Origin: Lachnotalea glycerini | GTDB lineage: Bacteria; Bacillota; Clostridia; Lachnospirales; Lachnospiraceae | NCBI RefSeq assembly: GCF_003201285.1 | Contig: NZ_QICS01000002.1 | Span: forward strand, 186,001 to 250,000 | Length of the DNA stretch: 64,000 nucleotides | Direction of reading: 5' to 3' | Part shown: one piece after another, positions 1 to 64,000 of the stretch | How the letters are laid out: each line of letters opens with the position of its first letter | How positions within the stretch are numbered: the first letter of the stretch is position 1 | The notes under the pieces: model-generated | The model's input: the letters and a program-made list of their open reading frames with translations, nothing else | What the model was told of the DNA's origin: nothing | Database searches by the model: none | Program-made: the position numbers and the translations under genes

Positions 1-294
1 CTGAAAGCGGTAACAACGGGTGAGTATGCGGATGATGCACTTTCACAAGGTTTTATTTCAGCAGCTAAGACAACGGATGCATGCGACATGTCTTCATTAG
101 ATCCACTTTTTAGTGAATATTATGAATTAGCAGCTACAATGAATAACAATTCTATCTTTGACTGTGTACTTCCGGCAGAAGTTGGCTCAGGAGTACTATA
201 TGCAGATACACAGCAATTAATTTCAAATTCTATGACAGCAGAGGAAATGGCAGCTGACTGCCAATCTGCTATGGAAGCAAATTATGAAAGGTAA
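1..294 (+). CDS. Sugar ABC transporter solute-binding protein, C-terminal part
   Basis: The reading frame is open from the first base and ends at a TAA, giving the last 97 residues of a protein that starts upstream of the window. The tail carries the pattern of extracellular sugar-binding proteins: a helical end rich in Ala, Gln and Glu, finishing with a MTAEEMAADCQSAMEANYE-like helix similar to the C-terminal helix of MalE/UgpB-type lipoproteins. It is followed after 97 bases by two MalF/MalG-type permeases, so it is most likely the binding protein of that importer. The assignment rests mainly on this context, since the lipobox and the ligand-binding half are outside the window. Confidence 0.7.
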   Translation: MKAVTTGEYADDALSQGFISAAKTTDACDMSSLDPLFSEYYELAATMNNNSIFDCVLPAEVGSGVLYADTQQLISNSMTAEEMAADCQSAMEANYER

Positions 295-312
295 TAGAAA
301 TAATAAAAGGTG

Positions 313-340
313 CGCGTCGGGGAGAAATGTCCCTAACGCG
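313..340 (+). other. Hairpin between binding-protein and permease genes
   Basis: CGCGT (313-317) pairs with ACGCG (336-340), and an inner GGGA/TCCC pair extends the stem. It is followed by TAACTTTTT. In ABC operons such a hairpin just after the binding-protein gene often stops part of the transcription or protects the upstream mRNA, so the binding protein is made in excess over the permeases. That role is inferred. Confidence 0.45.
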
Positions 341-391
341 TAACTTTTTAAAAACAATAAGTAGAACAATGTAGAGAAAGGAGAAATAGAA

Positions 392-1282
392 ATGAACATA
401 AGAGAGATACAAAATAAAAAGCAATATGCCTGGATCTATACATTGGTCTTGATACCATTTATTTATTTCCTATTTGTAATGATAGTTCCTCTTGGTACTT
501 CAATTTATTACAGTCTTACAAAATGGAAAGGGGTAGGAAGTCCTAAATTTATTGGATTACATAATTATATAACATTAATTAAAACCCCGGATTTTTGGCT
601 CGTAACTAGAAACACATTAATACTTTGTATTGTATGTACAATTGGTCAAGTTGGGATTGCTTTATTAATAGCATTTTTAATGACGTTTAAAAAATTAAGA
701 TTTAAAACATTCCATAGAGCTGTTATTTTCTTTCCTGTAGTAATGGCAGCCATTGTAGTAGGTTATGTATGGAGGTTTATTTATAATTCAAATTATGGAT
801 TACTAAATACATTTTTAATGAGAATTGGTAAAGCAGATTGGATACGTTATTGGCTTGATGATAAAAGTATTGTTCTTGGAATGGTATCAATTCCTGTTAT
901 TTGGCAATATATAGGACTTTATATGATTATACTGATGAGTGCCATTTCCGCAATTCCACAAGAAGTTTTTGAGTGTGCTGAAATCGATGGATGTACCGGA
1001 TACAAAAAATCAATTTATATTACGCTGCCAATGATCTGGGATACTTTAAAAATATGTATCATCCTTTGTGCGTCTGGTACAATGAAAATTTATGACCATT
1101 TAGTAGCATTAACAAATGGGGGACCAGGGCGTGCAACAGAATCACTTGCGATGTACTGTTATGAATATACTTTTAAGTTTGGAAATTTTGGTATGGGTGC
1201 TGCGATAGCAGTAACAATCTTAATTTTTGCTTTTACGATAGCAGGAATTATCCAATTAGTAATGGGAGGTAAGAAAAAATGA
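392..1282 (+). CDS. Sugar ABC transporter permease, MalF/UgpA type
   Basis: This is the first of two membrane subunits of a carbohydrate importer. The 296-residue protein has about six hydrophobic segments, the first at residues 14-36. The cytoplasmic EAA loop that docks the ATPase lies at about residues 190-210 (EVFECAEIDGCTGYKK). The length is normal for the MalF/UgpA family. The start is set by an AAAGGAG site 9 bases upstream. The TGA stop overlaps the ATG of the next permease, so the two are translationally coupled. No ATPase gene is in the cluster, which is usual for such Firmicutes importers, because they share an MsmX-type ATPase encoded elsewhere. The substrate cannot be read from the sequence; the neighbouring isomerase and epimerase suggest a deoxy- or pentose-type sugar or a glycoside of one. 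Confidence 0.9.
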   Translation: MNIREIQNKKQYAWIYTLVLIPFIYFLFVMIVPLGTSIYYSLTKWKGVGSPKFIGLHNYITLIKTPDFWLVTRNTLILCIVCTIGQVGIALLIAFLMTFKKLRFKTFHRAVIFFPVVMAAIVVGYVWRFIYNSNYGLLNTFLMRIGKADWIRYWLDDKSIVLGMVSIPVIWQYIGLYMIILMSAISAIPQEVFECAEIDGCTGYKKSIYITLPMIWDTLKICIILCASGTMKIYDHLVALTNGGPGRATESLAMYCYEYTFKFGNFGMGAAIAVTILIFAFTIAGIIQLVMGGKKK

Positions 1283-2112
1283 AAAAAACAAAAAGTTTTC
1301 TTTCTTCTTTCGTAATTAATGTTCCAATCATGCTGTTATCAATAACATGTTTTTTCCCGGTAGTTTGGTTGATTTATTCATCAGTTAAGACGGATGCTGA
1401 GTTTACAGTTAATCCAAGCGCATTTCCAACAAAAATACATTTAGATAATTATATGAATGCATTTAAAAGAGCTAATTTTGGAACATTTACTTTTAATAGT
1501 CTTTTAAATAGTATGATTGCATTAACTTTAGTTTTAATTATTTCATTTACACTCGGATATTTACTATCAAGATATCGTTTTAAAGGCAGAAATTTAATTT
1601 ATGGAACTCTTATGGCATCGATGATGATTCCCGTGTATGCATTAATAGTTCCTGTTTTTATTCAAGAAAAAAATTTAGGTTTTCTAAATACAAGATTCTC
1701 ATTAATACCAATATATGTTGCACTAGAATTGCCAACAGCAGTATTTCTCATTGATGGATATCTGAAAAGTATTTCAATAGATTTGGAAGATGCGGCAGCT
1801 ATTGATGGTGCAAGCCTGCCACGAATCATGTTTACAATTATGATGCCTATTAGTAAACCAATATTATCTACGATTATTATTCTCACATTTATGCATGTTT
1901 GGAATGAATTTGCGTTTGCACAAGTATTGTTAACGGATGAAAAAATTAAAACAATACCAATTGGTTTAACTTATTTTACATCGCAATATTCAACAAGTTA
2001 CACATTACTTCTGGCAGCTTTGGCTATGGCTACAATTCCTGTAATTATTATTTATTTATTTTTCTACAATAAGATTATGGAAGGTATGATGGCAGGAGCT
2101 ATAAAGGGATAA
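1279..2112 (+). CDS. Sugar ABC transporter permease, MalG/UgpE type
   Basis: This is the second membrane subunit of the importer. The 277-residue protein has six predicted membrane segments and the EAA loop at about residues 167-187 (IDLEDAAAIDGASLPRI). It ends with the short basic tail typical of MalG (MEGMMAGAIKG). The ATG overlaps the stop of the preceding permease by four bases, and a GGGAGG ribosome site lies inside the upstream gene. The two permeases should form the heterodimeric channel served by the binding protein that ends at 294. Confidence 0.9.
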   Translation: MKKTKSFLSSFVINVPIMLLSITCFFPVVWLIYSSVKTDAEFTVNPSAFPTKIHLDNYMNAFKRANFGTFTFNSLLNSMIALTLVLIISFTLGYLLSRYRFKGRNLIYGTLMASMMIPVYALIVPVFIQEKNLGFLNTRFSLIPIYVALELPTAVFLIDGYLKSISIDLEDAAAIDGASLPRIMFTIMMPISKPILSTIIILTFMHVWNEFAFAQVLLTDEKIKTIPIGLTYFTSQYSTSYTLLLAALAMATIPVIIIYLFFYNKIMEGMMAGAIKG

Positions 2113-2115
2113 AAT

Positions 2116-3063
2116 ATGGTAGATTGGAAAAAAATAGATGAAATTAATCCATATGTAAGAATGATGAGATTAAAAAAAGCAGCATCGTTAATTGGAAAAT
2201 GGAGAGATATAGACAATGTATTTACATATATCGCTGCTGGGAGCGGAGATTTTATTGTAGATGGAATCCGATATTCTCTTCATACAGGAAATGTAATTAT
2301 TATGCCGCCATATAAAACGCATTTGATTATATCTAATGGAAGTGAACCCTTAGTACAATATATCATGCATTTTGATTATTTTGAAAAATCAGAACGTGTT
2401 TTGCTTGAACATAAGGATGTACTTGACGAAGAAGAGAGGAAAATAGAAGTATCTGAGCAGGAACAATTGCTGGGACAGAATGTTACAATTGCTGAAATAC
2501 CTGATTTTGAGAGAAATGATATTATGAGAGATTATCTATGTTTAATGCGAGAATTTGAGGATAAAAAGCATGGTCGGGGAATCATGCTGAAATCAGGTTG
2601 CATTAACATTCTTGTAAAAACACTTAGAGCTTGCAGAACGCCTCAGGAAAGCCAGGTAGATAAGGACGCAAAAAAAACAAAATCTTGGATTCACATTGAA
2701 AAAACAATTGAGTATTTGCATAATTGTGCAATTCTGCCAGATAATGATACAATTGCATCTGACATTGGAGTTTCACCTAATTATTTAACAAAGGTTTTTC
2801 AAGAGTATCTGGGGATGTCATTGCATAAATATATCTTGAATATAAAAATAGAAAAAGCACAGCAGATTCTTTTAGCAGGTAATGCAAATGTTACAGAAAC
2901 AGCAGAAAAGTGTGGTTTTTCTAGTATACATGTATTTAGCAAAACATTTAGGAATATTGTAGGTATTTCACCTAGTGAATTTTTAAATCAAAATGTAAGC
3001 AGAGAACAACTAGAAGTTAATATGCGTAATTGCTTAAATATAAATAGAGAGGAAACTGTATAA
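2116..3063 (+). CDS. AraC-family transcriptional regulator
   Basis: The 315-residue protein has an N-terminal cupin-like sensing domain (about residues 20-100, with the GDFIVDG...GNVIIMPP pattern of AraC_binding domains). The C-terminal double helix-turn-helix is at about residues 205-300; the second recognition helix region reads TETAEKCGFSSIHVFSKTFR. It starts three bases after the permease gene, so it is co-transcribed with the importer and probably activates this operon in response to the imported sugar or its product. It is a cytoplasmic DNA-binding protein. The family and fold are clear; the ligand is unknown. Confidence 0.9.
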   Translation: MVDWKKIDEINPYVRMMRLKKAASLIGKWRDIDNVFTYIAAGSGDFIVDGIRYSLHTGNVIIMPPYKTHLIISNGSEPLVQYIMHFDYFEKSERVLLEHKDVLDEEERKIEVSEQEQLLGQNVTIAEIPDFERNDIMRDYLCLMREFEDKKHGRGIMLKSGCINILVKTLRACRTPQESQVDKDAKKTKSWIHIEKTIEYLHNCAILPDNDTIASDIGVSPNYLTKVFQEYLGMSLHKYILNIKIEKAQQILLAGNANVTETAEKCGFSSIHVFSKTFRNIVGISPSEFLNQNVSREQLEVNMRNCLNINREETV

Positions 3064-3083
3064 GTACAGTAAAAGGTGGAGAT

Positions 3084-5126
3084 ATGTGGATAGAAGGTAA
3101 TTACAGGCGTAATCTGATGGATATGCATATCGATGACTGGAATCCAGAATTCCTGTCAAAAATAAACATAGCTGAGTATGTGAACGCATTAAAGTCGGCC
3201 AATATTCAAGCAGCCATGGTAAAAGGGAAACCACATACAGGCCTTTGTTATTACCCTACAAAGATAGGAAGAATGCACAAAGGATTAAAAGAATTTGATT
3301 TTTTTGGAAATATGATTGAAAAATGTCATGAGAACAATATTTCAGTGATAGCGTATTTTACGCAGATCTTCGATAATTGGGCATATGAGGAACATCCTGA
3401 TTGGAGAGTTATTACTGCTGAAGGAAAAAATATGCGTGAATATAACGGACAACCTAATTTTAAGACGGGAAGATATGGCATTGTATGTCCTAACAATAAA
3501 GAATATCGGGAATATGTAAAAGCATGCTTAACTGAGATGAATACAATGTATGATTTTGAAGGTATGTTTTTAGATATGACATTTTGGCCAGAAGTATGTT
3601 ATTGCCCAAGCTGTCGTAAGCGGTACAAGGAAGAAATGGGGAAGGAACTTCCGAGAACAATTGATTGGAACGATTTTGTATGGAAAGAATATGTGTATAA
3701 ACGTGATGAATGGATGGCTGACTATGCAAAGTTTGCGACGAAATGTGTAAAGAGTATTAAGCCAAAGGTAACAATTGAACATCAATTTTCAAGAATTACA
3801 GGCTCTTGGGTGGATGGCAGTACAGAAATGTTAACTGAGGCTGTTGATTACGCAGGCGGAGACTACTATGGAGGATTTTTACAACAAACATTTATAAACA
3901 AATATTATAAAAATGTGTCACCTAACTTGCCATTTATTTATCATACATCGCGTTGTGATCCTGAATTAATTTTCCATACAACTACTAAAACAGAAGAAGA
4001 AATAATGCTTCATGTGATTACAGCACTTGTTCACAATGGCGCATTCTTATTAGTAGATGCAATTAATCCGGATGGTAGCATTGTACCTGAGGTATATCAC
4101 GACTTGATGAAGAGAATATATGGAAAAACAAGTCAATATGAAAAATATATAAATGGAAATTTATATCATGATGCTTCCATTTGGTTTGCATCACATGCAA
4201 AGTATGATCCTAACGAATGTAATATTGATGTTGTGGAGAAATCCTTTGAACCAAAATATTATATGGAATCTCCGGTAAGTGCAGCTTCTGTTATGAGAGA
4301 AAACAATATTCCGTTTGAGGTAATAGGAACTAAGAATATTTCATCGGACAATGCCAAAGTCCTGGTATTGTCGCATGTTGCAAACATACGTGAAGAAGAA
4401 ATGGATGAAATAGAAAAGTATATTAAAAACGGTGGAAATTTATATATTAGTGGACCTATTGCAAATGATAGGCTTCAAAAGATACTGGGAGTAAGAGTAA
4501 TAGGAAGAACTCCTCATGATTTTACCTATATGAGTCCTACCAAATTCGGTGAAGAATTATTCGATGGATTTACAAGGCAAACTCCACTGACTGTTACGAT
4601 GAGTCAGATAGAAATTGAAATAATTAGTGATGAGAATATGACGGTTTTAGCAACTCAGACATTACCATACACTATGACAAATACATATGAATTTGCTGCG
4701 ATCCACTCAAATCCACCAGGAATTTATACAAACATGTCATGTGCCATATTAAAAGAAATTGGAACTAGTAAAATCATCTGGACGGCGGCACCTATTGAAA
4801 TGTCTAAGCCATACATGAGCCGCCAGGTATTTAAAAGAATGATACAGTTATTGGTTGGTGAACCTACATTTGTTTCAAATGCACCGAAATTTGTAGAAGT
4901 GCTTTCATGGAATAAAGAAGGAACTGATTATTTTGCCGTTATTAACGAACAGGAAGAATCACCAATAGCACCGATGTATGATATAACAATTGATATTAAA
5001 AAAACAAATAGAAAAGCTTATATGCTTCCAAACAAAGAAGAAATTAAAACGGAAATGATAGGAAAGGATTTAATGAGAATTTACTTGCCAAAGTTAGAAG
5101 TTTTTCAAATGATTGCATTAAAATAG
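3084..5126 (+). CDS. Putative glycoside hydrolase, GHL6-like with a beta-galactosidase-trimerisation-like part
   Basis: The N-terminal half (about residues 1-340) looks like the hypothetical glycosyl hydrolase family 6 (GHL6) TIM barrel. Visible motifs include VIAYFTQIFDNWAYEEHPDW, the strand end GMFLDMTFWPEVCYCPSC (with a candidate acidic residue in LDMTFW) and VTIEHQFSR. The middle (about 350-480) resembles the class I glutamine-amidotransferase-like fold found in family 42 beta-galactosidases, including a KNGGNLYISGPIAN stretch. There is no signal peptide, so it should act in the cytoplasm on an imported glycoside. A CxxC pair (CYCPSC) is typical of this group. The ribosome site AAAGGTGG is 7 bases upstream of the ATG. 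Substrate and catalytic residues are not established; the downstream isomerases hint at fucosides or related sugars. Confidence 0.6.
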   Translation: MWIEGNYRRNLMDMHIDDWNPEFLSKINIAEYVNALKSANIQAAMVKGKPHTGLCYYPTKIGRMHKGLKEFDFFGNMIEKCHENNISVIAYFTQIFDNWAYEEHPDWRVITAEGKNMREYNGQPNFKTGRYGIVCPNNKEYREYVKACLTEMNTMYDFEGMFLDMTFWPEVCYCPSCRKRYKEEMGKELPRTIDWNDFVWKEYVYKRDEWMADYAKFATKCVKSIKPKVTIEHQFSRITGSWVDGSTEMLTEAVDYAGGDYYGGFLQQTFINKYYKNVSPNLPFIYHTSRCDPELIFHTTTKTEEEIMLHVITALVHNGAFLLVDAINPDGSIVPEVYHDLMKRIYGKTSQYEKYINGNLYHDASIWFASHAKYDPNECNIDVVEKSFEPKYYMESPVSAASVMRENNIPFEVIGTKNISSDNAKVLVLSHVANIREEEMDEIEKYIKNGGNLYISGPIANDRLQKILGVRVIGRTPHDFTYMSPTKFGEELFDGFTRQTPLTVTMSQIEIEIISDENMTVLATQTLPYTMTNTYEFAAIHSNPPGIYTNMSCAILKEIGTSKIIWTAAPIEMSKPYMSRQVFKRMIQLLVGEPTFVSNAPKFVEVLSWNKEGTDYFAVINEQEESPIAPMYDITIDIKKTNRKAYMLPNKEEIKTEMIGKDLMRIYLPKLEVFQMIALK

Positions 5127-5150
5127 TATTGTATTAGGAGGACAAACAGT

Positions 5151-6047
5151 ATGAAATATGGAATTTACTTTGCCTATTGGGAACAAGAATGGGGTGTTGA
5201 ACAAAAAAAATACATAGCAAAGGTGAAAGAGTTAGGTTTTGATATTTTAGAAATTTCTTGCGCAATGTTAAAAAATATTTCGAATCAGGAATTATTAGAA
5301 CTAAAAAAAATGGCAGACGATAATGGCATAATTTTGACTGCTGGGTACGGTCCAAATGATCAGGAAAATTTGGCTAGTGATAATCCGGAAATTGTCAAAC
5401 ATGCAATTAATTTTTATACGGACATATTAAAGAAACTCGAAATACTTAATATTCATACTTTCGGAGGTGGTATCTATTCCTATTGGCCGGTTGATTATAG
5501 TAAATCTATAGATAAGGTGGGCGATTGGGATAGAAGTGTCAAGAATGTCAGAACGGTTGGTAAAGTTGCTGGTAATTGCGGAGTGGATTATTGCTTGGAA
5601 GTTCTGAATCGTTTTGAGGGATATTTATTGAATACATGCATGGAATGTAAAAGTTTTGTGGAAGAGGTAGATATTCCAGCCGTGAAAATTATGCTTGATA
5701 CATTTCATATGAATATTGAAGAAGACAATATGATTGATGCAATCATACTTGCGGGTGATAAACTCGGACATTTCCATGTAGGAGAAAACAATAGAAGGTT
5801 ACCTGGAAAAGGAAATCTGCCATGGTATGAGATAGGCGCAGCTTTAAGGAAGATAGGGTACGATAAGAATATTGTTATGGAACCATTCGTAAAAAGTGGC
5901 GGTGGAGTAGGAAGTGACATCAAAATATGGAGAGATTTAAGCAAAGGAGCTACAATACAGCGACTAGATGAAGATGCTAAAAGTTCTGTAGCATACTTGA
6001 GATATGTTTTTAGTGGACCAAATTCAGACTATTCGGCAGAAAAATAA
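5151..6047 (+). CDS. Ketose 3-epimerase-like sugar isomerase (TIM barrel)
   Basis: The 298-residue protein belongs to the xylose-isomerase-like TIM barrels and most resembles D-tagatose/D-psicose 3-epimerases. The metal and catalytic residues of that group appear at the expected places: E150 (CLEVLNRF), D183 and H186 (LDTFHMNIEE), H209 (GHFHVGENNRRLPGKG) with R215, and E244 (VMEPF). These enzymes use Mn2+ or Co2+ to epimerise C3 of free keto-sugars in the cytoplasm. AGGAGG lies 10 bases before the ATG. It sits between the putative glycosidase and L-fucose isomerase, so it may act on the ketose that enzyme makes. The class is solid; the exact sugar is inferred. Confidence 0.8.
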   Translation: MKYGIYFAYWEQEWGVEQKKYIAKVKELGFDILEISCAMLKNISNQELLELKKMADDNGIILTAGYGPNDQENLASDNPEIVKHAINFYTDILKKLEILNIHTFGGGIYSYWPVDYSKSIDKVGDWDRSVKNVRTVGKVAGNCGVDYCLEVLNRFEGYLLNTCMECKSFVEEVDIPAVKIMLDTFHMNIEEDNMIDAIILAGDKLGHFHVGENNRRLPGKGNLPWYEIGAALRKIGYDKNIVMEPFVKSGGGVGSDIKIWRDLSKGATIQRLDEDAKSSVAYLRYVFSGPNSDYSAEK

Positions 6048-6079
6048 AATATTTATACTAAAAAGAAATGGAGTAATAT

Positions 6080-7849
6080 ATGAAAAATTATCCGGTTATA
6101 GGAATTAGACCTATTGTGGATTCCAGACGTTTCGGTATAAGGGATTCCTTGGAGGAGAAAGTAAGAGAAATGGCAGAGGCTGCTAAATCTCTTATGGAAG
6201 AAAATATTAGATATATTGATGGAAGTCCTGTAAAAGTTATCATATTTTCAGGAAGTATTGCAGGAGGAGAAGAGGCGGCACAATGTGAAGCCTTATTCTC
6301 TTCACAAAATGTCGTTGCTACATTAAGTGTCACTCCAAGCTGGTGCTATCCTCTTGAAACAATCGATTTAAATCCATTGACAATAAAAGCTATATGGGGA
6401 TTTAATGGGACTGAGCGCCCGGGAGCAGTTTATTTGGCCTCTGCACTTGCCGCTCATAATCAGATGAAGTTACCATGCTTTTCTATTTATGGAAGAGACG
6501 TTCAGGATATGGACGAAAAACAAATTCCGGGGGATGTACAAGAAAAGATTCTTCGATTTGCAAAATGTGCACTTGCTGTTGGACAGATGAAAAATAAAGC
6601 TTATATTGGTTTTGGCTCAGTTTCTATGGGAATTATGGGATCATATCTAGATCCATCATTTTATATTCACTATTTAGGTATGCGCCCGGAATGGGTTGAT
6701 ATGACGGAAATTCTCAGACGTGTTGAGCAAGATGTCTTTGATAAAGAAGAATATAAAAAAGCACTTATATGGGTGAAAAATTATTGTAAGGAAGGAAAAG
6801 ATCCTAATCCAGAGCATAGCGCACATACTAGAGAGCAAAAGGATAAAGAATGGGAATTTGTAATTAAAATGACCTTGATTATCCGTGACATTATGCTAGG
6901 AAATAAAAAATTGGATGAAATGGGATTTGAAGAAGAAGCATTAGGTAGAAACGGTTTATTTGGTGGTTTTCAAGGGCAAAGAATGTGGACAGATTATAAA
7001 CCAAATGGTGATTTTACAGAAGCAGTCCTAAATTCTACGTTTGATTGGAATGGAAAAAAACAACCAACCATTTTTGCTACAGAAAATGATAATTTAAATG
7101 GTCTAGCAATGATGTTCGGAAATCTTTTGACAGGTAAGGCAAGTGGCTTTTCGGATGTTCGCTGTTATTGGAGTCCAAAAGCAGTAGAGCGCGTGACAGG
7201 ATGGAAACCTGAGGGTATGGCGAAAGAAGGATTTATACATTTGATTAATTCAGGCTCAACTTGTATCGATGCAACAGGAAAATCAAAAGATCAAGATGGT
7301 AATTCAGTAATGAAATCATGGTGGGAAATGGAGGATAAGGATATTCAGGAATGTCTTGGTGCCACCGATTGGTGCCCGGCTGAACTTTGCCAGTTTAGGG
7401 GCGGTGGATATTCCTCACATTTCAAAACGGATGCCGAAATGCCATTAACTATGGTCAGAGTTAATATTGTAGATGGAAAAGGACCTGTTATACAAATTGC
7501 AGAAGGATTTAGTATTGTCCTCCCAGAAGAAGTACATAACAAAATAGATAACAGGACAGATCCAACCTGGCCTACTACATGGTTTGTACCAAGGATAAGT
7601 GGAAGCGGTGCTTTTAGAGATGTTTATACAGTGATGGCAAACTGGGGAGCAAATCATGGTGCTTTTATTCATGGTCATGTAGGCGCAGATATAATTACTA
7701 TGGCATCCATGCTAAGAATACCCGTTGTAATGCATAATGTTTTAGAAGAAAATATATTTAGACCACATGTATGGAGTTCATTTGGGACAAAAGACATGGA
7801 AGTAGCAGATTCAGAGGCTTGTAAAGCATTTGGTCCATTGTATAAGTGA
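6080..7849 (+). CDS. fucI: L-fucose isomerase family protein
   Basis: The 589-residue protein matches L-fucose isomerase in length (E. coli about 591) and motifs. The Mn2+ ligands are E335 (FATENDNLNG), D359 (GFSDVRCYWSP) and H526 (NWGANHGAFIHGHVGAD). The protein should interconvert L-fucose and L-fuculose, or D-arabinose and D-ribulose, in the cytoplasm. It is the last gene of the first cluster, 32 bases after the epimerase. No fuculokinase or fuculose-phosphate aldolase is present in the window, so the classical Fuc pathway is incomplete here. Family assignment is confident; L-fucose as the physiological substrate is less so, because FucI homologues also serve D-arabinose and related sugars. 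Confidence 0.85.
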   Translation: MKNYPVIGIRPIVDSRRFGIRDSLEEKVREMAEAAKSLMEENIRYIDGSPVKVIIFSGSIAGGEEAAQCEALFSSQNVVATLSVTPSWCYPLETIDLNPLTIKAIWGFNGTERPGAVYLASALAAHNQMKLPCFSIYGRDVQDMDEKQIPGDVQEKILRFAKCALAVGQMKNKAYIGFGSVSMGIMGSYLDPSFYIHYLGMRPEWVDMTEILRRVEQDVFDKEEYKKALIWVKNYCKEGKDPNPEHSAHTREQKDKEWEFVIKMTLIIRDIMLGNKKLDEMGFEEEALGRNGLFGGFQGQRMWTDYKPNGDFTEAVLNSTFDWNGKKQPTIFATENDNLNGLAMMFGNLLTGKASGFSDVRCYWSPKAVERVTGWKPEGMAKEGFIHLINSGSTCIDATGKSKDQDGNSVMKSWWEMEDKDIQECLGATDWCPAELCQFRGGGYSSHFKTDAEMPLTMVRVNIVDGKGPVIQIAEGFSIVLPEEVHNKIDNRTDPTWPTTWFVPRISGSGAFRDVYTVMANWGANHGAFIHGHVGADIITMASMLRIPVVMHNVLEENIFRPHVWSSFGTKDMEVADSEACKAFGPLYK

Positions 7850-8210
7850 CATTATGGAAGTAAGACACTCAAGAATGACTATTGGTGACGCTGATAAAAT
7901 GTTAAAAATTAAGTTTATATTTTCCATATAGAATAAATAAATCTGCATTTTTGTAAAAAGTTTGGCATATTCTCTATGTTTTTTTAAAATTGCTAAAATA
8001 TAAGAAAAAACATTGCGAAGTTGTAATTGTTGATATATAATTATGAAAATATTACAAACGTTTGCATAAGCAAAGGATAAATATAATGAAATTTAAACTA
8101 AAAAATAATTACAAGTGGTACGATTTACTATTTAGTACCTCCTGATACAAATGAATTAAGAATACATAATCTTCACAAAAGGGTGTAGTGCAGGAATTGG
8201 AGGAACTGCT
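7850..8210. promoter_or_regulatory. Intergenic region with candidate AraC-regulated promoter
   Basis: This 361-base AT-rich gap holds no convincing gene. It contains a 14-base element AAAATATTACAAAC at 8046-8059 that recurs upstream of the GH120-like operon (9268-9281), and a perfect 10-base palindrome CAAACGTTTG at 8055-8064. A TATAAT at 8082-8087 lacks a good -35, as expected of an activator-dependent promoter. The neighbouring AraC protein could bind here. No clear terminator for the upstream operon was found. Confidence 0.4.
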
Positions 8211-9005
8211 ATGATAAATATAAGATTTGTAGAATATGATACCTCTCATTTTGGAGAATTTATATTTGATATACCAGAAGGGCACGATTGCTGGCTTTTG
8301 CTATTAACCCATACTCCGGCAGTTTTTTTGGTTGATAATGAATACAGGACATACAATTCAAACAGTGCAGTATTATATAAACCAAATCAAAGAATATATT
8401 ATAAGGCTTGCTCGGATCGATATTCAGATGATTGGATTCGTTTTGATACGGATGAAAATTATGTTACTGCCACACCGATTACTTGTGGTGTGCCATTTAT
8501 AATTCAAGAGCCTGATTATTGTCATAATTTATATCAATTACTAGTGGCAGAAGATATTTTGAGTAATAAGTATAAAGATATTTCTATTGATAATTTATTA
8601 AGAACGTTATTCAACAAGCTGCTTGAGTCATATCATTGTGTTAACATATCTCCGTTATATAAATGTCTTAACGAGTTAAAAATGGAGATTTACCGAAAAC
8701 CAAATAGTGACTGGACTGTAGCGAATATGGCAGAAAGACTTAATATTAGTGCAGGATATCTTGAAGAGATTTACAAAAATACCTTTGGAGTTACATGTAT
8801 GAATGATGTTATTAATAGTCGTATCAATCTAGCAAAAAAATATTTATTATATGATCATTACTCAATAAGTGAGATTGTAAATTTATGTGGATATCGTAAT
8901 ACGGAGCATTTTTTTCGACAATTCAAGAAAATCACTGGAGTAACGCCCAATCGCTTCCGAAACAGTCCCTTTCAACGAAACCATTTGGAAGAAAATCAAA
9001 ATTAG
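8211..9005 (+). CDS. AraC-family transcriptional regulator
   Basis: The 264-residue protein has an N-terminal cupin-like half (about 1-100) and a C-terminal AraC DNA-binding domain at about residues 160-250. The recognition regions read MAERLNISAGYLEEIYKNTF and ISEIVNLCGYRNTEHFFRQF, ending with TGVTPNRFR. A GGAGG site precedes the ATG by 7 bases. It has its own promoter region and is followed by a terminator at 9047. It is transcribed towards the GH120/LplBC/GH39 operon, of which it is the likely regulator, since both promoters share a 14-base element. Confidence 0.9.
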   Translation: MINIRFVEYDTSHFGEFIFDIPEGHDCWLLLLTHTPAVFLVDNEYRTYNSNSAVLYKPNQRIYYKACSDRYSDDWIRFDTDENYVTATPITCGVPFIIQEPDYCHNLYQLLVAEDILSNKYKDISIDNLLRTLFNKLLESYHCVNISPLYKCLNELKMEIYRKPNSDWTVANMAERLNISAGYLEEIYKNTFGVTCMNDVINSRINLAKKYLLYDHYSISEIVNLCGYRNTEHFFRQFKKITGVTPNRFRNSPFQRNHLEENQN

Positions 9006-9392
9006 TATGGAGTATCACGAACCTCTATATAAAATCAAATGAAATCAAAGTGTAAAATCCTTTCTGGGTTTTTGCACTTTTTTTGTGCGCGTAACATGTT
9101 CCTATCTAACTTACAATTTATGAAATTGATTAAAGAAAAATGCAAAATTTTATATTTTGGACAAACAATATTGCAAATTGATTAAAATAGTTCATTTTAT
9201 GATGGGTATATGTCATTGTTTTGCAAGAATTAATAATTTATAATAAATTCATTGAATATATTGTACAAAAATATTACAAACACTCATTGAAAATTAGCTA
9301 TATTGATGAGTGCTTAACATCGGTTGATTTAACAAAAAAGTAATGATACGACGTCATATTTTTTGTAAAACCGAAATACTTTGGAGGGAAAA
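9006..9392. promoter_or_regulatory. Intergenic region with terminator and operon promoter
   Basis: This 387-base gap contains a terminator at 9047-9084, then the 14-base element AAAATATTACAAAC (9268-9281) shared with the region before the AraC gene. It also has an inverted repeat CACTCAT (9281-9287) / ATGAGTG (9306-9312). A TATATT at 9299-9304 between those arms is a possible -10. No coding sequence is seen. Confidence 0.4.
9047..9084 (+). terminator. Rho-independent terminator after AraC gene
   Basis: AAAGTGTAAAA (9047-9057) pairs with TTTTGCACTTT (9070-9080) with one G-U pair, and a T run follows. It lies 42 bases after the regulator's stop codon and separates it from the glycosidase operon. 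Confidence 0.75.
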
Positions 9393-11366
9393 ATGAATCA
9401 AGATATCACGTTGCGGCTTCCAAATGGTCAATATTTTAATAAGTGGGAAAAACCACAAATTTATGATAGGGAACTTCATGTCGCCTGTAACCATTTTGCC
9501 GCGTCCGACGAAAATGATGGGAGCCCGGATCATCCATTAAAGACAATTAATGCCGCAGCTGCTATTGCAGCTCCTGGTACGCATGTGTGGATTCATAAAG
9601 GAGTTTACCGGGAATGCATACACCCGGTAAGAGGCGGTGATGGAACAGATAAAATGATTTGCTATGAAGCCTGCCATAATGAAGATGTAGTAGTAAAAGC
9701 TTCTGTCATAGCATGCCATTTCAAAGAAAGTGAAGGCTGGAATAGGATGCCTTTTACACTGGAAATGAAGAGAGAAATAAGTCATGTAAAGATTTGGGAA
9801 ACAAAACTCGTTCCTGAAGAATTCAAAGGATATAATCCTTTTTGTGCGGTTAATATCCTACATGATAGGTTGTTTATCGAGTATGACAAAACAGATATGA
9901 CTACCTACCTAAATAGGCGGGGTATGGTTTTCTGTGATGGGAAACCATTAAAGCAGGTAGCACTTTATCATCAGATGGGTGAGCTTGCAGGTTCTTATTG
10001 GGTAGAAGCAAATGGACAGACGGTTCATTTTAGACTGGAAAATGATGAACATCCAGCAGATCATTTGATTGAATTAACTTGCCGCGAACAATGTTTCGCC
10101 CCGCAAATCCCATTTTTATCCTACATAAAAGTAAAAGGACTCACCTGTGCACATGCGGCTACGGGAGCTCCGGTTCCGCAAAGAGGTTCGATTTCCTGCT
10201 ATCGGGGGCACCATTGGATTATTGAAGATTGTACGATAGATTGGGCAAATGGAGTTGGAATTGATATAGGTAATGAATGCTGGCATCACTCTTATATAGA
10301 AAATCAAGTAATAGGGTTTTCAATTATTCGACGCTGCAAGATTTATGATGTAGGTGTTTGCGGAATTGCTGGTTTGTTTGCGAAGAATTTATTGATTGAA
10401 GATAATTTAATACAGAAAACAGGGTGGCAAGAGATGGAGCTATCATGGGAAGCAGGAGCAATTAAAGTACATAGCTGCACAAACAGTGTGATTCGTAGGA
10501 ATATATTTACCAAAACTTATAGAGCAGATCACCTTTGGATGGATATGGCAAATGAAAATAATCGTATAACACAAAATCTGTTTTTGGATGGATTGATGCA
10601 AAGGGAAGCAATTTTTATTGAATGCAGCAGAGATGATATCAATCTCATAGATAATAATATTTTCTGGAACATAGAGGGGCGTTTTCATCCAAATCAAATA
10701 CCAAAGGAGCCAGGTTCCTCAGGCTGGTATAAGATGGAAGAATCCGATGTGATTAATGGATATGCTATTTATGGAGAAGGAACAGATCATATACATATTA
10801 TTAATAATTTTATTGGAAAATGCCGTAGTGCAGGTTATTTTGCCAAAACAGTTTCTTTTCGCATAGCTGGTACAAGGGGTGGCACATCACGGGACACAAG
10901 AATATGGAATAATATATTTTATGATTGCAAGGAGGCTGCTATCAAGTTTCCTACAAAACAAAACGAATCCGAGGGTAACCTATATATGAATATGCCAGGC
11001 GGGTATCTAAGAATTCTTTATCCTGCACCCGAAGTATGTCTGGATTTACAGGCATGGCAGGATTTTTATGGTTTTGATCTACAAGGACAAGAGGGGCTTT
11101 TTGATGTGGAGATTGATACAGAGAAGTTTACAATGGCAATAAAGCGAAAGAAAGACCGGCCAATGCCCTTTGCTCGTACTTATGAAAAACATAACTATAT
11201 TTTTGAAACAAAAAAAATCCAAAATGTCAGAACAAATATGATCGCAGCCAATGATTTTTTTGGTAATGCGGTTACAGATGAATTGCGTGTACCGGGACCA
11301 TTTGTCGATTTAGCAGAAAATCAGGTGATTTCCATAGATCCTAGGAAAAAGGAGAATGTGAGATGA
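9393..11366 (+). CDS. GH120-like right-handed beta-helix glycosidase (beta-xylosidase type)
   Basis: The 657-residue protein is a parallel beta-helix enzyme. It follows the pattern recalled for GH120 beta-xylosidases such as XylC of Thermoanaerobacterium saccharolyticum: an N-terminal start with HPLKTINAAA and VWIHKGVYRE, then VKGLTCAHAATGAP and WIIEDCTI, then the active-site coils. The presumed nucleophile and acid/base line up as D384 (HLWMDMANE) and E410 (AIFIECSRDD). There is no signal peptide, so it should hydrolyse imported xylo-oligosaccharides in the cytoplasm. The ATG at 9393 is preferred because the GGAGGG ribosome site overlaps the in-frame TTG at 9381. It heads an operon; its stop overlaps the next permease gene (ATGA). 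A GH120-like non-xylosidase specificity remains possible. Confidence 0.7.
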   Translation: MNQDITLRLPNGQYFNKWEKPQIYDRELHVACNHFAASDENDGSPDHPLKTINAAAAIAAPGTHVWIHKGVYRECIHPVRGGDGTDKMICYEACHNEDVVVKASVIACHFKESEGWNRMPFTLEMKREISHVKIWETKLVPEEFKGYNPFCAVNILHDRLFIEYDKTDMTTYLNRRGMVFCDGKPLKQVALYHQMGELAGSYWVEANGQTVHFRLENDEHPADHLIELTCREQCFAPQIPFLSYIKVKGLTCAHAATGAPVPQRGSISCYRGHHWIIEDCTIDWANGVGIDIGNECWHHSYIENQVIGFSIIRRCKIYDVGVCGIAGLFAKNLLIEDNLIQKTGWQEMELSWEAGAIKVHSCTNSVIRRNIFTKTYRADHLWMDMANENNRITQNLFLDGLMQREAIFIECSRDDINLIDNNIFWNIEGRFHPNQIPKEPGSSGWYKMEESDVINGYAIYGEGTDHIHIINNFIGKCRSAGYFAKTVSFRIAGTRGGTSRDTRIWNNIFYDCKEAAIKFPTKQNESEGNLYMNMPGGYLRILYPAPEVCLDLQAWQDFYGFDLQGQEGLFDVEIDTEKFTMAIKRKKDRPMPFARTYEKHNYIFETKKIQNVRTNMIAANDFFGNAVTDELRVPGPFVDLAENQVISIDPRKKENVR

Positions 11367-12283
11367 AGTTTTTTCAAAACAAAAGGAAAATAAGAGGTTA
11401 TAAAGAGTTTTTGTATATCTTTCCTTTGTTAATATTGATAACTATATTTGCTTATTATCCATTATATGGATGGGTTTATGCATTTTTTGACTATAAGCCA
11501 CCGGTACCATTGAGTATGGATTTATTTGTTGGGTTGAAATGGTTTCAATCACTGATTGCAAATGATGTTAAAAGACAACAGATTTTTATGGTTATTAGAA
11601 ATACCTTTGCTATGAGCGGACTTACGATATTGACTTCTTGGTTGCCAATGATATTCGCAGTGTTTTTAAATGAAATTAAGTGTATGCGCTATAGAAAGGT
11701 AGTTCAGACAGTAACTACGATTCCAAATTTTATTAGTTGGGTTTTGGTATATTCCATAGCATACAATTTATTTAATAGCACAGGTATGGTGAATCATATA
11801 CTTACAAATGCGGGATTTATATCTAATCCAATCTTGTTTCTTCAAGGGGCTAATCATATTTGGCTGAAAATGTGGCTATGGTTAACCTGGAAGAATCTGG
11901 GATGGGCTGCCATTATGTACATCGCTGCGATTTCAGGTATTGATGAAGAATTATATGAAGCATCAAAAGTAGATGGTGCTACCAGAATGCAGACAATTTA
12001 TCATATTACAATACCCAGTCTGTTGCCTACTTATTTTGTATTATTGATGTTAAGCGTTGCAAGCTTTCTTTCAAATGGTATGGAACAGTATTATGTGTTT
12101 CAGAATGCTTTCAACAAAGACTCAATCCAAGTGTTAGATTTATATGTGTTTAATTTGGCAATGGGAAGCGGTAGTTATTCTGTGTCTACAGCTTTAAGTA
12201 TGCTAAAGAGTCTTATCAGTCTGGTTTTACTGTGCGTATGTAATAAGATTTCAAAGCTGGTAAGAGGAGAAAACTTTTTATAA
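11363..12283 (+). CDS. Oligosaccharide ABC transporter permease, LplB type
   Basis: The 306-residue membrane protein belongs to the LplB/YtmP-like branch of sugar permeases, which carry oligosaccharides from plant polysaccharides. Hydrophobic segments begin at about residue 15, and the EAA loop is at about 193-212 (IDEELYEASKVDGATRMQTI). An AAAGGAG site lies upstream, and the start overlaps the preceding stop by four bases. It should pair with the LplC-type permease next to it. No ATPase is encoded here, as usual for this family. Confidence 0.9.
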   Translation: MKFFQNKRKIRGYKEFLYIFPLLILITIFAYYPLYGWVYAFFDYKPPVPLSMDLFVGLKWFQSLIANDVKRQQIFMVIRNTFAMSGLTILTSWLPMIFAVFLNEIKCMRYRKVVQTVTTIPNFISWVLVYSIAYNLFNSTGMVNHILTNAGFISNPILFLQGANHIWLKMWLWLTWKNLGWAAIMYIAAISGIDEELYEASKVDGATRMQTIYHITIPSLLPTYFVLLMLSVASFLSNGMEQYYVFQNAFNKDSIQVLDLYVFNLAMGSGSYSVSTALSMLKSLISLVLLCVCNKISKLVRGENFL

Positions 12284-12299
12284 AAATGGAGGAGTCAAA

Positions 12300-13223
12300 A
12301 TGGAAATCAGTAAAAGAAAGATTCATAAAAAGCAAAGCTTTAAAGACTGGCTCATTAGTGCCATCACATACGTGGTTTTTGCTATATTTGCATTCATTTG
12401 TATTTATCCGTTTTATTATATTTTTATTAATACAATCAGTTCAAATAAGTTAAGTGAAAAAGGAGCGATTAATTTCTGGCCGCAACAGATTCACTTTCAA
12501 AATTACATGGATGCATTGAAGATACCAGGGTTGGCAAATGCGGCTATGATATCAATTGAGAGAACTGTTATAGGAACCTTATTTACAGTAATTGCAACAG
12601 CCTTTTTGGGGTATATGTTTACCAGGGACAGTTTATGGCATAGAAAACTATGGTACCGTTATGTGGTAATAACCATGTATTTTAATGCAGGTATCATTCC
12701 CTGGTATTTGACTATGAGAAATCTTCATCTTACCAATAATTTTTGGGGCTATATTTTGCCCGGTATTGTCTCACCCTTTTATATTATCCTAACCAAGACG
12801 TTTGTAGAGTCGATACCAATCGAATTGCAACAGGCTGCTGAAATAGATGGTGCTGGTACCTTGAGAGTGTTTACAAGTATAATTTTGCCGGTAATTAAGC
12901 CGATTATGGCAACTGTGGCTATTTTTACAGCAGTGGGACAGTGGAATGCATTTCAAGATACGCTGTTACTTATGACAGATGAAAAATTATATAGCTTACA
13001 ATTTATCCTTTATCAGTATATTAACCAAGCAAGCTCTTTAAAGACTCTTATTAATAGTACATCTAACGGTGCAAGTGTTGCACAGAGCTTAGCTACCGTA
13101 CAGACAGCAACTTCGATTCGTATGACAGTAACAATTATAGTTGTTGCACCAATTTTACTAATATATCCAATCTTTCAAAGATATTTTGTAAAGGGAATGA
13201 TGATTGGAGCTGTTAAAGGTTAA
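12300..13223 (+). CDS. Oligosaccharide ABC transporter permease, LplC/YtcP type
   Basis: The 307-residue inner-membrane permease starts with a basic cytoplasmic end and six predicted membrane segments. The EAA loop reads IPIELQQAAEIDGAGTLRVF, and the tail VKGMMIGAVKG is characteristic of the LplC/YtcP branch. GGAGG lies 8 bases before the ATG. It is the partner of the LplB-type subunit and is followed by the matching lipoprotein. Confidence 0.9.
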   Translation: MEISKRKIHKKQSFKDWLISAITYVVFAIFAFICIYPFYYIFINTISSNKLSEKGAINFWPQQIHFQNYMDALKIPGLANAAMISIERTVIGTLFTVIATAFLGYMFTRDSLWHRKLWYRYVVITMYFNAGIIPWYLTMRNLHLTNNFWGYILPGIVSPFYIILTKTFVESIPIELQQAAEIDGAGTLRVFTSIILPVIKPIMATVAIFTAVGQWNAFQDTLLLMTDEKLYSLQFILYQYINQASSLKTLINSTSNGASVAQSLATVQTATSIRMTVTIIVVAPILLIYPIFQRYFVKGMMIGAVKG

Positions 13224-13277
13224 AAAATAGAAAGATGGGAAAACATCTTTATATATATAAAAAATGGAGGATTCTAT

Positions 13278-15032
13278 ATGAAAAATGGAAAAGTTGTTTC
13301 AAAGCTGTTAGCCGTTGTTTTATCATTATTCATTGTTCTGACTGGATGTTCTGCAAATGATACTGCATCAAGGGAAACAGGAAGTGAGGCTGTAACAGAG
13401 AACAGTAGTGTTACAGAAGCGGATAGTGATTTACTAGAGCTAGAGGTTTATAGTGTTGCGGCCAACTACCAGGGAGAGCAGTCGGGTTGGTTTGCTAAAA
13501 TAATACAGGATAAATTTAATATTAAGCTGAATATTATTGCTCCGCAGGTTTCAGGAGATGGGAAAGCTCTTTATCAGACTCGTTGTGCATCAGGAGATTT
13601 GGGTGATATTATAATTTTGGATAACAGTGATTTTCAAGATTGTGTTCAGGCAGGTTTAATTGCCGATATTACAAACGAGCTTCAAACCACAACAAATTTG
13701 AAGACGTATACAGAACAGATTAAAACCTACAATTCAAACTTGAAAGGAGAAGATGGAACTAAGCTTTATGGAATACCTTGCAATATGACTAATACTTCTC
13801 CCACAACGTATTCAGATATTCGAGTTTATTCAAGTCCGATGCTTCCGTGGGATTATTATTCTGAATTGGATTGTCCTGAAATGAATAATTTAGAAGATTT
13901 ACTTAATGTAATGGAAAAAATTCAGAAGGCACATCCTACAAATTCTTCCCAAGATCCAGTATATGCTCTTTCTTTATGGTCGGATTGGGATAATACTAGT
14001 ATAGAGACAGTTAATCAGATTACCAAATGGTATGGTTATGAAGTGAATGGTTCAGTTTTGCTTAGTAATCAAGGGGATATGAAGGAACTTACGGATGACA
14101 CAGGTGCCTATTACAAACTGTTACATTTCTTCTATGAAGCAAATCAAAGAGGTTTAATTGATCCGGATTCAGGCACGCAAGATTGGGAATCTGCATGTAC
14201 GAAGATGAAAAATAAGCAAGTATTATTAATGTGGTATAATTGGCAGCTAGGATTTTATAACACAATTGATCGCGGTAATAATAATGACGCATATATCTAT
14301 GCACCGGTATCTGATATGAATTTCTATCAGACTTCTGATACATATTATGGAGAAACAAGAGCTTGGGCAATTGGTTCTCAGGTAGATGATAATAAAAAAG
14401 CAAAAATCATTGAATTCTTAGACTGGCTTTCGGGTCCTGAAGGTAATACCTATTTGCAAGATGGTCTTGAAGGATTTAACTATACCGTAGGTGACGATGG
14501 GAAATACACACTAACAAAGGAGGGAGAAAATGCATTAATGGCAAATCTTGATGTTCCAGAAGAATTCGGTGGCGGCGGATATTCTGATGGTATGTGCAAA
14601 ATAAATCAGTGGATTGGATCTGGAAGTGCTACGAATACGTTAACAGGTGAGCCTTATGCCTCTGATAAGTGGAGCTCTTATATAGAATCAAACAAAACTA
14701 CCATGACAAAAGAATGGAGTGAAAAGTATGGTGCAGACAACCAAGTAGAATATCTAAAAAAGACAGGTCAGCTTACGATTGTACCAAGTGTTAATATTAT
14801 TTTACCAAGTGATAGTACAGATATTGCATTAATTCGCGGTCAATGTGGGCAATTGATTTGTGATACATCCTGGCAGATGATTTATGCCGGAAGCGAAGAA
14901 GAATTTAAAACTATGTGGTCAAATATGAAAAAGCAATTGGATGGATTGGGGTGGAAAGATTTAGTTACATTTGATATGCAAAAGCAGCAAAAGGTAATTG
15001 ATGCTAGAGCTATAGCGTCGGGTGCGCAATGA
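13278..15032 (+). CDS. Extracellular oligosaccharide-binding lipoprotein, LplA type
   Basis: The 584-residue protein begins with a lipoprotein signal peptide: basic MKNGK, a hydrophobic stretch, then the lipobox LTGC with the modified cysteine at about residue 23. A Ser/Thr/Glu-rich linker follows. The mature part has the large two-lobe fold of LplA/family 1 binding proteins, with the GDLGDIIILDNSDFQD strand pattern and the RAWAIGSQVDD region. Its length is typical for the LplA group (about 500-580). It should capture oligosaccharides, probably xylan fragments given the flanking GH120-like and GH39 genes, and deliver them to the two permeases upstream. A GGAGG site precedes the ATG. Confidence 0.9.
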   Translation: MKNGKVVSKLLAVVLSLFIVLTGCSANDTASRETGSEAVTENSSVTEADSDLLELEVYSVAANYQGEQSGWFAKIIQDKFNIKLNIIAPQVSGDGKALYQTRCASGDLGDIIILDNSDFQDCVQAGLIADITNELQTTTNLKTYTEQIKTYNSNLKGEDGTKLYGIPCNMTNTSPTTYSDIRVYSSPMLPWDYYSELDCPEMNNLEDLLNVMEKIQKAHPTNSSQDPVYALSLWSDWDNTSIETVNQITKWYGYEVNGSVLLSNQGDMKELTDDTGAYYKLLHFFYEANQRGLIDPDSGTQDWESACTKMKNKQVLLMWYNWQLGFYNTIDRGNNNDAYIYAPVSDMNFYQTSDTYYGETRAWAIGSQVDDNKKAKIIEFLDWLSGPEGNTYLQDGLEGFNYTVGDDGKYTLTKEGENALMANLDVPEEFGGGGYSDGMCKINQWIGSGSATNTLTGEPYASDKWSSYIESNKTTMTKEWSEKYGADNQVEYLKKTGQLTIVPSVNIILPSDSTDIALIRGQCGQLICDTSWQMIYAGSEEEFKTMWSNMKKQLDGLGWKDLVTFDMQKQQKVIDARAIASGAQ

Positions 15033-15071
15033 AAGTAAGGGAGATACAATAATAAATGAACGGAGATATTT

Positions 15072-16589
15072 ATGGAAATATATAATGATAAGATTCATAT
15101 AGATGACAGCGTAAGCTTTAATAATAATGCAACATTTTGTGTGGGAACAGGACGAATGAGTCTTGCTTTACGGAATGAATATCATAATCAACTGAAAAAG
15201 GTTCAAGAGGAAATTTGTTTTTCACATATTCGCGGTCATGGATTATTTTGTGATGATATGGCTATCTATCATACGTATGAAGAAGATGGCGTAGAAAAAA
15301 TAGAGTATAATTTTACCTATGTTGATATGGTGTTTGACGACTATCAATCGCTGGGGCTTAAACCTTTTGTAGAATTAGGCTTTATGCCAGAAAAGCTGGC
15401 ATCTGGAAATCAGACAGTATTTTATTGGAAAGGAAATACGACACCACCTTCGGATTACCAAAAATGGGCTGATTTGATAACGGCTACAATACAACACTTT
15501 ATTAGCCGTTACGGAAGAGAGGAAGTAATTACTTGGCCATTTGAGGTATGGAATGAACCCAATCTTCCCGGCTTTTGGAAAGATGCCGATAGGGAGGAAT
15601 ATTTCAAGCTTTATAACGTAACAAGTAATGCGATAAAAAACTGTGATTTGCGTATACGGGTTGGAGGACCTGCAATTTGTGGAGTAGATGATGAGAACTG
15701 GCTTATGTGCTTTCTTAACTATTGTTCAAATAACAAAGTTTCGATTGATTTTGTTACAAGACATGTTTACGCAACGCAAGCGCCGAAAAAAGATGGTCAT
15801 TACGAATATCAAAAACTTAGGTCACCTGAGTCATTGATGTCTGAGCTAAAGAATAGTCGTAGAATTATTGATAGTTTTCCTGAGTATGCAGGTATGGAAA
15901 TGCATATTACAGAATTTAATACCTCATATACGCCACTTAATCCAATTCATGATACCAATCTAAATGCAGCTTATGTGGCAAGACTTTTAAGTGAAATGGG
16001 TGATTTTTGCGCTTCTTATTCCTATTGGACTTTTGGAGATGTTTTTGAAGAATCCGGGGTTGCTTTTACGCCGTTTTCTGGCTGTTTTGGATTAGTAGCA
16101 AATGGAATGATTCCAAAACCTACCTTTTGGGCGTTTTCTTTCTTTCATAATCTGGGCTCAAACGCAATTGCACGAAGTGAGTATTTTATCATAACTAAGG
16201 ACAGTGAGGATAATTTGCATGGGATTGCCTGGTATCCGGTTGAGGAGAATGTAAATATAAATGTGACATTGCACTTTACAATTGAGTTAAATAACGGTTT
16301 CTATATTTTGATTATGAAACGAGTGGATGAGCTGACATGTAATCCGTTAAAAACTTGGATTGACATGGGTTCACCAGCATATCCATCCAAAGAGCAATTA
16401 GTGCTTCTACGAGAATGTGCCCGACCTCAAATTAGAACCAAACAATATGAAGTGAATCATAATGCAATGAATTTTGATATTACTTTATCAGCAAATGCAT
16501 TGTGCTATTTTGAGATACAGCGTATTCAGTGCGAAACGGATCAAGGATATCATCCAGAATGCATTAGAGGAGCAAGACTGCCCTTTTAA
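15072..16589 (+). CDS. xynB: GH39 family beta-xylosidase
   Basis: The 505-residue protein has the length and motifs of GH39 beta-xylosidases. The acid/base E162 lies in VWNEPNLPGFW and the nucleophile E281 in MHITEFNTSY, close to E160 and E277 of the T. saccharolyticum enzyme. The barrel end SYWTFGDVFEESGV and the domain after residue 340 are also typical. There is no signal peptide, so it acts inside the cell on imported xylo-oligosaccharides. It ends the LplBCA operon, and a GGAG site precedes its ATG. GH39 also includes alpha-iduronidases, but the clostridial context favours a xylosidase. Confidence 0.85.
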   Translation: MEIYNDKIHIDDSVSFNNNATFCVGTGRMSLALRNEYHNQLKKVQEEICFSHIRGHGLFCDDMAIYHTYEEDGVEKIEYNFTYVDMVFDDYQSLGLKPFVELGFMPEKLASGNQTVFYWKGNTTPPSDYQKWADLITATIQHFISRYGREEVITWPFEVWNEPNLPGFWKDADREEYFKLYNVTSNAIKNCDLRIRVGGPAICGVDDENWLMCFLNYCSNNKVSIDFVTRHVYATQAPKKDGHYEYQKLRSPESLMSELKNSRRIIDSFPEYAGMEMHITEFNTSYTPLNPIHDTNLNAAYVARLLSEMGDFCASYSYWTFGDVFEESGVAFTPFSGCFGLVANGMIPKPTFWAFSFFHNLGSNAIARSEYFIITKDSEDNLHGIAWYPVEENVNINVTLHFTIELNNGFYILIMKRVDELTCNPLKTWIDMGSPAYPSKEQLVLLRECARPQIRTKQYEVNHNAMNFDITLSANALCYFEIQRIQCETDQGYHPECIRGARLPF

Positions 16590-16677
16590 CCAGTATAATG
16601 AAGAAGATCTCGAATTTTTGCATTACAAAGTATTTTGTATCTATTATGCAATTAATCAATTAAATAATTCTACTTGG

Positions 16678-16704
16678 ATAGCCGATATAAACCATATCGG
16701 CTAT
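16678..16704 (+). promoter_or_regulatory. Perfect 11-base inverted repeat before the LytTR regulator gene
   Basis: ATAGCCGATAT (16678-16688) is repeated in reverse complement at 16694-16704 around the loop AAACC. It lies 24 bases before the regulator's ATG and has no T tail, so it is a candidate operator or an mRNA hairpin rather than a terminator. Confidence 0.5.
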
Positions 16705-16728
16705 AGTTATGCAAAATGGAGGGACAAC

Positions 16729-17415
16729 ATGTTACAGATAGCGATTTGTGATGACGATGAGAGAATGCGTTGTTATATAGAAAATTTAATTAAGAATGAG
16801 GCAGCTTGCAGATTGTCTGTCTATGGCTCAGGAAAAGAATTAATAGCAGAAGGAATTAAGTTTGATATTTTATTTTTGGATATAAGAATGGTAGATTTAA
16901 ATGGAATTGAGACAGCAAAAATTATTCGTAAAACTTCAGATGCAATCATTATTTTTATTACAGCGTTAAAAGAATATGTCTTTGATGCTTTTGATTTGGA
17001 AGCATTTCATTATCTCTTAAAGCCAATTGATGAAACAAAATTCAAAGAAGTATTCAAAAGAGCAGTGGATGAGCGTTTACTGGTAACAAGGAGTGAACCG
17101 TTGATTATTAAGGCAGAGGGAATTTATCGCAGGATTGAAAAAGACGAAATTTTATACGCTGAAAATGAAGCACGTAAGATTATTTTACATACAAGAAGTG
17201 AAAATATTACTTTTTATGAGAAAATGGATGATCTGGAACAAAAGATTGGAGGTCAATTCTTTCGCTGCCATAGGGGATATTTAATTAATCTGGATGCAGT
17301 TACGAGTTATGATATGACGCATATTCGTTTGAAAAGTGGGGAAGAAGTCTGTATGGCCAAGCAAAAATACAACAGTTTTGTAACTGCTTATATGGAATAT
17401 CTTCGAAGGAGATAG
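16729..17415 (+). CDS. LytTR-family response regulator
   Basis: The 228-residue protein has a receiver domain (residues 1-120) with the acidic pocket DDDE at 8-11, the phosphate acceptor D51 (FLDIRM) and the conserved Lys in LLKPIDE near 103. A LytTR DNA-binding domain follows (about 130-228; FFRCHRGYLINLDAV). LytTR proteins bind pairs of roughly 9-base direct repeats about 21 bases apart. The ATG at 16729 is chosen because GGAGGG precedes it by 5 bases; an in-frame extension upstream would overlap the GH39 gene. The kinase gene starts 5 bases after the stop. A candidate target is the repeat pair at 18903-18934. Confidence 0.9.
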   Translation: MLQIAICDDDERMRCYIENLIKNEAACRLSVYGSGKELIAEGIKFDILFLDIRMVDLNGIETAKIIRKTSDAIIIFITALKEYVFDAFDLEAFHYLLKPIDETKFKEVFKRAVDERLLVTRSEPLIIKAEGIYRRIEKDEILYAENEARKIILHTRSENITFYEKMDDLEQKIGGQFFRCHRGYLINLDAVTSYDMTHIRLKSGEEVCMAKQKYNSFVTAYMEYLRRR

Positions 17416-17420
17416 ACAGG

Positions 17421-18938
17421 ATGGAACGCGTATTATTTTTAATCATGGATTTAGGGGAGAATATCATCAGGGGCTATCTGATTGTTTTCTTGCTGGCGGA
17501 TATTCTTACAATGAGTTCGAAATACAAGACAAAGAGAGCTGCATCTTTGCTTCTTATTTCGCAGTTTGTGTTAGTACGGATGCTTATAACAAATATACCG
17601 GTTATGAAACGGCTTCTTTATGGAGAAACTATGATTCCGAAATCAAACAGGACAAGCATTTTAGTAATTCTAGTAAGTATGTGTATCACAATCCTTTTTT
17701 CTTTTATCCTTTATACTAATAAGAAAATTGAGATTTTATATCTCACATTTACGTACTTTACATTAAGCGAATTGACAAAATTCACGTTACATTCAGTGTT
17801 TATATTTCTCTTGACCGCCATTAACAAATGGATCAGTCATATGTTTGCAATTGAAAATAGAGCAGTATTTAAAGATAAAAATATTGTTTTTAGTGTCGCC
17901 CAGCTTGTTTGGAATCTGATTTTTTTAGTAGTTTTTTTATCACTTTTTTACATAATTTTAAAGCAGCTAAAAAAGCTTCTTGTCATGGAAGAAAGAGAAA
18001 TCAAAACAAGTGAAATCATGTTATTGGCTGTTCCCAGTTTAATTGGTTTTTGTTTTAGTATTTTACTGCGAAGCATTATGTATTCTATAAAGGGAAAGGA
18101 AGTTTATTTTCTTATGGATCATAATCCTGAGACATACTTTCTAATTCCTGCAATCTCTTCTTTATGTATTGTAGCTATATTAGGGGGAGTTAAAGTATTG
18201 AACGAATTAATCAAAAGCAGTGAAAAAGAAATTCAAATTCAAACTTATAAGAATCAGATAAAAAATATGGGAGAGCATATGATGGATGTGGAGCATCTCT
18301 ATGATGGAATTCGTGGAATGAAGCATGATATGAAAAACTATGTTGCTGACATGGAGTCTTTGATTCAGGGCATTGAAGTGGATACTCCACGTTATAAACA
18401 GGAAATGAGAAAATATCTGGATGGATTGTGTGATACGGTAGAGCAGCTTGACTTAAAATATCAAACAGGTAACCCCGTGACCGATGTGGTCATTAACCGT
18501 AAAATGCGAGAGCTTGATAAGAGAGGAATTTCTTTTACCTGTGATTTCTTCTATCCTAAAGGACTTCAATTCAGTGCGTTTGATATCAGTATCATATTAA
18601 ATAATGCGCTGGAAAATGCGTTAGAAGCAGTAAAACAACAAAAGAGAAATGCGTATATTAAACTGTTTTCTTATTCGAAAAAGAATATGTTTTTTATTGA
18701 AGTACAAAATAGCTTTGACTCCATACTGCAAATGGATGCATCGGGAGAGCTTCTGAGTACCAAAAAAGATACAACAATGCTTCATGGTATGGGACTTAAG
18801 AATATCAGAAGCTGTGCAAAAAAGTATTTTGGAAAAGCTGAATATAACGTAAATGACAAAGAATTTGTTCTGACAATAATGCTACAAGGAAACGCTCAAG
18901 ATAATTCGTTACACAATAGCAGCAATTCGTTACATTAA
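17421..18938 (+). CDS. GHKL sensor histidine kinase, AgrC/LytS-like
   Basis: The 505-residue kinase has about six membrane segments in residues 10-260, then a coiled region. The phospho-accepting H302 is in GIRGMKHDMKNY. The ATP-binding domain has an N box with N395 and N399 (IILNNALENALEAV) and a G box (LHGMGLKNIRSC, near 450). This layout is that of AgrC-type kinases which sense peptides or membrane signals. It forms a two-component pair with the LytTR regulator immediately upstream. No AgrB/AgrD-type peptide genes were found nearby, so the signal is unknown. The last 16 codons contain the first and second copies of a direct repeat that may be the regulator's binding site for the next gene. 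Confidence 0.9.
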   Translation: MERVLFLIMDLGENIIRGYLIVFLLADILTMSSKYKTKRAASLLLISQFVLVRMLITNIPVMKRLLYGETMIPKSNRTSILVILVSMCITILFSFILYTNKKIEILYLTFTYFTLSELTKFTLHSVFIFLLTAINKWISHMFAIENRAVFKDKNIVFSVAQLVWNLIFLVVFLSLFYIILKQLKKLLVMEEREIKTSEIMLLAVPSLIGFCFSILLRSIMYSIKGKEVYFLMDHNPETYFLIPAISSLCIVAILGGVKVLNELIKSSEKEIQIQTYKNQIKNMGEHMMDVEHLYDGIRGMKHDMKNYVADMESLIQGIEVDTPRYKQEMRKYLDGLCDTVEQLDLKYQTGNPVTDVVINRKMRELDKRGISFTCDFFYPKGLQFSAFDISIILNNALENALEAVKQQKRNAYIKLFSYSKKNMFFIEVQNSFDSILQMDASGELLSTKKDTTMLHGMGLKNIRSCAKKYFGKAEYNVNDKEFVLTIMLQGNAQDNSLHNSSNSLH

Positions 18939-18971
18939 GGTTTAATTGTAATAAATGATTTCCGATATACT
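18903..18971 (+). promoter_or_regulatory. Candidate LytTR operator and promoter for the FliD-like gene
   Basis: AATTCGTTACA occurs at 18903-18913 and again, identically, at 18924-18934, an exact 21-base period. That spacing and a core GTT resemble LytTR/AgrA/ComE binding sites. A TATACT -10 lies at 18966-18971 with no good -35 (TAATTG), which places the second repeat near -44, where an activator would sit. The target would be the gene starting at 19024. Confidence 0.55.
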
Positions 18972-19023
18972 CATTGAGTAGTAGTAGATTAGATCTAGTT
19001 ATACAAAAAGGGAGAATGAGACT

Positions 19024-19836
19024 ATGAGAATCGAAAGTAAATTGAGTATACGTCTTGCTCGTACAAAAGCGTCAAGACAAGCGATGAAAGAAAGAAAAAG
19101 TAGTAGAAGTGCAGCATCTAAAAAAAATACAACGTCGAATAAAAGTACGACAACAAACTCTATATTATCTGCACTAAACAGCAAAAAAACAACAGCATCC
19201 AAATATCAAACCTCTACCACAACACAATTAAAAACGAACTATACGGCAGTTAAGACTGTAGCGGGCAAAGTACAGGAAGATGCCGCAAAGCTGTTGGCAA
19301 CTGGTAGTGATTCACTTTTTGGAAAAGCACTCTCAGTAAAAGCAGCACAAGAAAATAGTACTGCAGCCGAAAATACGCTAGGTGAAACAAATGAATTGAC
19401 AGCGGCAGAATCAGCAAAGGCTAAGGAAAGTGTTTTAAAAGTTATCAATAGTTTTATTGATGATTATAATACGATGCTAAATAAGCTAGATAATATAGGT
19501 GGATCTTTAAATAACATGTATGCCAAGCAATTACGTAACTATGTCACACAAAATGAAACAGCACTTAAGAACATAGGTATAACAAAGACGAAAGCAGGAA
19601 CGCTCAGTGTGAATCAAGAAAAATTGAAAACCGCTGATATCTCTGCCATACAGAAAGTATTTGGAACAAACGGTTCCTTTGTATATAAAGTGGCATCAAA
19701 AAGTAAAAGTGTAGAGGTAAATGCAGAAACAAATCTGGCTTCCTTAAATAAGAGCACTTACAGCAGCTTTAACTACAACAAATCTGGAATCAGTTATAAT
19801 AGTGATAAAACCAGCAGCTATCATGCAAAGGGGTAG
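19024..19836 (+). CDS. Orphan FliD (flagellar cap) C-terminal-domain-like protein
   Basis: The 270-residue protein has a basic, Ser/Thr/Lys-rich N-terminal part (residues 1-70). The region of about 90-215 recalls the C-terminal domain of the flagellar hook-associated protein FliD: VINSFIDDYNTMLNKLDN at 140-157, then LKNIGITKTKAGTLSVNQEK at 181-200 (in FliD, the LxxIGI...G.L.ld..KL pattern). FliD is normally longer than 400 residues, and its N-terminal D0 domain is missing. There are no other flagellar genes here, no signal peptide and no membrane segment. GGGAG precedes the ATG. It is followed by a strong terminator. A surface or secreted role controlled by the upstream two-component system is an inference; the true function is unknown. 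Confidence 0.6.
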   Translation: MRIESKLSIRLARTKASRQAMKERKSSRSAASKKNTTSNKSTTTNSILSALNSKKTTASKYQTSTTTQLKTNYTAVKTVAGKVQEDAAKLLATGSDSLFGKALSVKAAQENSTAAENTLGETNELTAAESAKAKESVLKVINSFIDDYNTMLNKLDNIGGSLNNMYAKQLRNYVTQNETALKNIGITKTKAGTLSVNQEKLKTADISAIQKVFGTNGSFVYKVASKSKSVEVNAETNLASLNKSTYSSFNYNKSGISYNSDKTSSYHAKG

Positions 19837-19884
19837 GTTATTAATAATAGTAATGAAAGTATATTATTAAAATAGAAGAGTATT

Positions 19885-19922
19885 GAAAAGGGAAAGAATT
19901 AACTAAGATTCTTTCCCTTTTC
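19885..19922 (+). terminator. Strong hairpin after the FliD-like gene
   Basis: GAAAAGGGAAAGAAT (19885-19899) and ATTCTTTCCCTTTTC (19908-19922) form a perfect 15-base stem with an 8-base loop. The A-rich and T-rich arms let it act as a terminator in either direction. It ends 13 bases before the left arm of the 25-base inverted repeat. Confidence 0.75.
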
Positions 19923-19935
19923 ATACATAAATGGA

Positions 19936-19960
19936 CGCAGTATATAACATACCATACCCT
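19936..19960 (+). repeat. Left 25-base inverted repeat flanking the recombinase gene
   Basis: This 25-base sequence (starting CGCAGTATATAAC and ending CATACCCT) is found as its exact reverse complement at 21354-21378. The match stops precisely at 25 bases on both sides. The two copies enclose the tyrosine recombinase gene, as expected for recombination sites of an invertible DNA segment. Confidence 0.85.
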
Positions 19961-20165
19961 ATATTATTGTATATTTCGACAGAATTTATTATACATCAAC
20001 CACATATTATTTGTCAAATAGCAACTTAATTTATTATTGTAGTGTTGTAATTAGGAAAATATAAATAATATAATATGAAATGCAAGACGTTTTTGGTGTT
20101 TTTGATTAAATTCGCCGTCAGACCAAGCGTCAGGTAATATATAATCAAGCAAAGGAGATTTTGTA
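19961..20165 (+). promoter_or_regulatory. Leader and promoter of the recombinase gene inside the repeat-bounded segment
   Basis: A usable promoter is TTGTAA (20045-20050), an 18-base spacer and TATAAT (20069-20074). A CGTCAG direct repeat at 20116-20121 and 20128-20133, with a GCCGTCA heptamer at 20114-20120 that recurs just after the gene's stop (21293-21299), may be arm-type binding sites; these are short, so uncertain. No gene is seen here. Confidence 0.4.
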
Positions 20166-21293
20166 ATGTCACGCAGAGGAGAAAACATTTATAAACGCAA
20201 AGATGGACGTTGGGAGGGAAGGCTGATGAAGCAAGATAAAAAATATCAGTATTTCTATGCCCGAACCTATAAAGAGGTGAAAGGAAAAATGAAACTTTTT
20301 CTGGAGCAAAAAGATTTTTCTAAAAAAGGGCAGTCAGATCAGTTAAATCATGCTCCCAAACTATTTGAAGCGTGGCTTGTTGGAGAAATTTCTCTTAGGG
20401 TAAAACCATCCACCTATGAAAGCTATTATTGTTGTATGCATAGGCATGTAATTCCATTCTTTTCAGAAAGCGAAAATAACAAGATAACGCAGGATTCGAT
20501 TGCAGGCTTTGTTCGAATGGTAAAAGAAAAGCAAGAGCTTGCTGAAGCTTCCAAAAAAAAAATACTTGCAATTTTTAAAATATCGCTGAAAGAAATATTA
20601 AAAGATTCGCCAGAATGTCATTTCTTGATTGATTTAGTCAGACTTCCTAAAACAGAGGACAAAGAAGTGCAGGTTTTCTCTATGAAAGAACAAAGGCTGA
20701 TTGTAGACGCCGCTTTACATTCACAAGATAGACGTGCAATTGGGATCGTTGTATGCTTTTATACAGGAATACGTCTTGGTGAGCTTTGTGCTTTAAAGTG
20801 GAGTGATATTGATATAGAAACAGGTACGATGTCTATCATGAGAACGGTGTCCAGAACTAGAATCTTTGAAGAGGAACCTTATAAAACGGTATTACTTGTT
20901 GGAACACCCAAAAGTAGAAAATCAGTCAGAAAAATTCCTCTACCCGCATTTTTACTGAAATTGATAAATGAAAGTATAGAGTGCGATTTTAATCATGAGT
21001 ATATATTTTCCGGAAAAGATGTGCCTTCTGACCCTCGTAGTTACCAAAAGCTATTTAAGAAAATATTAAAAGAGTTGAAATTGCAGGAACGTAAATTTCA
21101 TGCAATACGTCATACCTTTGCCACTCGTGCTCTAGAATTAGGCGTAGATATAAAAACACTTAGTGAAATATTAGGTCATTCAAGTGTTTCTATTACACTT
21201 GACATTTATGCGCATTCACTTATGGAACAAAAAAAAGTTGCCATAGAAAAATTTAATGATATGTATATGCTTAATGTCAAACAAAATGCATAG
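20166..21293 (+). CDS. Tyrosine recombinase (site-specific integrase)
   Basis: The 375-residue recombinase has an N-terminal AP2-like arm-binding part (MSRRGENIYKRKDGRWEGR, residues 1-50), a core-binding SAM-like domain (about 65-160) and a complete catalytic domain. The active residues are R203 (YTGIRLGEL), K249 (TPKS), H312 and R315 (HAIRHTFATRA), H338 (LGHSSVSIT) and nucleophile Y348 (LDIYAH), so it should be active. AAAGGAG precedes the ATG. It stands alone, with no excisionase, relaxase or phage genes, but is enclosed by a perfect 25-base inverted repeat. This supports a role in inverting its own segment (phase variation) rather than in mobility. Related recombinases with this N terminus are often found beside surface-polysaccharide loci in Lachnospiraceae (from memory). 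Confidence 0.9.
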   Translation: MSRRGENIYKRKDGRWEGRLMKQDKKYQYFYARTYKEVKGKMKLFLEQKDFSKKGQSDQLNHAPKLFEAWLVGEISLRVKPSTYESYYCCMHRHVIPFFSESENNKITQDSIAGFVRMVKEKQELAEASKKKILAIFKISLKEILKDSPECHFLIDLVRLPKTEDKEVQVFSMKEQRLIVDAALHSQDRRAIGIVVCFYTGIRLGELCALKWSDIDIETGTMSIMRTVSRTRIFEEEPYKTVLLVGTPKSRKSVRKIPLPAFLLKLINESIECDFNHEYIFSGKDVPSDPRSYQKLFKKILKELKLQERKFHAIRHTFATRALELGVDIKTLSEILGHSSVSITLDIYAHSLMEQKKVAIEKFNDMYMLNVKQNA

Positions 21294-21610
21294 CCGTCAA
21301 TTGCTCCGTCTATAATTAAGCTGACATCTGATAAATGCAGAATTATATGTAAAAGGGTATGGTATGTTATATACTGCGAATTAGCATATAATTATTAATA
21401 CAATTATAGTTGCCAATTTTTCCTTTATTATTAACTGCTGTATAAAATAAGTTTAACCTATATTTAGAGAAAATTCATTAAAAATTAAAATGAAGAGGTG
21501 GCAGAATAGTGAATGAAACTGTAGAAAAGTAAAAATGAGCTAAATTAGTTCTAAATAAGTGATATTGGTTGCTAAATGACAAGAAAATCGAAATGGCAGA
21601 GGTGATTTTT
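21294..21610. other. Spacer between recombinase and chemoreceptor genes
   Basis: Apart from the right inverted repeat (21354-21378), this 317-base AT-rich stretch holds no gene. TATAAA near 21451 lacks a convincing -35. A GAAGAGGTGG stretch near 21490 resembles a ribosome site but leads to no sustained reading frame. Any promoter for the chemoreceptor could lie here or inside the invertible segment. Confidence 0.4.
21354..21378 (-). repeat. Right 25-base inverted repeat flanking the recombinase gene
   Basis: This is the exact reverse complement of 19936-19960. The distance between the inner ends is 1393 bases. It ends 232 bases before the chemoreceptor start, so inversion would change what lies upstream of that gene. 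Confidence 0.85.
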
Positions 21611-23281
21611 ATGAAGAATTTTAAAGATTTTAGTATTTCCCGTAAGCTCTTGACAGGCTTTTTAACGCTCACATTTATTTTGATTGTGGTTGGTGGTGTA
21701 GGTATTACCGGCATGGTTCAGATTAATAAAATGGATACCTATATGTATAAGGATAAGACTGTTCCGATTACAAGCCTGGTTAGTGCGATACAAAGCTTGT
21801 ATCAAGTTCGTGTTGATTCAGAAAATATGCTCGTGCAAGTTGGTGACACGCAAAAACTCGAAGAATTGGAACAAAGCTATAATAGTGAAAAGGCCAATTT
21901 TCTTAGTATGACTGATAGTTATCTTGACACAGTAGAAACGGCTGATTCGATAGCACTAGTCAATGAAGCAAAACAGTTATTTAACGATTCGTTTGACCCT
22001 GCAATACAAAAGACTCTCGAGGCTGTAAAAGCAGGTAAGCAAGAAACAGCAATTGCTGCACTGGAAGCACAGGAAGAAGATATACAAAAGATATTTGATG
22101 ATTTTGAACTTTTGCTTTCGAATCGAATGAGCAGTATTAAAAGCTCCAGTGATACGAATGACAGCACCGCTGGCGTATTGACAATCTTGTTGATTGCTTG
22201 TGTCATACTGGGAGCAGGAATAGCGGTATACCTTGGCTTGAAAATATCTAAAATGATTAGTAAGCCAATTGAACAAGTAGTAGAGGCAGCAGAAAAAATT
22301 GCATTGGGGCATGTTGATGTTCATTTAGAAAATATCAATTCAAAAGATGAAACGGGGCAGCTTGCGAATACATTTATGAAAATGCTTGACGGCATTAAAC
22401 AGCAGGTTTTAGCAGCGGAAAGTGTAAGTAATGGAGATTTTACAATGGAAGTACAACTGCGTTCAGATCAGGATATCCTTGGGCTTGCATTGCAGAAAAT
22501 TATAAAGGATTTGAATCAGACATTAAAGCTAATTAGCTCAGCAGCGGAGCAAGTCAGTATGGGATCAGATCAGGTCTCACTTGCGGCACAGGCACTGGCA
22601 TCAGGAGCTACGGAGCAGGCAGCGGCAGTGGAAGAATTAAGTGCATCTATAACCGATGTAGCGACTCAGTCAGAGCAAAATGTTTCTAGTGTGCGTAATG
22701 CTTCTGACTACGTATCTCAGGCCGGTGTGGGAATTAATGAAAGTAATGAGCATATGAAGCAGCTCAATACGGCAATGAAAGAAATCGGTGATGCTTCTGA
22801 AAAAATATCCGGCATTACAAAGACGATTGAGGATATCGCAGCACAGACAAATCTTTTGGCGTTAAATGCTGCCATAGAAGCCGCTAGAGCAGGTGATGCA
22901 GGGAAAGGCTTTGCAGTGGTTGCAGATGAAGTTCGTGATTTGGCGGCTAAATCAGCCGAGGCGGTGAAACAGACAGCAGAACTAATTGGACATTCTGTCA
23001 ACACTGTTTCGGAAGGCGAAAGACTGGCAAATGAGACAGTACAAATTCTTCAAGATGTAGCGATAAAATCAGGACTTGTTGAGGAAGCAGTACAACAAAT
23101 TGCTGAAGCATCCTCTGAGCAGGCACAGGCGATAGAACAGATTAATGAGGGCTTATCACAGGTTTCCGCTGTCATTCAGACAAATGCAGCTACAGCAGAA
23201 GAAAGCTCAGCTTCTAGTGAAGAACTGGCTGCACAGGCACAGACATTACAACAAGAAGTGAAAAAGTTTAAACTTCAATAA
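21611..23281 (+). CDS. Methyl-accepting chemotaxis protein
   Basis: The 556-residue transmembrane receptor has TM1 at 12-34, an extracellular four-helix-bundle sensor at about 35-185 (4HB_MCP type), TM2 at 188-210, a HAMP domain at 211-263, and a long cytoplasmic coiled signalling domain. The highly conserved tip is at about 406-445 ([20 protein letters not shown]). It signals to a CheA-CheW array. The ATG at 21611 is preferred over one 42 bases upstream because AGAGGTG lies at the right distance. The only other flagellum-related sequence in the window is the FliD-like orphan. A terminator follows at 23448. If the segment upstream inverts, this receptor is the first gene that could be switched. 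Confidence 0.9.
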
Positions 23282-23447
23282 AATTATGACTTAAAATAGT
23301 ATTTGTTTAAAATTAATATGGATACAATTTTTATGACTGATAGTAAGCTGCTTTGATTTTTATCTCATACATAACATAATTAGGAATGCTTGGCAGACTT
23401 GGTAACAAAAACTATCTTTCTGATAATATTTAAATATTTAATGCACG

Positions 23448-23485
23448 AAAAAGAAGCTTTTGAATTAGACAAAGGCTTCTTTTTT
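23448..23485 (+). terminator. Terminator after chemoreceptor gene
   Basis: AAAAAGAAGCTTTTG (23448-23462) pairs with CAAAGGCTTCTTTTT (23470-23484), with one G-U pair and a T tail. It closes the chemoreceptor transcript before the Ter cluster. Confidence 0.8.
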
Positions 23486-23500
23486 AAAATAAAAATATCA

Positions 23501-23509
23501 TGGTATAAT
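23501..23509 (+). promoter_or_regulatory. Extended -10 promoter for the Ter cluster
   Basis: TGGTATAAT is a perfect extended -10 (TGnTATAAT). The -35 position falls in the terminator's T run and is weak. Transcription would begin near 23516, which agrees with the start chosen at 23578. The rest of 23282-23577 holds only the terminator. Confidence 0.6.
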
Positions 23510-23577
23510 TTAATAGCATAAAGCTAAAAAAAATGATAGAATCAAAGGTGTCTAAATTCAAAAGAAAGAGGTTTTCT

Positions 23578-24690
23578 ATGTATCAAGAGACAGAGCTGAT
23601 TGGAATTGCAAAACGAGAGAATAATAAGAAGAGAAACTATTTAGTTGTCAATAAATTGCAGGGCAAGCATGTGCCAGTCGAGCCAAAGCTGGCATTAACG
23701 ATGTTTAAAGAATTAGCAAAGCAAGTTAAAAAAGATAATGAGGGAAAACGTCTTTTGCTAGTTGGGTTTGCGGAAACGGCAACAGCAATAGGGGCTGCGG
23801 TTGCTGCTTATTTAAATTGCGATTATATTCAAACGACGAGAGAGCACGTTGAACAAGTAAATTATTTATTTTTTTCTGAAGCTCACAGCCACGCTGTTGA
23901 GCAAAAGCTTATTAAGGAGGATATGGATGTGGCTATCCCCTTAGCAGATCGAATTATATTTATAGAGGATGAAGTAACCACAGGCAATACCATTATGAAT
24001 ATTATTCATGAAATTGAGCAAAAATATAGAAGTAGAGTATCCTTTGCCGTAGCCTCTTTGCTTAATGGAATGGATGAAACAGCGCTAAGGAAATATCAGG
24101 AATATAATATTAGTATGTATTATTTGGTAAAAACAGACCATTCGCAATACGAAAAAATAGCAGATAACTATTATGGAGATGGCAGCTACACTAGTATCAT
24201 GCAAGATTTAACTTGTCATTATACGGATGAGCTTCTATGCACAAACGCTGTTAATGCAAGGAGACTGACACAGGGAGAAGTGATGCAAGAGGCTTGTGTT
24301 GGGTTATGGAATCAAATAAATGCTAAATATGTATTTGACAAAGTACAAAGCATTTTGGTCTTAGGGACAGAAGAATTTATGTATCCGGCCCTGTTTGTTG
24401 CAGATAAAATGGAACGATCCGGTTTAAGGGTTAAATTTCATGCAACAACAAGAAGCCCAATTACAGTAAGCAGTGAAGATTCATATCCGTTACACTCCAG
24501 ATATGAATTAAAAAGCTTTTATGATGAGGAAAGGGTCACTTATTTATATGATCTAGAACAATATGATCAGATATTTGTCATAACAGATGCTGCAAGAAAT
24601 AATAGTGAGTCAGGTGAGAATTCCCTGCTTATGGCATTAAAGGCCAAGAATAATAAAACAATTCACTTAATTAGGTGGTGTTTAGAATGA
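23578..24690 (+). CDS. Phosphoribosyltransferase-TRSP fusion of the Ter module
   Basis: The 370-residue protein has a phosphoribosyltransferase domain (about residues 30-210). Its PRPP-binding loop reads IIFIEDEVTTGNT at 126-138, and a hydrophobic strand before it reads LLLVGFAETATAIG. The C-terminal TRSP domain (about 260-370) includes LVLGTEEFMYPALFVAD, HATTRSPI and the closing QIFVITDAARN. This pairing is found next to tellurite-resistance (Ter) genes and has been proposed to make a nucleoside-like molecule. An AAAGAGG site supports the ATG at 23578 over an upstream in-frame ATG at 23533. The stop overlaps the next start (ATGA), and the next gene is the usual partner. Real substrates are unknown. 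Confidence 0.8.
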   Translation: MYQETELIGIAKRENNKKRNYLVVNKLQGKHVPVEPKLALTMFKELAKQVKKDNEGKRLLLVGFAETATAIGAAVAAYLNCDYIQTTREHVEQVNYLFFSEAHSHAVEQKLIKEDMDVAIPLADRIIFIEDEVTTGNTIMNIIHEIEQKYRSRVSFAVASLLNGMDETALRKYQEYNISMYYLVKTDHSQYEKIADNYYGDGSYTSIMQDLTCHYTDELLCTNAVNARRLTQGEVMQEACVGLWNQINAKYVFDKVQSILVLGTEEFMYPALFVADKMERSGLRVKFHATTRSPITVSSEDSYPLHSRYELKSFYDEERVTYLYDLEQYDQIFVITDAARNNSESGENSLLMALKAKNNKTIHLIRWCLE

Positions 24691-25736
24691 GAAGTACATA
24701 TAAAAAAGAGGATGTGGAGCTGCTATTAAAGGACATTACCGGATTGGTAGAACCACAAACAACAAAAGTAAGAGAACGGCTAATTCAAAAAGGCAGACAT
24801 TATTGCGAAATGCTGCCGATTGAATATTCACCATCCGAAATATATTTACAGGCATATTACGAGTCTTTAAATTTATTTTCAAAACCAACGGCTCAAGCAG
24901 TAGGAAACCTTGCTGACAAAATTATGAAATGTAAGGGAGAGAAAGTTGTATTGGTTTCACTGGCCAGAGCTGGAATACCAATCGGAATTTTATTGAAGCG
25001 TTATATAAAATGGAAATATAAAGAAGATATTAAGCATTATTCCATATCAATCATAAGAGGAAAAGGGATTGACAAAAATGCAATGAATTATCTATTAAGC
25101 AAGCATAAGCCCAAAGACTTATTGTTTGTTGACGGTTGGATTGGAAAGGGAGCAATTCTTCGTGAACTGGAAAAGGCTACAGCAGAATTTAAAGGGGTAT
25201 CTTCAAAGCTTGCTGTGCTTGCAGATCCTGCCAATATAACAGATTTGTGCGGAACACATGAGGATATATTAATCCCAAGCTCCTGTTTAAACTGCACCGT
25301 TTCAGGTTTAATCAGCAGAACCTTTTTAAGGAGCGATATAATAGGTAAGGATGACTTTCATGGTGCTGTATTCTATGAAGACTTAATCAATCAGGATTTA
25401 TCCTATGAGTTTATAGAGAAGATAGAGAAAGACTTTTTGTCTGATAATGAAAAGGATGCTATTATTTTACAACAACAAGGAATTGATGAAGTAAAAGAAA
25501 TTAGAAATAAATATAGTATTGATGATATTAATTTGATAAAGCCTGGAATAGGGGAAACGACTCGTGTACTGCTTCGAAGAGTGCCTTGGAAGGTGTTAAT
25601 CAGTGACCAATGTAAAAATGATATCGCATTAGCACCAATCATTCGATTGGCAGAGGAAAAAAAGGTAGAGGTGGAATATTATCCTCTTAGAAATTACAAA
25701 GCAAGCGGAATCATTAAAAAATTAGCAGATGCTTAG
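24687..25736 (+). CDS. StiP-like protein (PRTase-like fold with PELOTA-like C-terminus) of the Ter module
   Basis: The 349-residue protein belongs to the family that accompanies PRTase-TRSP in Ter clusters, annotated as cysteine protease StiP. The N-terminal part has strands resembling a phosphoribosyltransferase (VVLVSLARAGIPIGILLKR at about 89-107, and LLFVDGWIGKGAI at about 145-157). The C-terminal 90 residues recall PELOTA RNA-binding domains (ETTRVLLRRVPWKVLISD, then EYYPLRNYKASGIIKKL). The ATG at 24687 has AGGTGG upstream and overlaps the previous stop; a GTG four codons earlier is less likely. A protease activity has been proposed for the family, but I cannot verify a catalytic triad. 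Confidence 0.75.
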   Translation: MRSTYKKEDVELLLKDITGLVEPQTTKVRERLIQKGRHYCEMLPIEYSPSEIYLQAYYESLNLFSKPTAQAVGNLADKIMKCKGEKVVLVSLARAGIPIGILLKRYIKWKYKEDIKHYSISIIRGKGIDKNAMNYLLSKHKPKDLLFVDGWIGKGAILRELEKATAEFKGVSSKLAVLADPANITDLCGTHEDILIPSSCLNCTVSGLISRTFLRSDIIGKDDFHGAVFYEDLINQDLSYEFIEKIEKDFLSDNEKDAIILQQQGIDEVKEIRNKYSIDDINLIKPGIGETTRVLLRRVPWKVLISDQCKNDIALAPIIRLAEEKKVEVEYYPLRNYKASGIIKKLADA

Positions 25737-25744
25737 GAGAAATT

Positions 25745-26770
25745 ATGATAAAGGTTTGGTTTAATCATTGGTTTAGCACATCCTATCATATTATAGATTT
25801 GATGAAAAAGGATGTTAAAGAGCAGATTTATGTGATAGGCAGTAATCAGCGCTATGAAAGCGTCCTGCAAAATGTTTGTGATGAATGGTATGAAGAACCG
25901 ATACTAGATACAAAAGAATATATTGAGTATTGCTTAAAATTTTGCAAAGAGCATGAAGTAGACGTATTTGTTCCAAGAAGAAAAATGGTAGAAATCAGTA
26001 AGAATAAAGAAAAATTTTACGCATTGAATGTTAAGGTTTTGGTTGATGATTATCAATGGATAGCAATACTAAATGATAAGGCGAAGACTTATGAAAGTTT
26101 CAATCAAAGCAGCAGAGTATATATTCCTGAATATAGAGTGGTCAATCGCTTGGAAGACTTTGAAAAGGCATATATGGAGCTGGATTTGTTATATGAACGT
26201 CTTTGTATGAAGTTTGTTCGAGATGAAGGAGGTATGAGCTTTCGTATTTTTGATAAGCAGGCAGACCATTTTAAAGCGCTGTCCTCTTATCCGAGTAACA
26301 AAGTTTCTTACGAGGAAGTTTGTAAAGTATTAAAAGAACACAAAGAATTTCAAGACATCATTCTTATGCCTTATTTATCGGGGGATGAAATAAGTGTTGA
26401 TTGCTTAAGAACAAGCCAAGGACTAATTGCTATTCCAAGAATAAAGGGAAAATATAGGGATGAAATGATTCGATATGATAATGCAATCATTGAAATGTGT
26501 GAGGAAGTTCTTCACATGTTTCCACTTGAAAATCCTTGTAACATACAATTCAAGCTTTTAAATGGTAAAGCATACTTGCTAGAGATTAACACCAGAATGT
26601 CAGGAGGGCTTTATATGAGCTGTCTGGCAGCTAAAATAAATATACCAAATATTGCATTGCAACAATTGTTAGGAAACAGAATACATTGGAGTTTAGAACG
26701 GGAAGAAAAGAAAGTATCCTATATTGAAACAGCGCAAATCATTGGTAGAAAAAGTATAAATCAAGAATAA
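25745..26770 (+). CDS. ATP-grasp enzyme of the Ter module
   Basis: The 341-residue protein has an N-terminal region followed by an ATP-grasp core (about 110-320). Visible are the MKFVRDEGGMSFRIF nucleotide-lid region, ILMPYLSGDEISVDCL (strand with an acidic metal ligand) and YLLEINTRMSGGLYMSC, where E and N should bind Mg-ATP. ATP-grasp enzymes ligate carboxylates to amines or thiols. In this island it should act with the PRTase and lyase genes on one small molecule. It starts 9 bases after the preceding stop with AGGAGA upstream. Confidence 0.8.
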   Translation: MIKVWFNHWFSTSYHIIDLMKKDVKEQIYVIGSNQRYESVLQNVCDEWYEEPILDTKEYIEYCLKFCKEHEVDVFVPRRKMVEISKNKEKFYALNVKVLVDDYQWIAILNDKAKTYESFNQSSRVYIPEYRVVNRLEDFEKAYMELDLLYERLCMKFVRDEGGMSFRIFDKQADHFKALSSYPSNKVSYEEVCKVLKEHKEFQDIILMPYLSGDEISVDCLRTSQGLIAIPRIKGKYRDEMIRYDNAIIEMCEEVLHMFPLENPCNIQFKLLNGKAYLLEINTRMSGGLYMSCLAAKINIPNIALQQLLGNRIHWSLEREEKKVSYIETAQIIGRKSINQE

Positions 26771-26775
26771 AGAAT

Positions 26776-26813
26776 ATAACAAGATGAAACGATAAAATCG
26801 TTTATCTTGTTAT
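26776..26813. terminator. Hairpin between convergent genes
   Basis: ATAACAAGATGAAACGAT (26776-26793) pairs with ATCGTTTATCTTGTTAT (26797-26813), with one bulged base and a 3-base loop. It sits between the ATP-grasp gene and the oppositely oriented lyase gene and may end both transcripts. It has no long T tail, so efficiency is uncertain. Confidence 0.5.
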
Positions 26814-26843
26814 TAGCTAAAAATGTTATCAAGCTGTTTCTCC

Positions 26844-27827
26844 TTAATAATTAGAAATTAGGGGAGTGGAGGTTTTTATACCATAAATTTTTGCCATATA
26901 AAGGATTCTTTGAGCCCAACAGCAATGAGTCTTATGCTCATTCATTCTTTCATTCGTAAAATTACCGGATACAAGATTTGTACTGTCCGGATTCCAGTTT
27001 AATACGGAAACAGCGTCATCATAATCAGCTTGTTCAACCTTAAAAGCTTGATTCACTATCGATATCTGATTGGGATGAATTACAGTTTTTCCGGTAAATC
27101 CAGCTTGAATATCCCTTTCTATTTCATGACAAAGACCCATCTCCCAGAAATTACCGTTATAATATTCCCAAACAGGACCAGAAATCACATAATCTCTTCC
27201 AAATGTCGTTATAATATCTGTTAAAATAGCTGCAATTGGCTTTAAATCATATATTGTCTCATTTACATGACGTCGAAAACCAAATACATTACACAAATCA
27301 TTACCACCCACACGAACGTTCAACACCCATTCACTAACCGAATCCAGATATTGTTTCAACGCACTTAAAATATAATAGCGGCTTTGCAAATCGATCATAG
27401 TTGGACTTTCTAAAATTGGCATAATATAAAATTTTTGTATACCGGAGTTAATACTTCTGATTTCAGATAGATACAAATTTGCATTTTCAAGGGAAAACTT
27501 AGGTAAAATGAACCCTGTTACAATAGATTGGCTATCACCCAAAGCGTGAATCAGATTTTTCATCTGGGCAGCTTCCCTGACACGGATAAATAGTTTGGGT
27601 ATGTAAAATGATTGTTCTAGTGTTTTTGCTTTCAATAATTTTAAAGACAAAACGAGTTGTGCTTCGGCTTCATGAACAAGGTTATCCTTTATGGTATCTT
27701 CTAAGCAAAGTGCTAAAGAAAATTGCTTGCCAAACCTTTCATTTACAATGGAATCTACAATGCTGCCATTGTTAGCCGGACAATATAATAGTGCACCGAC
27801 ACTATAGTATATAATTGAATTTTTCAT
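26844..27827 (-). CDS. HpcH/HpaI (citrate-lyase beta)-like C-C bond lyase of the Ter module
   Basis: The 327-residue TIM-barrel protein resembles CitE/HpcH aldolases. The early strand ALCLEDTIKD carries an acidic metal-site region, then KLFIRVREA, GFILPKF and PILESPTMID, and finally the signature GKTVIHPNQISIVNQAF near 245-262. Members of the family cleave or form C-C bonds on CoA esters or pyruvate-like units; the Ter-associated branch has no proven substrate. It is the only gene of the island on the - strand. AAAGGAG lies before its ATG, and its own extended -10 promoter is at 27857-27865. It is the likely partner of the ATP-grasp and PRTase genes. Confidence 0.75.
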   Translation of the reverse strand: MKNSIIYYSVGALLYCPANNGSIVDSIVNERFGKQFSLALCLEDTIKDNLVHEAEAQLVLSLKLLKAKTLEQSFYIPKLFIRVREAAQMKNLIHALGDSQSIVTGFILPKFSLENANLYLSEIRSINSGIQKFYIMPILESPTMIDLQSRYYILSALKQYLDSVSEWVLNVRVGGNDLCNVFGFRRHVNETIYDLKPIAAILTDIITTFGRDYVISGPVWEYYNGNFWEMGLCHEIERDIQAGFTGKTVIHPNQISIVNQAFKVEQADYDDAVSVLNWNPDSTNLVSGNFTNERMNEHKTHCCWAQRILYMAKIYGIKTSTPLISNY

Positions 27828-28177
27828 GCAAAATCTCCTTTAAGAATGTGGTACTAATTATATCACTCTTATTTCTCCATTGGTAGTATAATATCATTAA
27901 ATATGTTAAAATAACATGCAAAATATAAAATGTCTGACAGTAATTATGCGCCTATTTGTAATCTTATAAACAAGGATAGTATTTAGTTGTATAAGTTATT
28001 TTCAATTGTGTTAATACTATAATGGATTATAAAAGGTTATAAAGGCTTATTCAAGCAGCTAAATTTTTAAGAAATTCTTACAATATTATCAAATTGTCGG
28101 ATATTACTATTCGCATGATTGAAAAAAAGGGCGAAATATAGTATGATAAAACCGTTACTATTTAGTGGAGGAATAAT
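27828..28177. promoter_or_regulatory. Divergent promoter region (lyase gene / rhomboid gene)
   Basis: On the - strand, an extended -10 TGATATAAT (27857-27865) drives the lyase gene. On the + strand, TTGAAA (28119-28124), a 17-base spacer and TATGAT (28142-28147) form a good promoter for the rhomboid-led operon. Nothing else is clear in this 350-base AT-rich gap. Confidence 0.6.
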
Positions 28178-28768
28178 ATGTCAAAAGAAAAATTAAAAGT
28201 TAGAGTTTCGTTTAATTCACCAGTTATATTAGGCTTTTCCTTGATATGTTTAGTGGCTTTGGTTTTAAATTCTATTACCAGAGGAGCATCAAACAATTAT
28301 ATTTTTAGTGTTTATCATTCCTCTTTATTAAGTCCGTTAACCTATGTAAGATTCGTGGGACATATTTTTGGTCACGCAGGCTGGGAGCATTTTATAGGCA
28401 ATATTACATTGATATTAGTGGTTGGTCCTTTGCTAGAAGAGAAATATGGTTCTCTTAATCTATTGTTTGTCATATTGTCAACTGCTTTGATTACGGGAAT
28501 TGTTAATTTTATATTTTTTCCATATACACAGTTACTTGGTGCAAGTGGAGTGGTTTTTGCTTTAATATTACTTTCCTCGTTAACCAGTATCCAGGAAGGC
28601 AAGATTCCTTTAACGTTTCTATTAATTACTTTTATCTATATTGGTGGTCAGATTTATGAAGGCATGTTTATTCAAAATAATGTAGCGAATTTGACGCATA
28701 TTCTTGGTGGAGCGGTAGGAGCTTGTTTAGGATACATAATGAACAAAGAAAAAATGCATAGATATTAA
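28178..28768 (+). CDS. Rhomboid-family intramembrane serine protease
   Basis: The 196-residue membrane protein has six hydrophobic segments and the rhomboid motifs: HAGWEHFIGN after TM1, LGASGVVFAL with the catalytic Ser in GASG near residue 127, and THILGGAVGACLGY with the catalytic His in the last helix. It cuts membrane-embedded segments of partner proteins. GGAGG precedes the ATG, and its own promoter starts the second transcript of the Ter island (rhomboid, YceG-like, TelA, TerD). A substrate within the island, perhaps a membrane-linked partner, is a guess. Confidence 0.85.
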   Translation: MSKEKLKVRVSFNSPVILGFSLICLVALVLNSITRGASNNYIFSVYHSSLLSPLTYVRFVGHIFGHAGWEHFIGNITLILVVGPLLEEKYGSLNLLFVILSTALITGIVNFIFFPYTQLLGASGVVFALILLSSLTSIQEGKIPLTFLLITFIYIGGQIYEGMFIQNNVANLTHILGGAVGACLGYIMNKEKMHRY

Positions 28769-28785
28769 GGGTGAAATAGGGAATT

Positions 28786-31059
28786 ATGTTTAAAAATAAA
28801 GAGATTTCAAGATTGGATGATTTTTTTAATGAACGAGTTAACAGAATGAATGATATCGTTTATTTTTGCCGCTTCAATGGATACAGTGAAGCAATTAAAA
28901 ATTTTATATTACAATATTATGAAGCAGCAAGAACATCAGGAGTTATTATTGAAGGAAAAATTCCCAATCCGGATGAAAAAAATTTATCCTACTATGATGA
29001 AATAATGGGACTGAATTTTGAAATGAGTGTGGGCTTTCTTACTGCAAGCTTAAAAAAATGGCTGCCTAGAATGAACGATTATCAGCGAAGTAATGTTGCA
29101 ACGTCATTGTTTGATACTCTGGATGAAATGAGAAAAGAGGGCAAAAATGATAATATGCTTAAAAATGCATATATTAAGTTTATGTGCTGGCTTTATTATA
29201 AATTTGAAAGAATCGTTAACCAATTAGGAGAGAATAAGATTCCAAAGATTCTTTATGAAGGTGATATTAGTAACTATGAGCTAAAGCTTATTGCAATCTT
29301 ATCTAAGTCTGGATGTGATGTCGTATTATTACAATATAATGGAGATAATAATTACTTGAAATTAGATCCCAGATCAAAGCTTTCTTTAGCATATAATGAA
29401 GCTGGAATGCAAGAATTTCCACCTGGATTTAATATTAAATGTTTAAGGAAAGAGCAGGAGAATAATTTAAAAGTAAGACAGTTATATGGAACGCTGCCTC
29501 AGATGACAAACTGTACCAATGCTTGGATGAGTGGAGCAGGTCTAGAGGATATATTAAAGAGTGTTCCAGACAGAGGAAATGATTCCAAATTATTTTATAA
29601 CGGCTTTATAAGAATCAATGGCGTGGAAGATAAGCTGACATATATCAATGAATTATTTCAATTTCAGCTTCAAATAAAAAGTAATCAACGAAAGCTAGTT
29701 GTAGTGGAGAACCAAATTGAACCGCCGTCAATGGAAGAAATATCCGAAATCCGAAGAAACCATTATCAGAATAAGGAACAGATGATATTAGATTTAACAA
29801 ATAACATTCAATATACTGCAAATTTAGAATTGCAAAGATTAATGAATAAAGCATATATAGATGTTGTAATAGAGGAAAGTAAGAAAGAAGAATTGAATTT
29901 AAATAAATTAACGAATAAAGCGGTATATTTGTTGTGCTGGCTTAAGCGGTATCAGAAATTTTTATTTATGAGTTGGAAAAATGCAGAAATAGCATGCTTT
30001 ATTTATTTAGGCGGGTGCAAGAATGAATATGAGGCCTTGTTTTTAAGACTTTTAGCAAAGCTGCCTGTTGACGTAATTATTTTAGTTCCGAATCGAAATC
30101 AATCATGTTTGTTACAAGATAAAATGTTATACGAGATCAATTATACAGAATCTTTGGCAGTTGATAAATTTCCAGTAGAAAATGCTTCCATACATATGGG
30201 AACTGCGGCATACCATGCCGAAAGAGAGTTGGATACTTTGATGTATCAAGATTCGGGTATGTATCGTAATATGCAGTATGATAAAGCAGTTTCTCTAACT
30301 CTGCAAACGATGTATGAGGAAATTGCTATATTATGGGATCAGGAATTAAAATACCGGCCAAACTTTAGTACGTTAAATGGGATAGTGAATATACCGGTCA
30401 TCTTTTCTAAAATCTCCGGTGTCAAGGACAGTATGGTAACTCAATATTGGGACAGAGTCAAAGAATTAATTACGAATGATACCTTGGTTGTGAAAAACAA
30501 ACCAATTGTGAAAGGAACGGACAGCAATCCAATTAAGCCGTTTGTAACTGAATTTTTAAAGAACAAAAGATTAATGAAAGAAAAAATCAAAGCGCACAAA
30601 GCCTATCCATATAGTGTGTTAAGAGATGAGAGTCAGGAGCATATTTTAGACAAACTACAAGCATTGATTGAGCAGAGGCTGATTCAGGGTACCTTTGAGA
30701 ATGGAACAGAATATACAATTATTGCAACTGTTCTAAATCTAAACAAAGATATTATCAGGATGATTCAAAAATTTGATTTTACAAAGAAAAATCCTAAGAT
30801 GATATATATTAATACGACCGAAAGTACTATTACACTTGAGGACAGTATTATCACCGCATTTTTGAATTTACTGGGATTTGATGTTTTGTTCTTTATTCCA
30901 ACCGGATATCAAAATGTTGAAAGATTTTTTACAAGGAAGCTCATGGAGGAATATCAAATAGGTGAGTATATGTATGATTTACAAATACCTAATTTTGATA
31001 CTCTTTCATCAAATCCACTACATACGTGGAGAGAAAAATTATTTAAGAGAGGTAGCTGA
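28786..31059 (+). CDS. YceG-like protein of the Ter island
   Basis: The 757-residue cytoplasmic protein matches the YceG_bac type that accompanies TelA and TerD genes in Firmicutes tellurite/stress islands. Long alternating alpha/beta stretches are visible, with repeated strand patterns such as IPKILYEGDISNYELKLIAILSK cut by a loop, then VVLLQYNG, DVIILVPNRNQSC and FDVLFFIPTGYQNVE, suggesting two similar Rossmann-like halves. No catalytic motif could be named. The ribosome site is weak (AGGGTG, then 12 bases). The family has no established activity. Confidence 0.7.
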   Translation: MFKNKEISRLDDFFNERVNRMNDIVYFCRFNGYSEAIKNFILQYYEAARTSGVIIEGKIPNPDEKNLSYYDEIMGLNFEMSVGFLTASLKKWLPRMNDYQRSNVATSLFDTLDEMRKEGKNDNMLKNAYIKFMCWLYYKFERIVNQLGENKIPKILYEGDISNYELKLIAILSKSGCDVVLLQYNGDNNYLKLDPRSKLSLAYNEAGMQEFPPGFNIKCLRKEQENNLKVRQLYGTLPQMTNCTNAWMSGAGLEDILKSVPDRGNDSKLFYNGFIRINGVEDKLTYINELFQFQLQIKSNQRKLVVVENQIEPPSMEEISEIRRNHYQNKEQMILDLTNNIQYTANLELQRLMNKAYIDVVIEESKKEELNLNKLTNKAVYLLCWLKRYQKFLFMSWKNAEIACFIYLGGCKNEYEALFLRLLAKLPVDVIILVPNRNQSCLLQDKMLYEINYTESLAVDKFPVENASIHMGTAAYHAERELDTLMYQDSGMYRNMQYDKAVSLTLQTMYEEIAILWDQELKYRPNFSTLNGIVNIPVIFSKISGVKDSMVTQYWDRVKELITNDTLVVKNKPIVKGTDSNPIKPFVTEFLKNKRLMKEKIKAHKAYPYSVLRDESQEHILDKLQALIEQRLIQGTFENGTEYTIIATVLNLNKDIIRMIQKFDFTKKNPKMIYINTTESTITLEDSIITAFLNLLGFDVLFFIPTGYQNVERFFTRKLMEEYQIGEYMYDLQIPNFDTLSSNPLHTWREKLFKRGS

Positions 31060-31060
31060 A

Positions 31061-32203
31061 ATGGGTTTAGATTTTAGTAAAGCACAAACACAAATGCCTT
31101 CTGCAACATTGGAGCCACAAAATGAAATAGAGGTGGTACAACAGTATGATATTGTTGCGGACAGGCAGCAGATGAATTCACAGCTAGTTAATTCAAGTGA
31201 AGTGGATACGCTTGTCAGCCAAATTGAAGTTAATAATTTAGAGACAATCGTTTCATTTGGATCAACAGTTGCAGAGGAGATATCAAAGGCTTCAGATATT
31301 GTACTAAACAGTATGAATATGTCACAGTTGGACGGTTCAAGCGAGATGTTAAATACGCTGGCTAAAGTTATGTCGAAATTTGATATAGAAGAAATTAAGG
31401 ACAATCCGGGGTTGTTTGATAAGTTATTTGGAAACCTTAGAAAACAGTTAGATAAAATTTTAGCAAAATATCACAATATGGGCGAAGAAGTTGACAAGAT
31501 TTATGTTCAGCTAAAGCAATATGAATCAGAAATAAAACAGTCAAATCGTAAGCTGGATGAAATGTTTCAGGCAAATGTGAATTATTATCATGATTTGGTA
31601 AAGTATATTTTAGCAGGAGAGCAAGGCTGTAAGGAGCTTGAAAATTATATTACTCAAAGAAGAACGGATATGGAAGCAACAAGTGATAATTCCATACAAT
31701 TTGAATTACAAAGCTTAGAGCAGGCTTTAATGATGCTTGAGCAAAGAACACAGGATCTTAGAACAGCAGAAAATGTTGCAATTCAGTCAATTCCAATGAT
31801 CAAGACAATGGAATTTAGCAATATGAATTTAGTTCGTAAGATCAACTCTGCATTCATTGTTACACTTCCTATATTCAAACAAGCTTTAGCACAGGCAATT
31901 ATGCTGAAAAGACAAAAAATTCAGGCGGAAGCAATGTCTGCATTGGATGAAAAGACAAATGAAATGCTAATTAAAAATGCCAAAAATACAGTGGAACAGT
32001 CTAAAATGACAGCCAGATTAGCATCGGGAAGCTCTATCAAAATTGAAACACTTGAAACTACTTGGAAAACAATTGTCAGTGGAATTGATGAAACAAAACA
32101 AATACAGGAAAACGCTCGAAAGAAGCGTGTTGAGGATCAGGCAAGATTAGAAAATATTAAATCAGAGTTTAACAAGATGTATCATATGCCAGATAAAAAA
32201 TAA
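31061..32203 (+). CDS. telA: TelA-like toxic anion resistance protein
   Basis: The 380-residue protein is almost entirely alpha-helical, with long coiled stretches (about residues 90-360), like TelA/KlaA. Recognisable patches are ELENYITQRRTDMEATSDN near 190-208 and TMEFSNMNLVRKINSAFIVTLPIFKQ near 245-270. TelA proteins are linked to tellurite, nisin and cell-envelope stress resistance; their mechanism is unclear. The ATG at 31061 has GAGAGG upstream and lies one base after the preceding stop; an upstream in-frame start would overlap the YceG gene. It is followed by TerD genes. Confidence 0.85.
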   Translation: MGLDFSKAQTQMPSATLEPQNEIEVVQQYDIVADRQQMNSQLVNSSEVDTLVSQIEVNNLETIVSFGSTVAEEISKASDIVLNSMNMSQLDGSSEMLNTLAKVMSKFDIEEIKDNPGLFDKLFGNLRKQLDKILAKYHNMGEEVDKIYVQLKQYESEIKQSNRKLDEMFQANVNYYHDLVKYILAGEQGCKELENYITQRRTDMEATSDNSIQFELQSLEQALMMLEQRTQDLRTAENVAIQSIPMIKTMEFSNMNLVRKINSAFIVTLPIFKQALAQAIMLKRQKIQAEAMSALDEKTNEMLIKNAKNTVEQSKMTARLASGSSIKIETLETTWKTIVSGIDETKQIQENARKKRVEDQARLENIKSEFNKMYHMPDKK

Positions 32204-32228
32204 ATTGCAATTATAGGAGGAAAAAATA

Positions 32229-32810
32229 ATGCCAATTAACTTATCAAAGGGACAAAAAGTAGATTTAACAAAGGGAAATCCGGGACTAAAAAACATTATG
32301 GTTGGATTAGGATGGGATGTAAATGCATTCGATTCAGGAGCAGCATTTGACTTAGATGCAGCAGCATTTTTACTGAGTGATAGTGGTAAGTGCCCGACAG
32401 AGAAAGAATTTGTATTCTATGGAAATCTTGAACATGCAAGTGAATCTGTAAAACATATGGGTGATAATTTGACTGGTGAAGGCGATGGAGATGATGAACA
32501 GATTCAAATTGATTTAAGCAAAATACCTTCTAATATACAAAGGGTAGCGTTTACTGTTACGATCTATGATTCAGAAGTAAGACGTCAGAATTTTGGTCAG
32601 GTTTCTAATGCATTTATTCGAATTGTAGATGAAACAACAAATGTTGAATTAATACGTTATGATCTTGGAGAGGATTTTTCTATTGAAACAGCTATTGTTG
32701 TCGGCGAATTATACCGAAACAATGGGGAATGGAAATTTAATGCAATCGGCAGCGGTTTTCAGGGTGGTTTAGCAGCGTTGTGTGGCCACTATGGAATCGA
32801 CGTAGCATAG
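32229..32810 (+). CDS. terD: TerD-family protein, copy 1
   Basis: The 193-residue beta-sandwich protein carries the complete TerD pattern: [14 protein letters not shown] at the start, GLGWDVN at 27-33, the DLDAAAFLL strand, and the calcium-binding loop [15 protein letters not shown] near 77-91, ending with [20 protein letters not shown]. TerD domains bind Ca2+ and are thought to assemble stress-sensing complexes at the membrane with TelA and TerC. A perfect AGGAGG lies upstream. The next copy starts 12 bases later and is closely similar, the sign of tandem duplication. Confidence 0.95.
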
Positions 32811-32822
32811 GAGGTAGAAAGT

Positions 32823-33404
32823 ATGCCAGTTAGCTTACAAAAAGGGCAAAAGGTTAGTATAACAAAAGGTAATCCTGGTTTATCCAGAGTAGTAGTTGGA
32901 TTGGGCTGGGATGTCAATAGCTTTGATACAGGAGGCGATTTTGATCTAGATACCGCAGCATTTTTATTAACAGACAGCGGTAAGGTTTCAAAGACTGAGG
33001 ATTTTGTATTCTTTGGAAATTTAAAGCACCCTTCTGGATGTGCAGAGCATATGGGCGATAATTTAACAGGAGCAGGAGATGGAGATGATGAGCAGATAAA
33101 AATTAATTTATCTTCCATTCCGTCAAATATCAGTAAGATTGCATTTTCTGTAACAATATATGAAGCAGAAGTCAGGCGTCAGAATTTTGGACAGGTTAAT
33201 AATGCTTTTATAAGAATTTATGATGAGGATACAAGGGAAGAAATACTTCGTTATGATTTAGGAGAGGATTTCTCAATTGAGACTGCTGCTGTATTTGGTG
33301 AATTATACAAAAATAATAATGAGTGGAAATTTAATGCAATTGGAAGCGGGTATCAGGGAGGTTTAGCTGCTTTATGTGCAAACTTTGGCGTTGATGTCGA
33401 ATAG
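32823..33404 (+). CDS. terD: TerD-family protein, copy 2
   Basis: The 193-residue protein is the same length as the preceding copy and shares the framework ([45 protein letters not shown]). The acidic Ca2+ loop is intact. AGGAGG precedes the ATG. The two copies are neighbours of a more divergent third, so the family expanded in place. All are expected to be soluble. Confidence 0.95.
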
Positions 33405-33415
33405 GAGGCCTTTAA

Positions 33416-34018
33416 ATGGCAATCAGTTTACAAAAGGGACAAAAAATAAGTTTACAAAAGAATCCATCTAGGGGGTTAGGCGAAATTCTGGTGAATTTAA
33501 ATTGGAATTCAAAACCTGTGAAGCAGGGCATATTATCGGGTTTATTTGGTTCGAAAGGAATTGACTTGGATTTGGGCTGTTTATTTGAACTAAAAGATGG
33601 AAGAAAAGGAACGGTTCAAGCATTGGGTAATGCTTTTGGAAATCTAAATAATGAACCTTATATTATGCTTGATGGAGATGATAGAACGGGTAACTCTATT
33701 GCAGGAGAAAACCTAAGAATCAATGGGGATCAGTTATGCAAGATTAAAAGAATTTTAGTATATACATTCATCTACGAAGGGGTTGCAAATTGGCAGCAGG
33801 CAGATGCCACTGTTACCATAAAATATCCTGGTGCAGAGGATATTTTAGTTAAAATGGACAGCTATAATTCTACGAATAAAATGTGTGGATTGGCATTGCT
33901 GGAAAATATCAATGACGAGACCTTTAGTGTTGAAAAAATAGTTCAATTCTATCAGGGACATGAAGCCTTGGATAGAGAATTTCATTGGGGTATACAATGG
34001 AGAGCAGGACATAAATAA
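33416..34018 (+). CDS. TerA-like divergent TerD-family protein
   Basis: The 200-residue protein begins like its neighbours (KGQKISLQK) but then follows the TerA pattern: LDLGCLFELKDGRKGTVQAL at about 44-63 and PYIMLDGDDRTGNSIAGE at about 80-97, with a different acidic loop and the ending WGIQWRAGHK. It lacks the GDGDDEQ loop, so calcium binding may differ. AGGAGG lies 7 bases before the ATG. It probably forms mixed complexes with the TerD copies. Full-length TerA proteins are longer, so this is a single-domain version. Confidence 0.75.
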   Translation: MAISLQKGQKISLQKNPSRGLGEILVNLNWNSKPVKQGILSGLFGSKGIDLDLGCLFELKDGRKGTVQALGNAFGNLNNEPYIMLDGDDRTGNSIAGENLRINGDQLCKIKRILVYTFIYEGVANWQQADATVTIKYPGAEDILVKMDSYNSTNKMCGLALLENINDETFSVEKIVQFYQGHEALDREFHWGIQWRAGHK

Positions 34019-34044
34019 GATAAAAGAATTTTAATGAAAGGATA

Positions 34045-34078
34045 ATGCAAACACAACAATCAATCTCTGTGTTTGCAT
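34045..34078 (+). other. Perfect hairpin between TerA-like and last TerD gene
   Basis: ATGCAAACACA (34045-34055) is repeated in reverse complement at 34068-34078 with a 12-base loop. It lacks a T tail, so it is more likely an RNA-processing or stability element, or an operator, than a strong terminator. Confidence 0.45.
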
Positions 34079-34123
34079 CTCAAATAAACATGCGTACACG
34101 TTTACTTGAGTTTGGTATAGAGT

Positions 34124-34711
34124 ATGTCAATTAGTTTGCAAAAAGGGCAGAAAGTCAGCTTATCAAAGGACAATGCAGGGCTTTCTAAAGTATTGATTGG
34201 TTTAGGATGGGATGAAGTAAAGGTAAAAGCCGGCTTCTTTGCGGCGAAACCAAAGCCAATTGATTGTGATGCATCTGCTATATTATTAAAGAATGGTAAA
34301 TTAGCTGGTAAGGAAGATATTATATATTTTGGAAATTTAAAGCATGCATCAGGAACGGTACAACATATGGGAGATAACCTGACTGGCGCGGGAGACGGAG
34401 ATGATGAACAGATAGTAGTTGATCTTTCAAAGCTTCCACAGCAATATGATAAAATTGTACTGGTGGTTAATATTTATCAGGCTGCTCAAAGAGGCCAGCA
34501 TTTTGGATTAATACAGAATGCTTTCATTCGTCTGGTTGATAGTAGAACGAACAGTGAAATGTGCAAGTATAACTTGTCTGAGGATTACTCCGGAATGACG
34601 GCTATGATTTTTGGCGAAGTTTACAGACATAATGAGGAATGGAAGTTTAATGCGATAGGACAGGGTACAAATGACCAGGGACTAGAAGCACTAGTAAACA
34701 GATATCGATAA
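34124..34711 (+). CDS. terD: TerD-family protein, copy 3
   Basis: The 195-residue protein has KGQKVSLSKDNAGL, GLGWDE and a [15 protein letters not shown] calcium loop. Between them is an insert KVKAGFFAAKPKPIDCDAS that replaces the usual N-terminal loop residues. It resembles the TerD versions (for example TerZ/TerE) that differ mainly at this loop. The ribosome site is poor (only a partial GAG), and the hairpin at 34045 lies upstream, so it may be expressed less than the others. A Ca2+ pump gene follows, fitting a Ca2+-linked system. Confidence 0.9.
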   Translation: MSISLQKGQKVSLSKDNAGLSKVLIGLGWDEVKVKAGFFAAKPKPIDCDASAILLKNGKLAGKEDIIYFGNLKHASGTVQHMGDNLTGAGDGDDEQIVVDLSKLPQQYDKIVLVVNIYQAAQRGQHFGLIQNAFIRLVDSRTNSEMCKYNLSEDYSGMTAMIFGEVYRHNEEWKFNAIGQGTNDQGLEALVNRYR

Positions 34712-34792
34712 GAAATAGTAAAGAAGAGAAAGTGAAGCCATAATAAAAGGGTTTCTCTTTCTCCTATTTAACCATGAAGGAGAAATTAAGAC

Positions 34793-37453
34793 ATGAATTT
34801 TAACGGACTTTCAGATAAAGAAGTCGAAGCATCTAGGTCTAAGTATGGTTCAAATACAATTCCAGATTCTGAGCCAACCACGTTTTGGGAGGAATTTAAG
34901 GAAACATTCAGCGATCCAATGATAAAAATACTTCTGGCAATCGCAGCATTAATGATTGTTATGTTTTTCTTTGGATATGCAGAGATTTATGAACCAGTCG
35001 GTACGATTGTTGCAGTGTTGGTTGTTGCTTTTGTATCCGCAAAAACGGGTGTAGCAAGTGATACGAAATATCGGGAATTAAAGGACAGTACCAAGAAGGA
35101 TCAATGTAAGGTGTATCGAAATGGCGATGTTGTAGTTAATGATGTGGATGATGTCGTTGTGGGAGATAAAATACTCCTACAGTCGGGAGATAAAATACCT
35201 GCTGATGGAGTTCTTGTATTAGGAGAGTTAAGTATTGACAATTCAGCTTTAAATGGAGAAGCGGAAGAATGTAAAAAGGAAGCAGTAGAAGAAGACTTTC
35301 AGCTCACAGAAGAAATTACAGGTGATACCTTTGTAGATAAGCAGTCCTTATTCAGAGGAGCTGTTGTTTTTGACGGAGAAGGAATACTTGATGTTCGCAA
35401 GGTTGGCTTGAAAACCATGATGGGCAAAATGGCAGAGGAAATGCAAGAAGATGAGCCGGATTCTCCACTTAAGGTTAAGCTTTCAAAGCTTGCAGGCCAG
35501 ATTTCCACATTTGGATACATTGGAGCAATTGTAATTGCAGTATTATATTTTGGTTATTTTGTAATTTCCGCAGGAGGCTTTAGTGCTTATTTTTCAATTG
35601 GAGCGTCGGAAGTGATAAAGGATATTGTTGATGCAGTTTCCCTTGCGGTTGTTATTATAGTCTGTGCTGTTCCGGAAGGCCTGCCACTAATGATTTCTCT
35701 TGTCTTAATGCAAAATACAAGTAAAATGTTAGAACATAATGTATTGGTTCGTAAGGCAGAGGGTATAGAAACCGCCGGTTCACTTAATATTTTATTCAGC
35801 GATAAGACAGGAACCATTACAAAAGGTATGCTTGAGGTAGTAGACTTTTTTACCGCAGATGGAAATCTGATACCAATCAGTGAATTAAGTAAGCATACAA
35901 AGGTTAAGGAGCTGATCGACTGTGCGATTGGAAAAAATACATTGTCTATGTTTGATGCAGAGCACAGAGTAATTGGCGGCAATGCAACAGATCAGGCTTT
36001 AATGAAATTTATAGGTGAAGATACTTACCATGCATTAATGGGAAATAAAAAAATTACAATCACTGCCTGTCAAAGCTTTAATTCCTCAAATAAATTTAGT
36101 CAGGCGAGAATTGAGAGCATGGGGAAAACCTTTTATAAGGGAGCACCGGAGCGTTTGATTGAGTCAGCTACCCATTATTTAGACAAAGAGGGTAATGAAA
36201 AAGAATTAGATAAGGCACTGCTGAATAAAAGAATAGAGGAAATGGCATCAAAGGCTATGCGTGTACTGGCATTTGGATATTCCGAGCATTGCATGTGTGA
36301 AAATGAAATTAACAAAGATACAGTTATCATTGGATTAGTCGGAATTAGAGATGATGTAAGACCTGAAGCTAAGTTTGCAATTGAAGAAGTTCAAAAAGCA
36401 GGTATACAGGTAGTCATGATTACAGGAGATCGTTTAGAAACAGCAATGGCAATTGCAAAGGATGCAGGACTGATTCAAGGTGAAGCAGACAAGGTAATTA
36501 CTTCTGCAAAGTTAAATGAAATGAGTGACGAGCAAGTAAAAGAGATGATTCCATCGATTCGAGTGATTGCACGCGCACTGCCAACGGATAAATCCAGGAT
36601 GGTAAGACTGTGTCAGGAAATGAATTTGGTTGTAGGTATGACGGGAGATGGTGTAAACGATTCACCGGCTTTAAAGCGTGCTGATGTCGGATTTGCAATG
36701 GGAAGCGGTACCGAGGCAGCAAAGGAAGCTGGAAAAATTGTCGTTTTAGATGATAATTTCAAGTCAATCAAGGATGCAATATGGTACGGAAGAACAATTT
36801 ATCATAATATACTTAAATTTTGTAAATTCCAGCTTGTGATTAATGTAGCAGCGGTTGTTGTCAGTGCTATCGCACCATTTTTTGGAATTGAAGAACCACT
36901 TAAAGTAACACATCTTTTATTCGTTAATTTAGTAATGGATGGCTTGGGAGCCATTATGCTTGGAAATGAACCAGCGCAGGAAAAATATATGAAAGAAAAA
37001 CCGCGAAGAAGAGATGAAAATATTATAAGTAAGAAAATGATGACCCAGATACTAGTTATGGGTATTTGGCTTACAATATTAAGTTTTGCATTTTTAAAGC
37101 TTCCATTTTTTGAATCATTTTTTGATAGTGAAGAACAGCAGTTGACAGCTTATTTTGTATTGTTTATTGTAAGTGCTTTGTTTAATGGATTTAACGTAAG
37201 AGATGAGGGCTTTGGAATATTAAAAGGATTGGATCAAAATACAGGGTTTTTAAGAGTAATATTTATGATTATCATCATACAGGCATTAATTGTTAATTCA
37301 GGTTTAATACCGCTTGCACTTTTTACTTGGATTGGAAATATGTTTAGCTGTGTGCCATTTGGAATAAAGGGCTGGCTGCTAGTTTTTGTTCTTGGTTTTA
37401 CAATGATACCTATTGATTTAATTCGTAAAAGCTTAACAGCAAATAAAGAATAA
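34793..37453 (+). CDS. Calcium-translocating P-type ATPase (PMCA-like)
   Basis: The 886-residue ATPase has all P-type landmarks: the A-domain loop NGEAEE near 154, PEGLP at 294-298 in TM4, phosphorylation D337 (SDKTGTITKG), an N domain with FNSSNKFSQ and KGAPERLI, and the hinge MTGDGVNDSPALKRADVGFAMG. Eight to ten membrane segments are expected. The PEGLP and membrane-domain pattern place it among PMCA-type Ca2+ pumps. TerD proteins bind Ca2+, so a pump in the same island is biologically consistent. AAGGAGAA precedes the ATG. A terminator-like hairpin follows at 37466. Confidence 0.9.
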   Translation: MNFNGLSDKEVEASRSKYGSNTIPDSEPTTFWEEFKETFSDPMIKILLAIAALMIVMFFFGYAEIYEPVGTIVAVLVVAFVSAKTGVASDTKYRELKDSTKKDQCKVYRNGDVVVNDVDDVVVGDKILLQSGDKIPADGVLVLGELSIDNSALNGEAEECKKEAVEEDFQLTEEITGDTFVDKQSLFRGAVVFDGEGILDVRKVGLKTMMGKMAEEMQEDEPDSPLKVKLSKLAGQISTFGYIGAIVIAVLYFGYFVISAGGFSAYFSIGASEVIKDIVDAVSLAVVIIVCAVPEGLPLMISLVLMQNTSKMLEHNVLVRKAEGIETAGSLNILFSDKTGTITKGMLEVVDFFTADGNLIPISELSKHTKVKELIDCAIGKNTLSMFDAEHRVIGGNATDQALMKFIGEDTYHALMGNKKITITACQSFNSSNKFSQARIESMGKTFYKGAPERLIESATHYLDKEGNEKELDKALLNKRIEEMASKAMRVLAFGYSEHCMCENEINKDTVIIGLVGIRDDVRPEAKFAIEEVQKAGIQVVMITGDRLETAMAIAKDAGLIQGEADKVITSAKLNEMSDEQVKEMIPSIRVIARALPTDKSRMVRLCQEMNLVVGMTGDGVNDSPALKRADVGFAMGSGTEAAKEAGKIVVLDDNFKSIKDAIWYGRTIYHNILKFCKFQLVINVAAVVVSAIAPFFGIEEPLKVTHLLFVNLVMDGLGAIMLGNEPAQEKYMKEKPRRRDENIISKKMMTQILVMGIWLTILSFAFLKLPFFESFFDSEEQQLTAYFVLFIVSALFNGFNVRDEGFGILKGLDQNTGFLRVIFMIIIIQALIVNSGLIPLALFTWIGNMFSCVPFGIKGWLLVFVLGFTMIPIDLIRKSLTANKE

Positions 37454-37465
37454 AAAGTTTATAAA

Positions 37466-37506
37466 ATTGGTATGTGCTATAATAAATAACACATACCGAT
37501 TTTTTT
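37466..37506 (+). terminator. Terminator with an extended -10 promoter in its loop
   Basis: ATTGGTATGTG (37466-37476) pairs with CACATACCGAT (37490-37500), with one G-U pair, followed by TTTTTT. The loop contains TGCTATAAT (37475-37483), a perfect extended -10, and the next gene's GGAGG starts straight after the T run. So it may end the pump transcript and launch the phosphatase transcript. Confidence 0.65.
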
Positions 37507-37518
37507 GGAGGACTTATC

Positions 37519-38268
37519 ATGAATATATTTAATTCTGATATAGACAATACACTGATTTATTCTTATAAGCATGAAATTGGCAGTAATAAAAAATGTGTGG
37601 AACTATATCAGGGCAGAGAAATTTCGTTTATGACTCAGTATTCCTATGAGCGTTTACATAAAATATGCGAAAAGGAACTATTTGTTCCAACCACAACAAG
37701 AACGATTGAACAATACAAACGAATCGATTTTGGTATAGATGAACCTGATTATGCTTTGGTGTGTAACGGCGGTATTTTATTAAAAAAAGGTCTGATAGAT
37801 GATGCCTGGTATCATAAGTCTCTGGACATGATATCAAATGCACAAAGTGAGCTGAAAAAGGCAATTGAAATTCTTAAAATGGATTCCAACATCAATTTTG
37901 AAATTAGAAATATTAATCAGTTATTTTTATTTACTAAAAGCAAAAGTCCAAAGGAAACATTGGCTGGATTAAATGAGAAGTTAAATTTAAACAAAGTGGA
38001 AACTTTTACTAATGGATTAAAAGTTTATGTAATGCCCAAAAACCTTAATAAAGGAAATGCAGTGTTACGATTGAAGGAAAAGTTGAAAGCAAAAAGAATC
38101 ATTGCAGCAGGAGACAGCGAATTTGATATTTCTATGTTAAGGGTTGCCGATATAGCTTTTGCTCCGGAGTTGTTGAAAAAGCAAATGCAAGCAAAGACCA
38201 ATACGAATATTGTTCCTGAGGGTATCCTATTTTCTGATGCAGTATTAAAACATATCTTAGAATTATAA
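37519..38268 (+). CDS. HAD-superfamily phosphatase of the Ter island
   Basis: The 249-residue protein has the HAD motif I FNSDIDNTL near 4-12, where the first Asp is the nucleophile, a cap region, a lysine (KGNAVLRLKEKL) and motif IV ADSEFDISMLRVAD-like (IIAAGDSEFDISML near 196-209). It resembles Cof/sucrose-phosphate phosphatase-type HADs. Ter metabolite modules regularly include such a HAD phosphatase, which could remove a phosphate from the PRTase product. GGAGG lies 8 bases before the ATG. It is followed by a terminator at 38338. Confidence 0.75.
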   Translation: MNIFNSDIDNTLIYSYKHEIGSNKKCVELYQGREISFMTQYSYERLHKICEKELFVPTTTRTIEQYKRIDFGIDEPDYALVCNGGILLKKGLIDDAWYHKSLDMISNAQSELKKAIEILKMDSNINFEIRNINQLFLFTKSKSPKETLAGLNEKLNLNKVETFTNGLKVYVMPKNLNKGNAVLRLKEKLKAKRIIAAGDSEFDISMLRVADIAFAPELLKKQMQAKTNTNIVPEGILFSDAVLKHILEL

Positions 38269-38579
38269 ACAAAGCAGAACTAATGAAAAAATTAAATTTT
38301 TAAGTTTCATAGTTAAGATTACAAAGAGTATCAATTTAACCGTCATAAGGGAAACCTTTATGACGGTTTTTAAAGTGCTATTATTCTCAAAATAGAATAA
38401 TAGTCTTACACTTTTCTAACTCAAAATCCATTGACAAAGAATGTCGAAAGTTTATAATTGAATTATACAAAATGATCAAAAAATATATAGAGTTGCTGGT
38501 AAAATAATGGAAAAATGTATAAAAACAAAGCTATCAATACAAAATATACTAGAATAGTATACAAATAATACGTTGAAAG
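38269..38579. other. Intergenic stretch after the Ter island
   Basis: The only clear element is a terminator at 38338-38372. The remaining AT-rich bases contain no supported gene. Confidence 0.5.
38338..38372 (+). terminator. Terminator after the HAD gene
   Basis: AACCGTCATAAGG pairs with CCTTTATGACGGTT with one mismatch or bulge, and a T run follows. It ends the Ter island transcript. Confidence 0.7.
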
Positions 38580-38843
38580 CTACTTTTCCAGACTACCATG
38601 GTCATTGCAGGATGGATTGTCAGAACCTTGACCGGATAAATCCTTTAATTTAGCAATTCCCTTTTCACTAAAAAAAACGATATCACTTGGTTCTCCGTTT
38701 AAATTTTCACCTGATAGCTTTATACCAGTGTAGGTTTCTCTATAGTCCATAGGTAATGTACGGCGAAAAAGTTTACCTGTTTTTTTATCAATAATTTCGA
38801 CCGTTACTTTTGAAGCAGTAATTTCATCAATTTCATTATTCAT
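38580..38843 (-). CDS. Small hypothetical protein
   Basis: The 87-residue soluble protein (charged, beta-rich, with a central KKTGKLFRRTLPMDY patch) is not recognised. The start at 38843 has AAAGGTG upstream; a GTG four codons earlier would overlap that site. A candidate extended -10 for it, TGCTATACT on the - strand, lies at 38876-38884. It is transcribed away from the aldehyde oxidoreductase gene. No motif allows a function to be named. Confidence 0.6.
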   Translation of the reverse strand: MNNEIDEITASKVTVEIIDKKTGKLFRRTLPMDYRETYTGIKLSGENLNGEPSDIVFFSEKGIAKLKDLSGQGSDNPSCNDHGSLEK

Positions 38844-38942
38844 GACAATTTTCACCTTTCTGTACTTTTACAAATAGTATAGCAAAAGAGGAATCGAATT
38901 AAAAGCGTAAGCTTTTAAAATATAGAAAAAAGAGGTGCAATT

Positions 38943-41678
38943 ATGGTAAAAAAATCCTTGATTATCAATGGCATACAACAAACATTGATTATTGATGAAA
39001 ATGCAAGTCTTGCTGATGTTCTTAGAAAGCAAATGTTGCTAACAGGTTGTAAGATAGGATGTGGAATAGGCCAATGCGGTGCGTGCAATATTATTTTAGA
39101 CGGAAAAGTTGTACGCTCCTGCGTAATGAAAATGGCGCGTGTTCCTGAGGATGCGGTTATAATGACAATTGAAGGATTAGGAACACCAGAAAACTTGCAT
39201 CCATTACAACTTGCCTGGATGACTTTTGGATGTGCCCAATGTGGTTTTTGCAGTCCCGGATTCATTATGACGGCAAAGGTGTTACTGGAAAATAATCAAT
39301 CGCCAACAAGAGAAGAGGTTAGAGATTGGTTTCAAAAGAATCGAAATCTTTGCAGATGTACAGGATATAAGCCGTTAATTGATGCGGTAATGGCTGCAGC
39401 TAAGGTGATGCGCGGTGAAATAAAGAAAGAAGATTTATTATTTAAAGCAAATGGAGAGTCCATTTTAGGGACTTCTTATGCTCGCCCATCAGCAGTGGCA
39501 AAGGTAACAGGTAAATGGGACTTTGGTGCAGATGAAGCATTAAAAATGCCTGAAAACACACTACGTCTTGCGCTTGTTCAGGCGGAGGTTTCCCATGCTA
39601 ATATAAAAGGAATTGATACTTCAGAAGCTGAAAAAATGCCTGGAGTTGAACGTATTATTACCTATAAGGATGTACCAGGTAAGAATCGAATTACGGGACT
39701 TATTACTTTTCCTACCAATAAAGGAGATGGATGGGACAGGCCAATTCTCTGCGATGAGAAAGTATTCCAGTTTGGAGATGCCATTGCAGTAGTAGCCGCA
39801 GATACCGAAGAACACGCAAGGGAGGCAGCGAAAAAGGTTAAGGTGGATTTGGAAATTTTACCGGCTTACATGAGTGCACCAGAAGCAATGGCTGAAGATG
39901 CAATTGAAATACATCCGGGTACACCAAACGTGTATTTTGAAATTAATACAATTAAAGGTGAGGAAACAGCGCCGATTATGGAGAAAGCAAAGTATACCAT
40001 TGAAATGGATTCATATTCCAGCAGACAGCCGCATCTAAATATTGAACCGGATTGTGGATATGCATATATTGATAATGATGGAAGAATAACCATTCAGTCA
40101 AAATCTATTGGTATACATTTACATCACGCAATGATTTGCGCAGGAATTGGTATTGAACCAGAAAAGCTTCGATTGATACAAAATCATACAGGAGGAACTT
40201 TTGGATATAAATTTTCACCTACAACAGAGGCAATTCTTGGCGTGGCAGCACTCGTTTTACAAAAGCCAGTTTCTTTAGTATTTGATATGTACCAAAACAT
40301 TACCTATACAGGAAAGCGTTCGCCAGGCTTTATGCATATTAAGCTGGGAGCAGATGAAAATGGAAAGCTTCTTGCACTAGAAGGAGATAATTACATCGAC
40401 CATGGTCCATATTCCGAATTTGGTGATTTATTAACCATGAGACCTGCTCAGTTTGTTGGAGCTGGTTATGATATTAAAAATATCAGAAACAAGAGTCAGA
40501 CAGTCTGTACAAACCATGCATATGGAGCAGCTTTTCGAGGATATGGCTCACCACAATCTTTCTTAAGCAGTGAGTTGGCAATGGATGTTTTAGCAGAAAA
40601 AATAGGAATGGATCCATTTGAATTAAGATATAAAAATATTTACAAAGAGGAATTAGGTTCAACAACTCCAACTGGTTGTAAACCAGACGTATATTGTCTG
40701 GAATCTATGTTTGATACACTCCGCCCAAAATATGAAGAGGCAAAAAAACGTGTGGCTGCAAAATCTACAGATCAAGTAAAATGTGGAGTTGGTATAGCAC
40801 TGGGAATTTATGGATGTGGTCTGGATGGTGCTGACTCTTCTGAAGCATGGGCAGAGCTTACTAAGGATGGAGTTACTATCTATAATGCATGGGAAGATCA
40901 TGGTCAAGGAGCTGATATTGGTACTCTGACAATGGCTCACGGAATTTTAGTAGAGGCTGGTTTTAAACCAGAACAAATTAAATTGATTATGAATGATACA
41001 GCGCGCACTCCTAACTCTGGCCCGGCAGGAGGCAGCCGTTCAAACGTTATGACAGGTAACGCTACTAAGCTGGCGGCAGAAATGCTTTTAAATGCAATGA
41101 AAAAAGGAGATGGCACCTATCGTACGTATGATGAAATGTTAGCAGAAAATATTCCACTCAAATATGATGGAAAATGGGTAGCAACAATGTGCACAGATTG
41201 TTCCTTGGAAACAGCACAAGGTAACCCATTTAGTGTATATATGTATGAACTTTTTATGCCTGAGGTATCAGTTAATATGGAAACTGGTAAGGTAACAGTT
41301 GATAAGTTTACAACGGTTGCGGATGTCGGTACCATTATAAATAAAACAGTAGTTGACGGACAGATTTATGGAGGTATTGCACAGGGAATTGGCCTGGCAC
41401 TTACCGAAGATTTTGAAGATATAAGCAAGCATAATACTTTAGCAAAATGTGGAATTCCATATCCAAAGGATATACCAGATGATTTTGAAATCATATATCA
41501 GGTTACACCTCGTCCATATGGACCTTATGGAGCAGCCGGCTCAGGAGAAGGACCGCTTACTGCACCACATCCTGCGATTTTAAATGCTATTTTTAATGCA
41601 ACGGGTGCTAGAATCACCAAAATTCCTGCACTTCCAGAGGTGGTAAAAGCAGCAATAGAGGAATTAAAAAGTAAATGA
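38943..41678 (+). CDS. Molybdenum aldehyde oxidoreductase (MOP-type xanthine dehydrogenase family)
   Basis: The 911-residue protein combines two [2Fe-2S] domains and the molybdenum domains in one chain. Cysteines at 40, 45, 48 and 60 bind the plant-type cluster, and 100, 103, 137 and 139 bind the second; these numbers match those recalled for the Desulfovibrio gigas enzyme. The catalytic glutamate E869 in GSGEGPLT also matches. It should oxidise an aldehyde or hydroxylate a heterocycle with MCD-type molybdopterin. There is no FAD domain, as in MOP. The reported physiological partner in Desulfovibrio is the DVU1558-type protein, here the next gene. The ATG is preceded by AGAGG. Specific substrate unknown. 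Confidence 0.9.
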   Translation: MVKKSLIINGIQQTLIIDENASLADVLRKQMLLTGCKIGCGIGQCGACNIILDGKVVRSCVMKMARVPEDAVIMTIEGLGTPENLHPLQLAWMTFGCAQCGFCSPGFIMTAKVLLENNQSPTREEVRDWFQKNRNLCRCTGYKPLIDAVMAAAKVMRGEIKKEDLLFKANGESILGTSYARPSAVAKVTGKWDFGADEALKMPENTLRLALVQAEVSHANIKGIDTSEAEKMPGVERIITYKDVPGKNRITGLITFPTNKGDGWDRPILCDEKVFQFGDAIAVVAADTEEHAREAAKKVKVDLEILPAYMSAPEAMAEDAIEIHPGTPNVYFEINTIKGEETAPIMEKAKYTIEMDSYSSRQPHLNIEPDCGYAYIDNDGRITIQSKSIGIHLHHAMICAGIGIEPEKLRLIQNHTGGTFGYKFSPTTEAILGVAALVLQKPVSLVFDMYQNITYTGKRSPGFMHIKLGADENGKLLALEGDNYIDHGPYSEFGDLLTMRPAQFVGAGYDIKNIRNKSQTVCTNHAYGAAFRGYGSPQSFLSSELAMDVLAEKIGMDPFELRYKNIYKEELGSTTPTGCKPDVYCLESMFDTLRPKYEEAKKRVAAKSTDQVKCGVGIALGIYGCGLDGADSSEAWAELTKDGVTIYNAWEDHGQGADIGTLTMAHGILVEAGFKPEQIKLIMNDTARTPNSGPAGGSRSNVMTGNATKLAAEMLLNAMKKGDGTYRTYDEMLAENIPLKYDGKWVATMCTDCSLETAQGNPFSVYMYELFMPEVSVNMETGKVTVDKFTTVADVGTIINKTVVDGQIYGGIAQGIGLALTEDFEDISKHNTLAKCGIPYPKDIPDDFEIIYQVTPRPYGPYGAAGSGEGPLTAPHPAILNAIFNATGARITKIPALPEVVKAAIEELKSK

Positions 41679-41694
41679 GAAAATAATGAATCAA

Positions 41695-41723
41695 ATAAAG
41701 GGGCGATTGATCTGCCGCTTTAT
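41695..41723 (+). other. Weak hairpin after the aldehyde oxidoreductase gene
   Basis: TAAAGGGGC-like bases at 41696-41704 pair with GCCGCTTTA (41714-41722) with one mismatch. No strong T tail follows, so termination is doubtful. Confidence 0.3.
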
Positions 41724-41781
41724 AAGTCTTTCATGCATAATTTCATCAATAGAACATTAATGTGACAAGGAGGTTTGTTTT

Positions 41782-44076
41782 ATGGAGGATAGCAAGAAAG
41801 GTTATATAATGAAGCAAGTCTTCGGGCAAAAGGAATTACATGAAAGAGAAGCAATTTGTACACAGCAGCAGCCTCCCAATTGTATGACTACTTGTCCCAT
41901 TCATTTGGACGTTTGTGGTATATGTGATGCACTCAAGAATCAAGATTTTTCAAAAGGTCGAAGTATTATAGAGAAAAGCACTTCATTTGCACATATTATA
42001 GCTTATGCGTGTGAAGCTCCCTGTGAAGCTGGGTGCAAGCTAAATGAACAGGGGCAGGGAATTCAGATTAGAGAATTGGAAAGAGCTTGTCTAAGATTTG
42101 GGACAAATCAAACAAGACCTCGTTTTTTGTTACCTAAAAAAAGTAGTAAAGTAGCAATTTTGGGAGCGGATATGTTTTGTCTTAGTGCGGCTATGGAAAT
42201 AGGAAAAAAAGGATATCCCATCAAGCTTGTGAGTGAAGGTGATAACTTGATTAGCCAGCTTGGTGCGTTTCATTTTAAAATACCAGAAGCAGATTTAAAA
42301 GCAGACTTATCAATGTTTCATTGCTTAGAAGCCGAGTTTTGTTTTGGTGAAGTGATCAATTTGGAGATGTTAACTAGTATGTTAGAACAATTTGATGCGA
42401 TTTGTATCAGTCAAGAGCTGTTTAAGCGTATTATTCCAAATCAATCTATAATTAATGAAGAAACTCTGGAAACTGATATTGAAAAGCTCTTTGCGGGATT
42501 ACCTGATTCTAGCGTGATTGGGCAATTGAGCATAGGTAAGAAAGCAGCAATTTCAATTGATCGTTTTATACAAAAGGTATCCATAAAAGTTGGAAGAGAG
42601 CAGGAGGGAAGCTATCAAACAACATTATTTACATCTTTAGAGGAAGTCGAGCAAAGTAAAAGAATTGTTCCGTCAGGTGATGCTTATACAAAAGAGGAAG
42701 CGATTCTAGAAGCAAAGCGCTGCATACATTGCGAATGTCTGGAATGTGTAAAAGGCTGTGCATTTATGCAACACTATAATAAATATCCAAAGCAGGCAAT
42801 CCGAGAAATCTATAATAATTTAGCTATTGTTATGGGAAATCATTTGGCTAATGATATGATTAATTCCTGCTCCTTGTGTGGGCAGTGTAAAGCAATTTGT
42901 CCCAATGACTTTGATTTGGGAGAAGTTTGTAAATTAGCAAGGCAGACTATGATAAAAACAGAGAAAATGCCGCAGTCAACCTATGAATTTGCACTGCTTG
43001 ATATGGCATTTAGCAATAGTGACAAATGTTTTTTGGCAAAGCATCAGCCAGATTGGAATAAGAGTGCCTATGTATTTTTTCCAGGCTGCCAAATGGGAGC
43101 ATCTGCGCCTGAAACCGTTCGAAAGGTGTATATGGATTTGACCAGACGGCTGAGTGGAGGAGTTTCCCTAATGTTAGGCTGTTGTGGTGCAATTGCTGAC
43201 TGGAGCGGCCAGCAGGAGTTATTTGAAGAATCCATACAAAAGCTAATGCTTGAATGGGAGAAACTTGGAAAACCAAAGGTGATTACTGCCTGTCCCAGTT
43301 GTTACAGGGTGCTTAGTGAAGCAAGTAATATGAAGCTAGTTGGTATCTGGGAGATATTAGAAGAGATTGGACTGCCTGACAATGTAAGGATAAGACAAGA
43401 AGGCGGTGAAGTACTTGCAATTCATGATGCGTGCGGGGCCAGAAACCAGGAAGCGATTCAAAACAGTATTCGAAATCTTGTAACAAAAATGGGATATGAA
43501 ACCGTAGAGCTTCCATTCAGTGGCGATACTGCTCCTTGCTGTGGATTTGGAGGGTTAACATCTTTTACCAATCAAGAGGTAGCTAAAAGAATGACAGATT
43601 TGTGCATAGGGCAAAGCGATGCCTCTTATTTGACCTATTGTATGAATTGTAGAGATCGCTTCGTAAAGCAAGGTAAAAATGCCAGACATATCTTAGAACT
43701 AATATATGGAGAAAATCCACAGGTATCACCAGATTTAAGCAAGCGGCATTATAATCGGATGATACTCAAACAAACATTATTGCAGGAAGTGTGGGGAGAA
43801 GAAGGCATGAAGCAAACCTATAATTTTCAACTTGTGATTGAAGAAGAAATTCGAAATCAAATGGAAGAACGTATGATTTTGGAGAGTGATATTATGGAAG
43901 TGTTGGATTTTGCCAGGAAAAGTCATAATATCATAAGAGATACTCAAACCCAGTTATTATTAACCAATCAAAGAATAGGAAACGTAACATTTTGGATTAA
44001 ATATAAAGAAGTAGCAGATAATGTTTATCAAATCTATAGTGCATACAGTCTTAGAATGACAGTTGAGGAGGAATAA
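41782..44076 (+). CDS. Iron-sulfur/nucleotide oxidoreductase, DVU1558-like (dicluster and CCG domains)
   Basis: The 764-residue protein has a GltD-like N terminus with cysteine clusters CMTTCPIHLDVCGICD (about 34-49) and CEAPCEAGCK (72-81). A shortened Rossmann-like part follows, where the usual GxGxxG is VAILGADMFCLSAAMEIG, so FAD binding looks impaired. Then come a 4Fe-4S pair (CIHCECLECVKGC and CSLCGQCKAICP) and heterodisulfide-reductase-type CCG domains (CCGAIADW and CCGFGG). It resembles the pyridine-nucleotide-disulfide-oxidoreductase/dicluster proteins paired with MOP. It should pass electrons to or from the aldehyde oxidoreductase. AGGAGG precedes the ATG. It starts 103 bases after MOP. 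Confidence 0.75.
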   Translation: MEDSKKGYIMKQVFGQKELHEREAICTQQQPPNCMTTCPIHLDVCGICDALKNQDFSKGRSIIEKSTSFAHIIAYACEAPCEAGCKLNEQGQGIQIRELERACLRFGTNQTRPRFLLPKKSSKVAILGADMFCLSAAMEIGKKGYPIKLVSEGDNLISQLGAFHFKIPEADLKADLSMFHCLEAEFCFGEVINLEMLTSMLEQFDAICISQELFKRIIPNQSIINEETLETDIEKLFAGLPDSSVIGQLSIGKKAAISIDRFIQKVSIKVGREQEGSYQTTLFTSLEEVEQSKRIVPSGDAYTKEEAILEAKRCIHCECLECVKGCAFMQHYNKYPKQAIREIYNNLAIVMGNHLANDMINSCSLCGQCKAICPNDFDLGEVCKLARQTMIKTEKMPQSTYEFALLDMAFSNSDKCFLAKHQPDWNKSAYVFFPGCQMGASAPETVRKVYMDLTRRLSGGVSLMLGCCGAIADWSGQQELFEESIQKLMLEWEKLGKPKVITACPSCYRVLSEASNMKLVGIWEILEEIGLPDNVRIRQEGGEVLAIHDACGARNQEAIQNSIRNLVTKMGYETVELPFSGDTAPCCGFGGLTSFTNQEVAKRMTDLCIGQSDASYLTYCMNCRDRFVKQGKNARHILELIYGENPQVSPDLSKRHYNRMILKQTLLQEVWGEEGMKQTYNFQLVIEEEIRNQMEERMILESDIMEVLDFARKSHNIIRDTQTQLLLTNQRIGNVTFWIKYKEVADNVYQIYSAYSLRMTVEEE

Positions 44077-44295
44077 ATGACAGAAAATTATGATCAATCA
44101 ATTGGCTCAATAGGAGAGTTTATCTGTGAAAAATGTGGTATACCACTCATAAAAAGCCAAGTAAGATTTAAATATATGAATAATGCATTTCCGGTAGAGC
44201 TTTTGATGTGTCCAAAATGTAAGTTTATTTATGTTCCGGAAGAACTTGCTATGGGTAAGGTACTAAAGGTTGAAAAATCATTGGAGGATAAATAA
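44077..44295 (+). CDS. Small zinc-ribbon/redox protein, DVU1557-like
   Basis: The 72-residue protein has two CxxC pairs (CEKCG at 18-22 and CPKC near 49-52), a layout for a metal or thiol/redox site. It follows the oxidoreductase stop directly (TAAATG), overlaps the next gene by one base, and matches the small redox protein of the DVU1551-1559 accessory set. A part in assembling or reducing the molybdoenzyme is inferred from the conserved neighbourhood. Confidence 0.65.
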   Translation: MTENYDQSIGSIGEFICEKCGIPLIKSQVRFKYMNNAFPVELLMCPKCKFIYVPEELAMGKVLKVEKSLEDK

Positions 44296-44903
44296 TGGCA
44301 GTATTTCATCCGGAAGGTATCAAAATGACGAAAAAATTATTAGAGCTTGGACAAACAATTCTGCCAGAGAATGGTAAAATATTGGATTTGGGTTGTGGTG
44401 ATGCAGCTACAGTCAATTATCTTAGCTTTCTGGGCTATGAAGCAATGGGGATCGATAAAGAAATACAAAATAATCAGCCCAATTTGCTACAAGGAGATAT
44501 GAGATCAATCACCTTTCCAGACCAAACCTTTGACGGTGTAATAGCAGAATGCAGTCTGGCAATATCAGGTGATACAAAAAAGGTATTAAGCGAATGCAGG
44601 AGAGTACTGAAAGAGAATGGAGTTTTATTTAGCTCGGATGTATATTTTACACCTGAGCAAAATGTGATAGCACCAAAGCTCTCCCTTCCTTATTCAGCAA
44701 CTAAGGAAGTCTGGTTTGATCTTTTAGAAAAGGAAGGATTAGAAATCCTACATTTTGTTGATCAGACACAGGCATGGAAATCCTATTACGTACAAAAGCT
44801 ATGGGAAGGGATTGATGTGTTTGATAAATGGAAATGTATAGGAGGATGTGCAAAAGGAAGCAGACCGGGCTATTTTATATTAGCAGCCAGACGAAGAAAC
44901 TAG
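44295..44903 (+). CDS. Class I SAM-dependent methyltransferase, DVU1556/TrsM-like
   Basis: The 202-residue protein has the SAM-binding motif ILDLGCGDAATVNYL near 33-47, acidic GIDKE near 58, then QGDMRSITFPDQTFDGVIAECS near 72-93, typical of class I methyltransferases. GGAGG lies 8 bases before the ATG. It sits between the small redox protein and the C-GCAxxG-type protein, the order expected for the DVU1556 member. The methyl acceptor is unknown. Confidence 0.8.
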   Translation: MAVFHPEGIKMTKKLLELGQTILPENGKILDLGCGDAATVNYLSFLGYEAMGIDKEIQNNQPNLLQGDMRSITFPDQTFDGVIAECSLAISGDTKKVLSECRRVLKENGVLFSSDVYFTPEQNVIAPKLSLPYSATKEVWFDLLEKEGLEILHFVDQTQAWKSYYVQKLWEGIDVFDKWKCIGGCAKGSRPGYFILAARRRN

Positions 44904-44955
44904 CGCAATTATGTTTCATAACCGATAAATCAAGTTAATAAAAGGAGATGACTCT

Positions 44956-45384
44956 ATGGATTTATTTGAACGATTAGTTGAACTATCACAGGATGGATTT
45001 TTTTGCAGTCAGATTATCGTAAAATTAGCAATGGAAGAGGAAGGAATGGAAGATAAAGGAGTTATTCGTGCTTTGAGTGGATTAAATGGAGGACTTGGCT
45101 TTAGTGGTAAGATATGTGGTTCTCTTACAGGAGGATGCTGTTTGATTGGGTATTTTGCAGGGAAAGGCAGTAAAGAAGAAGTCGAGTCTGTTTATTTGAA
45201 TCAAATGATAGGTGAGCTTGTGCAATGGTTTGATGATGTCTACGGTAAAGAATATGGAGGTTGCGATTGTACCTGCATACTGGAAGGAAACCCAATTAAT
45301 AAAAGAACAAGATGTCCCCAAATCGTAGAAGCAGTGTATACAAAAGCAATGGAATTGCTTCGAGAAAATGGAGTCATCTCGTGA
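44956..45384 (+). CDS. C-GCAxxG-C-C family redox protein, DVU1555-like
   Basis: The 142-residue protein has a cysteine pattern of the C-GCAxxG-C-C family: FCSQIIV, GGLGFSGKICGSLTGGCCLIG near 45-66, and CDCTC near 101-105. These proteins probably hold a metal or persulfide site. AAGGAG precedes the ATG. Its stop overlaps the next GTG start (GTGA). In Desulfovibrio the same family lies in the MOP gene cluster. No selenocysteine codon is involved here; all the sites are Cys codons. Confidence 0.8.
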   Translation: MDLFERLVELSQDGFFCSQIIVKLAMEEEGMEDKGVIRALSGLNGGLGFSGKICGSLTGGCCLIGYFAGKGSKEEVESVYLNQMIGELVQWFDDVYGKEYGGCDCTCILEGNPINKRTRCPQIVEAVYTKAMELLRENGVIS

Positions 45385-46487
45385 AAATTAAGGCCGTAAT
45401 TGCGGCAGCCGGATGTTCTTTACGTATGAGACAATTTAAACCGTTGCTTGATATTAATGGATATCCTATGATTGTGTGGGCTGTTTTGAACTTAAAAAAC
45501 GCCGGAGTAGACGAAATTTGTGTTGTGACAGGTAGAGATACAATGAAAATAGAACGTGTGCTAGAAGCATTCAATATTATGCTGATAAGAAATGAGGCAT
45601 ACCAAACAACAGATATGCTTACCTCAATTAAAATAGGACTAAATGCAATAATGGATAAAACGACTGAGGGAGTTTTTTTGTTGCCGGGTGATAATCCAAT
45701 GATACACCCGAGCACAATCAAGGCACTCAGACAGGCTTTTGAAAAGGAGCAACCGAGTGTGTTATATCCAATTTATAATAAGGAAAGGACACATCCCCCA
45801 CTGATAAACAGTGAGTGCTTTGATCGTATTATGACCTATCAAGGAAGCGGTGGACTTAAACATGCGCTACATGATTTTGAACAAAGCTCGAGACAATTAG
45901 AGCTCACGGATCAAGGAACTAGTCTCGATGCGGATTACCCAGGGGATTACGAAGAGTTACAAGCCTATGCTAATAAGTATTTTGGAATTTCCAAAGGGCT
46001 TTGCGAAAAGATAATTGAGGAAGTTGAGCTTCCGATACAGATTAAGGAACATTCAAACGCAGTAGCAAGCTTAGCAATTCATATGGGAGAAAAACTGATA
46101 CAAAATGGATATGCATTGGATTTGACAATCATTGAGAGCGGTGCTTTACTGCATGATATATTGCGAACAAAGCCAAATCATGCGGCAGAAGGAAAATTGT
46201 TTCTTCAAGATAAAGGGTATACTGCTCTTGCTGACATGGTAGGAAATCACATGAGTTTAGAGCATGTAAAAACCCCAGGGCTAAATGAAGAAACCATCGT
46301 ATATCTGGCTGATAAGCTACGAAAAGAAACAAAGCAAATTACAATAAAAAAGCGCTATGAAGCATCACTTAAATATTATAAAGAAAATGCTTCCATTAGA
46401 AAGCGAATTGAAAATGATATAAGAAAAGCAGAAAAATTGCAAGAAGAATATGAGGTGGTTACGGGTGAAAAATTATCTGATTGGTGA
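45381..46487 (+). CDS. MobA/MocA-like nucleotidyltransferase fused to an HD domain, DVU1551-like
   Basis: The 368-residue protein has an N-terminal NTP-transferase fold (about 1-190) with AVIAAAGCSLRMRQFKPLLD, LLPGDNPMI and ILYPIYNK-type loops. This is the type that adds CMP or GMP to molybdopterin. The C-terminal part (about 205-345) is an HD domain: KEHSNAVASLA, SGALLHDILR and HAAEGKLFL. The GTG at 45381 is chosen, with GGAG upstream and overlap with the previous stop; an ATG further upstream lies inside the previous gene. It ends 23 bases inside the radical-SAM gene. It probably makes the cytosine- or guanine-dinucleotide form of the cofactor. Confidence 0.75.
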   Translation: MKIKAVIAAAGCSLRMRQFKPLLDINGYPMIVWAVLNLKNAGVDEICVVTGRDTMKIERVLEAFNIMLIRNEAYQTTDMLTSIKIGLNAIMDKTTEGVFLLPGDNPMIHPSTIKALRQAFEKEQPSVLYPIYNKERTHPPLINSECFDRIMTYQGSGGLKHALHDFEQSSRQLELTDQGTSLDADYPGDYEELQAYANKYFGISKGLCEKIIEEVELPIQIKEHSNAVASLAIHMGEKLIQNGYALDLTIIESGALLHDILRTKPNHAAEGKLFLQDKGYTALADMVGNHMSLEHVKTPGLNEETIVYLADKLRKETKQITIKKRYEASLKYYKENASIRKRIENDIRKAEKLQEEYEVVTGEKLSDW

Positions 46488-47829
46488 AACGAAAAGCGTA
46501 TGCCCGGTATGTCTGAAAGTAATTAAAGCCTATAAGGTAGAAAAAGAAAGAAAGGACGAAGAAGAGATAAAAGGGATTTTTTTGGATAAAACCTGTCCTG
46601 AACATGGAGAATATTCTACTCTAATATGGGAGGGAGATGCAACCTCTTATCTGGCTTGGAACCGGGAAAACACATTAAATGATAGTCAATTTTACCAAAC
46701 TGATATTGAAAAGGGCTGTCCTTATGATTGTGGTTTGTGCCCAGAGCATAAGCAAGATACCTGTTGCGTCCTTTTAGAGGTGACAAATCAATGTAATCTA
46801 CACTGTCCGGTATGTTTTGCAAGTGCAGGTGATGCAGTAAAACAAGAACCGACTTTGCAGGAGATTGGCTATTATTATGAGACTTTAATGGAAAATGGAG
46901 GTCCTTTCAATATTCAGCTTTCAGGTGGTGAACCGACTATGCGCAATGACTTATGTGATATCATTCGTCTAGGTAGGGAAAAGGGATTTTCTTATTTTCA
47001 GTTAAATACAAACGGTATACGTTTGGGAGAGGAAGAAGCACTTGCAAGAAATCTGAAACGTGCAGGCTTAAATAGTGTTTTTTTACAGTTTGATTCTATG
47101 ACAGAAAAACCTTATGAAATTCTTCGAGGAAAGCCACTCTTTTATATAAAAGAAAAGGCGATTGAAAATTGTGCGAAAGCAGGTCTTGGAGTTGTTTTGG
47201 TGCCAACGCTCGTTTTAGATGTTAATGTAAATGAAATTGGTTCAATATTACAATTTGCGATTGATAATCTGCCTGATATACGAGGGGTGCATTTTCAGCC
47301 CATTAGTTATTTTGGACGTTGTGGCTTAACGGCACCGCAACGCCGCCTTACGATTCCTAGGGTGTTGTCAGAAATTGAAAAGCAGACAAATTCAGTGATG
47401 CATGCCAATGATTTTCAGGGTGGTAGTGTGGAACATTCTCATTGTTCTTTCCATGGAAATTTTATGAAACAGGCAGATGGACATATCAAAGCAATCATAG
47501 GCAGTAAGGCAGATTGCAAATGTAGTTCAAATCAAACCAGAGAGTTTGTAGCAAAAAGATGGTCGGCAGCAAAGTGCTGCAAAAAGAAAGAAGAGGAACA
47601 AGAAAAGTGCGAGAATGGTTCCACTACATCTTTGGATGATTTTTTAGAACGTATGGAGATGTTTACTTTGGCAGTATCAGGAATGGTATTTCAAGATGCC
47701 TTTAATTTGGATTTGGAGCGATTGCAGCGATGTAAAATTGGTGAAATCAATAAAGAAGGAAAGAGAATTCCATTTTGTGCTTATAATTTGACCTCAGTTT
47801 CAGGTAAGAGCCTGTATCGCAATGAATGA
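46465..47829 (+). CDS. Radical SAM protein, TrsS-like
   Basis: The 454-residue protein has an N-terminal zinc-like CPVC...CPEHGEYS part (about 8-50), a cysteine-rich CPYDCGLCPEHKQDTCC stretch near 85-101, then the radical-SAM motif CNLHCPVC near 111-118 binding a 4Fe-4S cluster. SGGEPTMRNDL near 152-162 binds SAM. More cysteines lie near 330-400 (CSFHGNF, DCKCSS, KCCKKK). It resembles the radical SAM protein of the DVU155x set, which in some organisms is a selenoprotein; here Cys replaces Sec. The GTG at 46465 has GAGGTGG upstream; an ATG 15 bases earlier is possible. The stop overlaps an upstream ATG of the next gene. Confidence 0.7.
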   Translation: MKNYLIGETKSVCPVCLKVIKAYKVEKERKDEEEIKGIFLDKTCPEHGEYSTLIWEGDATSYLAWNRENTLNDSQFYQTDIEKGCPYDCGLCPEHKQDTCCVLLEVTNQCNLHCPVCFASAGDAVKQEPTLQEIGYYYETLMENGGPFNIQLSGGEPTMRNDLCDIIRLGREKGFSYFQLNTNGIRLGEEEALARNLKRAGLNSVFLQFDSMTEKPYEILRGKPLFYIKEKAIENCAKAGLGVVLVPTLVLDVNVNEIGSILQFAIDNLPDIRGVHFQPISYFGRCGLTAPQRRLTIPRVLSEIEKQTNSVMHANDFQGGSVEHSHCSFHGNFMKQADGHIKAIIGSKADCKCSSNQTREFVAKRWSAAKCCKKKEEEQEKCENGSTTSLDDFLERMEMFTLAVSGMVFQDAFNLDLERLQRCKIGEINKEGKRIPFCAYNLTSVSGKSLYRNE

Positions 47830-47846
47830 TAATGGAAAGGATGCAT

Positions 47847-49085
47847 ATGAAACGATCACGTGTGGATGAATGGATTGAAGAAAGTACAGGAATTTCTCCT
47901 CTTACAAGAAAAGCTTTGAAAGCCTATCAGCTTGATCAGATAAACCAATTATTACAATATGCAAAGGCGGGGAGTTGCCTTTATTCGTATTTACCGGAAC
48001 GAGTTACTTCTTTGAAAGAGTTTGAAAACATTAGATTCACAGACGAGGAGATGTTGACCACGAAGAGTGAAAAAATGATCTTAGTCTCTCAAAGCGACAT
48101 ATCTCGCATAATAACAATGGAAACATCAGGCACAACAGGAAAATGTAAAAGGTTGTTCTATACCAGCAAAGATCAGGAGTTAACAGTGGGCTTTTTTACC
48201 TGCGGTCTTTCAGAGTTTGTTTCTAATGGAGAGATTACTATGATTTGTATGCCCTATGAGAAAGAAGGGAGTATTGGAGCTTTGGTTGCAAAGGCATTAA
48301 CGCGACTTGGAGCAGTCTGCGTATATTGCGGCGTTGGGAAAACGTTCAAAGAGATGTATCAGATGATGAATGAGAATCGAGTGGAGCATGTAGTGGCATT
48401 ACCAATGCATATGCTATCTCTTGGCAGATGGATTAGAGCGAATGAGTTATCGATTACGCTAAAAAGTATCTTAGTGAGTGCAGATAACTGCCCTTATTGG
48501 TTGTCGCAGGAGTTGGGAAAGAGCTTTAACTGTGAGGTGTTTAACCATTATGGTTCCAGAGAAAGTGGATTGGGCGGAGCTGTTGAATGTGGTGCTCATG
48601 ATGGAATGCACGTAAGAGAAAAGGATTTGTACATTGAGATTGTTGATGAAAAGGGAAATGTGTTACCAAATGGACAGTTTGGAGAATTGGTTATTACTAC
48701 TTTACATCGGCAGGCAATGCCGCTCATTCGTTATCGTACAAAGGACTATACTCGTATTCTTTCCTTAAAGTGCGCTTGTGGGGGAATAACACTTAGACTT
48801 GACAAGGTTGTAAGAAAAGAAAGCATAGCAATGCAGGCCTTTGATGAGGCACTCTTTTCTATTAAAGAAGTATTGGATTGTAAAATAACCAAAGATAAAG
48901 ATGGTATAACTATAGATATTGTGACCGCGAACGAAGTGAGTAAAACCTATTTGTATCATAAGTTACAAAAAGTGAATTCCTTTTATTTCCCAAATACGAA
49001 GATAGACGTTCATATTATCATCGATAAAGAGAGGAACATACTACCTTGCTATTTGGGAAAACGTTGTATTTGCGCTGTAAAATAA
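47847..49085 (+). CDS. AMP-forming ligase-like protein, DVU1553-like (PaaK-related)
   Basis: The 412-residue protein resembles phenylacetate-CoA ligases. It has an ATP-binding loop METSGTTGKCKR near 92-103, the HYGSRESGLGG motif near 234-244 (usual Y-G-x-T-E), and PLIRYRTKDYTR near 293-304, before a C-terminal domain. In the DVU1551-1559 neighbourhood a ligase of this kind accompanies MOP. It may activate an acid made or used by the aldehyde oxidoreductase, or a cofactor precursor; the role is unproven. GGAAAGG supports ATG 47847 over the ATGA-overlapping ATG at 47826. The 3' end overlaps the opposite-strand NTPase gene by 37 bases. Confidence 0.7.
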   Translation: MKRSRVDEWIEESTGISPLTRKALKAYQLDQINQLLQYAKAGSCLYSYLPERVTSLKEFENIRFTDEEMLTTKSEKMILVSQSDISRIITMETSGTTGKCKRLFYTSKDQELTVGFFTCGLSEFVSNGEITMICMPYEKEGSIGALVAKALTRLGAVCVYCGVGKTFKEMYQMMNENRVEHVVALPMHMLSLGRWIRANELSITLKSILVSADNCPYWLSQELGKSFNCEVFNHYGSRESGLGGAVECGAHDGMHVREKDLYIEIVDEKGNVLPNGQFGELVITTLHRQAMPLIRYRTKDYTRILSLKCACGGITLRLDKVVRKESIAMQAFDEALFSIKEVLDCKITKDKDGITIDIVTANEVSKTYLYHKLQKVNSFYFPNTKIDVHIIIDKERNILPCYLGKRCICAVK

Positions 49086-49591
49086 TCAACCAGCTCCAAT
49101 CTTAGCGCATTGCGGTTTTCTTTTGTTACCTCAATCAGGCGAACCTTGTTGTGGTTTGCGATTTGTTCTGTCCAAGAAGCTTTTCCTAAACGTACTACAC
49201 CTAGAATAGGAATGGGTTCGTTTAATGCGGTTAAGATTTCGTGTTGAAAATCAAAAGCTTGTCTTTCAAAAAATGAACATTCGTCCATTATGAGCAAATG
49301 GGCGATTTTTTTGCGTTCTCTAATATAGAGTTTTCCAAAGTCGTTAAACCGCTGTGTGTATACCTGAGGCTGCAAGGCTGAAGTGAAACGTACCACGACC
49401 TGTTTTTCATCATAATTTTGAAACAGGTGTGCACCGTTTAAATAGAGGCAGCGATTTTCTTCCTCTCGGTGATCATCAAAATAGCTATAAAAGCCTCCTA
49501 CCTTGTAACCTTTTGAAATCACTTCATTACAAACATAGTTAATAAGTGTAGTTTTTCCTGTTTTTATTTCTCCAGTTAAAAAAATATGCAT
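49049..49591 (-). CDS. THEP1-like P-loop nucleoside triphosphatase
   Basis: The 180-residue protein has a Walker A motif GEIKTGKTT at about 7-15, a Walker B-like LLIMDECSFFERQAF near 97-111 and an ILGVVR strand, as in THEP1-type nucleotide kinases/NTPases. It is on the - strand and overlaps the convergent ligase gene by 37 bases. No ribosome site is visible before the chosen ATG or the in-frame TTG 15 bases upstream, so it is probably poorly expressed or leaderless. THEP1-like genes are sometimes found with molybdenum-hydroxylase accessory sets; a cofactor role would be inferred only. Confidence 0.65.
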   Translation of the reverse strand: MHIFLTGEIKTGKTTLINYVCNEVISKGYKVGGFYSYFDDHREEENRCLYLNGAHLFQNYDEKQVVVRFTSALQPQVYTQRFNDFGKLYIRERKKIAHLLIMDECSFFERQAFDFQHEILTALNEPIPILGVVRLGKASWTEQIANHNKVRLIEVTKENRNALRLELVDYFTAQIQRFPK

Positions 49592-49703
49592 AGTTAATAT
49601 TAACAATAAATAATAAAAAAATCAACCATAAACAGTTAAAATATCATATAATTATTACAAAATTTTTAAATAATAAAAAAAATGTCGAAAAAGTGTTGTT
49701 GAT

Positions 49704-49733
49704 ATACAAATAAAATTGTATGATAAGTATAAT
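49704..49733 (+). promoter_or_regulatory. Candidate promoter/operator of the metal importer
   Basis: ATACAA (49704-49709) and TTGTAT (49716-49721) form an inverted repeat with a 6-base spacer covering the -35 position of a TATAAT (49728-49733). Such a 6-base-spaced palindrome is the layout of ModE-type operators, and a ModE-like gene lies downstream. The sequence does not strictly match the E. coli ModE consensus. Confidence 0.35.
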
Positions 49734-49807
49734 ATATTATTCTTGTTAAAAAATAATAAGTGTATAGATACATTATGATTTGATTAATTTCTTGAATGGA
49801 GAGTATT

Positions 49808-50827
49808 ATGAAAAAAAATACTAGGAAGAGTCCCAAAAGAGTATTAATTGTACTTGGCTTACTATTATTATTAGTTGCACTTTTTTCATTAACACTTGGC
49901 AGATATCCTATTTCACTAAATGAGCTAGTTGGAATTATTTCGTCTCAAGTAATTTTCATAAAGCCATTTTGGGATGAGAAAATGGAGATTATTTTTTGGA
50001 ATGTACGTCTTCCCAGAATTATTTTGGCCATACTTGTAGGTAGCTGTTTATCTGTGGCAGGAGCTTGCTTTCAAGGGATTTTCCAAAATCCCATGGCTTC
50101 ACCTGATATATTAGGAGCATCAACGGGAGCAGCGTTTGGAGCAGCATTAGCTATTTTAAATCATGCAAGTAAGGCAATGATTAGTGTGAGCGCTTTTTTC
50201 TTTAGTATTCTTTGTGTGGGGATTGTTTATTTGGTGAGTCAAAAATCTATGGGGAATAAAATACTAGCCTTGGTGCTTTCGGGAATTATGGTTAGTTCGT
50301 TGTTTAATGCAGGCACCTCGTTTCTGAAATTGGCAGCAGACCCTATGGATGAGCTGCCGGCAATCACTTATTGGATGATGGGGAGTCTTTCGGGAGCTTC
50401 TGTGAAAGACATCAGATTTGTTTTTCCACTCATGTGTATAGGAATTTTTCCAATTATTCTTTTGAGATGGAAAATAACAGTTATAACAATGGGAGAAGAA
50501 GAAGCACGTGCCATGGGAGTAAATACTGGTTTAGTTCGACTGATTATCATTATTTCGGCTACGCTGATTACTGCGGCATCTGTTTCTGTTAGCGGCATGA
50601 TCGGCTGGGTAGGTCTTGTCATTCCGCATTTATCACGTCGCTTGATTGGCAGTAATTACAAATATCTTATTCCGGCCACTATACTATTTGGAGCGATATT
50701 TCTTTTGATTGTAGATAACGTTTCAAGAAATGTGTTAACTAGTGAAATACCAATCGGTATATTGACTGCTTTTATCGGAGCCCCATTTTTCTTGTATCTT
50801 CTTTCAGGAAGGGGGGATAAGTTATGA
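49808..50827 (+). CDS. FecCD/BtuC-type ABC transporter permease (metal importer)
   Basis: The 339-residue permease has about ten membrane segments, including the motif LPRIILAILVGSCLSVAGAC near 76-95 and GMIGWVGLVIPHLSRRLIG near 258-276, typical of type II importers for siderophores, cobalamin or molybdate/tungstate. ATG 49808 follows a GGAG. The stop overlaps the ATPase gene (ATGA). Placed directly beside molybdoenzyme genes and XdhC, it is most likely the molybdate or tungstate permease (MolB-like). Confidence 0.85.
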   Translation: MKKNTRKSPKRVLIVLGLLLLLVALFSLTLGRYPISLNELVGIISSQVIFIKPFWDEKMEIIFWNVRLPRIILAILVGSCLSVAGACFQGIFQNPMASPDILGASTGAAFGAALAILNHASKAMISVSAFFFSILCVGIVYLVSQKSMGNKILALVLSGIMVSSLFNAGTSFLKLAADPMDELPAITYWMMGSLSGASVKDIRFVFPLMCIGIFPIILLRWKITVITMGEEEARAMGVNTGLVRLIIIISATLITAASVSVSGMIGWVGLVIPHLSRRLIGSNYKYLIPATILFGAIFLLIVDNVSRNVLTSEIPIGILTAFIGAPFFLYLLSGRGDKL

Positions 50828-51609
50828 GTATATCAGTGGAACATTTGAATTTTAGTTATTGTGACAGACCAGTACTTGAAGATGTTTCTTTCCGGGCAGT
50901 TTGCGGTGAGGTTGTGTGTATCATAGGACCAAATGGAGTTGGTAAGAGCACTCTTTTTCGTTGCATTTTAGGAATAATAAATAATTATTCAGGCATAGCT
51001 AAGATAAATGAGATAGAGATTAAAACATTGAAGCCAAAGCAACTTGCAAGATTAATTGCCTATATTCCCCAGTCACATACACCAGCGTTTCATTACAGTG
51101 TACTTGATATGACATTAATGGGGACGACAGCACAAATGTCTGCCTTTGCAACACCTAGAAAACAAGAAATTATAGTAGCTGAGGAGGCTCTTAAAATCCT
51201 TGATATTTACCATTTAAGAGATCGTGATTTTACAAAGATGAGCGGTGGGGAGAGGCAGTTGGTATTAATTGCAAGAGCATTGGCACAGCAGGCAAAGGTT
51301 TTAATAATGGATGAACCAACTGCAAATTTAGATTATGGAAATCAAATACTTGTGTTAGAACAGGTAAAACATTTAACCTCGAAAGGTTATACAATTATAC
51401 AATCGACACATCAACCTGAACAGGCACTTTATTATGCCGATTATGTAATAGCTCTAAAGGATGGACGTGTTTATGCAGCAGGTAAGCCACATGATGTAAT
51501 GGATGAGGAATTGATATTTAATCTTTACGGAGTCAGGGTGAAAATTCAAAGCTTATTTGATGACAAAATACGTATGTGTATTCCAGAAGATGTTCTTTTG
51601 CATAGATAG
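50824..51609 (+). CDS. ABC transporter ATPase of the metal importer
   Basis: The 261-residue ATPase has Walker A GPNGVGKST near 38-46, the Q loop IPQSH, the signature MSGGERQLVLIARALAQ near 139-155, Walker B VLIMDEP near 159-165 and the switch His in QSTHQPEQ. It powers the FecCD-type permease with which it overlaps. AAGGGGGG lies before the ATG. It is a FecE/BtuD/MolC-class importer ATPase. Confidence 0.95.
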   Translation: MSISVEHLNFSYCDRPVLEDVSFRAVCGEVVCIIGPNGVGKSTLFRCILGIINNYSGIAKINEIEIKTLKPKQLARLIAYIPQSHTPAFHYSVLDMTLMGTTAQMSAFATPRKQEIIVAEEALKILDIYHLRDRDFTKMSGGERQLVLIARALAQQAKVLIMDEPTANLDYGNQILVLEQVKHLTSKGYTIIQSTHQPEQALYYADYVIALKDGRVYAAGKPHDVMDEELIFNLYGVRVKIQSLFDDKIRMCIPEDVLLHR

Positions 51610-51637
51610 TACCAATGAGTATAAAAGGAGAGAGAAA

Positions 51638-52810
51638 ATGAAAAGAAAAAAGCTGCATTTGGTATTTGTAATTGTAATAAGTTTAAGTTTATTATTTGGT
51701 TGCACAAAAAAGAGTGATAGTGAGACAAAAGAGTCAACGAAAGAAACAAGTGAAACGCAGGATAGTGAAGCACAAACTGCAAAAGAGACGAAAGAAACAG
51801 CCAGTGAAGAAACGAAACAAACTAAAACTAATTTGTCTGATACGGTCACATTTGTGGATTCCGCAGGTCGTGAAGTGGAAGTGCCAGAGGAAATTACAAG
51901 AATAGCGCCATCCGGTACAATGGCACAGATTGTAACTTTTGCATTAGCCCCTGACGAATTGGTTGGATTATCCGGAAAGTGGGCAACAGATGCAAATCTT
52001 ATATTAGAACAAAAATATTTAGATTTACCTGTATTTGGACAATTTTATGGATCGGGAGATTTAAACAAGGAGGCGATAGCAGCGGCAAATCCGCAGGTAA
52101 TTATTGATATTGGGGAATATAAAGACAGTATAGTAGAAGATATGGACACAATAATGCAACAGCTAGGTATTCCTACCATTTTTATTGAAGCGACAACAGA
52201 GGGAACTGGTGATGCTTATCGAATGCTTGGAAAACTTCTGAACAAGGAAGAAGAAGCTGAAGAAATAGCAGCTTATTGCGATGATGTATATTCAAAAACA
52301 AAGACAGTTATGGAATCCATAGGCGACGACAAAAAGACACTAGCGTATTGCTTGGGAGATACAGGACTAAATGTCATTGCAGAAGGTTCTTTCCATGCTG
52401 AAGTAATCAATTTACTCGCTAAAAATGTTGCTGTAGTAGAAGAACCATCTGCAAAAGGCTCCGGAAATGAAATATCAATGGAACAGCTTATGATGTGGGA
52501 TCCGGATTATATTATTTTCGCCCCAGGCAGCATTTATGAAAGTGTGGGAGAAGATTCGGCGTGGCAGGGACTAAGCGCAATTAAAAACGGAAATTACTGT
52601 GAAGCTCCAAGTATTCCTTATAATTGGCTTGGCTTTCCGCCGTCTGTCAATCGCTATATTGGAATGATATGGATGAGTGAATTACTTTATCCGGAGCAAT
52701 TTGATTACAATCTTTTTGAAGAAACAGCACGTTATTATAAAATGTTTTATCACTGCGATTTATCAGAAGAAGTGTTTAACCAAATAACCCAAAATGCAAA
52801 ATTTAAGTAA
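51638..52810 (+). CDS. Metal/oxyanion-binding lipoprotein (MolA-like)
   Basis: The 390-residue protein has a lipoprotein signal with lipobox LLFGC (modified Cys near 21), then a long Glu/Thr/Lys-rich linker (about 23-68). The periplasmic-binding fold of type II importers begins at TVTFVDSAGREVEVPEEITRI. The late motif PSIPYNWLGFPPSVNRYIGM is characteristic of the MolA/tungstate-binding branch. Being followed by XdhC and a ModE-like gene fits molybdate or tungstate. A GGAGAG site supports ATG 51638 over an upstream ATG that would overlap the ATPase gene. Confidence 0.8.
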   Translation: MKRKKLHLVFVIVISLSLLFGCTKKSDSETKESTKETSETQDSEAQTAKETKETASEETKQTKTNLSDTVTFVDSAGREVEVPEEITRIAPSGTMAQIVTFALAPDELVGLSGKWATDANLILEQKYLDLPVFGQFYGSGDLNKEAIAAANPQVIIDIGEYKDSIVEDMDTIMQQLGIPTIFIEATTEGTGDAYRMLGKLLNKEEEAEEIAAYCDDVYSKTKTVMESIGDDKKTLAYCLGDTGLNVIAEGSFHAEVINLLAKNVAVVEEPSAKGSGNEISMEQLMMWDPDYIIFAPGSIYESVGEDSAWQGLSAIKNGNYCEAPSIPYNWLGFPPSVNRYIGMIWMSELLYPEQFDYNLFEETARYYKMFYHCDLSEEVFNQITQNAKFK

Positions 52811-52833
52811 TTGTATTAAAAAGGAGATGCAAA

Positions 52834-53874
52834 ATGAAATCATTGTTCCAAGAAGCGATTATGTTGTTAAAAGAAAAGAAAAGCTTCTCGTTTGCAACAA
52901 TTATTAATCAGGATGGTTCTGCACCAAGAAGTGCTGGCTCTAAAATGCTTATACTTCCAGAGCGCATTGTGGAAACAATAGGAGGAGGTGCAATGGAAGC
53001 GGACGTTATAAGGCAGGCACGGGAATCTGTTTATACAAATCATGAGCCTATTATAAAATTTTATGATTTAAGTCCCAATGAAGCAGCCAATAGCGGATTT
53101 ATTTGTGGTGGTAACTGTGAGGTTCTAATTGCTTATATAGATGGACAAAATTCAAATAATCTCAAGGTATTTACAGAAGCACAGAAAGCAGAGATAGAAG
53201 GAAAGAAAGCTTGGTTTGTTTACGTCGTAAATATAAGTGAGAATGCGATACATCCATTTCAATTATGTCTGTCAGTGAAGGGGGAAGGTCTGATAGGTGA
53301 TTTCTACGGAAGTGAAAAATTTAGAGAAAATTTAATCTTTAATCCGATTCGAATCGCGATTCATGGGGAAACCCAGGATGGTGTCCGCTATATAGTAGAT
53401 CCAATTCACACAGGAGGAACCATGTATCTATTCGGAGGAGGGCATGTTTCGCTTGAGGTGGCAAAACTGGCTAAGAGGTTAGAATTTCGAGTAGTAGTCA
53501 TTGATGACAGAGAAGAATATGCAAATGCCAAACGTTTTGAGGATTGTGAAGCAGTAGTAATAGATGATTTTAACCATATTCCTGATTTTTCGATTAATGG
53601 AAACAGTTACATCCTTATAATTACAAGAGGACATTTGCATGACAAAACAGTTCTTTCATGGGCGCTCAGTAAAGAACCTTTCTATATCGGCATGATAGGC
53701 AGTTTATCAAAGCGTGATACAATTTACCAAAAGCTAGAGGAAGTAGGGTATGAAAAAAAGTGCTTGGAGAAAGTGCATAGTCCGATTGGTTTAGCAATAG
53801 GTGCGGAAACTCCGGCTGAAATTGCAATCAGTATAATGGCAGAAATTATAAAAGAGCGTACGAAAAAGGAATGA
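52834..53874 (+). CDS. xdhC: XdhC/CoxI-family molybdenum hydroxylase maturation factor
   Basis: The 346-residue protein has the CoxI N-terminal domain (GSAPRSAGSKMLIL near 29-42, TIGGGAMEADVI) and the XdhC Rossmann domain (MYLFGGGHVSLEVAKLAKRL near 192-211, VVIDDREEYAN). XdhC binds molybdopterin, promotes its sulfuration and inserts it into xanthine-dehydrogenase-family enzymes. It should serve the aldehyde oxidoreductase at 38943. AAGGAG precedes the ATG. Confidence 0.9.
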   Translation: MKSLFQEAIMLLKEKKSFSFATIINQDGSAPRSAGSKMLILPERIVETIGGGAMEADVIRQARESVYTNHEPIIKFYDLSPNEAANSGFICGGNCEVLIAYIDGQNSNNLKVFTEAQKAEIEGKKAWFVYVVNISENAIHPFQLCLSVKGEGLIGDFYGSEKFRENLIFNPIRIAIHGETQDGVRYIVDPIHTGGTMYLFGGGHVSLEVAKLAKRLEFRVVVIDDREEYANAKRFEDCEAVVIDDFNHIPDFSINGNSYILIITRGHLHDKTVLSWALSKEPFYIGMIGSLSKRDTIYQKLEEVGYEKKCLEKVHSPIGLAIGAETPAEIAISIMAEIIKERTKKE

Positions 53875-53879
53875 GTAGA

Positions 53880-54611
53880 ATGAAAAACGAACAAGAAAGA
53901 CTTTTTCATTGGAGTGAAGAAAGTATTAAATGGTATAAAATAGCTGCCGAGCAACAAGAGTATCATCAAAACCTTGCAAGGATAATTTTGAGTAAGTTAC
54001 CTCAAGAGCCTTCTATTTGTGACATGGGTTGTGGTGTTGGATATTTGTCCTTGGCACTTGCGTCACGTGCAAAAGCCATCATGAGTGTAGATTTAAATCA
54101 AACGGCAATTCAGGTGCTAAAAGATAATATTTTAAAAAATGAGTTAACAAATGTTTCTACATTGGTAGGTGATTTTGAATTGATTTCTCGCCCAAAGCAA
54201 CCATTTGATGCCATAGTAATGTGCTTGTTTGGTGATTTAACCGAATTCATGAATAAGGCAAGGGAGTGGACTGACAATAAGATCATTTATATTATGTCAA
54301 CAAACAGCAGACGTATTTTTACAGCAACAAAGGAAAGTACACAAGGAAATACAGAAGAAGAAATAGCTGATTTTTTAAATAAAAATAATTATACTTTTGA
54401 AGTGGAACAGATATCACTGCCGTTTGGTCAGCCTTTGAAAAGTATTGAAGAGGGCATAAAATTCATTCGCCATTATGATAGCAAAAGCACAGATGAAGAA
54501 ATTAAGAAGCTTTTGAAAAGTAAGCTGATCAGTAGTTCATCTTATCAATATCCATATTATTTTCCAAATGAAAAGAAGCTGGCTATGTTTGTGATTGACG
54601 CTAGTAAATGA
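53880..54611 (+). CDS. SAM-dependent methyltransferase
   Basis: The 243-residue protein has a class I SAM-binding motif ICDMGCGVGYLSLALASRA near 44-62, MSVDLN near 66 and an LVGDFELI loop near 93. It follows xdhC closely (ATGA overlap with an upstream ATG). I chose ATG 53880 because the AAGGA spacing suits it. It is a second methyltransferase, distinct from the one at 44295, and its acceptor is unknown. Confidence 0.75.
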   Translation: MKNEQERLFHWSEESIKWYKIAAEQQEYHQNLARIILSKLPQEPSICDMGCGVGYLSLALASRAKAIMSVDLNQTAIQVLKDNILKNELTNVSTLVGDFELISRPKQPFDAIVMCLFGDLTEFMNKAREWTDNKIIYIMSTNSRRIFTATKESTQGNTEEEIADFLNKNNYTFEVEQISLPFGQPLKSIEEGIKFIRHYDSKSTDEEIKKLLKSKLISSSSYQYPYYFPNEKKLAMFVIDASK

Positions 54612-54643
54612 TAGGTGGATTACAAAATAAAATGGGGGGTTAA

Positions 54644-55018
54644 ATGAAAACAATATTGCAAAGTCATATTCGATTAGTAATATCAGGAACAGATGATTTT
54701 TCCAATGCTTTTGGTCCTGGTACTGCGCAATTACTTCTTGGAGTAGAAAAGATGGGATCGCTAAACCAAATTGCAAAGGATATAGGTATGTCCTATAGTA
54801 AGGCGTGGAAATCAATCAGAGAAACAGAAAAGGCATTAGGAGTGGCATTGATTGAACGTAATGGGGTAAATGGTTCTAGTTTAACCAAAGAAGGGGAAGA
54901 AATCTTAGCACTATTTCAACGAGCGCATCAGGCTGCACACAACGCGGTGCAACAAGTACTCATTGAAGAGGCAGAGAAGAAAATTTTGATAAATAATAAA
55001 AATAAGAATATATTTTAA
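54644..55018 (+). CDS. ModE N-terminal-domain-like winged-helix regulator
   Basis: The 124-residue protein is the DNA-binding part of ModE: LLLGVEKMGSLNQIAKDIGM near 28-47, SYSKAWKSIRETEKALG near 48-64 (recognition helix) and LTKEGEEILALFQ near 80-92. It has no C-terminal molybdate-binding (TOBE) domains, so metal sensing may need another protein or use dimerisation only. A very strong GGGGGG ribosome site is present. It ends the metal importer/xdhC operon. Confidence 0.8.
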   Translation: MKTILQSHIRLVISGTDDFSNAFGPGTAQLLLGVEKMGSLNQIAKDIGMSYSKAWKSIRETEKALGVALIERNGVNGSSLTKEGEEILALFQRAHQAAHNAVQQVLIEEAEKKILINNKNKNIF

Positions 55019-55026
55019 AGTCATGA

Positions 55027-55079
55027 AGCAAACTGATAGGAAGGTTAATCTTTAAGATTAACCTTCCTATCAGTTTGCT
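55027..55079 (+). terminator. Long perfect hairpin after the ModE-like gene
   Basis: About 25 bases (55027-55051) pair perfectly with 55055-55079 around a 3-base loop. The stem is exceptionally long for a terminator, has no T tail, and lies 9 bases after the stop codon. It may end transcription in both directions or mark a small DNA hairpin element. Confidence 0.5.
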
Positions 55080-55167
55080 ATAGCAAAAACTTATCTCGTG
55101 AAATTGATATACCTAAAGAGGCTGTAAAATAGTGTATTTGTATTAACAGGTAAAAGGAGAATAACAA

Positions 55168-55218
55168 ATGATTGACATTATCGACATAATAAACAAAGAA
55201 ATTACAAAAAATGTATAA
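55168..55218 (+). CDS. Possible 16-residue amphipathic peptide
   Basis: An ATG with AAAGGAG 8 bases upstream opens a 16-residue reading frame, MIDIIDIINKEITKNV. Hydrophobic residues at 1, 2, 4, 5, 7, 8, 12 and 16 would line one side of a helix, and the ID..IN.KxxTK pattern is reminiscent of short phenol-soluble modulins or delta-lysin. Its length makes chance likely; it may also be a leader peptide of the iol genes. Confidence 0.3.
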   Translation: MIDIIDIINKEITKNV

Positions 55219-55395
55219 CAATATAATAAAAACATATTGACAAAATCTAATAATAAATGTAATATGTAACAAAGAGATGATAACTATATAACAAAAACAT
55301 AACCAAAACGTACGCAATACAACCTATTGTGTTGCAATTGTTAAAACATATAAACCAAAATGAAACAATAAGCAATGTTAAAGGAGGACGCAGCA

Positions 55396-57330
55396 GTGAA
55401 AAAAGTAAGAATGACAACAGCACAAGCATTGATAAAATTCTTGGATAATCAATACGTCAGTCTGGATGGAGAAGAAATCAAATTTGTGTCAGGAATGTTT
55501 ACCATTTTTGGACATGGTATCGTTCTTGGTATTGGACAAGCACTTGATGAGAATCCCGGTGGCTTAAAAGTATATCAAGGAAGAAATGAGCAAGGTATGG
55601 CTCATGCAGCAACTGCTTATGCAAAGCAAAATAATCGAACTAAAATAATAGCATGTGCTTCTTCAATAGGTCCTGGTGCAGCAAATATGGTTACAGCCGC
55701 AGCGTTAGCAACAGTCAATAATATTCCATTGTTATTATTCCCTGGCGACACATTTGCTACCAGACAACCAGATCCAGTATTACAGCAGTTAGAACAGAGT
55801 AATAACTTAACAATCACAACGAATGATGCATTTAAACCAGTATGTAAATATTGGGATAGAGTTGCCAGACCGGAACAGTTAATGACAGCAATTATTAATG
55901 CAATGCGAGTGTTAACTGATCCAGAACAGGCAGGAGCCGTATGTATCGCAATGCCACAAGATGTTCAGGGTGAGAGCTTTGATTATCCGGAAGAATTTTT
56001 CCAGAAAAGAGTTCATAGAATCACCAGACCAACTCCGGTAGCAGAAGAAGTTGAAGATGTAACGAAATTAATTGCACAGAGCAAATATCCAATGATAATT
56101 TGTGGCGGTGGTGTTAAATATTCAAACGCCGGTGAAACCTTAGTAAAATTTTGTGAAGAGTTTCATATTCCATTTGGTGAAACACAGGCAGGAAAAAGTG
56201 CATGTAAATCAAGCTCAGAATATAATTTGGGTGGTGTAGGAGTTACAGGTAACTTATCAGCGAATATGGTAGCAGAAAAGGCTGACTTAATCTTTTCAAT
56301 CGGTTCCAGACTTTCTGACTTTACAACAGGTTCAAAGTCACAGTTTAAAAATCCAAATGTAAAATTTATAACCTTAAATGTTTCAAAGTTTCACGCAAAT
56401 AAGCTGGATAGTGTAAAAGCAATTGGTGATGCAAAGAGCGGATTGGAAGCTATTTGTAAGGCTCTGAAAGAAATAGGATATCGTTCTTCATATCAAGATG
56501 AAATAGCCATTGCTAAAAGTGAATGGCAAAAGGAAATGGATTTCTTCAAAGAATATACGTATGGTGATGATTTTAAACCATTAGTAAAGGCTGGAAATCC
56601 TGGTTCAATAGAAGAATTTAATAAATTAACTAAAAGTGCTTTAACACAAACAGCAGCCATCTGTTTGGTTAGAGAAATGATTGATAAGGATGCTATTATA
56701 ACAGGCGCATCCGGAAGTCTTCCGGGAGATTTACAAAGAATGTGGACTACCGAAGCAAAGGACAGTTATCATATGGAATATGGTTATTCTTGCATGGGAT
56801 ATGAAATAGCTGCTGCTTTAGGAGCAAAGCTTGCTATGCCTGAGAAAGAAGTATATGCAATGGTTGGAGATGGCAGCTATCTAATGCTTCACAGTGAAGT
56901 GATAACTGCAATGCAGGAGCGTAAAAAGATTAATATTTTGTTATTTGATAATAGCGGATTTGGATGCATTAATAATCTTCAGATGTCGAACGGAATTGGA
57001 AACCTAGCAACAGAATTCCGATATAGAGACAACGACAATAGCTCATCACATGATGGGTCACTCATGACGATTGATTATGCAATGGCAGCAGCTGGTTATG
57101 GGCTTAAAACCTATACCGCGCGAACGTTAGAAGAGTTAAAGGCTGCTTTAGAAGATGCAAAGAAACAAAAAGTATGTGTATTAATTGATATTAAAGTACT
57201 TCCTAAAACGATGACAGAGGGTTATAAATCATGGTGGAATGTAGGTATTGCCAGCACATCAAATAAAGATTCTGTGCTAGATGCATATAAAAGAAAAGAA
57301 GAAAATTTAAAGAATGCAAGATTGTATTAA
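55396..57330 (+). CDS. iolD: 3D-(3,5/4)-trihydroxycyclohexane-1,2-dione hydrolase
   Basis: The 644-residue thiamine-diphosphate enzyme opens the ring of the inositol breakdown intermediate. It shows the TPP-enzyme PYR domain with [19 protein letters not shown] near 60-78, the middle domain, and the TPP-binding [12 protein letters not shown]...[10 protein letters not shown] motif (near 498-530). The length fits IolD. The GTG at 55396 has AAGGAGG upstream; the ATG at 55375 overlaps that site. It is the first gene of the inositol operon. Confidence 0.9.
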
Positions 57331-57358
57331 TTGTGAAAGAAAGGAGGATAATAAGTTT

Positions 57359-58138
57359 ATGTTTGAAATGTTTGGATATCCGGAATATTCTACAACGGGT
57401 GAAAAGATACTAACAACCCGAGAGGGTCTTTATAAGAATATGATGATGGACATAAGAATTTACAAAATGCAAAAAGGAGAAGAAAAGGTATTTTGTAAGA
57501 AAGATGATGAGACAGCGTTTTTGTTGGTTAGTGGTAATTTGGAATTTTCATGGGGGAAAGAAAAAGTTATTGCCAGCCGTAAGAATTGCTTTGATGAAAG
57601 CGCATATTGTCTTCATGTTAGTAAAAACACTGAAGTTAAATTAAAAGCAATGGAAGAATCGGAGGTTTTAGTACAGGCAACCGAGAATAATGTAGAATTT
57701 GACAACAAATTTTATCGACCATCAGATTGTGTTGAAATGACATCGGGAGCTGGCATGTGTAACAATACAGCAGTCAGATTAGTAAGAACTATATTTGATT
57801 ATTCCATCGCTCCTTATTCTAATATGGTATTGGGTGAGGTAATAGGAACCCAAGGTGGATGGTCAAGCTATATTCCACATCACCATCCTCAGCCTGAGGT
57901 GTATTACTATCATTTTGATAAACCACAAGGTTTTGGTGCATGCTTTATTGGGGATCAAGCATTTAAAATCAAAGATGGAAGTTTTTGTGCGATACCAGGT
58001 GGTCTTACACATCCGCAGGTAACCGCACCGGGCTATAAATTATATAATTGCTGGATGATTCGTCATTTTGAGGGTAATCCATGGAAAGATAGAATTGATG
58101 ATCCAGATCATCTCTGGATGCTGAACGAATCTTTTTAG
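57359..58138 (+). CDS. iolB: 5-deoxy-glucuronate isomerase
   Basis: The 259-residue bicupin is IolB-like: the metal-binding motif SYIPHHHPQPEVYYYHF is near 165-182, and the C-terminal FCAIPGGLTHPQVTAPGYKLY gives the second histidine. It converts 5-deoxy-glucuronate to 2-deoxy-5-keto-gluconate. AAGGAGG lies 11 bases before the chosen ATG. It follows iolD by 28 bases. A hairpin terminator follows at 58182. Confidence 0.9.
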   Translation: MFEMFGYPEYSTTGEKILTTREGLYKNMMMDIRIYKMQKGEEKVFCKKDDETAFLLVSGNLEFSWGKEKVIASRKNCFDESAYCLHVSKNTEVKLKAMEESEVLVQATENNVEFDNKFYRPSDCVEMTSGAGMCNNTAVRLVRTIFDYSIAPYSNMVLGEVIGTQGGWSSYIPHHHPQPEVYYYHFDKPQGFGACFIGDQAFKIKDGSFCAIPGGLTHPQVTAPGYKLYNCWMIRHFEGNPWKDRIDDPDHLWMLNESF

Positions 58139-58181
58139 TAGGTAAACGCATTCGCTTATACTGAAATATTCAGAAGTGTCT

Positions 58182-58206
58182 GAATGTGACTAAACACATT
58201 CTTTTT
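58182..58206 (+). terminator. Small terminator after iolB
   Basis: GAATGTG (58182-58188) pairs with CACATTC (58195-58201) around a 6-base loop, followed by TTTTTA. It separates iolDB from the importer genes, though read-through is possible. Confidence 0.6.
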
Positions 58207-58303
58207 AGGAAAAACAAGGTATTTTGGGTATTAAGGCTTATTTAAATAAGTTTTGATATATGGGTAAAAACAAAAAAATGCAATGAATGAAAGGGGAAAT
58301 TTC

Positions 58304-59335
58304 ATGAAAAAAATTTTAGCTTTATCTATGGCACTAATGTTGACAGCAAGTTTGGCAGCATGTGGTTCAAAAGACACAACAGAGGACACAACAAAGGATA
58401 CGACAACCGACACAACAACGGATACGACAAAAGACACAACAACCGATTCAACAGCAACAACAACCGATTCTGATATTAAAGTTGGTGTAATTCTTAAAAC
58501 ACTATCAAGTGAATATTGGGGATACGTTGCTGCTGGTGTAAAACAAGCTGCAACTGATTTGGGAGTTACTGTAGATTTACAGGGACCTTCATCGGAAACA
58601 GCTTATGACGAGCAAAATAACATGATTGAAACAATGCTTTCAGATTCAGATCTTGATGCTCTTGTAATCTCTCCATTACAACCAGATTCAGTTGTATCAG
58701 TATTAGGAGACACTACAACACCAATATTATTTGTAGATACAGATGCTCCATATGATAAGAAAGTAACTTATATCGGTACCGGTAATAAAGAAGCTGCTTA
58801 TCTTGGCGGAGAATATGCTGCAAAGAAAGCGGGAGAAGGAGCAAAAGCAGTTATTATCGGTGGTGTACAGGGTAATACTACCAGTGATGCTCGTGAAGCT
58901 GGATTTAAAGAAGCTCTTGAGGCAAATGGTGTTACAATTGAAGCAACGCAATATGGAGAAGGACTTGCAGACAAATCTTCAAGTATAATGGAAAATCTTT
59001 TAACAAGCTTAAACAATGATATTGATATCGTAGTCTGCCATAATGATGAAACAGCGGCTGGTGCAGCCAGAGCAGTTCAACAGGCTGGTTTAACTGATGT
59101 TCTCATTGTTGGATTTGATGGTATTCAAGCTGGTGTTCAAAATGTTATTGATGGCAACTTTGCTGCTACAGTGGCTCAGTCACCATATAACATGGGATAC
59201 ATGGCAGTTGAAAAAGCTGTTGCAGTAGCAAAGGGCGAGACAGTTGAAGCTACGATTGATACTGGTGCAACAGTTGTTACCTCTGAAAATGCTCAAGCTT
59301 ATTTAGATGAATTAAAATCTGTTTTAAATCAATAA
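58304..59335 (+). CDS. Sugar (inositol) ABC transporter substrate-binding lipoprotein, RbsB type
   Basis: The 343-residue protein has a lipoprotein signal with lipobox LAAC (modified Cys near 19), then a linker of Thr/Asp repeats (about 22-53: DTTTDTTTDTTKDTT and similar) and a type I binding-protein fold beginning KVGVILKTLSSEYWGYV, ending DIDIVVCHNDETAAGAARAV and VGFDG. This is the RbsB/MglB class used for inositol, ribose or galactose; the flanking iol genes make inositol likely. AAAGGGG supports ATG 58304. Confidence 0.85.
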   Translation: MKKILALSMALMLTASLAACGSKDTTEDTTKDTTTDTTTDTTKDTTTDSTATTTDSDIKVGVILKTLSSEYWGYVAAGVKQAATDLGVTVDLQGPSSETAYDEQNNMIETMLSDSDLDALVISPLQPDSVVSVLGDTTTPILFVDTDAPYDKKVTYIGTGNKEAAYLGGEYAAKKAGEGAKAVIIGGVQGNTTSDAREAGFKEALEANGVTIEATQYGEGLADKSSSIMENLLTSLNNDIDIVVCHNDETAAGAARAVQQAGLTDVLIVGFDGIQAGVQNVIDGNFAATVAQSPYNMGYMAVEKAVAVAKGETVEATIDTGATVVTSENAQAYLDELKSVLNQ

Positions 59336-59372
59336 AAAGGCTAAAGCAATAGAATGTTTCAATAATCAAAAA

Positions 59373-59405
59373 TGCATTTACTCCTGTTTTATAGGAGTAA
59401 ATGCA
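59373..59405 (+). other. Perfect 13-base hairpin between binding-protein and ATPase genes
   Basis: TGCATTTACTCCT (59373-59385) pairs with its reverse complement (59393-59405) around a 7-base loop. A-rich flanks rather than a T tail make it a likely 3'-end mRNA-stability hairpin, allowing more binding protein than ATPase to be made. Confidence 0.5.
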
Positions 59406-59486
59406 AAAAAGTAAGATACTTATTATCTATAAACCGGATTTCGAGTTAGACATATAAAGCAGATTAAAAGAAAAAGGTGATATATA

Positions 59487-60989
59487 ATGGCTAATTATGT
59501 AGTAGAGTTGAAAAATGTTACAAAGCGTTTTCCTGGGGTTATTGCACTACATGATATGTCTTTGCAGATTAAACCTGGTGAAATTCACGGTCTGATTGGT
59601 GAAAATGGAGCGGGAAAATCTACACTGATTAAAGTACTTACGGGGGTTTATTCAGCTGATGAAGGTGAACTGTTTGTCGATGGAATAAAGCAAAATTTTA
59701 AATCTCCAAATGATGCAAAAAACACAGGAATTGCATGTGTATATCAAGAATTAAATATTATAAGATTACTGTCAATTACAGATAATATCTTTATCAATAA
59801 GATGATACGTAAAAAAAATAGTAAATTTTTGGATTACAGTGAGATGCATAAGCAAGCTCATGAAGTAATGGCTTCGTTAGGCCAGGATGTGAATGAAAAA
59901 AAGCCTTGCGGCAATTACGGAATGGGTATTATGCAGATGGTTGAAATAGCAAAAGCTGTTTTAATTGATGCTAAATTAATTATAATGGATGAGCCAACTT
60001 CAAGTCTTGGCGAAAAAGAAGTAGAGCAGTTAATGGCTACTGTTCGAATGCTAAAGAAAAAAGGTGTAGCTATCTTATTTGTTTCTCATAAGTTAGAAGA
60101 ATTATTTGAATTATGCGATCGTGTTACCGTTATGCGCGACGGTGAGCATATTATTACAGAAGAAATTAAAAACATGGATAACGATAAATTGATTACAGCA
60201 ATGGTAGGACGTACACTTGACAATCAATATCCCAAAATTGAAGTAAAAAGAGGCAAGATAGCTTTAAAGGTAGAAAATTTGAATTCAGCAGGAGTTCTTC
60301 ATGATATTAATTTTGAGGCTTATCATGGTGAGATATTAGGAATTGCAGGCTTAGTAGGAGCAGGAAGAACAGAAACATGTCAGGCTATATTTGGAGCTTT
60401 TGACGTGGATAGTGGAAATATCTATATTGATGGGAAAAAAGTTCACATTAAGTCACCAAAGGATGCGGTAAGAAATAAAATAGCACTGCTGACAGAGGAT
60501 AGAAAAGGACAAGGTCTGGTATTATCTCTAGGAATTGATACAAATTTAATGTTGGCTAATATGAGAAGATTTACAAAAGGACCATGGTTAAATAAAAATA
60601 AGTTAAATGAAACAGGAAAACAGAATATTGATGATTTTAAAATTAAGGCTCCGAGTCTAAAAACAATTGTTGGTCAATTATCAGGAGGTAATCAGCAGAA
60701 AGTAGTTATAGGCAAATGGATTAATACAGATGCAGATATATATATTTTTGATGAACCTACAAGAGGAATTGACGTTGGTGCTAAGGTAGAGGTATACAAT
60801 ATAATGAACAAATTAGTAGCTCAAGGAAAATGTGTTATTATGGTTTCCTCTGAATTGCCAGAGGTTCTGGGTATCAGTGACCGGGTTATTGTAATGCGAG
60901 AAGGTAGAGTAACAGGTGAAATTGACAGAAATACTGACAAATTCTCTTCCGAAATCATAATGAAAGCAGCATGGGGAGGAACGATATAA
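59487..60989 (+). CDS. Sugar (inositol) ABC transporter ATPase, RbsA/MglA type
   Basis: The 500-residue protein carries two ATPase halves. The N-terminal half has Walker A GENGAGKST near 38-46, QELNI and Walker B LIIMDEPTS near 160-168. The C-terminal half has an atypical Walker A (GLVGAGRTE, with no GKS/T), typical for RbsA/MglA, a signature LSGGNQQKVVIGKW near 398-411 and Walker B YIFDEPTRGIDVG near 418-430. The stop overlaps the next ATG (TAATG). It powers the permease that follows. Confidence 0.95.
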   Translation: MANYVVELKNVTKRFPGVIALHDMSLQIKPGEIHGLIGENGAGKSTLIKVLTGVYSADEGELFVDGIKQNFKSPNDAKNTGIACVYQELNIIRLLSITDNIFINKMIRKKNSKFLDYSEMHKQAHEVMASLGQDVNEKKPCGNYGMGIMQMVEIAKAVLIDAKLIIMDEPTSSLGEKEVEQLMATVRMLKKKGVAILFVSHKLEELFELCDRVTVMRDGEHIITEEIKNMDNDKLITAMVGRTLDNQYPKIEVKRGKIALKVENLNSAGVLHDINFEAYHGEILGIAGLVGAGRTETCQAIFGAFDVDSGNIYIDGKKVHIKSPKDAVRNKIALLTEDRKGQGLVLSLGIDTNLMLANMRRFTKGPWLNKNKLNETGKQNIDDFKIKAPSLKTIVGQLSGGNQQKVVIGKWINTDADIYIFDEPTRGIDVGAKVEVYNIMNKLVAQGKCVIMVSSELPEVLGISDRVIVMREGRVTGEIDRNTDKFSSEIIMKAAWGGTI

Positions 60990-61990
60990 TGGCAAAAACA
61001 ATCAATATCAAAACACTACTTGGAAAGTTAGGTCCATTACTCGCATTGGTAGTATTATCTGTTGTTCTATCAATAGCCAGTCCTAATTTCTTGACAATCA
61101 ATAACGTTATGAATATTTTAAGGCAAACCGCAGTAAATGGTTTAATATCATCCGGTATGCTGGTAGTTTTAATCACAGCCGGTATTGACCTTTCAGTAGG
61201 AGCCAATGCAGTATTATGTGCATGTGTTATGGGCATGTTTTTAGATAAGTTTGGGGTTACCAATCCTATTATTTTATTATTGGCTTGTATTTTAACAGGA
61301 ACATTAATCGGATGCATCAATGGTCTATTACTTACGAAATTACACTTACCTCATCCTTTTGTTTCGACATTAGGTATGAAGAACGTATTATGCGGTTTAG
61401 CATTGTTTGTTGTTTCAACGAAGACAATCAGTGGCTTCTCAAGCTCAATTACATGGCTGGGTTCAGCAAACATTTTAAAAAGCGGATCGTTCTCAGGTTT
61501 ACCAATTGCATTTATAGCAATGTTACTGATATTTGTAATCTTTCACTTATTATTAAATTATACAGCACTGGGAAGAACCATATATTGTGTGGGAGGTAAT
61601 CCAGAAGCGACTAGATTATCAGGTATTAATACAGATAATATACTTATATTTGTTTATTCACTTTCAGGCTTTGTCTGTGCCATTGCAGGTATTGTTATTG
61701 TAGGAAGATCAGGCGTAGCTAATCCATCTTCTGCAATTTCTCCATATGATACGGATGCGATTGCAGCTTGTATTATCGGCGGTGCATCCTTTATGGGTGG
61801 AAAAGGTACAATCTGGGGAACTTTGATTGGAGCATTGATTATTTCAATAATCCGAAATGGTTTAACACTTTTAAATGCAGCAAGTGATATGCAATATATG
61901 GTAATTGGTTTGGTTATAATTGCGGCTGTATTTATAGATGTAACACGTAACAGAATGGAAGCAAAAGCTAGGAGACTGGCAGGAAAGTAA
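60989..61990 (+). CDS. Sugar (inositol) ABC transporter permease, RbsC type
   Basis: The 333-residue permease has eight to ten membrane segments, with the AGIDLSVGANAVLC loop near 67-80 and the coupling GNPEATRLSGIN near 203-214, as in RbsC-type permeases. The ATG at 60989 shares a base with the ATPase stop and has GGGAGG upstream. It completes the Rbs-type importer with the binding protein at 58304 and ATPase at 59487. Confidence 0.9.
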   Translation: MAKTINIKTLLGKLGPLLALVVLSVVLSIASPNFLTINNVMNILRQTAVNGLISSGMLVVLITAGIDLSVGANAVLCACVMGMFLDKFGVTNPIILLLACILTGTLIGCINGLLLTKLHLPHPFVSTLGMKNVLCGLALFVVSTKTISGFSSSITWLGSANILKSGSFSGLPIAFIAMLLIFVIFHLLLNYTALGRTIYCVGGNPEATRLSGINTDNILIFVYSLSGFVCAIAGIVIVGRSGVANPSSAISPYDTDAIAACIIGGASFMGGKGTIWGTLIGALIISIIRNGLTLLNAASDMQYMVIGLVIIAAVFIDVTRNRMEAKARRLAGK

Positions 61991-62091
61991 AAGTTATTAA
62001 AGGTAGTATTCCTTGATAGGAAGCATAATAATTACAAATCCTAGTCATGGGGTAGACATAGATATTGAAAAGTGAAAGGAAGGATTTGAAA

Positions 62092-63105
62092 ATGATTAAA
62101 ATTGGTATTATTGGTGCAGGAAGAATAGGCAGAGTTCATGGTGAAGGAGTTACTTACGGAGTAAAAGATGCTCAGGTTAAGGCAATTGCCGACCCATTTA
62201 TGAATGAAGAAATTAAACAATGGGCAAATGGTCTTGGTATTGCTTCCTGCTATACAGATTATCATCAAATCTTAGAGGATCCAGAAATTGATGCAGTAAT
62301 GATTTGCTCATCAACGGATACGCATGCAGATATTTCAATTGAGGCAATTAAGGCTGGTAAGCATGTATTTTGTGAAAAACCTATTTCACAGGACCTTGCT
62401 AAAATTAAAGAGGTAATGGAAGCGCTAAAAGAAACCAAATTAAAATTTCAGGTTGGATTCAACCGTAGATTTGACCATAACTTCAAAGCAGTAAGAAATG
62501 CTGTTGAGGCTGGACAGGTGGGTGACGTTCATTTGATTCGTGTGACTGCCCGTGATCCACAGGCTCCTCCAATTGAATATGTAAGAGTATCCGGTGGAAT
62601 GTTTTTGGATATGACAATCCATGATTTTGATATGGTATGCTTCTTATCAGGCTGTAAAGTAAAAGAAGTTTATGCAGCAGGAGCAGCACTTGTAAACCCA
62701 GATATCGCTAAAGAAGGGGATATTGATACGGCTGTTATTACCATGAAAATGGAAAATGGAGCAATCGCTGTCATTGATAATTCACGCCAGGCTGTTTACG
62801 GCTATGATCAAAGAGCAGAAGTATTTGGCTCAAAAGGCCAGGTAGCAGTTGCAAATGACACAGGTTCTAGTGCTGTACTTAGCACTCAAGACGGCGTAAT
62901 TGGTGAAAAACCGTTATATTTCTTTTTAGAGCGTTATATGGATTCTTTTAAAAGAGAAGTTTCTGAATTTGTACAGGCTATTGTGGATGACACAGAAGTG
63001 CCGGTTGATATTGAAGCAGGCTTACAGCCTATACTTATTGCAATTGCGGCAAAGAAATCTCTTGATGAAAACCGCCCGATACAGTTAACTGAAGTTCAAT
63101 TCTAA
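62092..63105 (+). CDS. iolG: Inositol 2-dehydrogenase (Gfo/Idh/MocA family)
   Basis: The 337-residue protein has the NAD-binding GIIGAGRIGRVHGEG near 5-19, the conserved FCEKPISQDL near 90-99 whose Lys is at the active site, and the GGMFLDMTIHDFDM motif near 167-180 with catalytic Asp and His. It oxidises myo-inositol to 2-inosose as the first step of the pathway. AGGAAGG supports ATG 62092; an upstream in-frame TTG lacks a spaced site. iolE follows in 18 bases. Confidence 0.9.
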   Translation: MIKIGIIGAGRIGRVHGEGVTYGVKDAQVKAIADPFMNEEIKQWANGLGIASCYTDYHQILEDPEIDAVMICSSTDTHADISIEAIKAGKHVFCEKPISQDLAKIKEVMEALKETKLKFQVGFNRRFDHNFKAVRNAVEAGQVGDVHLIRVTARDPQAPPIEYVRVSGGMFLDMTIHDFDMVCFLSGCKVKEVYAAGAALVNPDIAKEGDIDTAVITMKMENGAIAVIDNSRQAVYGYDQRAEVFGSKGQVAVANDTGSSAVLSTQDGVIGEKPLYFFLERYMDSFKREVSEFVQAIVDDTEVPVDIEAGLQPILIAIAAKKSLDENRPIQLTEVQF

Positions 63106-63123
63106 GAGAGGGGAGATATTATA

Positions 63124-64000
63124 ATGTTTGATAAAAGTAAAGTAAAATTAGGTATCGCACCTATCGCATGGACCAATGATGACATGCCTGATCTTGGAAA
63201 AGAGAACACATTTGAACAGTGTGTCAGTGAGATGGCATTAGCAGGATTCACAGGTTCAGAAATTGGTAATAAATACCCAAAGGATGCAGAGACATTAAAG
63301 AAAGCTTTAGAGCTTAGAGGAATGCAGATTTGTAACTGTTGGTTTTCTTCCTTTCTAACAACGAAGCCTTATGAAGAAACAGAAAAAGAGTTTATCAAGC
63401 AGGTTGATTTCCTAAAAGCTATGGGCGCTAAAATTATTGGTGTTTCTGAGCAAGGACATAGTATTCAGGGAACGGATAAAGCTGTGTTTGAAGAAAAATA
63501 CAATATGAATGATGAAGAATGGAATTTACTTTGCACAGGACTTAATAAGCTTGGAAAGATCGCAAAGGGGAAAGGAATTTCGTTAACCTATCATCATCAC
63601 ATGGGAACTGTTGTTCAAACAGAGGAAGAAACAGAACGCTTCATGAATAATACAGATCCAGAATACGTAAGCTTATTGTTTGACACAGGACACTTTGCAT
63701 ATAGCGGAGTTGATCCATTAAAAATGGTTCAAAAGTATGTAAAACGTATTAAGCATGTACATTTGAAAGATATCAGACCAAATGTAGTAGATAAAGTAAA
63801 GAATGAAAAATTAAGCTTTTTACAAGGTGTAAGACTTGGCACTTTTACCATACCTGGAGATGGTTGTATTGATTTTGAACCAATTTTCAAGGTGTTGGAA
63901 GAGGCAGGCTATGAAGGCTATATGCTTGTTGAAGCAGAGCAGGATCCTGCCATTGCAAATCCATTGGAATATGCAATGAAAGCCAGAAAATATATTGCAG
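63124..64000 (+). CDS. iolE: Inosose dehydratase, 5' part
   Basis: The frame runs from 63124 to the window end (292 residues visible; the family is about 300). Its TIM-barrel motifs are typical of Iol[17 protein letters not shown] near 10-25, [15 protein letters not shown] near 156-170, [12 protein letters not shown] near 182-193, [10 protein letters not shown] near 210-219 and MLVEAEQD near 275-282. It dehydrates 2-keto-myo-inositol to the dione used by IolD. GGGGAG precedes the ATG. The C-terminal end is missing only because the window stops. Confidence 0.9.

Follow-up and report, generated by a model that had tools for sequence, protein, structure and literature searches.

In the H segment of Salmonella the gene of the invertase Hin lies, together with an outward promoter, inside the DNA that is inverted. 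The locus analyzed in this work likewise holds the enzyme gene and an outward promoter inside the segment, but Hin is a serine recombinase, whereas the enzyme described below is a tyrosine recombinase. Hin is also named as an invertase encoded inside its own segment by Sekulovic et al. 2018 (PMC5903667), and the parts of that paper considered here report inversion signatures near chemoreceptor and chemotaxis genes in Clostridia and an 844 bp fimbrial segment of Providencia stuartii that encloses a recombinase gene. Since both are reported there, the general kind of locus (inversions near chemotaxis genes, a segment enclosing its recombinase) is already known. Those small segments bounded by inverted repeats, some near chemoreceptors and one enclosing a recombinase, resemble the cassette of this work; the sites are given near genes, and this cassette family, its matched 7-nt spacers, arm motifs and recombinase-less relatives are not described in the same parts of the paper. 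In the RecV switches of Clostridioides difficile, compared here by their description (PMC5903667, in part), a tyrosine recombinase also inverts a short segment upstream of its target, but RecV acts in trans on several sites, whereas the gene studied here lies inside the segment and its site is unique in the genome. The part of a 2025 inverton survey considered here reports integrases enriched near invertons (PMC11892184). This cassette family with arm motifs was not recognised in searches of the open-licence literature, which is not proof of its absence.

The window, a stretch of 64,000 nucleotides from Lachnotalea glycerini (contig NZ_QICS01000002.1, positions 186,001 to 250,000 of the forward strand), had been predicted from its letters to hold an invertible segment with its own tyrosine recombinase. 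Our analysis supports this original prediction: it is likely that 19936-21378 is an invertible promoter cassette carrying its own recombinase. The support for the predicted inversion comes mostly from relatives, namely from their flanking repeats, matched spacers, contig ends at the sites and opposite orientations.

The 1443-bp segment and its recombinase

The main elements of the locus are the following.

19936..19960, + strand: left inverted repeat, a core site with outer arm CGCAGTA at 19936-19942 and 7-nt spacer TATAACA at 19943-19949 (arm/spacer pattern from the subfamily comparison)
20166..21293, + strand: tyrosine recombinase (integrase) gene, 375 aa, Pfam Phage_integrase 3.1e-28
21354..21378, - strand: right inverted repeat, a core site with outer arm 21372-21378 and spacer 21365-21371
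21611..23281, + strand: chemoreceptor (4HB_MCP, HAMP and MCPsignal by Pfam), predicted target of the switch

The arms 19936-19960 and 21354-21378 are complementary at 25/25 positions, and at up to 3 mismatches they are the only matches to the repeat arm in the window (shuffle mean 0.00); the genome as a whole (4,862,006 bases, 48 contigs) gave no further match at this threshold. The recombinase gene, at 20166-21293 on the + strand, is the single gene between them. The perfect 25-base repeat and the exactly one enclosed gene of the original prediction thus stand, as does the chemoreceptor on the right, which is of the 4HB type by Pfam and starts with the ATG at 21611. The gene on the left had been called FliD-like; this was not confirmed, the 270-aa product matching no Pfam or NCBIfam family at E<=0.001.

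The recombinase has an open reading frame and keeps R203, K249, H312, R315, H338 and Y348, which are invariant in an alignment of 27 sequences and which we take to be the catalytic residues; the predicted complete catalytic set is borne out to this extent. A weak STING_LBD Pfam match, under its cut-off, was disregarded. In a search with the structure model of the enzyme (mean pLDDT 83.7, pTM 0.68, residues 340-348 poor), chains of the Tn1549 integrase occupied ranks 1-6 with TM of about 0.56-0.60 by query length, followed by XerA and then by full-length lambda Int, while by sequence XerA ranked first. The N-terminus of the model consists of three strands and a helix (E8-10, E16-21, E27-32, H35-53), and arm-binding domains of IntTn916 have been described as three strands and a helix in the part of the source considered (PMC8138268); the N-terminal domain of the window enzyme is a predicted arm-binding domain.

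By fold rank and by the modelled N-terminus the enzyme is therefore like the integrases of the Tn1549/Tn916 type and of lambda, and the catalytic domain R..K..H-R..H..Y expected of a Tn916-type integrase is present (Pfam and invariant columns, with presumed residue roles). Those integrases move elements, driving excision and integration, whereas here two core sites stand in inverted orientation with the integrase gene alone between them, and for this reason we class the enzyme as a relative of such integrases and not as part of a mobile element. A Tn916-type integrase, probably with arm sites, that serves as the invertase of its own cassette would probably be new within a known kind.

Flanking repeats, core sites and arm motifs among relatives

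The genome of the window holds eight further, weaker recombinase matches (best E 9.8e-16), and the two other genomes of its genus gave no match better than E 1.5e-23. Close relatives (54-68%) were found at 46 places in a different genus of this family, in 25/25 of the genomes examined, one of which corresponds by its coordinates to Clostridium sp. Marseille-P2415. Distant relatives are widespread across the family (94/397 genomes at E<=1e-40). The distant set comprised 60 family places with flanks and nine plasmid loci (Enterococcus, Ruminococcus, Vescimonas), and all loci were turned to the recombinase strand before repeats and layout were compared. Among plasmid and phage collections only relatives below 60% identity were met. 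A single-protein scan of viral contigs found no relative; an alignment scan of viral contigs gave 79 loci, and seven of the 15 checked had a flanking repeat.

A flanking inverted repeat with a score of at least 15 was found at 50/75 recombinase loci, the window included, vs 0/373 control placements in the same loci, and at a score of 13 the counts were 53/75 and 1/373; 25/75 loci lacked a repeat at score 15. The 75 loci are those of a 77-locus set, which includes strains of the same species and shares seven loci with the subfamily set below, minus L094 and L128 with too little flank; L083, from a Ruminococcus albus plasmid and with no repeat found, stood outside this set. A conserved inverted repeat near homologous recombinases, on which the original prediction had been made to depend, is thus present.

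Several loci had peculiarities of their own. On Enterococcus megaplasmids one recombinase locus (L078), in which no repeat was found, lies upstream of WxL-domain genes, and another (L079, with the homologous L086-L088), in which repeats were found, upstream of SecA2/SecY2. At L143 a long imperfect inverted homology (score 133 over ~500 bp) lies on both sides of the cassette with 726-aa ORFs on each side, and a shufflon-like exchange is possible there. In a scaffold of G400 (L347:1297-2107) the 405 bp on one side of an N are repeated exactly on the other, where a cassette has its right end; this is an assembly artefact.

The subfamily formed by the window and its 46 close relatives (47 loci) divides into 23 loci with repeats, among which L286 and L287 represent a single locus split between two G399 contigs, and 24 without. 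The topology of the recombinase tree, which excludes L059 and L286, nests the no-repeat genes within the repeat-bearing group, next to the branch that holds the recombinases of the window, L258 and L267. The clade whose members have neither flanking repeats nor arm motifs (L057, L069, L257, L259-L266, L268-L280) possibly represents a stand-alone enzyme acting in trans.

The subfamily repeats share one layout: the outer arm is CGCAGTw, next comes the 7-nt spacer, and the inner arm is more variable. Outer-arm variants are CGCTGT, on the right in the L060 type, and CGCGGT, on the left in L296. The repeat of the window exceeds in length those of its close relatives. Seven spacer types were distinguished: TATAACA (window), TAACTAA, TAACCAA, TATTCAA, TATCCAA, TATCCTA and TACTTGA. 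The sites and their matched spacers are read directly from the sequence: wherever both sites of a repeat-bearing subfamily cassette are complete the left and right spacers are identical, and they differ between cassettes. At orthologous loci TATTCAA in G322 corresponds to TATCCAA in G399, and the left and right spacers both carry the change. Such a match would be enforced if the two sites recombine with each other, and the layout suggests that the subfamily repeats are recombination sites.

A second motif, CCGTC-N8-CGTC, occurs twice in the window cassette.

20115..20131, + strand: candidate arm-type site pair, upstream of the recombinase start
21294..21310, + strand: candidate arm-type site pair, directly after the recombinase stop

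Among the repeat-bearing loci it lies upstream of the recombinase start in 22/23 and near the stop in 18/23; none of the 24 no-repeat loci has it, and shuffled sequences gave 0/2300. It also occurs in all six of the short switches listed below, five with two pairs and L340 with one. The motif therefore tracks the invertible DNA and not the gene, and is read as a candidate accessory (arm-type) site of the recombinase.

The core-site pattern CGCAGTW-N7-WACTGYG was matched in 9/12 genomes (reversed control 0/12); the genome of the window had no match to this stricter pattern. Three genomes (G401, G407 and G412) contain six inverted pairs of core sites, 364-414 bp long and without a recombinase, each with core sites, CCGTC-N8-CGTC, a perfect outward promoter and an adjacent chemoreceptor match.

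L339:2412-2776, short switch
L340:2917-3282, short switch
L341:2652-3026, short switch
L342:2689-3102, short switch
L343:2460-2823, short switch
L344:2836-3209, short switch

These pairs are probable promoter-only switches served in trans. In the same three genomes one recombinase lacks repeats (L257, L277, L265) and another is self-flanked (L284, L296, L288). In G002, of the genus of the window, a single perfect core site CGCAGTA-N7-TACTGCG (L318:1303-1323) was seen ~200 bp upstream of a chemoreceptor homologue (58%); this locus had no recombinase.

A recombinase between terminal repeats might also be a minimal mobile element, similar to an insertion sequence, that moves and does not invert. 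The likeness of the enzyme to Tn1549/Tn916-type integrases, the several copies per genome at different places (four in G322) and the many kinds of genes that cassettes adjoin fit such an element. Its ends should be fixed, whereas the spacers vary between cassettes yet match within each; loci are colinear between species (for example L058/L070) with the same kind of target in 22/22, and recombinase-less segments with the same sites and promoter precede chemoreceptors. Inverted sites should moreover yield inversion and not excision. We therefore consider a mobile element highly improbable. Classification as an insertion sequence was likewise rejected, the same terminal repeat not being found at different insertions: spacers differ even within G322.

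Outward promoter and predicted states of the chemoreceptor

Three further elements lie at the left end of the cassette.

19884..19923, no strand assigned: hairpin left of the cassette, 16-bp perfect stem, fold z -7.73 and -6.70 on the two strands
19988..20017, - strand: P_out, outward sigma-70-type promoter TTGACA-N18-TATAAT, 12 of 12 match, pointing left as assembled, activity predicted
20045..20074, + strand: possible recombinase promoter TTGTAA-N18-TATAAT, 10 of 12 match, weak

Promoter-like sites across the scanned region as a whole were not above expectation (11 vs 8.8 in shuffles). P_out and its conservation are observed directly: a promoter without mismatches points outward in 22/23 repeat-bearing subfamily loci and toward the recombinase in 0/23 (shuffle mean 0.0). 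In the wider set, limited to the 59 of the 77 loci with a repeat score of at least 13 and at least 80 bp upstream, an outward promoter was present at 15 loci without mismatch and at 28 with up to one, and one toward the recombinase at 0 and 1, respectively (shuffle means 0.0 and 0.45).

The linkage to chemoreceptors is equally plain. Of the repeat-bearing subfamily loci 22 include a right flank, and each of these continues with a chemoreceptor match on the recombinase strand, of types that include 4HB and dCache; at L289 this gene is split over frames, and at L296 the receptor is just 36% identical to that of the window. The recombinase gene of L059 carries an in-frame TGA, and both it and the L289 receptor suggest decayed copies or sequence errors. 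At the repeat-less loci L257 and L259-L266 (9/9) the interval between the recombinase and receptor genes holds a perfect promoter directed at the receptor, and at L280, whose receptor lies on the opposite side, a perfect outward promoter serves it; in the remaining no-repeat loci no chemoreceptor lies within the stretch examined. Such a fixed perfect promoter facing the receptor in repeat-less relatives supports P_out as the promoter of the receptor.

When the segment is inverted in silico both repeats remain unchanged, and the end of the -10 box comes to lie 285 bp before the ATG of the chemoreceptor. The locus thus shows three features expected of an inverton driven by a tyrosine recombinase: inverted sites, a promoter inside, and a gene outside that the promoter reaches after in-silico inversion. 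Inversion had been predicted to swap the flanking DNA faced by the recombinase promoter; what lies upstream of the chemoreceptor does change in silico, but the promoter that matters is probably the separate minus-strand P_out and not that of the recombinase.

The hairpin probably halts transcription from both sides. It does not appear in a terminator scan of 19830-21700, which found none, and so its terminator role is inferred; of the left gene described originally as terminator-closed there stands a hairpin stable on both strands, but not a listed terminator.

In the proposed mechanism the recombinase would bind the two inverted core sites and probably both internal CCGTC-N8-CGTC pairs, and strand exchange inside the identical 7-nt spacer would invert the 1443-bp segment, with which P_out would travel. 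As assembled, P_out is aimed left into the hairpin, which leaves the chemoreceptor without it, and the receptor is predicted to be OFF or low; after inversion P_out would be aimed at the receptor and likely switch it on. The recombinase gene would retain its own upstream region in both states.

The same scan found no terminator between the recombinase and the chemoreceptor, and read-through could therefore express the receptor in the 'OFF' state. The segment might then invert with the receptor driven not by P_out but by the recombinase promoter, ON as assembled, and this would suit the co-directional genes and the assembled orientation seen in 22/22 subfamily assemblies. We regard it as unlikely: the conserved perfect promoter is P_out, no mismatch-free promoter being found that points at the recombinase, in repeat-less relatives the receptor is faced directly by a perfect promoter, and the outward promoter is retained in 6/6 recombinase-less short switches.

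Orientation of cassettes and significance of the proposed switch

The strain is represented by a sole assembly, in which the window segment has one orientation. In the subfamily an inverted assembly of a chemoreceptor cassette was found at 0/22 loci, the receptor being always on the same side, and in 6/6 short switches the promoter points away from the receptor. The OFF-like orientation therefore dominates in sequenced cultures, either from a bias of the reaction or from selection. No inversion was found among Enterococcus raffinosus strains, whose orientation was uniform at all three loci compared (2, 3 and 4 strains), and the 15 checked viral loci gave no flipped pair.

Among more distant relatives the same target was found on opposite sides of like-oriented cassettes, in one genome at L135/L144 (cassettes 78.0% and a helicase-like target 80.7% identical at the nucleotide level) and also at L114/L145 (TadZ-like target) and L089/L121. 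In the last pair (L089:5255-6607 and L121:2317-3660) the cassettes adjoin a gene with a Cas12f1-like TNB domain, in both orientations. Flipped copies, proposed earlier as a check, thus exist as opposite orientations beside the same target in distant pairs, but not in the subfamily (0/22). With both neighbours called by a simple ORF caller (L081, L086-L088, L143 and three incomplete loci excluded), genes point away from 47 cassettes on the right only in 20, on the left only in seven, on both sides in 19 and on neither in one. At L124 epimerase-family genes (2672-3562 and 5527-6414) flank one cassette, both pointing away, and inversion could toggle between two gene sets.

Draft assemblies supply a further line of evidence. 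In G399 the first bases of contigs C16 and C22 are in both cases the 17-bp repeat of a single cassette, and contig C12 likewise opens, to the base, on the 13-bp perfect stretch within the repeat of another; this second case is one-sided, since C12 and C16 share an overlap of 1730 identical bases. In G412 a 21-bp site forms the exact end of contig C30 and also the exact start of contig C7. Its flanks match the two sides of L340, a short switch in G401, and neither contig contains the intervening segment. Such base-exact ends at three loci would be expected if both orientations were present in the reads, and suggest that they were. Among 23 listed contig ends two lie on a repeat edge (L282, L286), and by eye the starts of L297-L304 show no obvious site; the contig-end evidence therefore comes from G399 and G412.

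The single orientation in the sole assembly and the loss of repeats in the sister clade would also be seen if the window copy were a relic, descended from a switch and now fixed. It is very unlikely to be one, as its 25-bp repeat is perfect and exceeds those of close relatives in length, the recombinase keeps an open frame and its presumed catalytic residues, and P_out matches at 12 of 12 positions. An invertible cassette remains the preferred reading.

We give an even chance to a broader proposal, in which the window belongs to a chemoreceptor phase-variation system where integrases of the mobile-element type have been made invertases. Three forms would coexist in it: self-contained cassettes with recombinase, outward promoter, core and arm sites; recombinase-less promoter switches of 364-414 bp that retain these sites and motifs; and a stand-alone recombinase lineage, which has lost its repeats and may serve the short switches in trans. 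The fixed asymmetry of arm sites may explain the dominance of the OFF orientation.

The natural series of self-encoded cassette, recombinase-less switch and stand-alone enzyme could show a path from integrase to gene switch and could reveal if arm sites favour one direction of inversion. With enzyme, sites and promoter all on 1.4 kb, the cassette is a compact test system, and contig ends on core sites are a possible marker of active switches in draft assemblies. For the bacteria themselves, the findings suggest that chemoreceptors, and not surface structures alone, are switched randomly, in which case sister cells would differ in the signals they sense.
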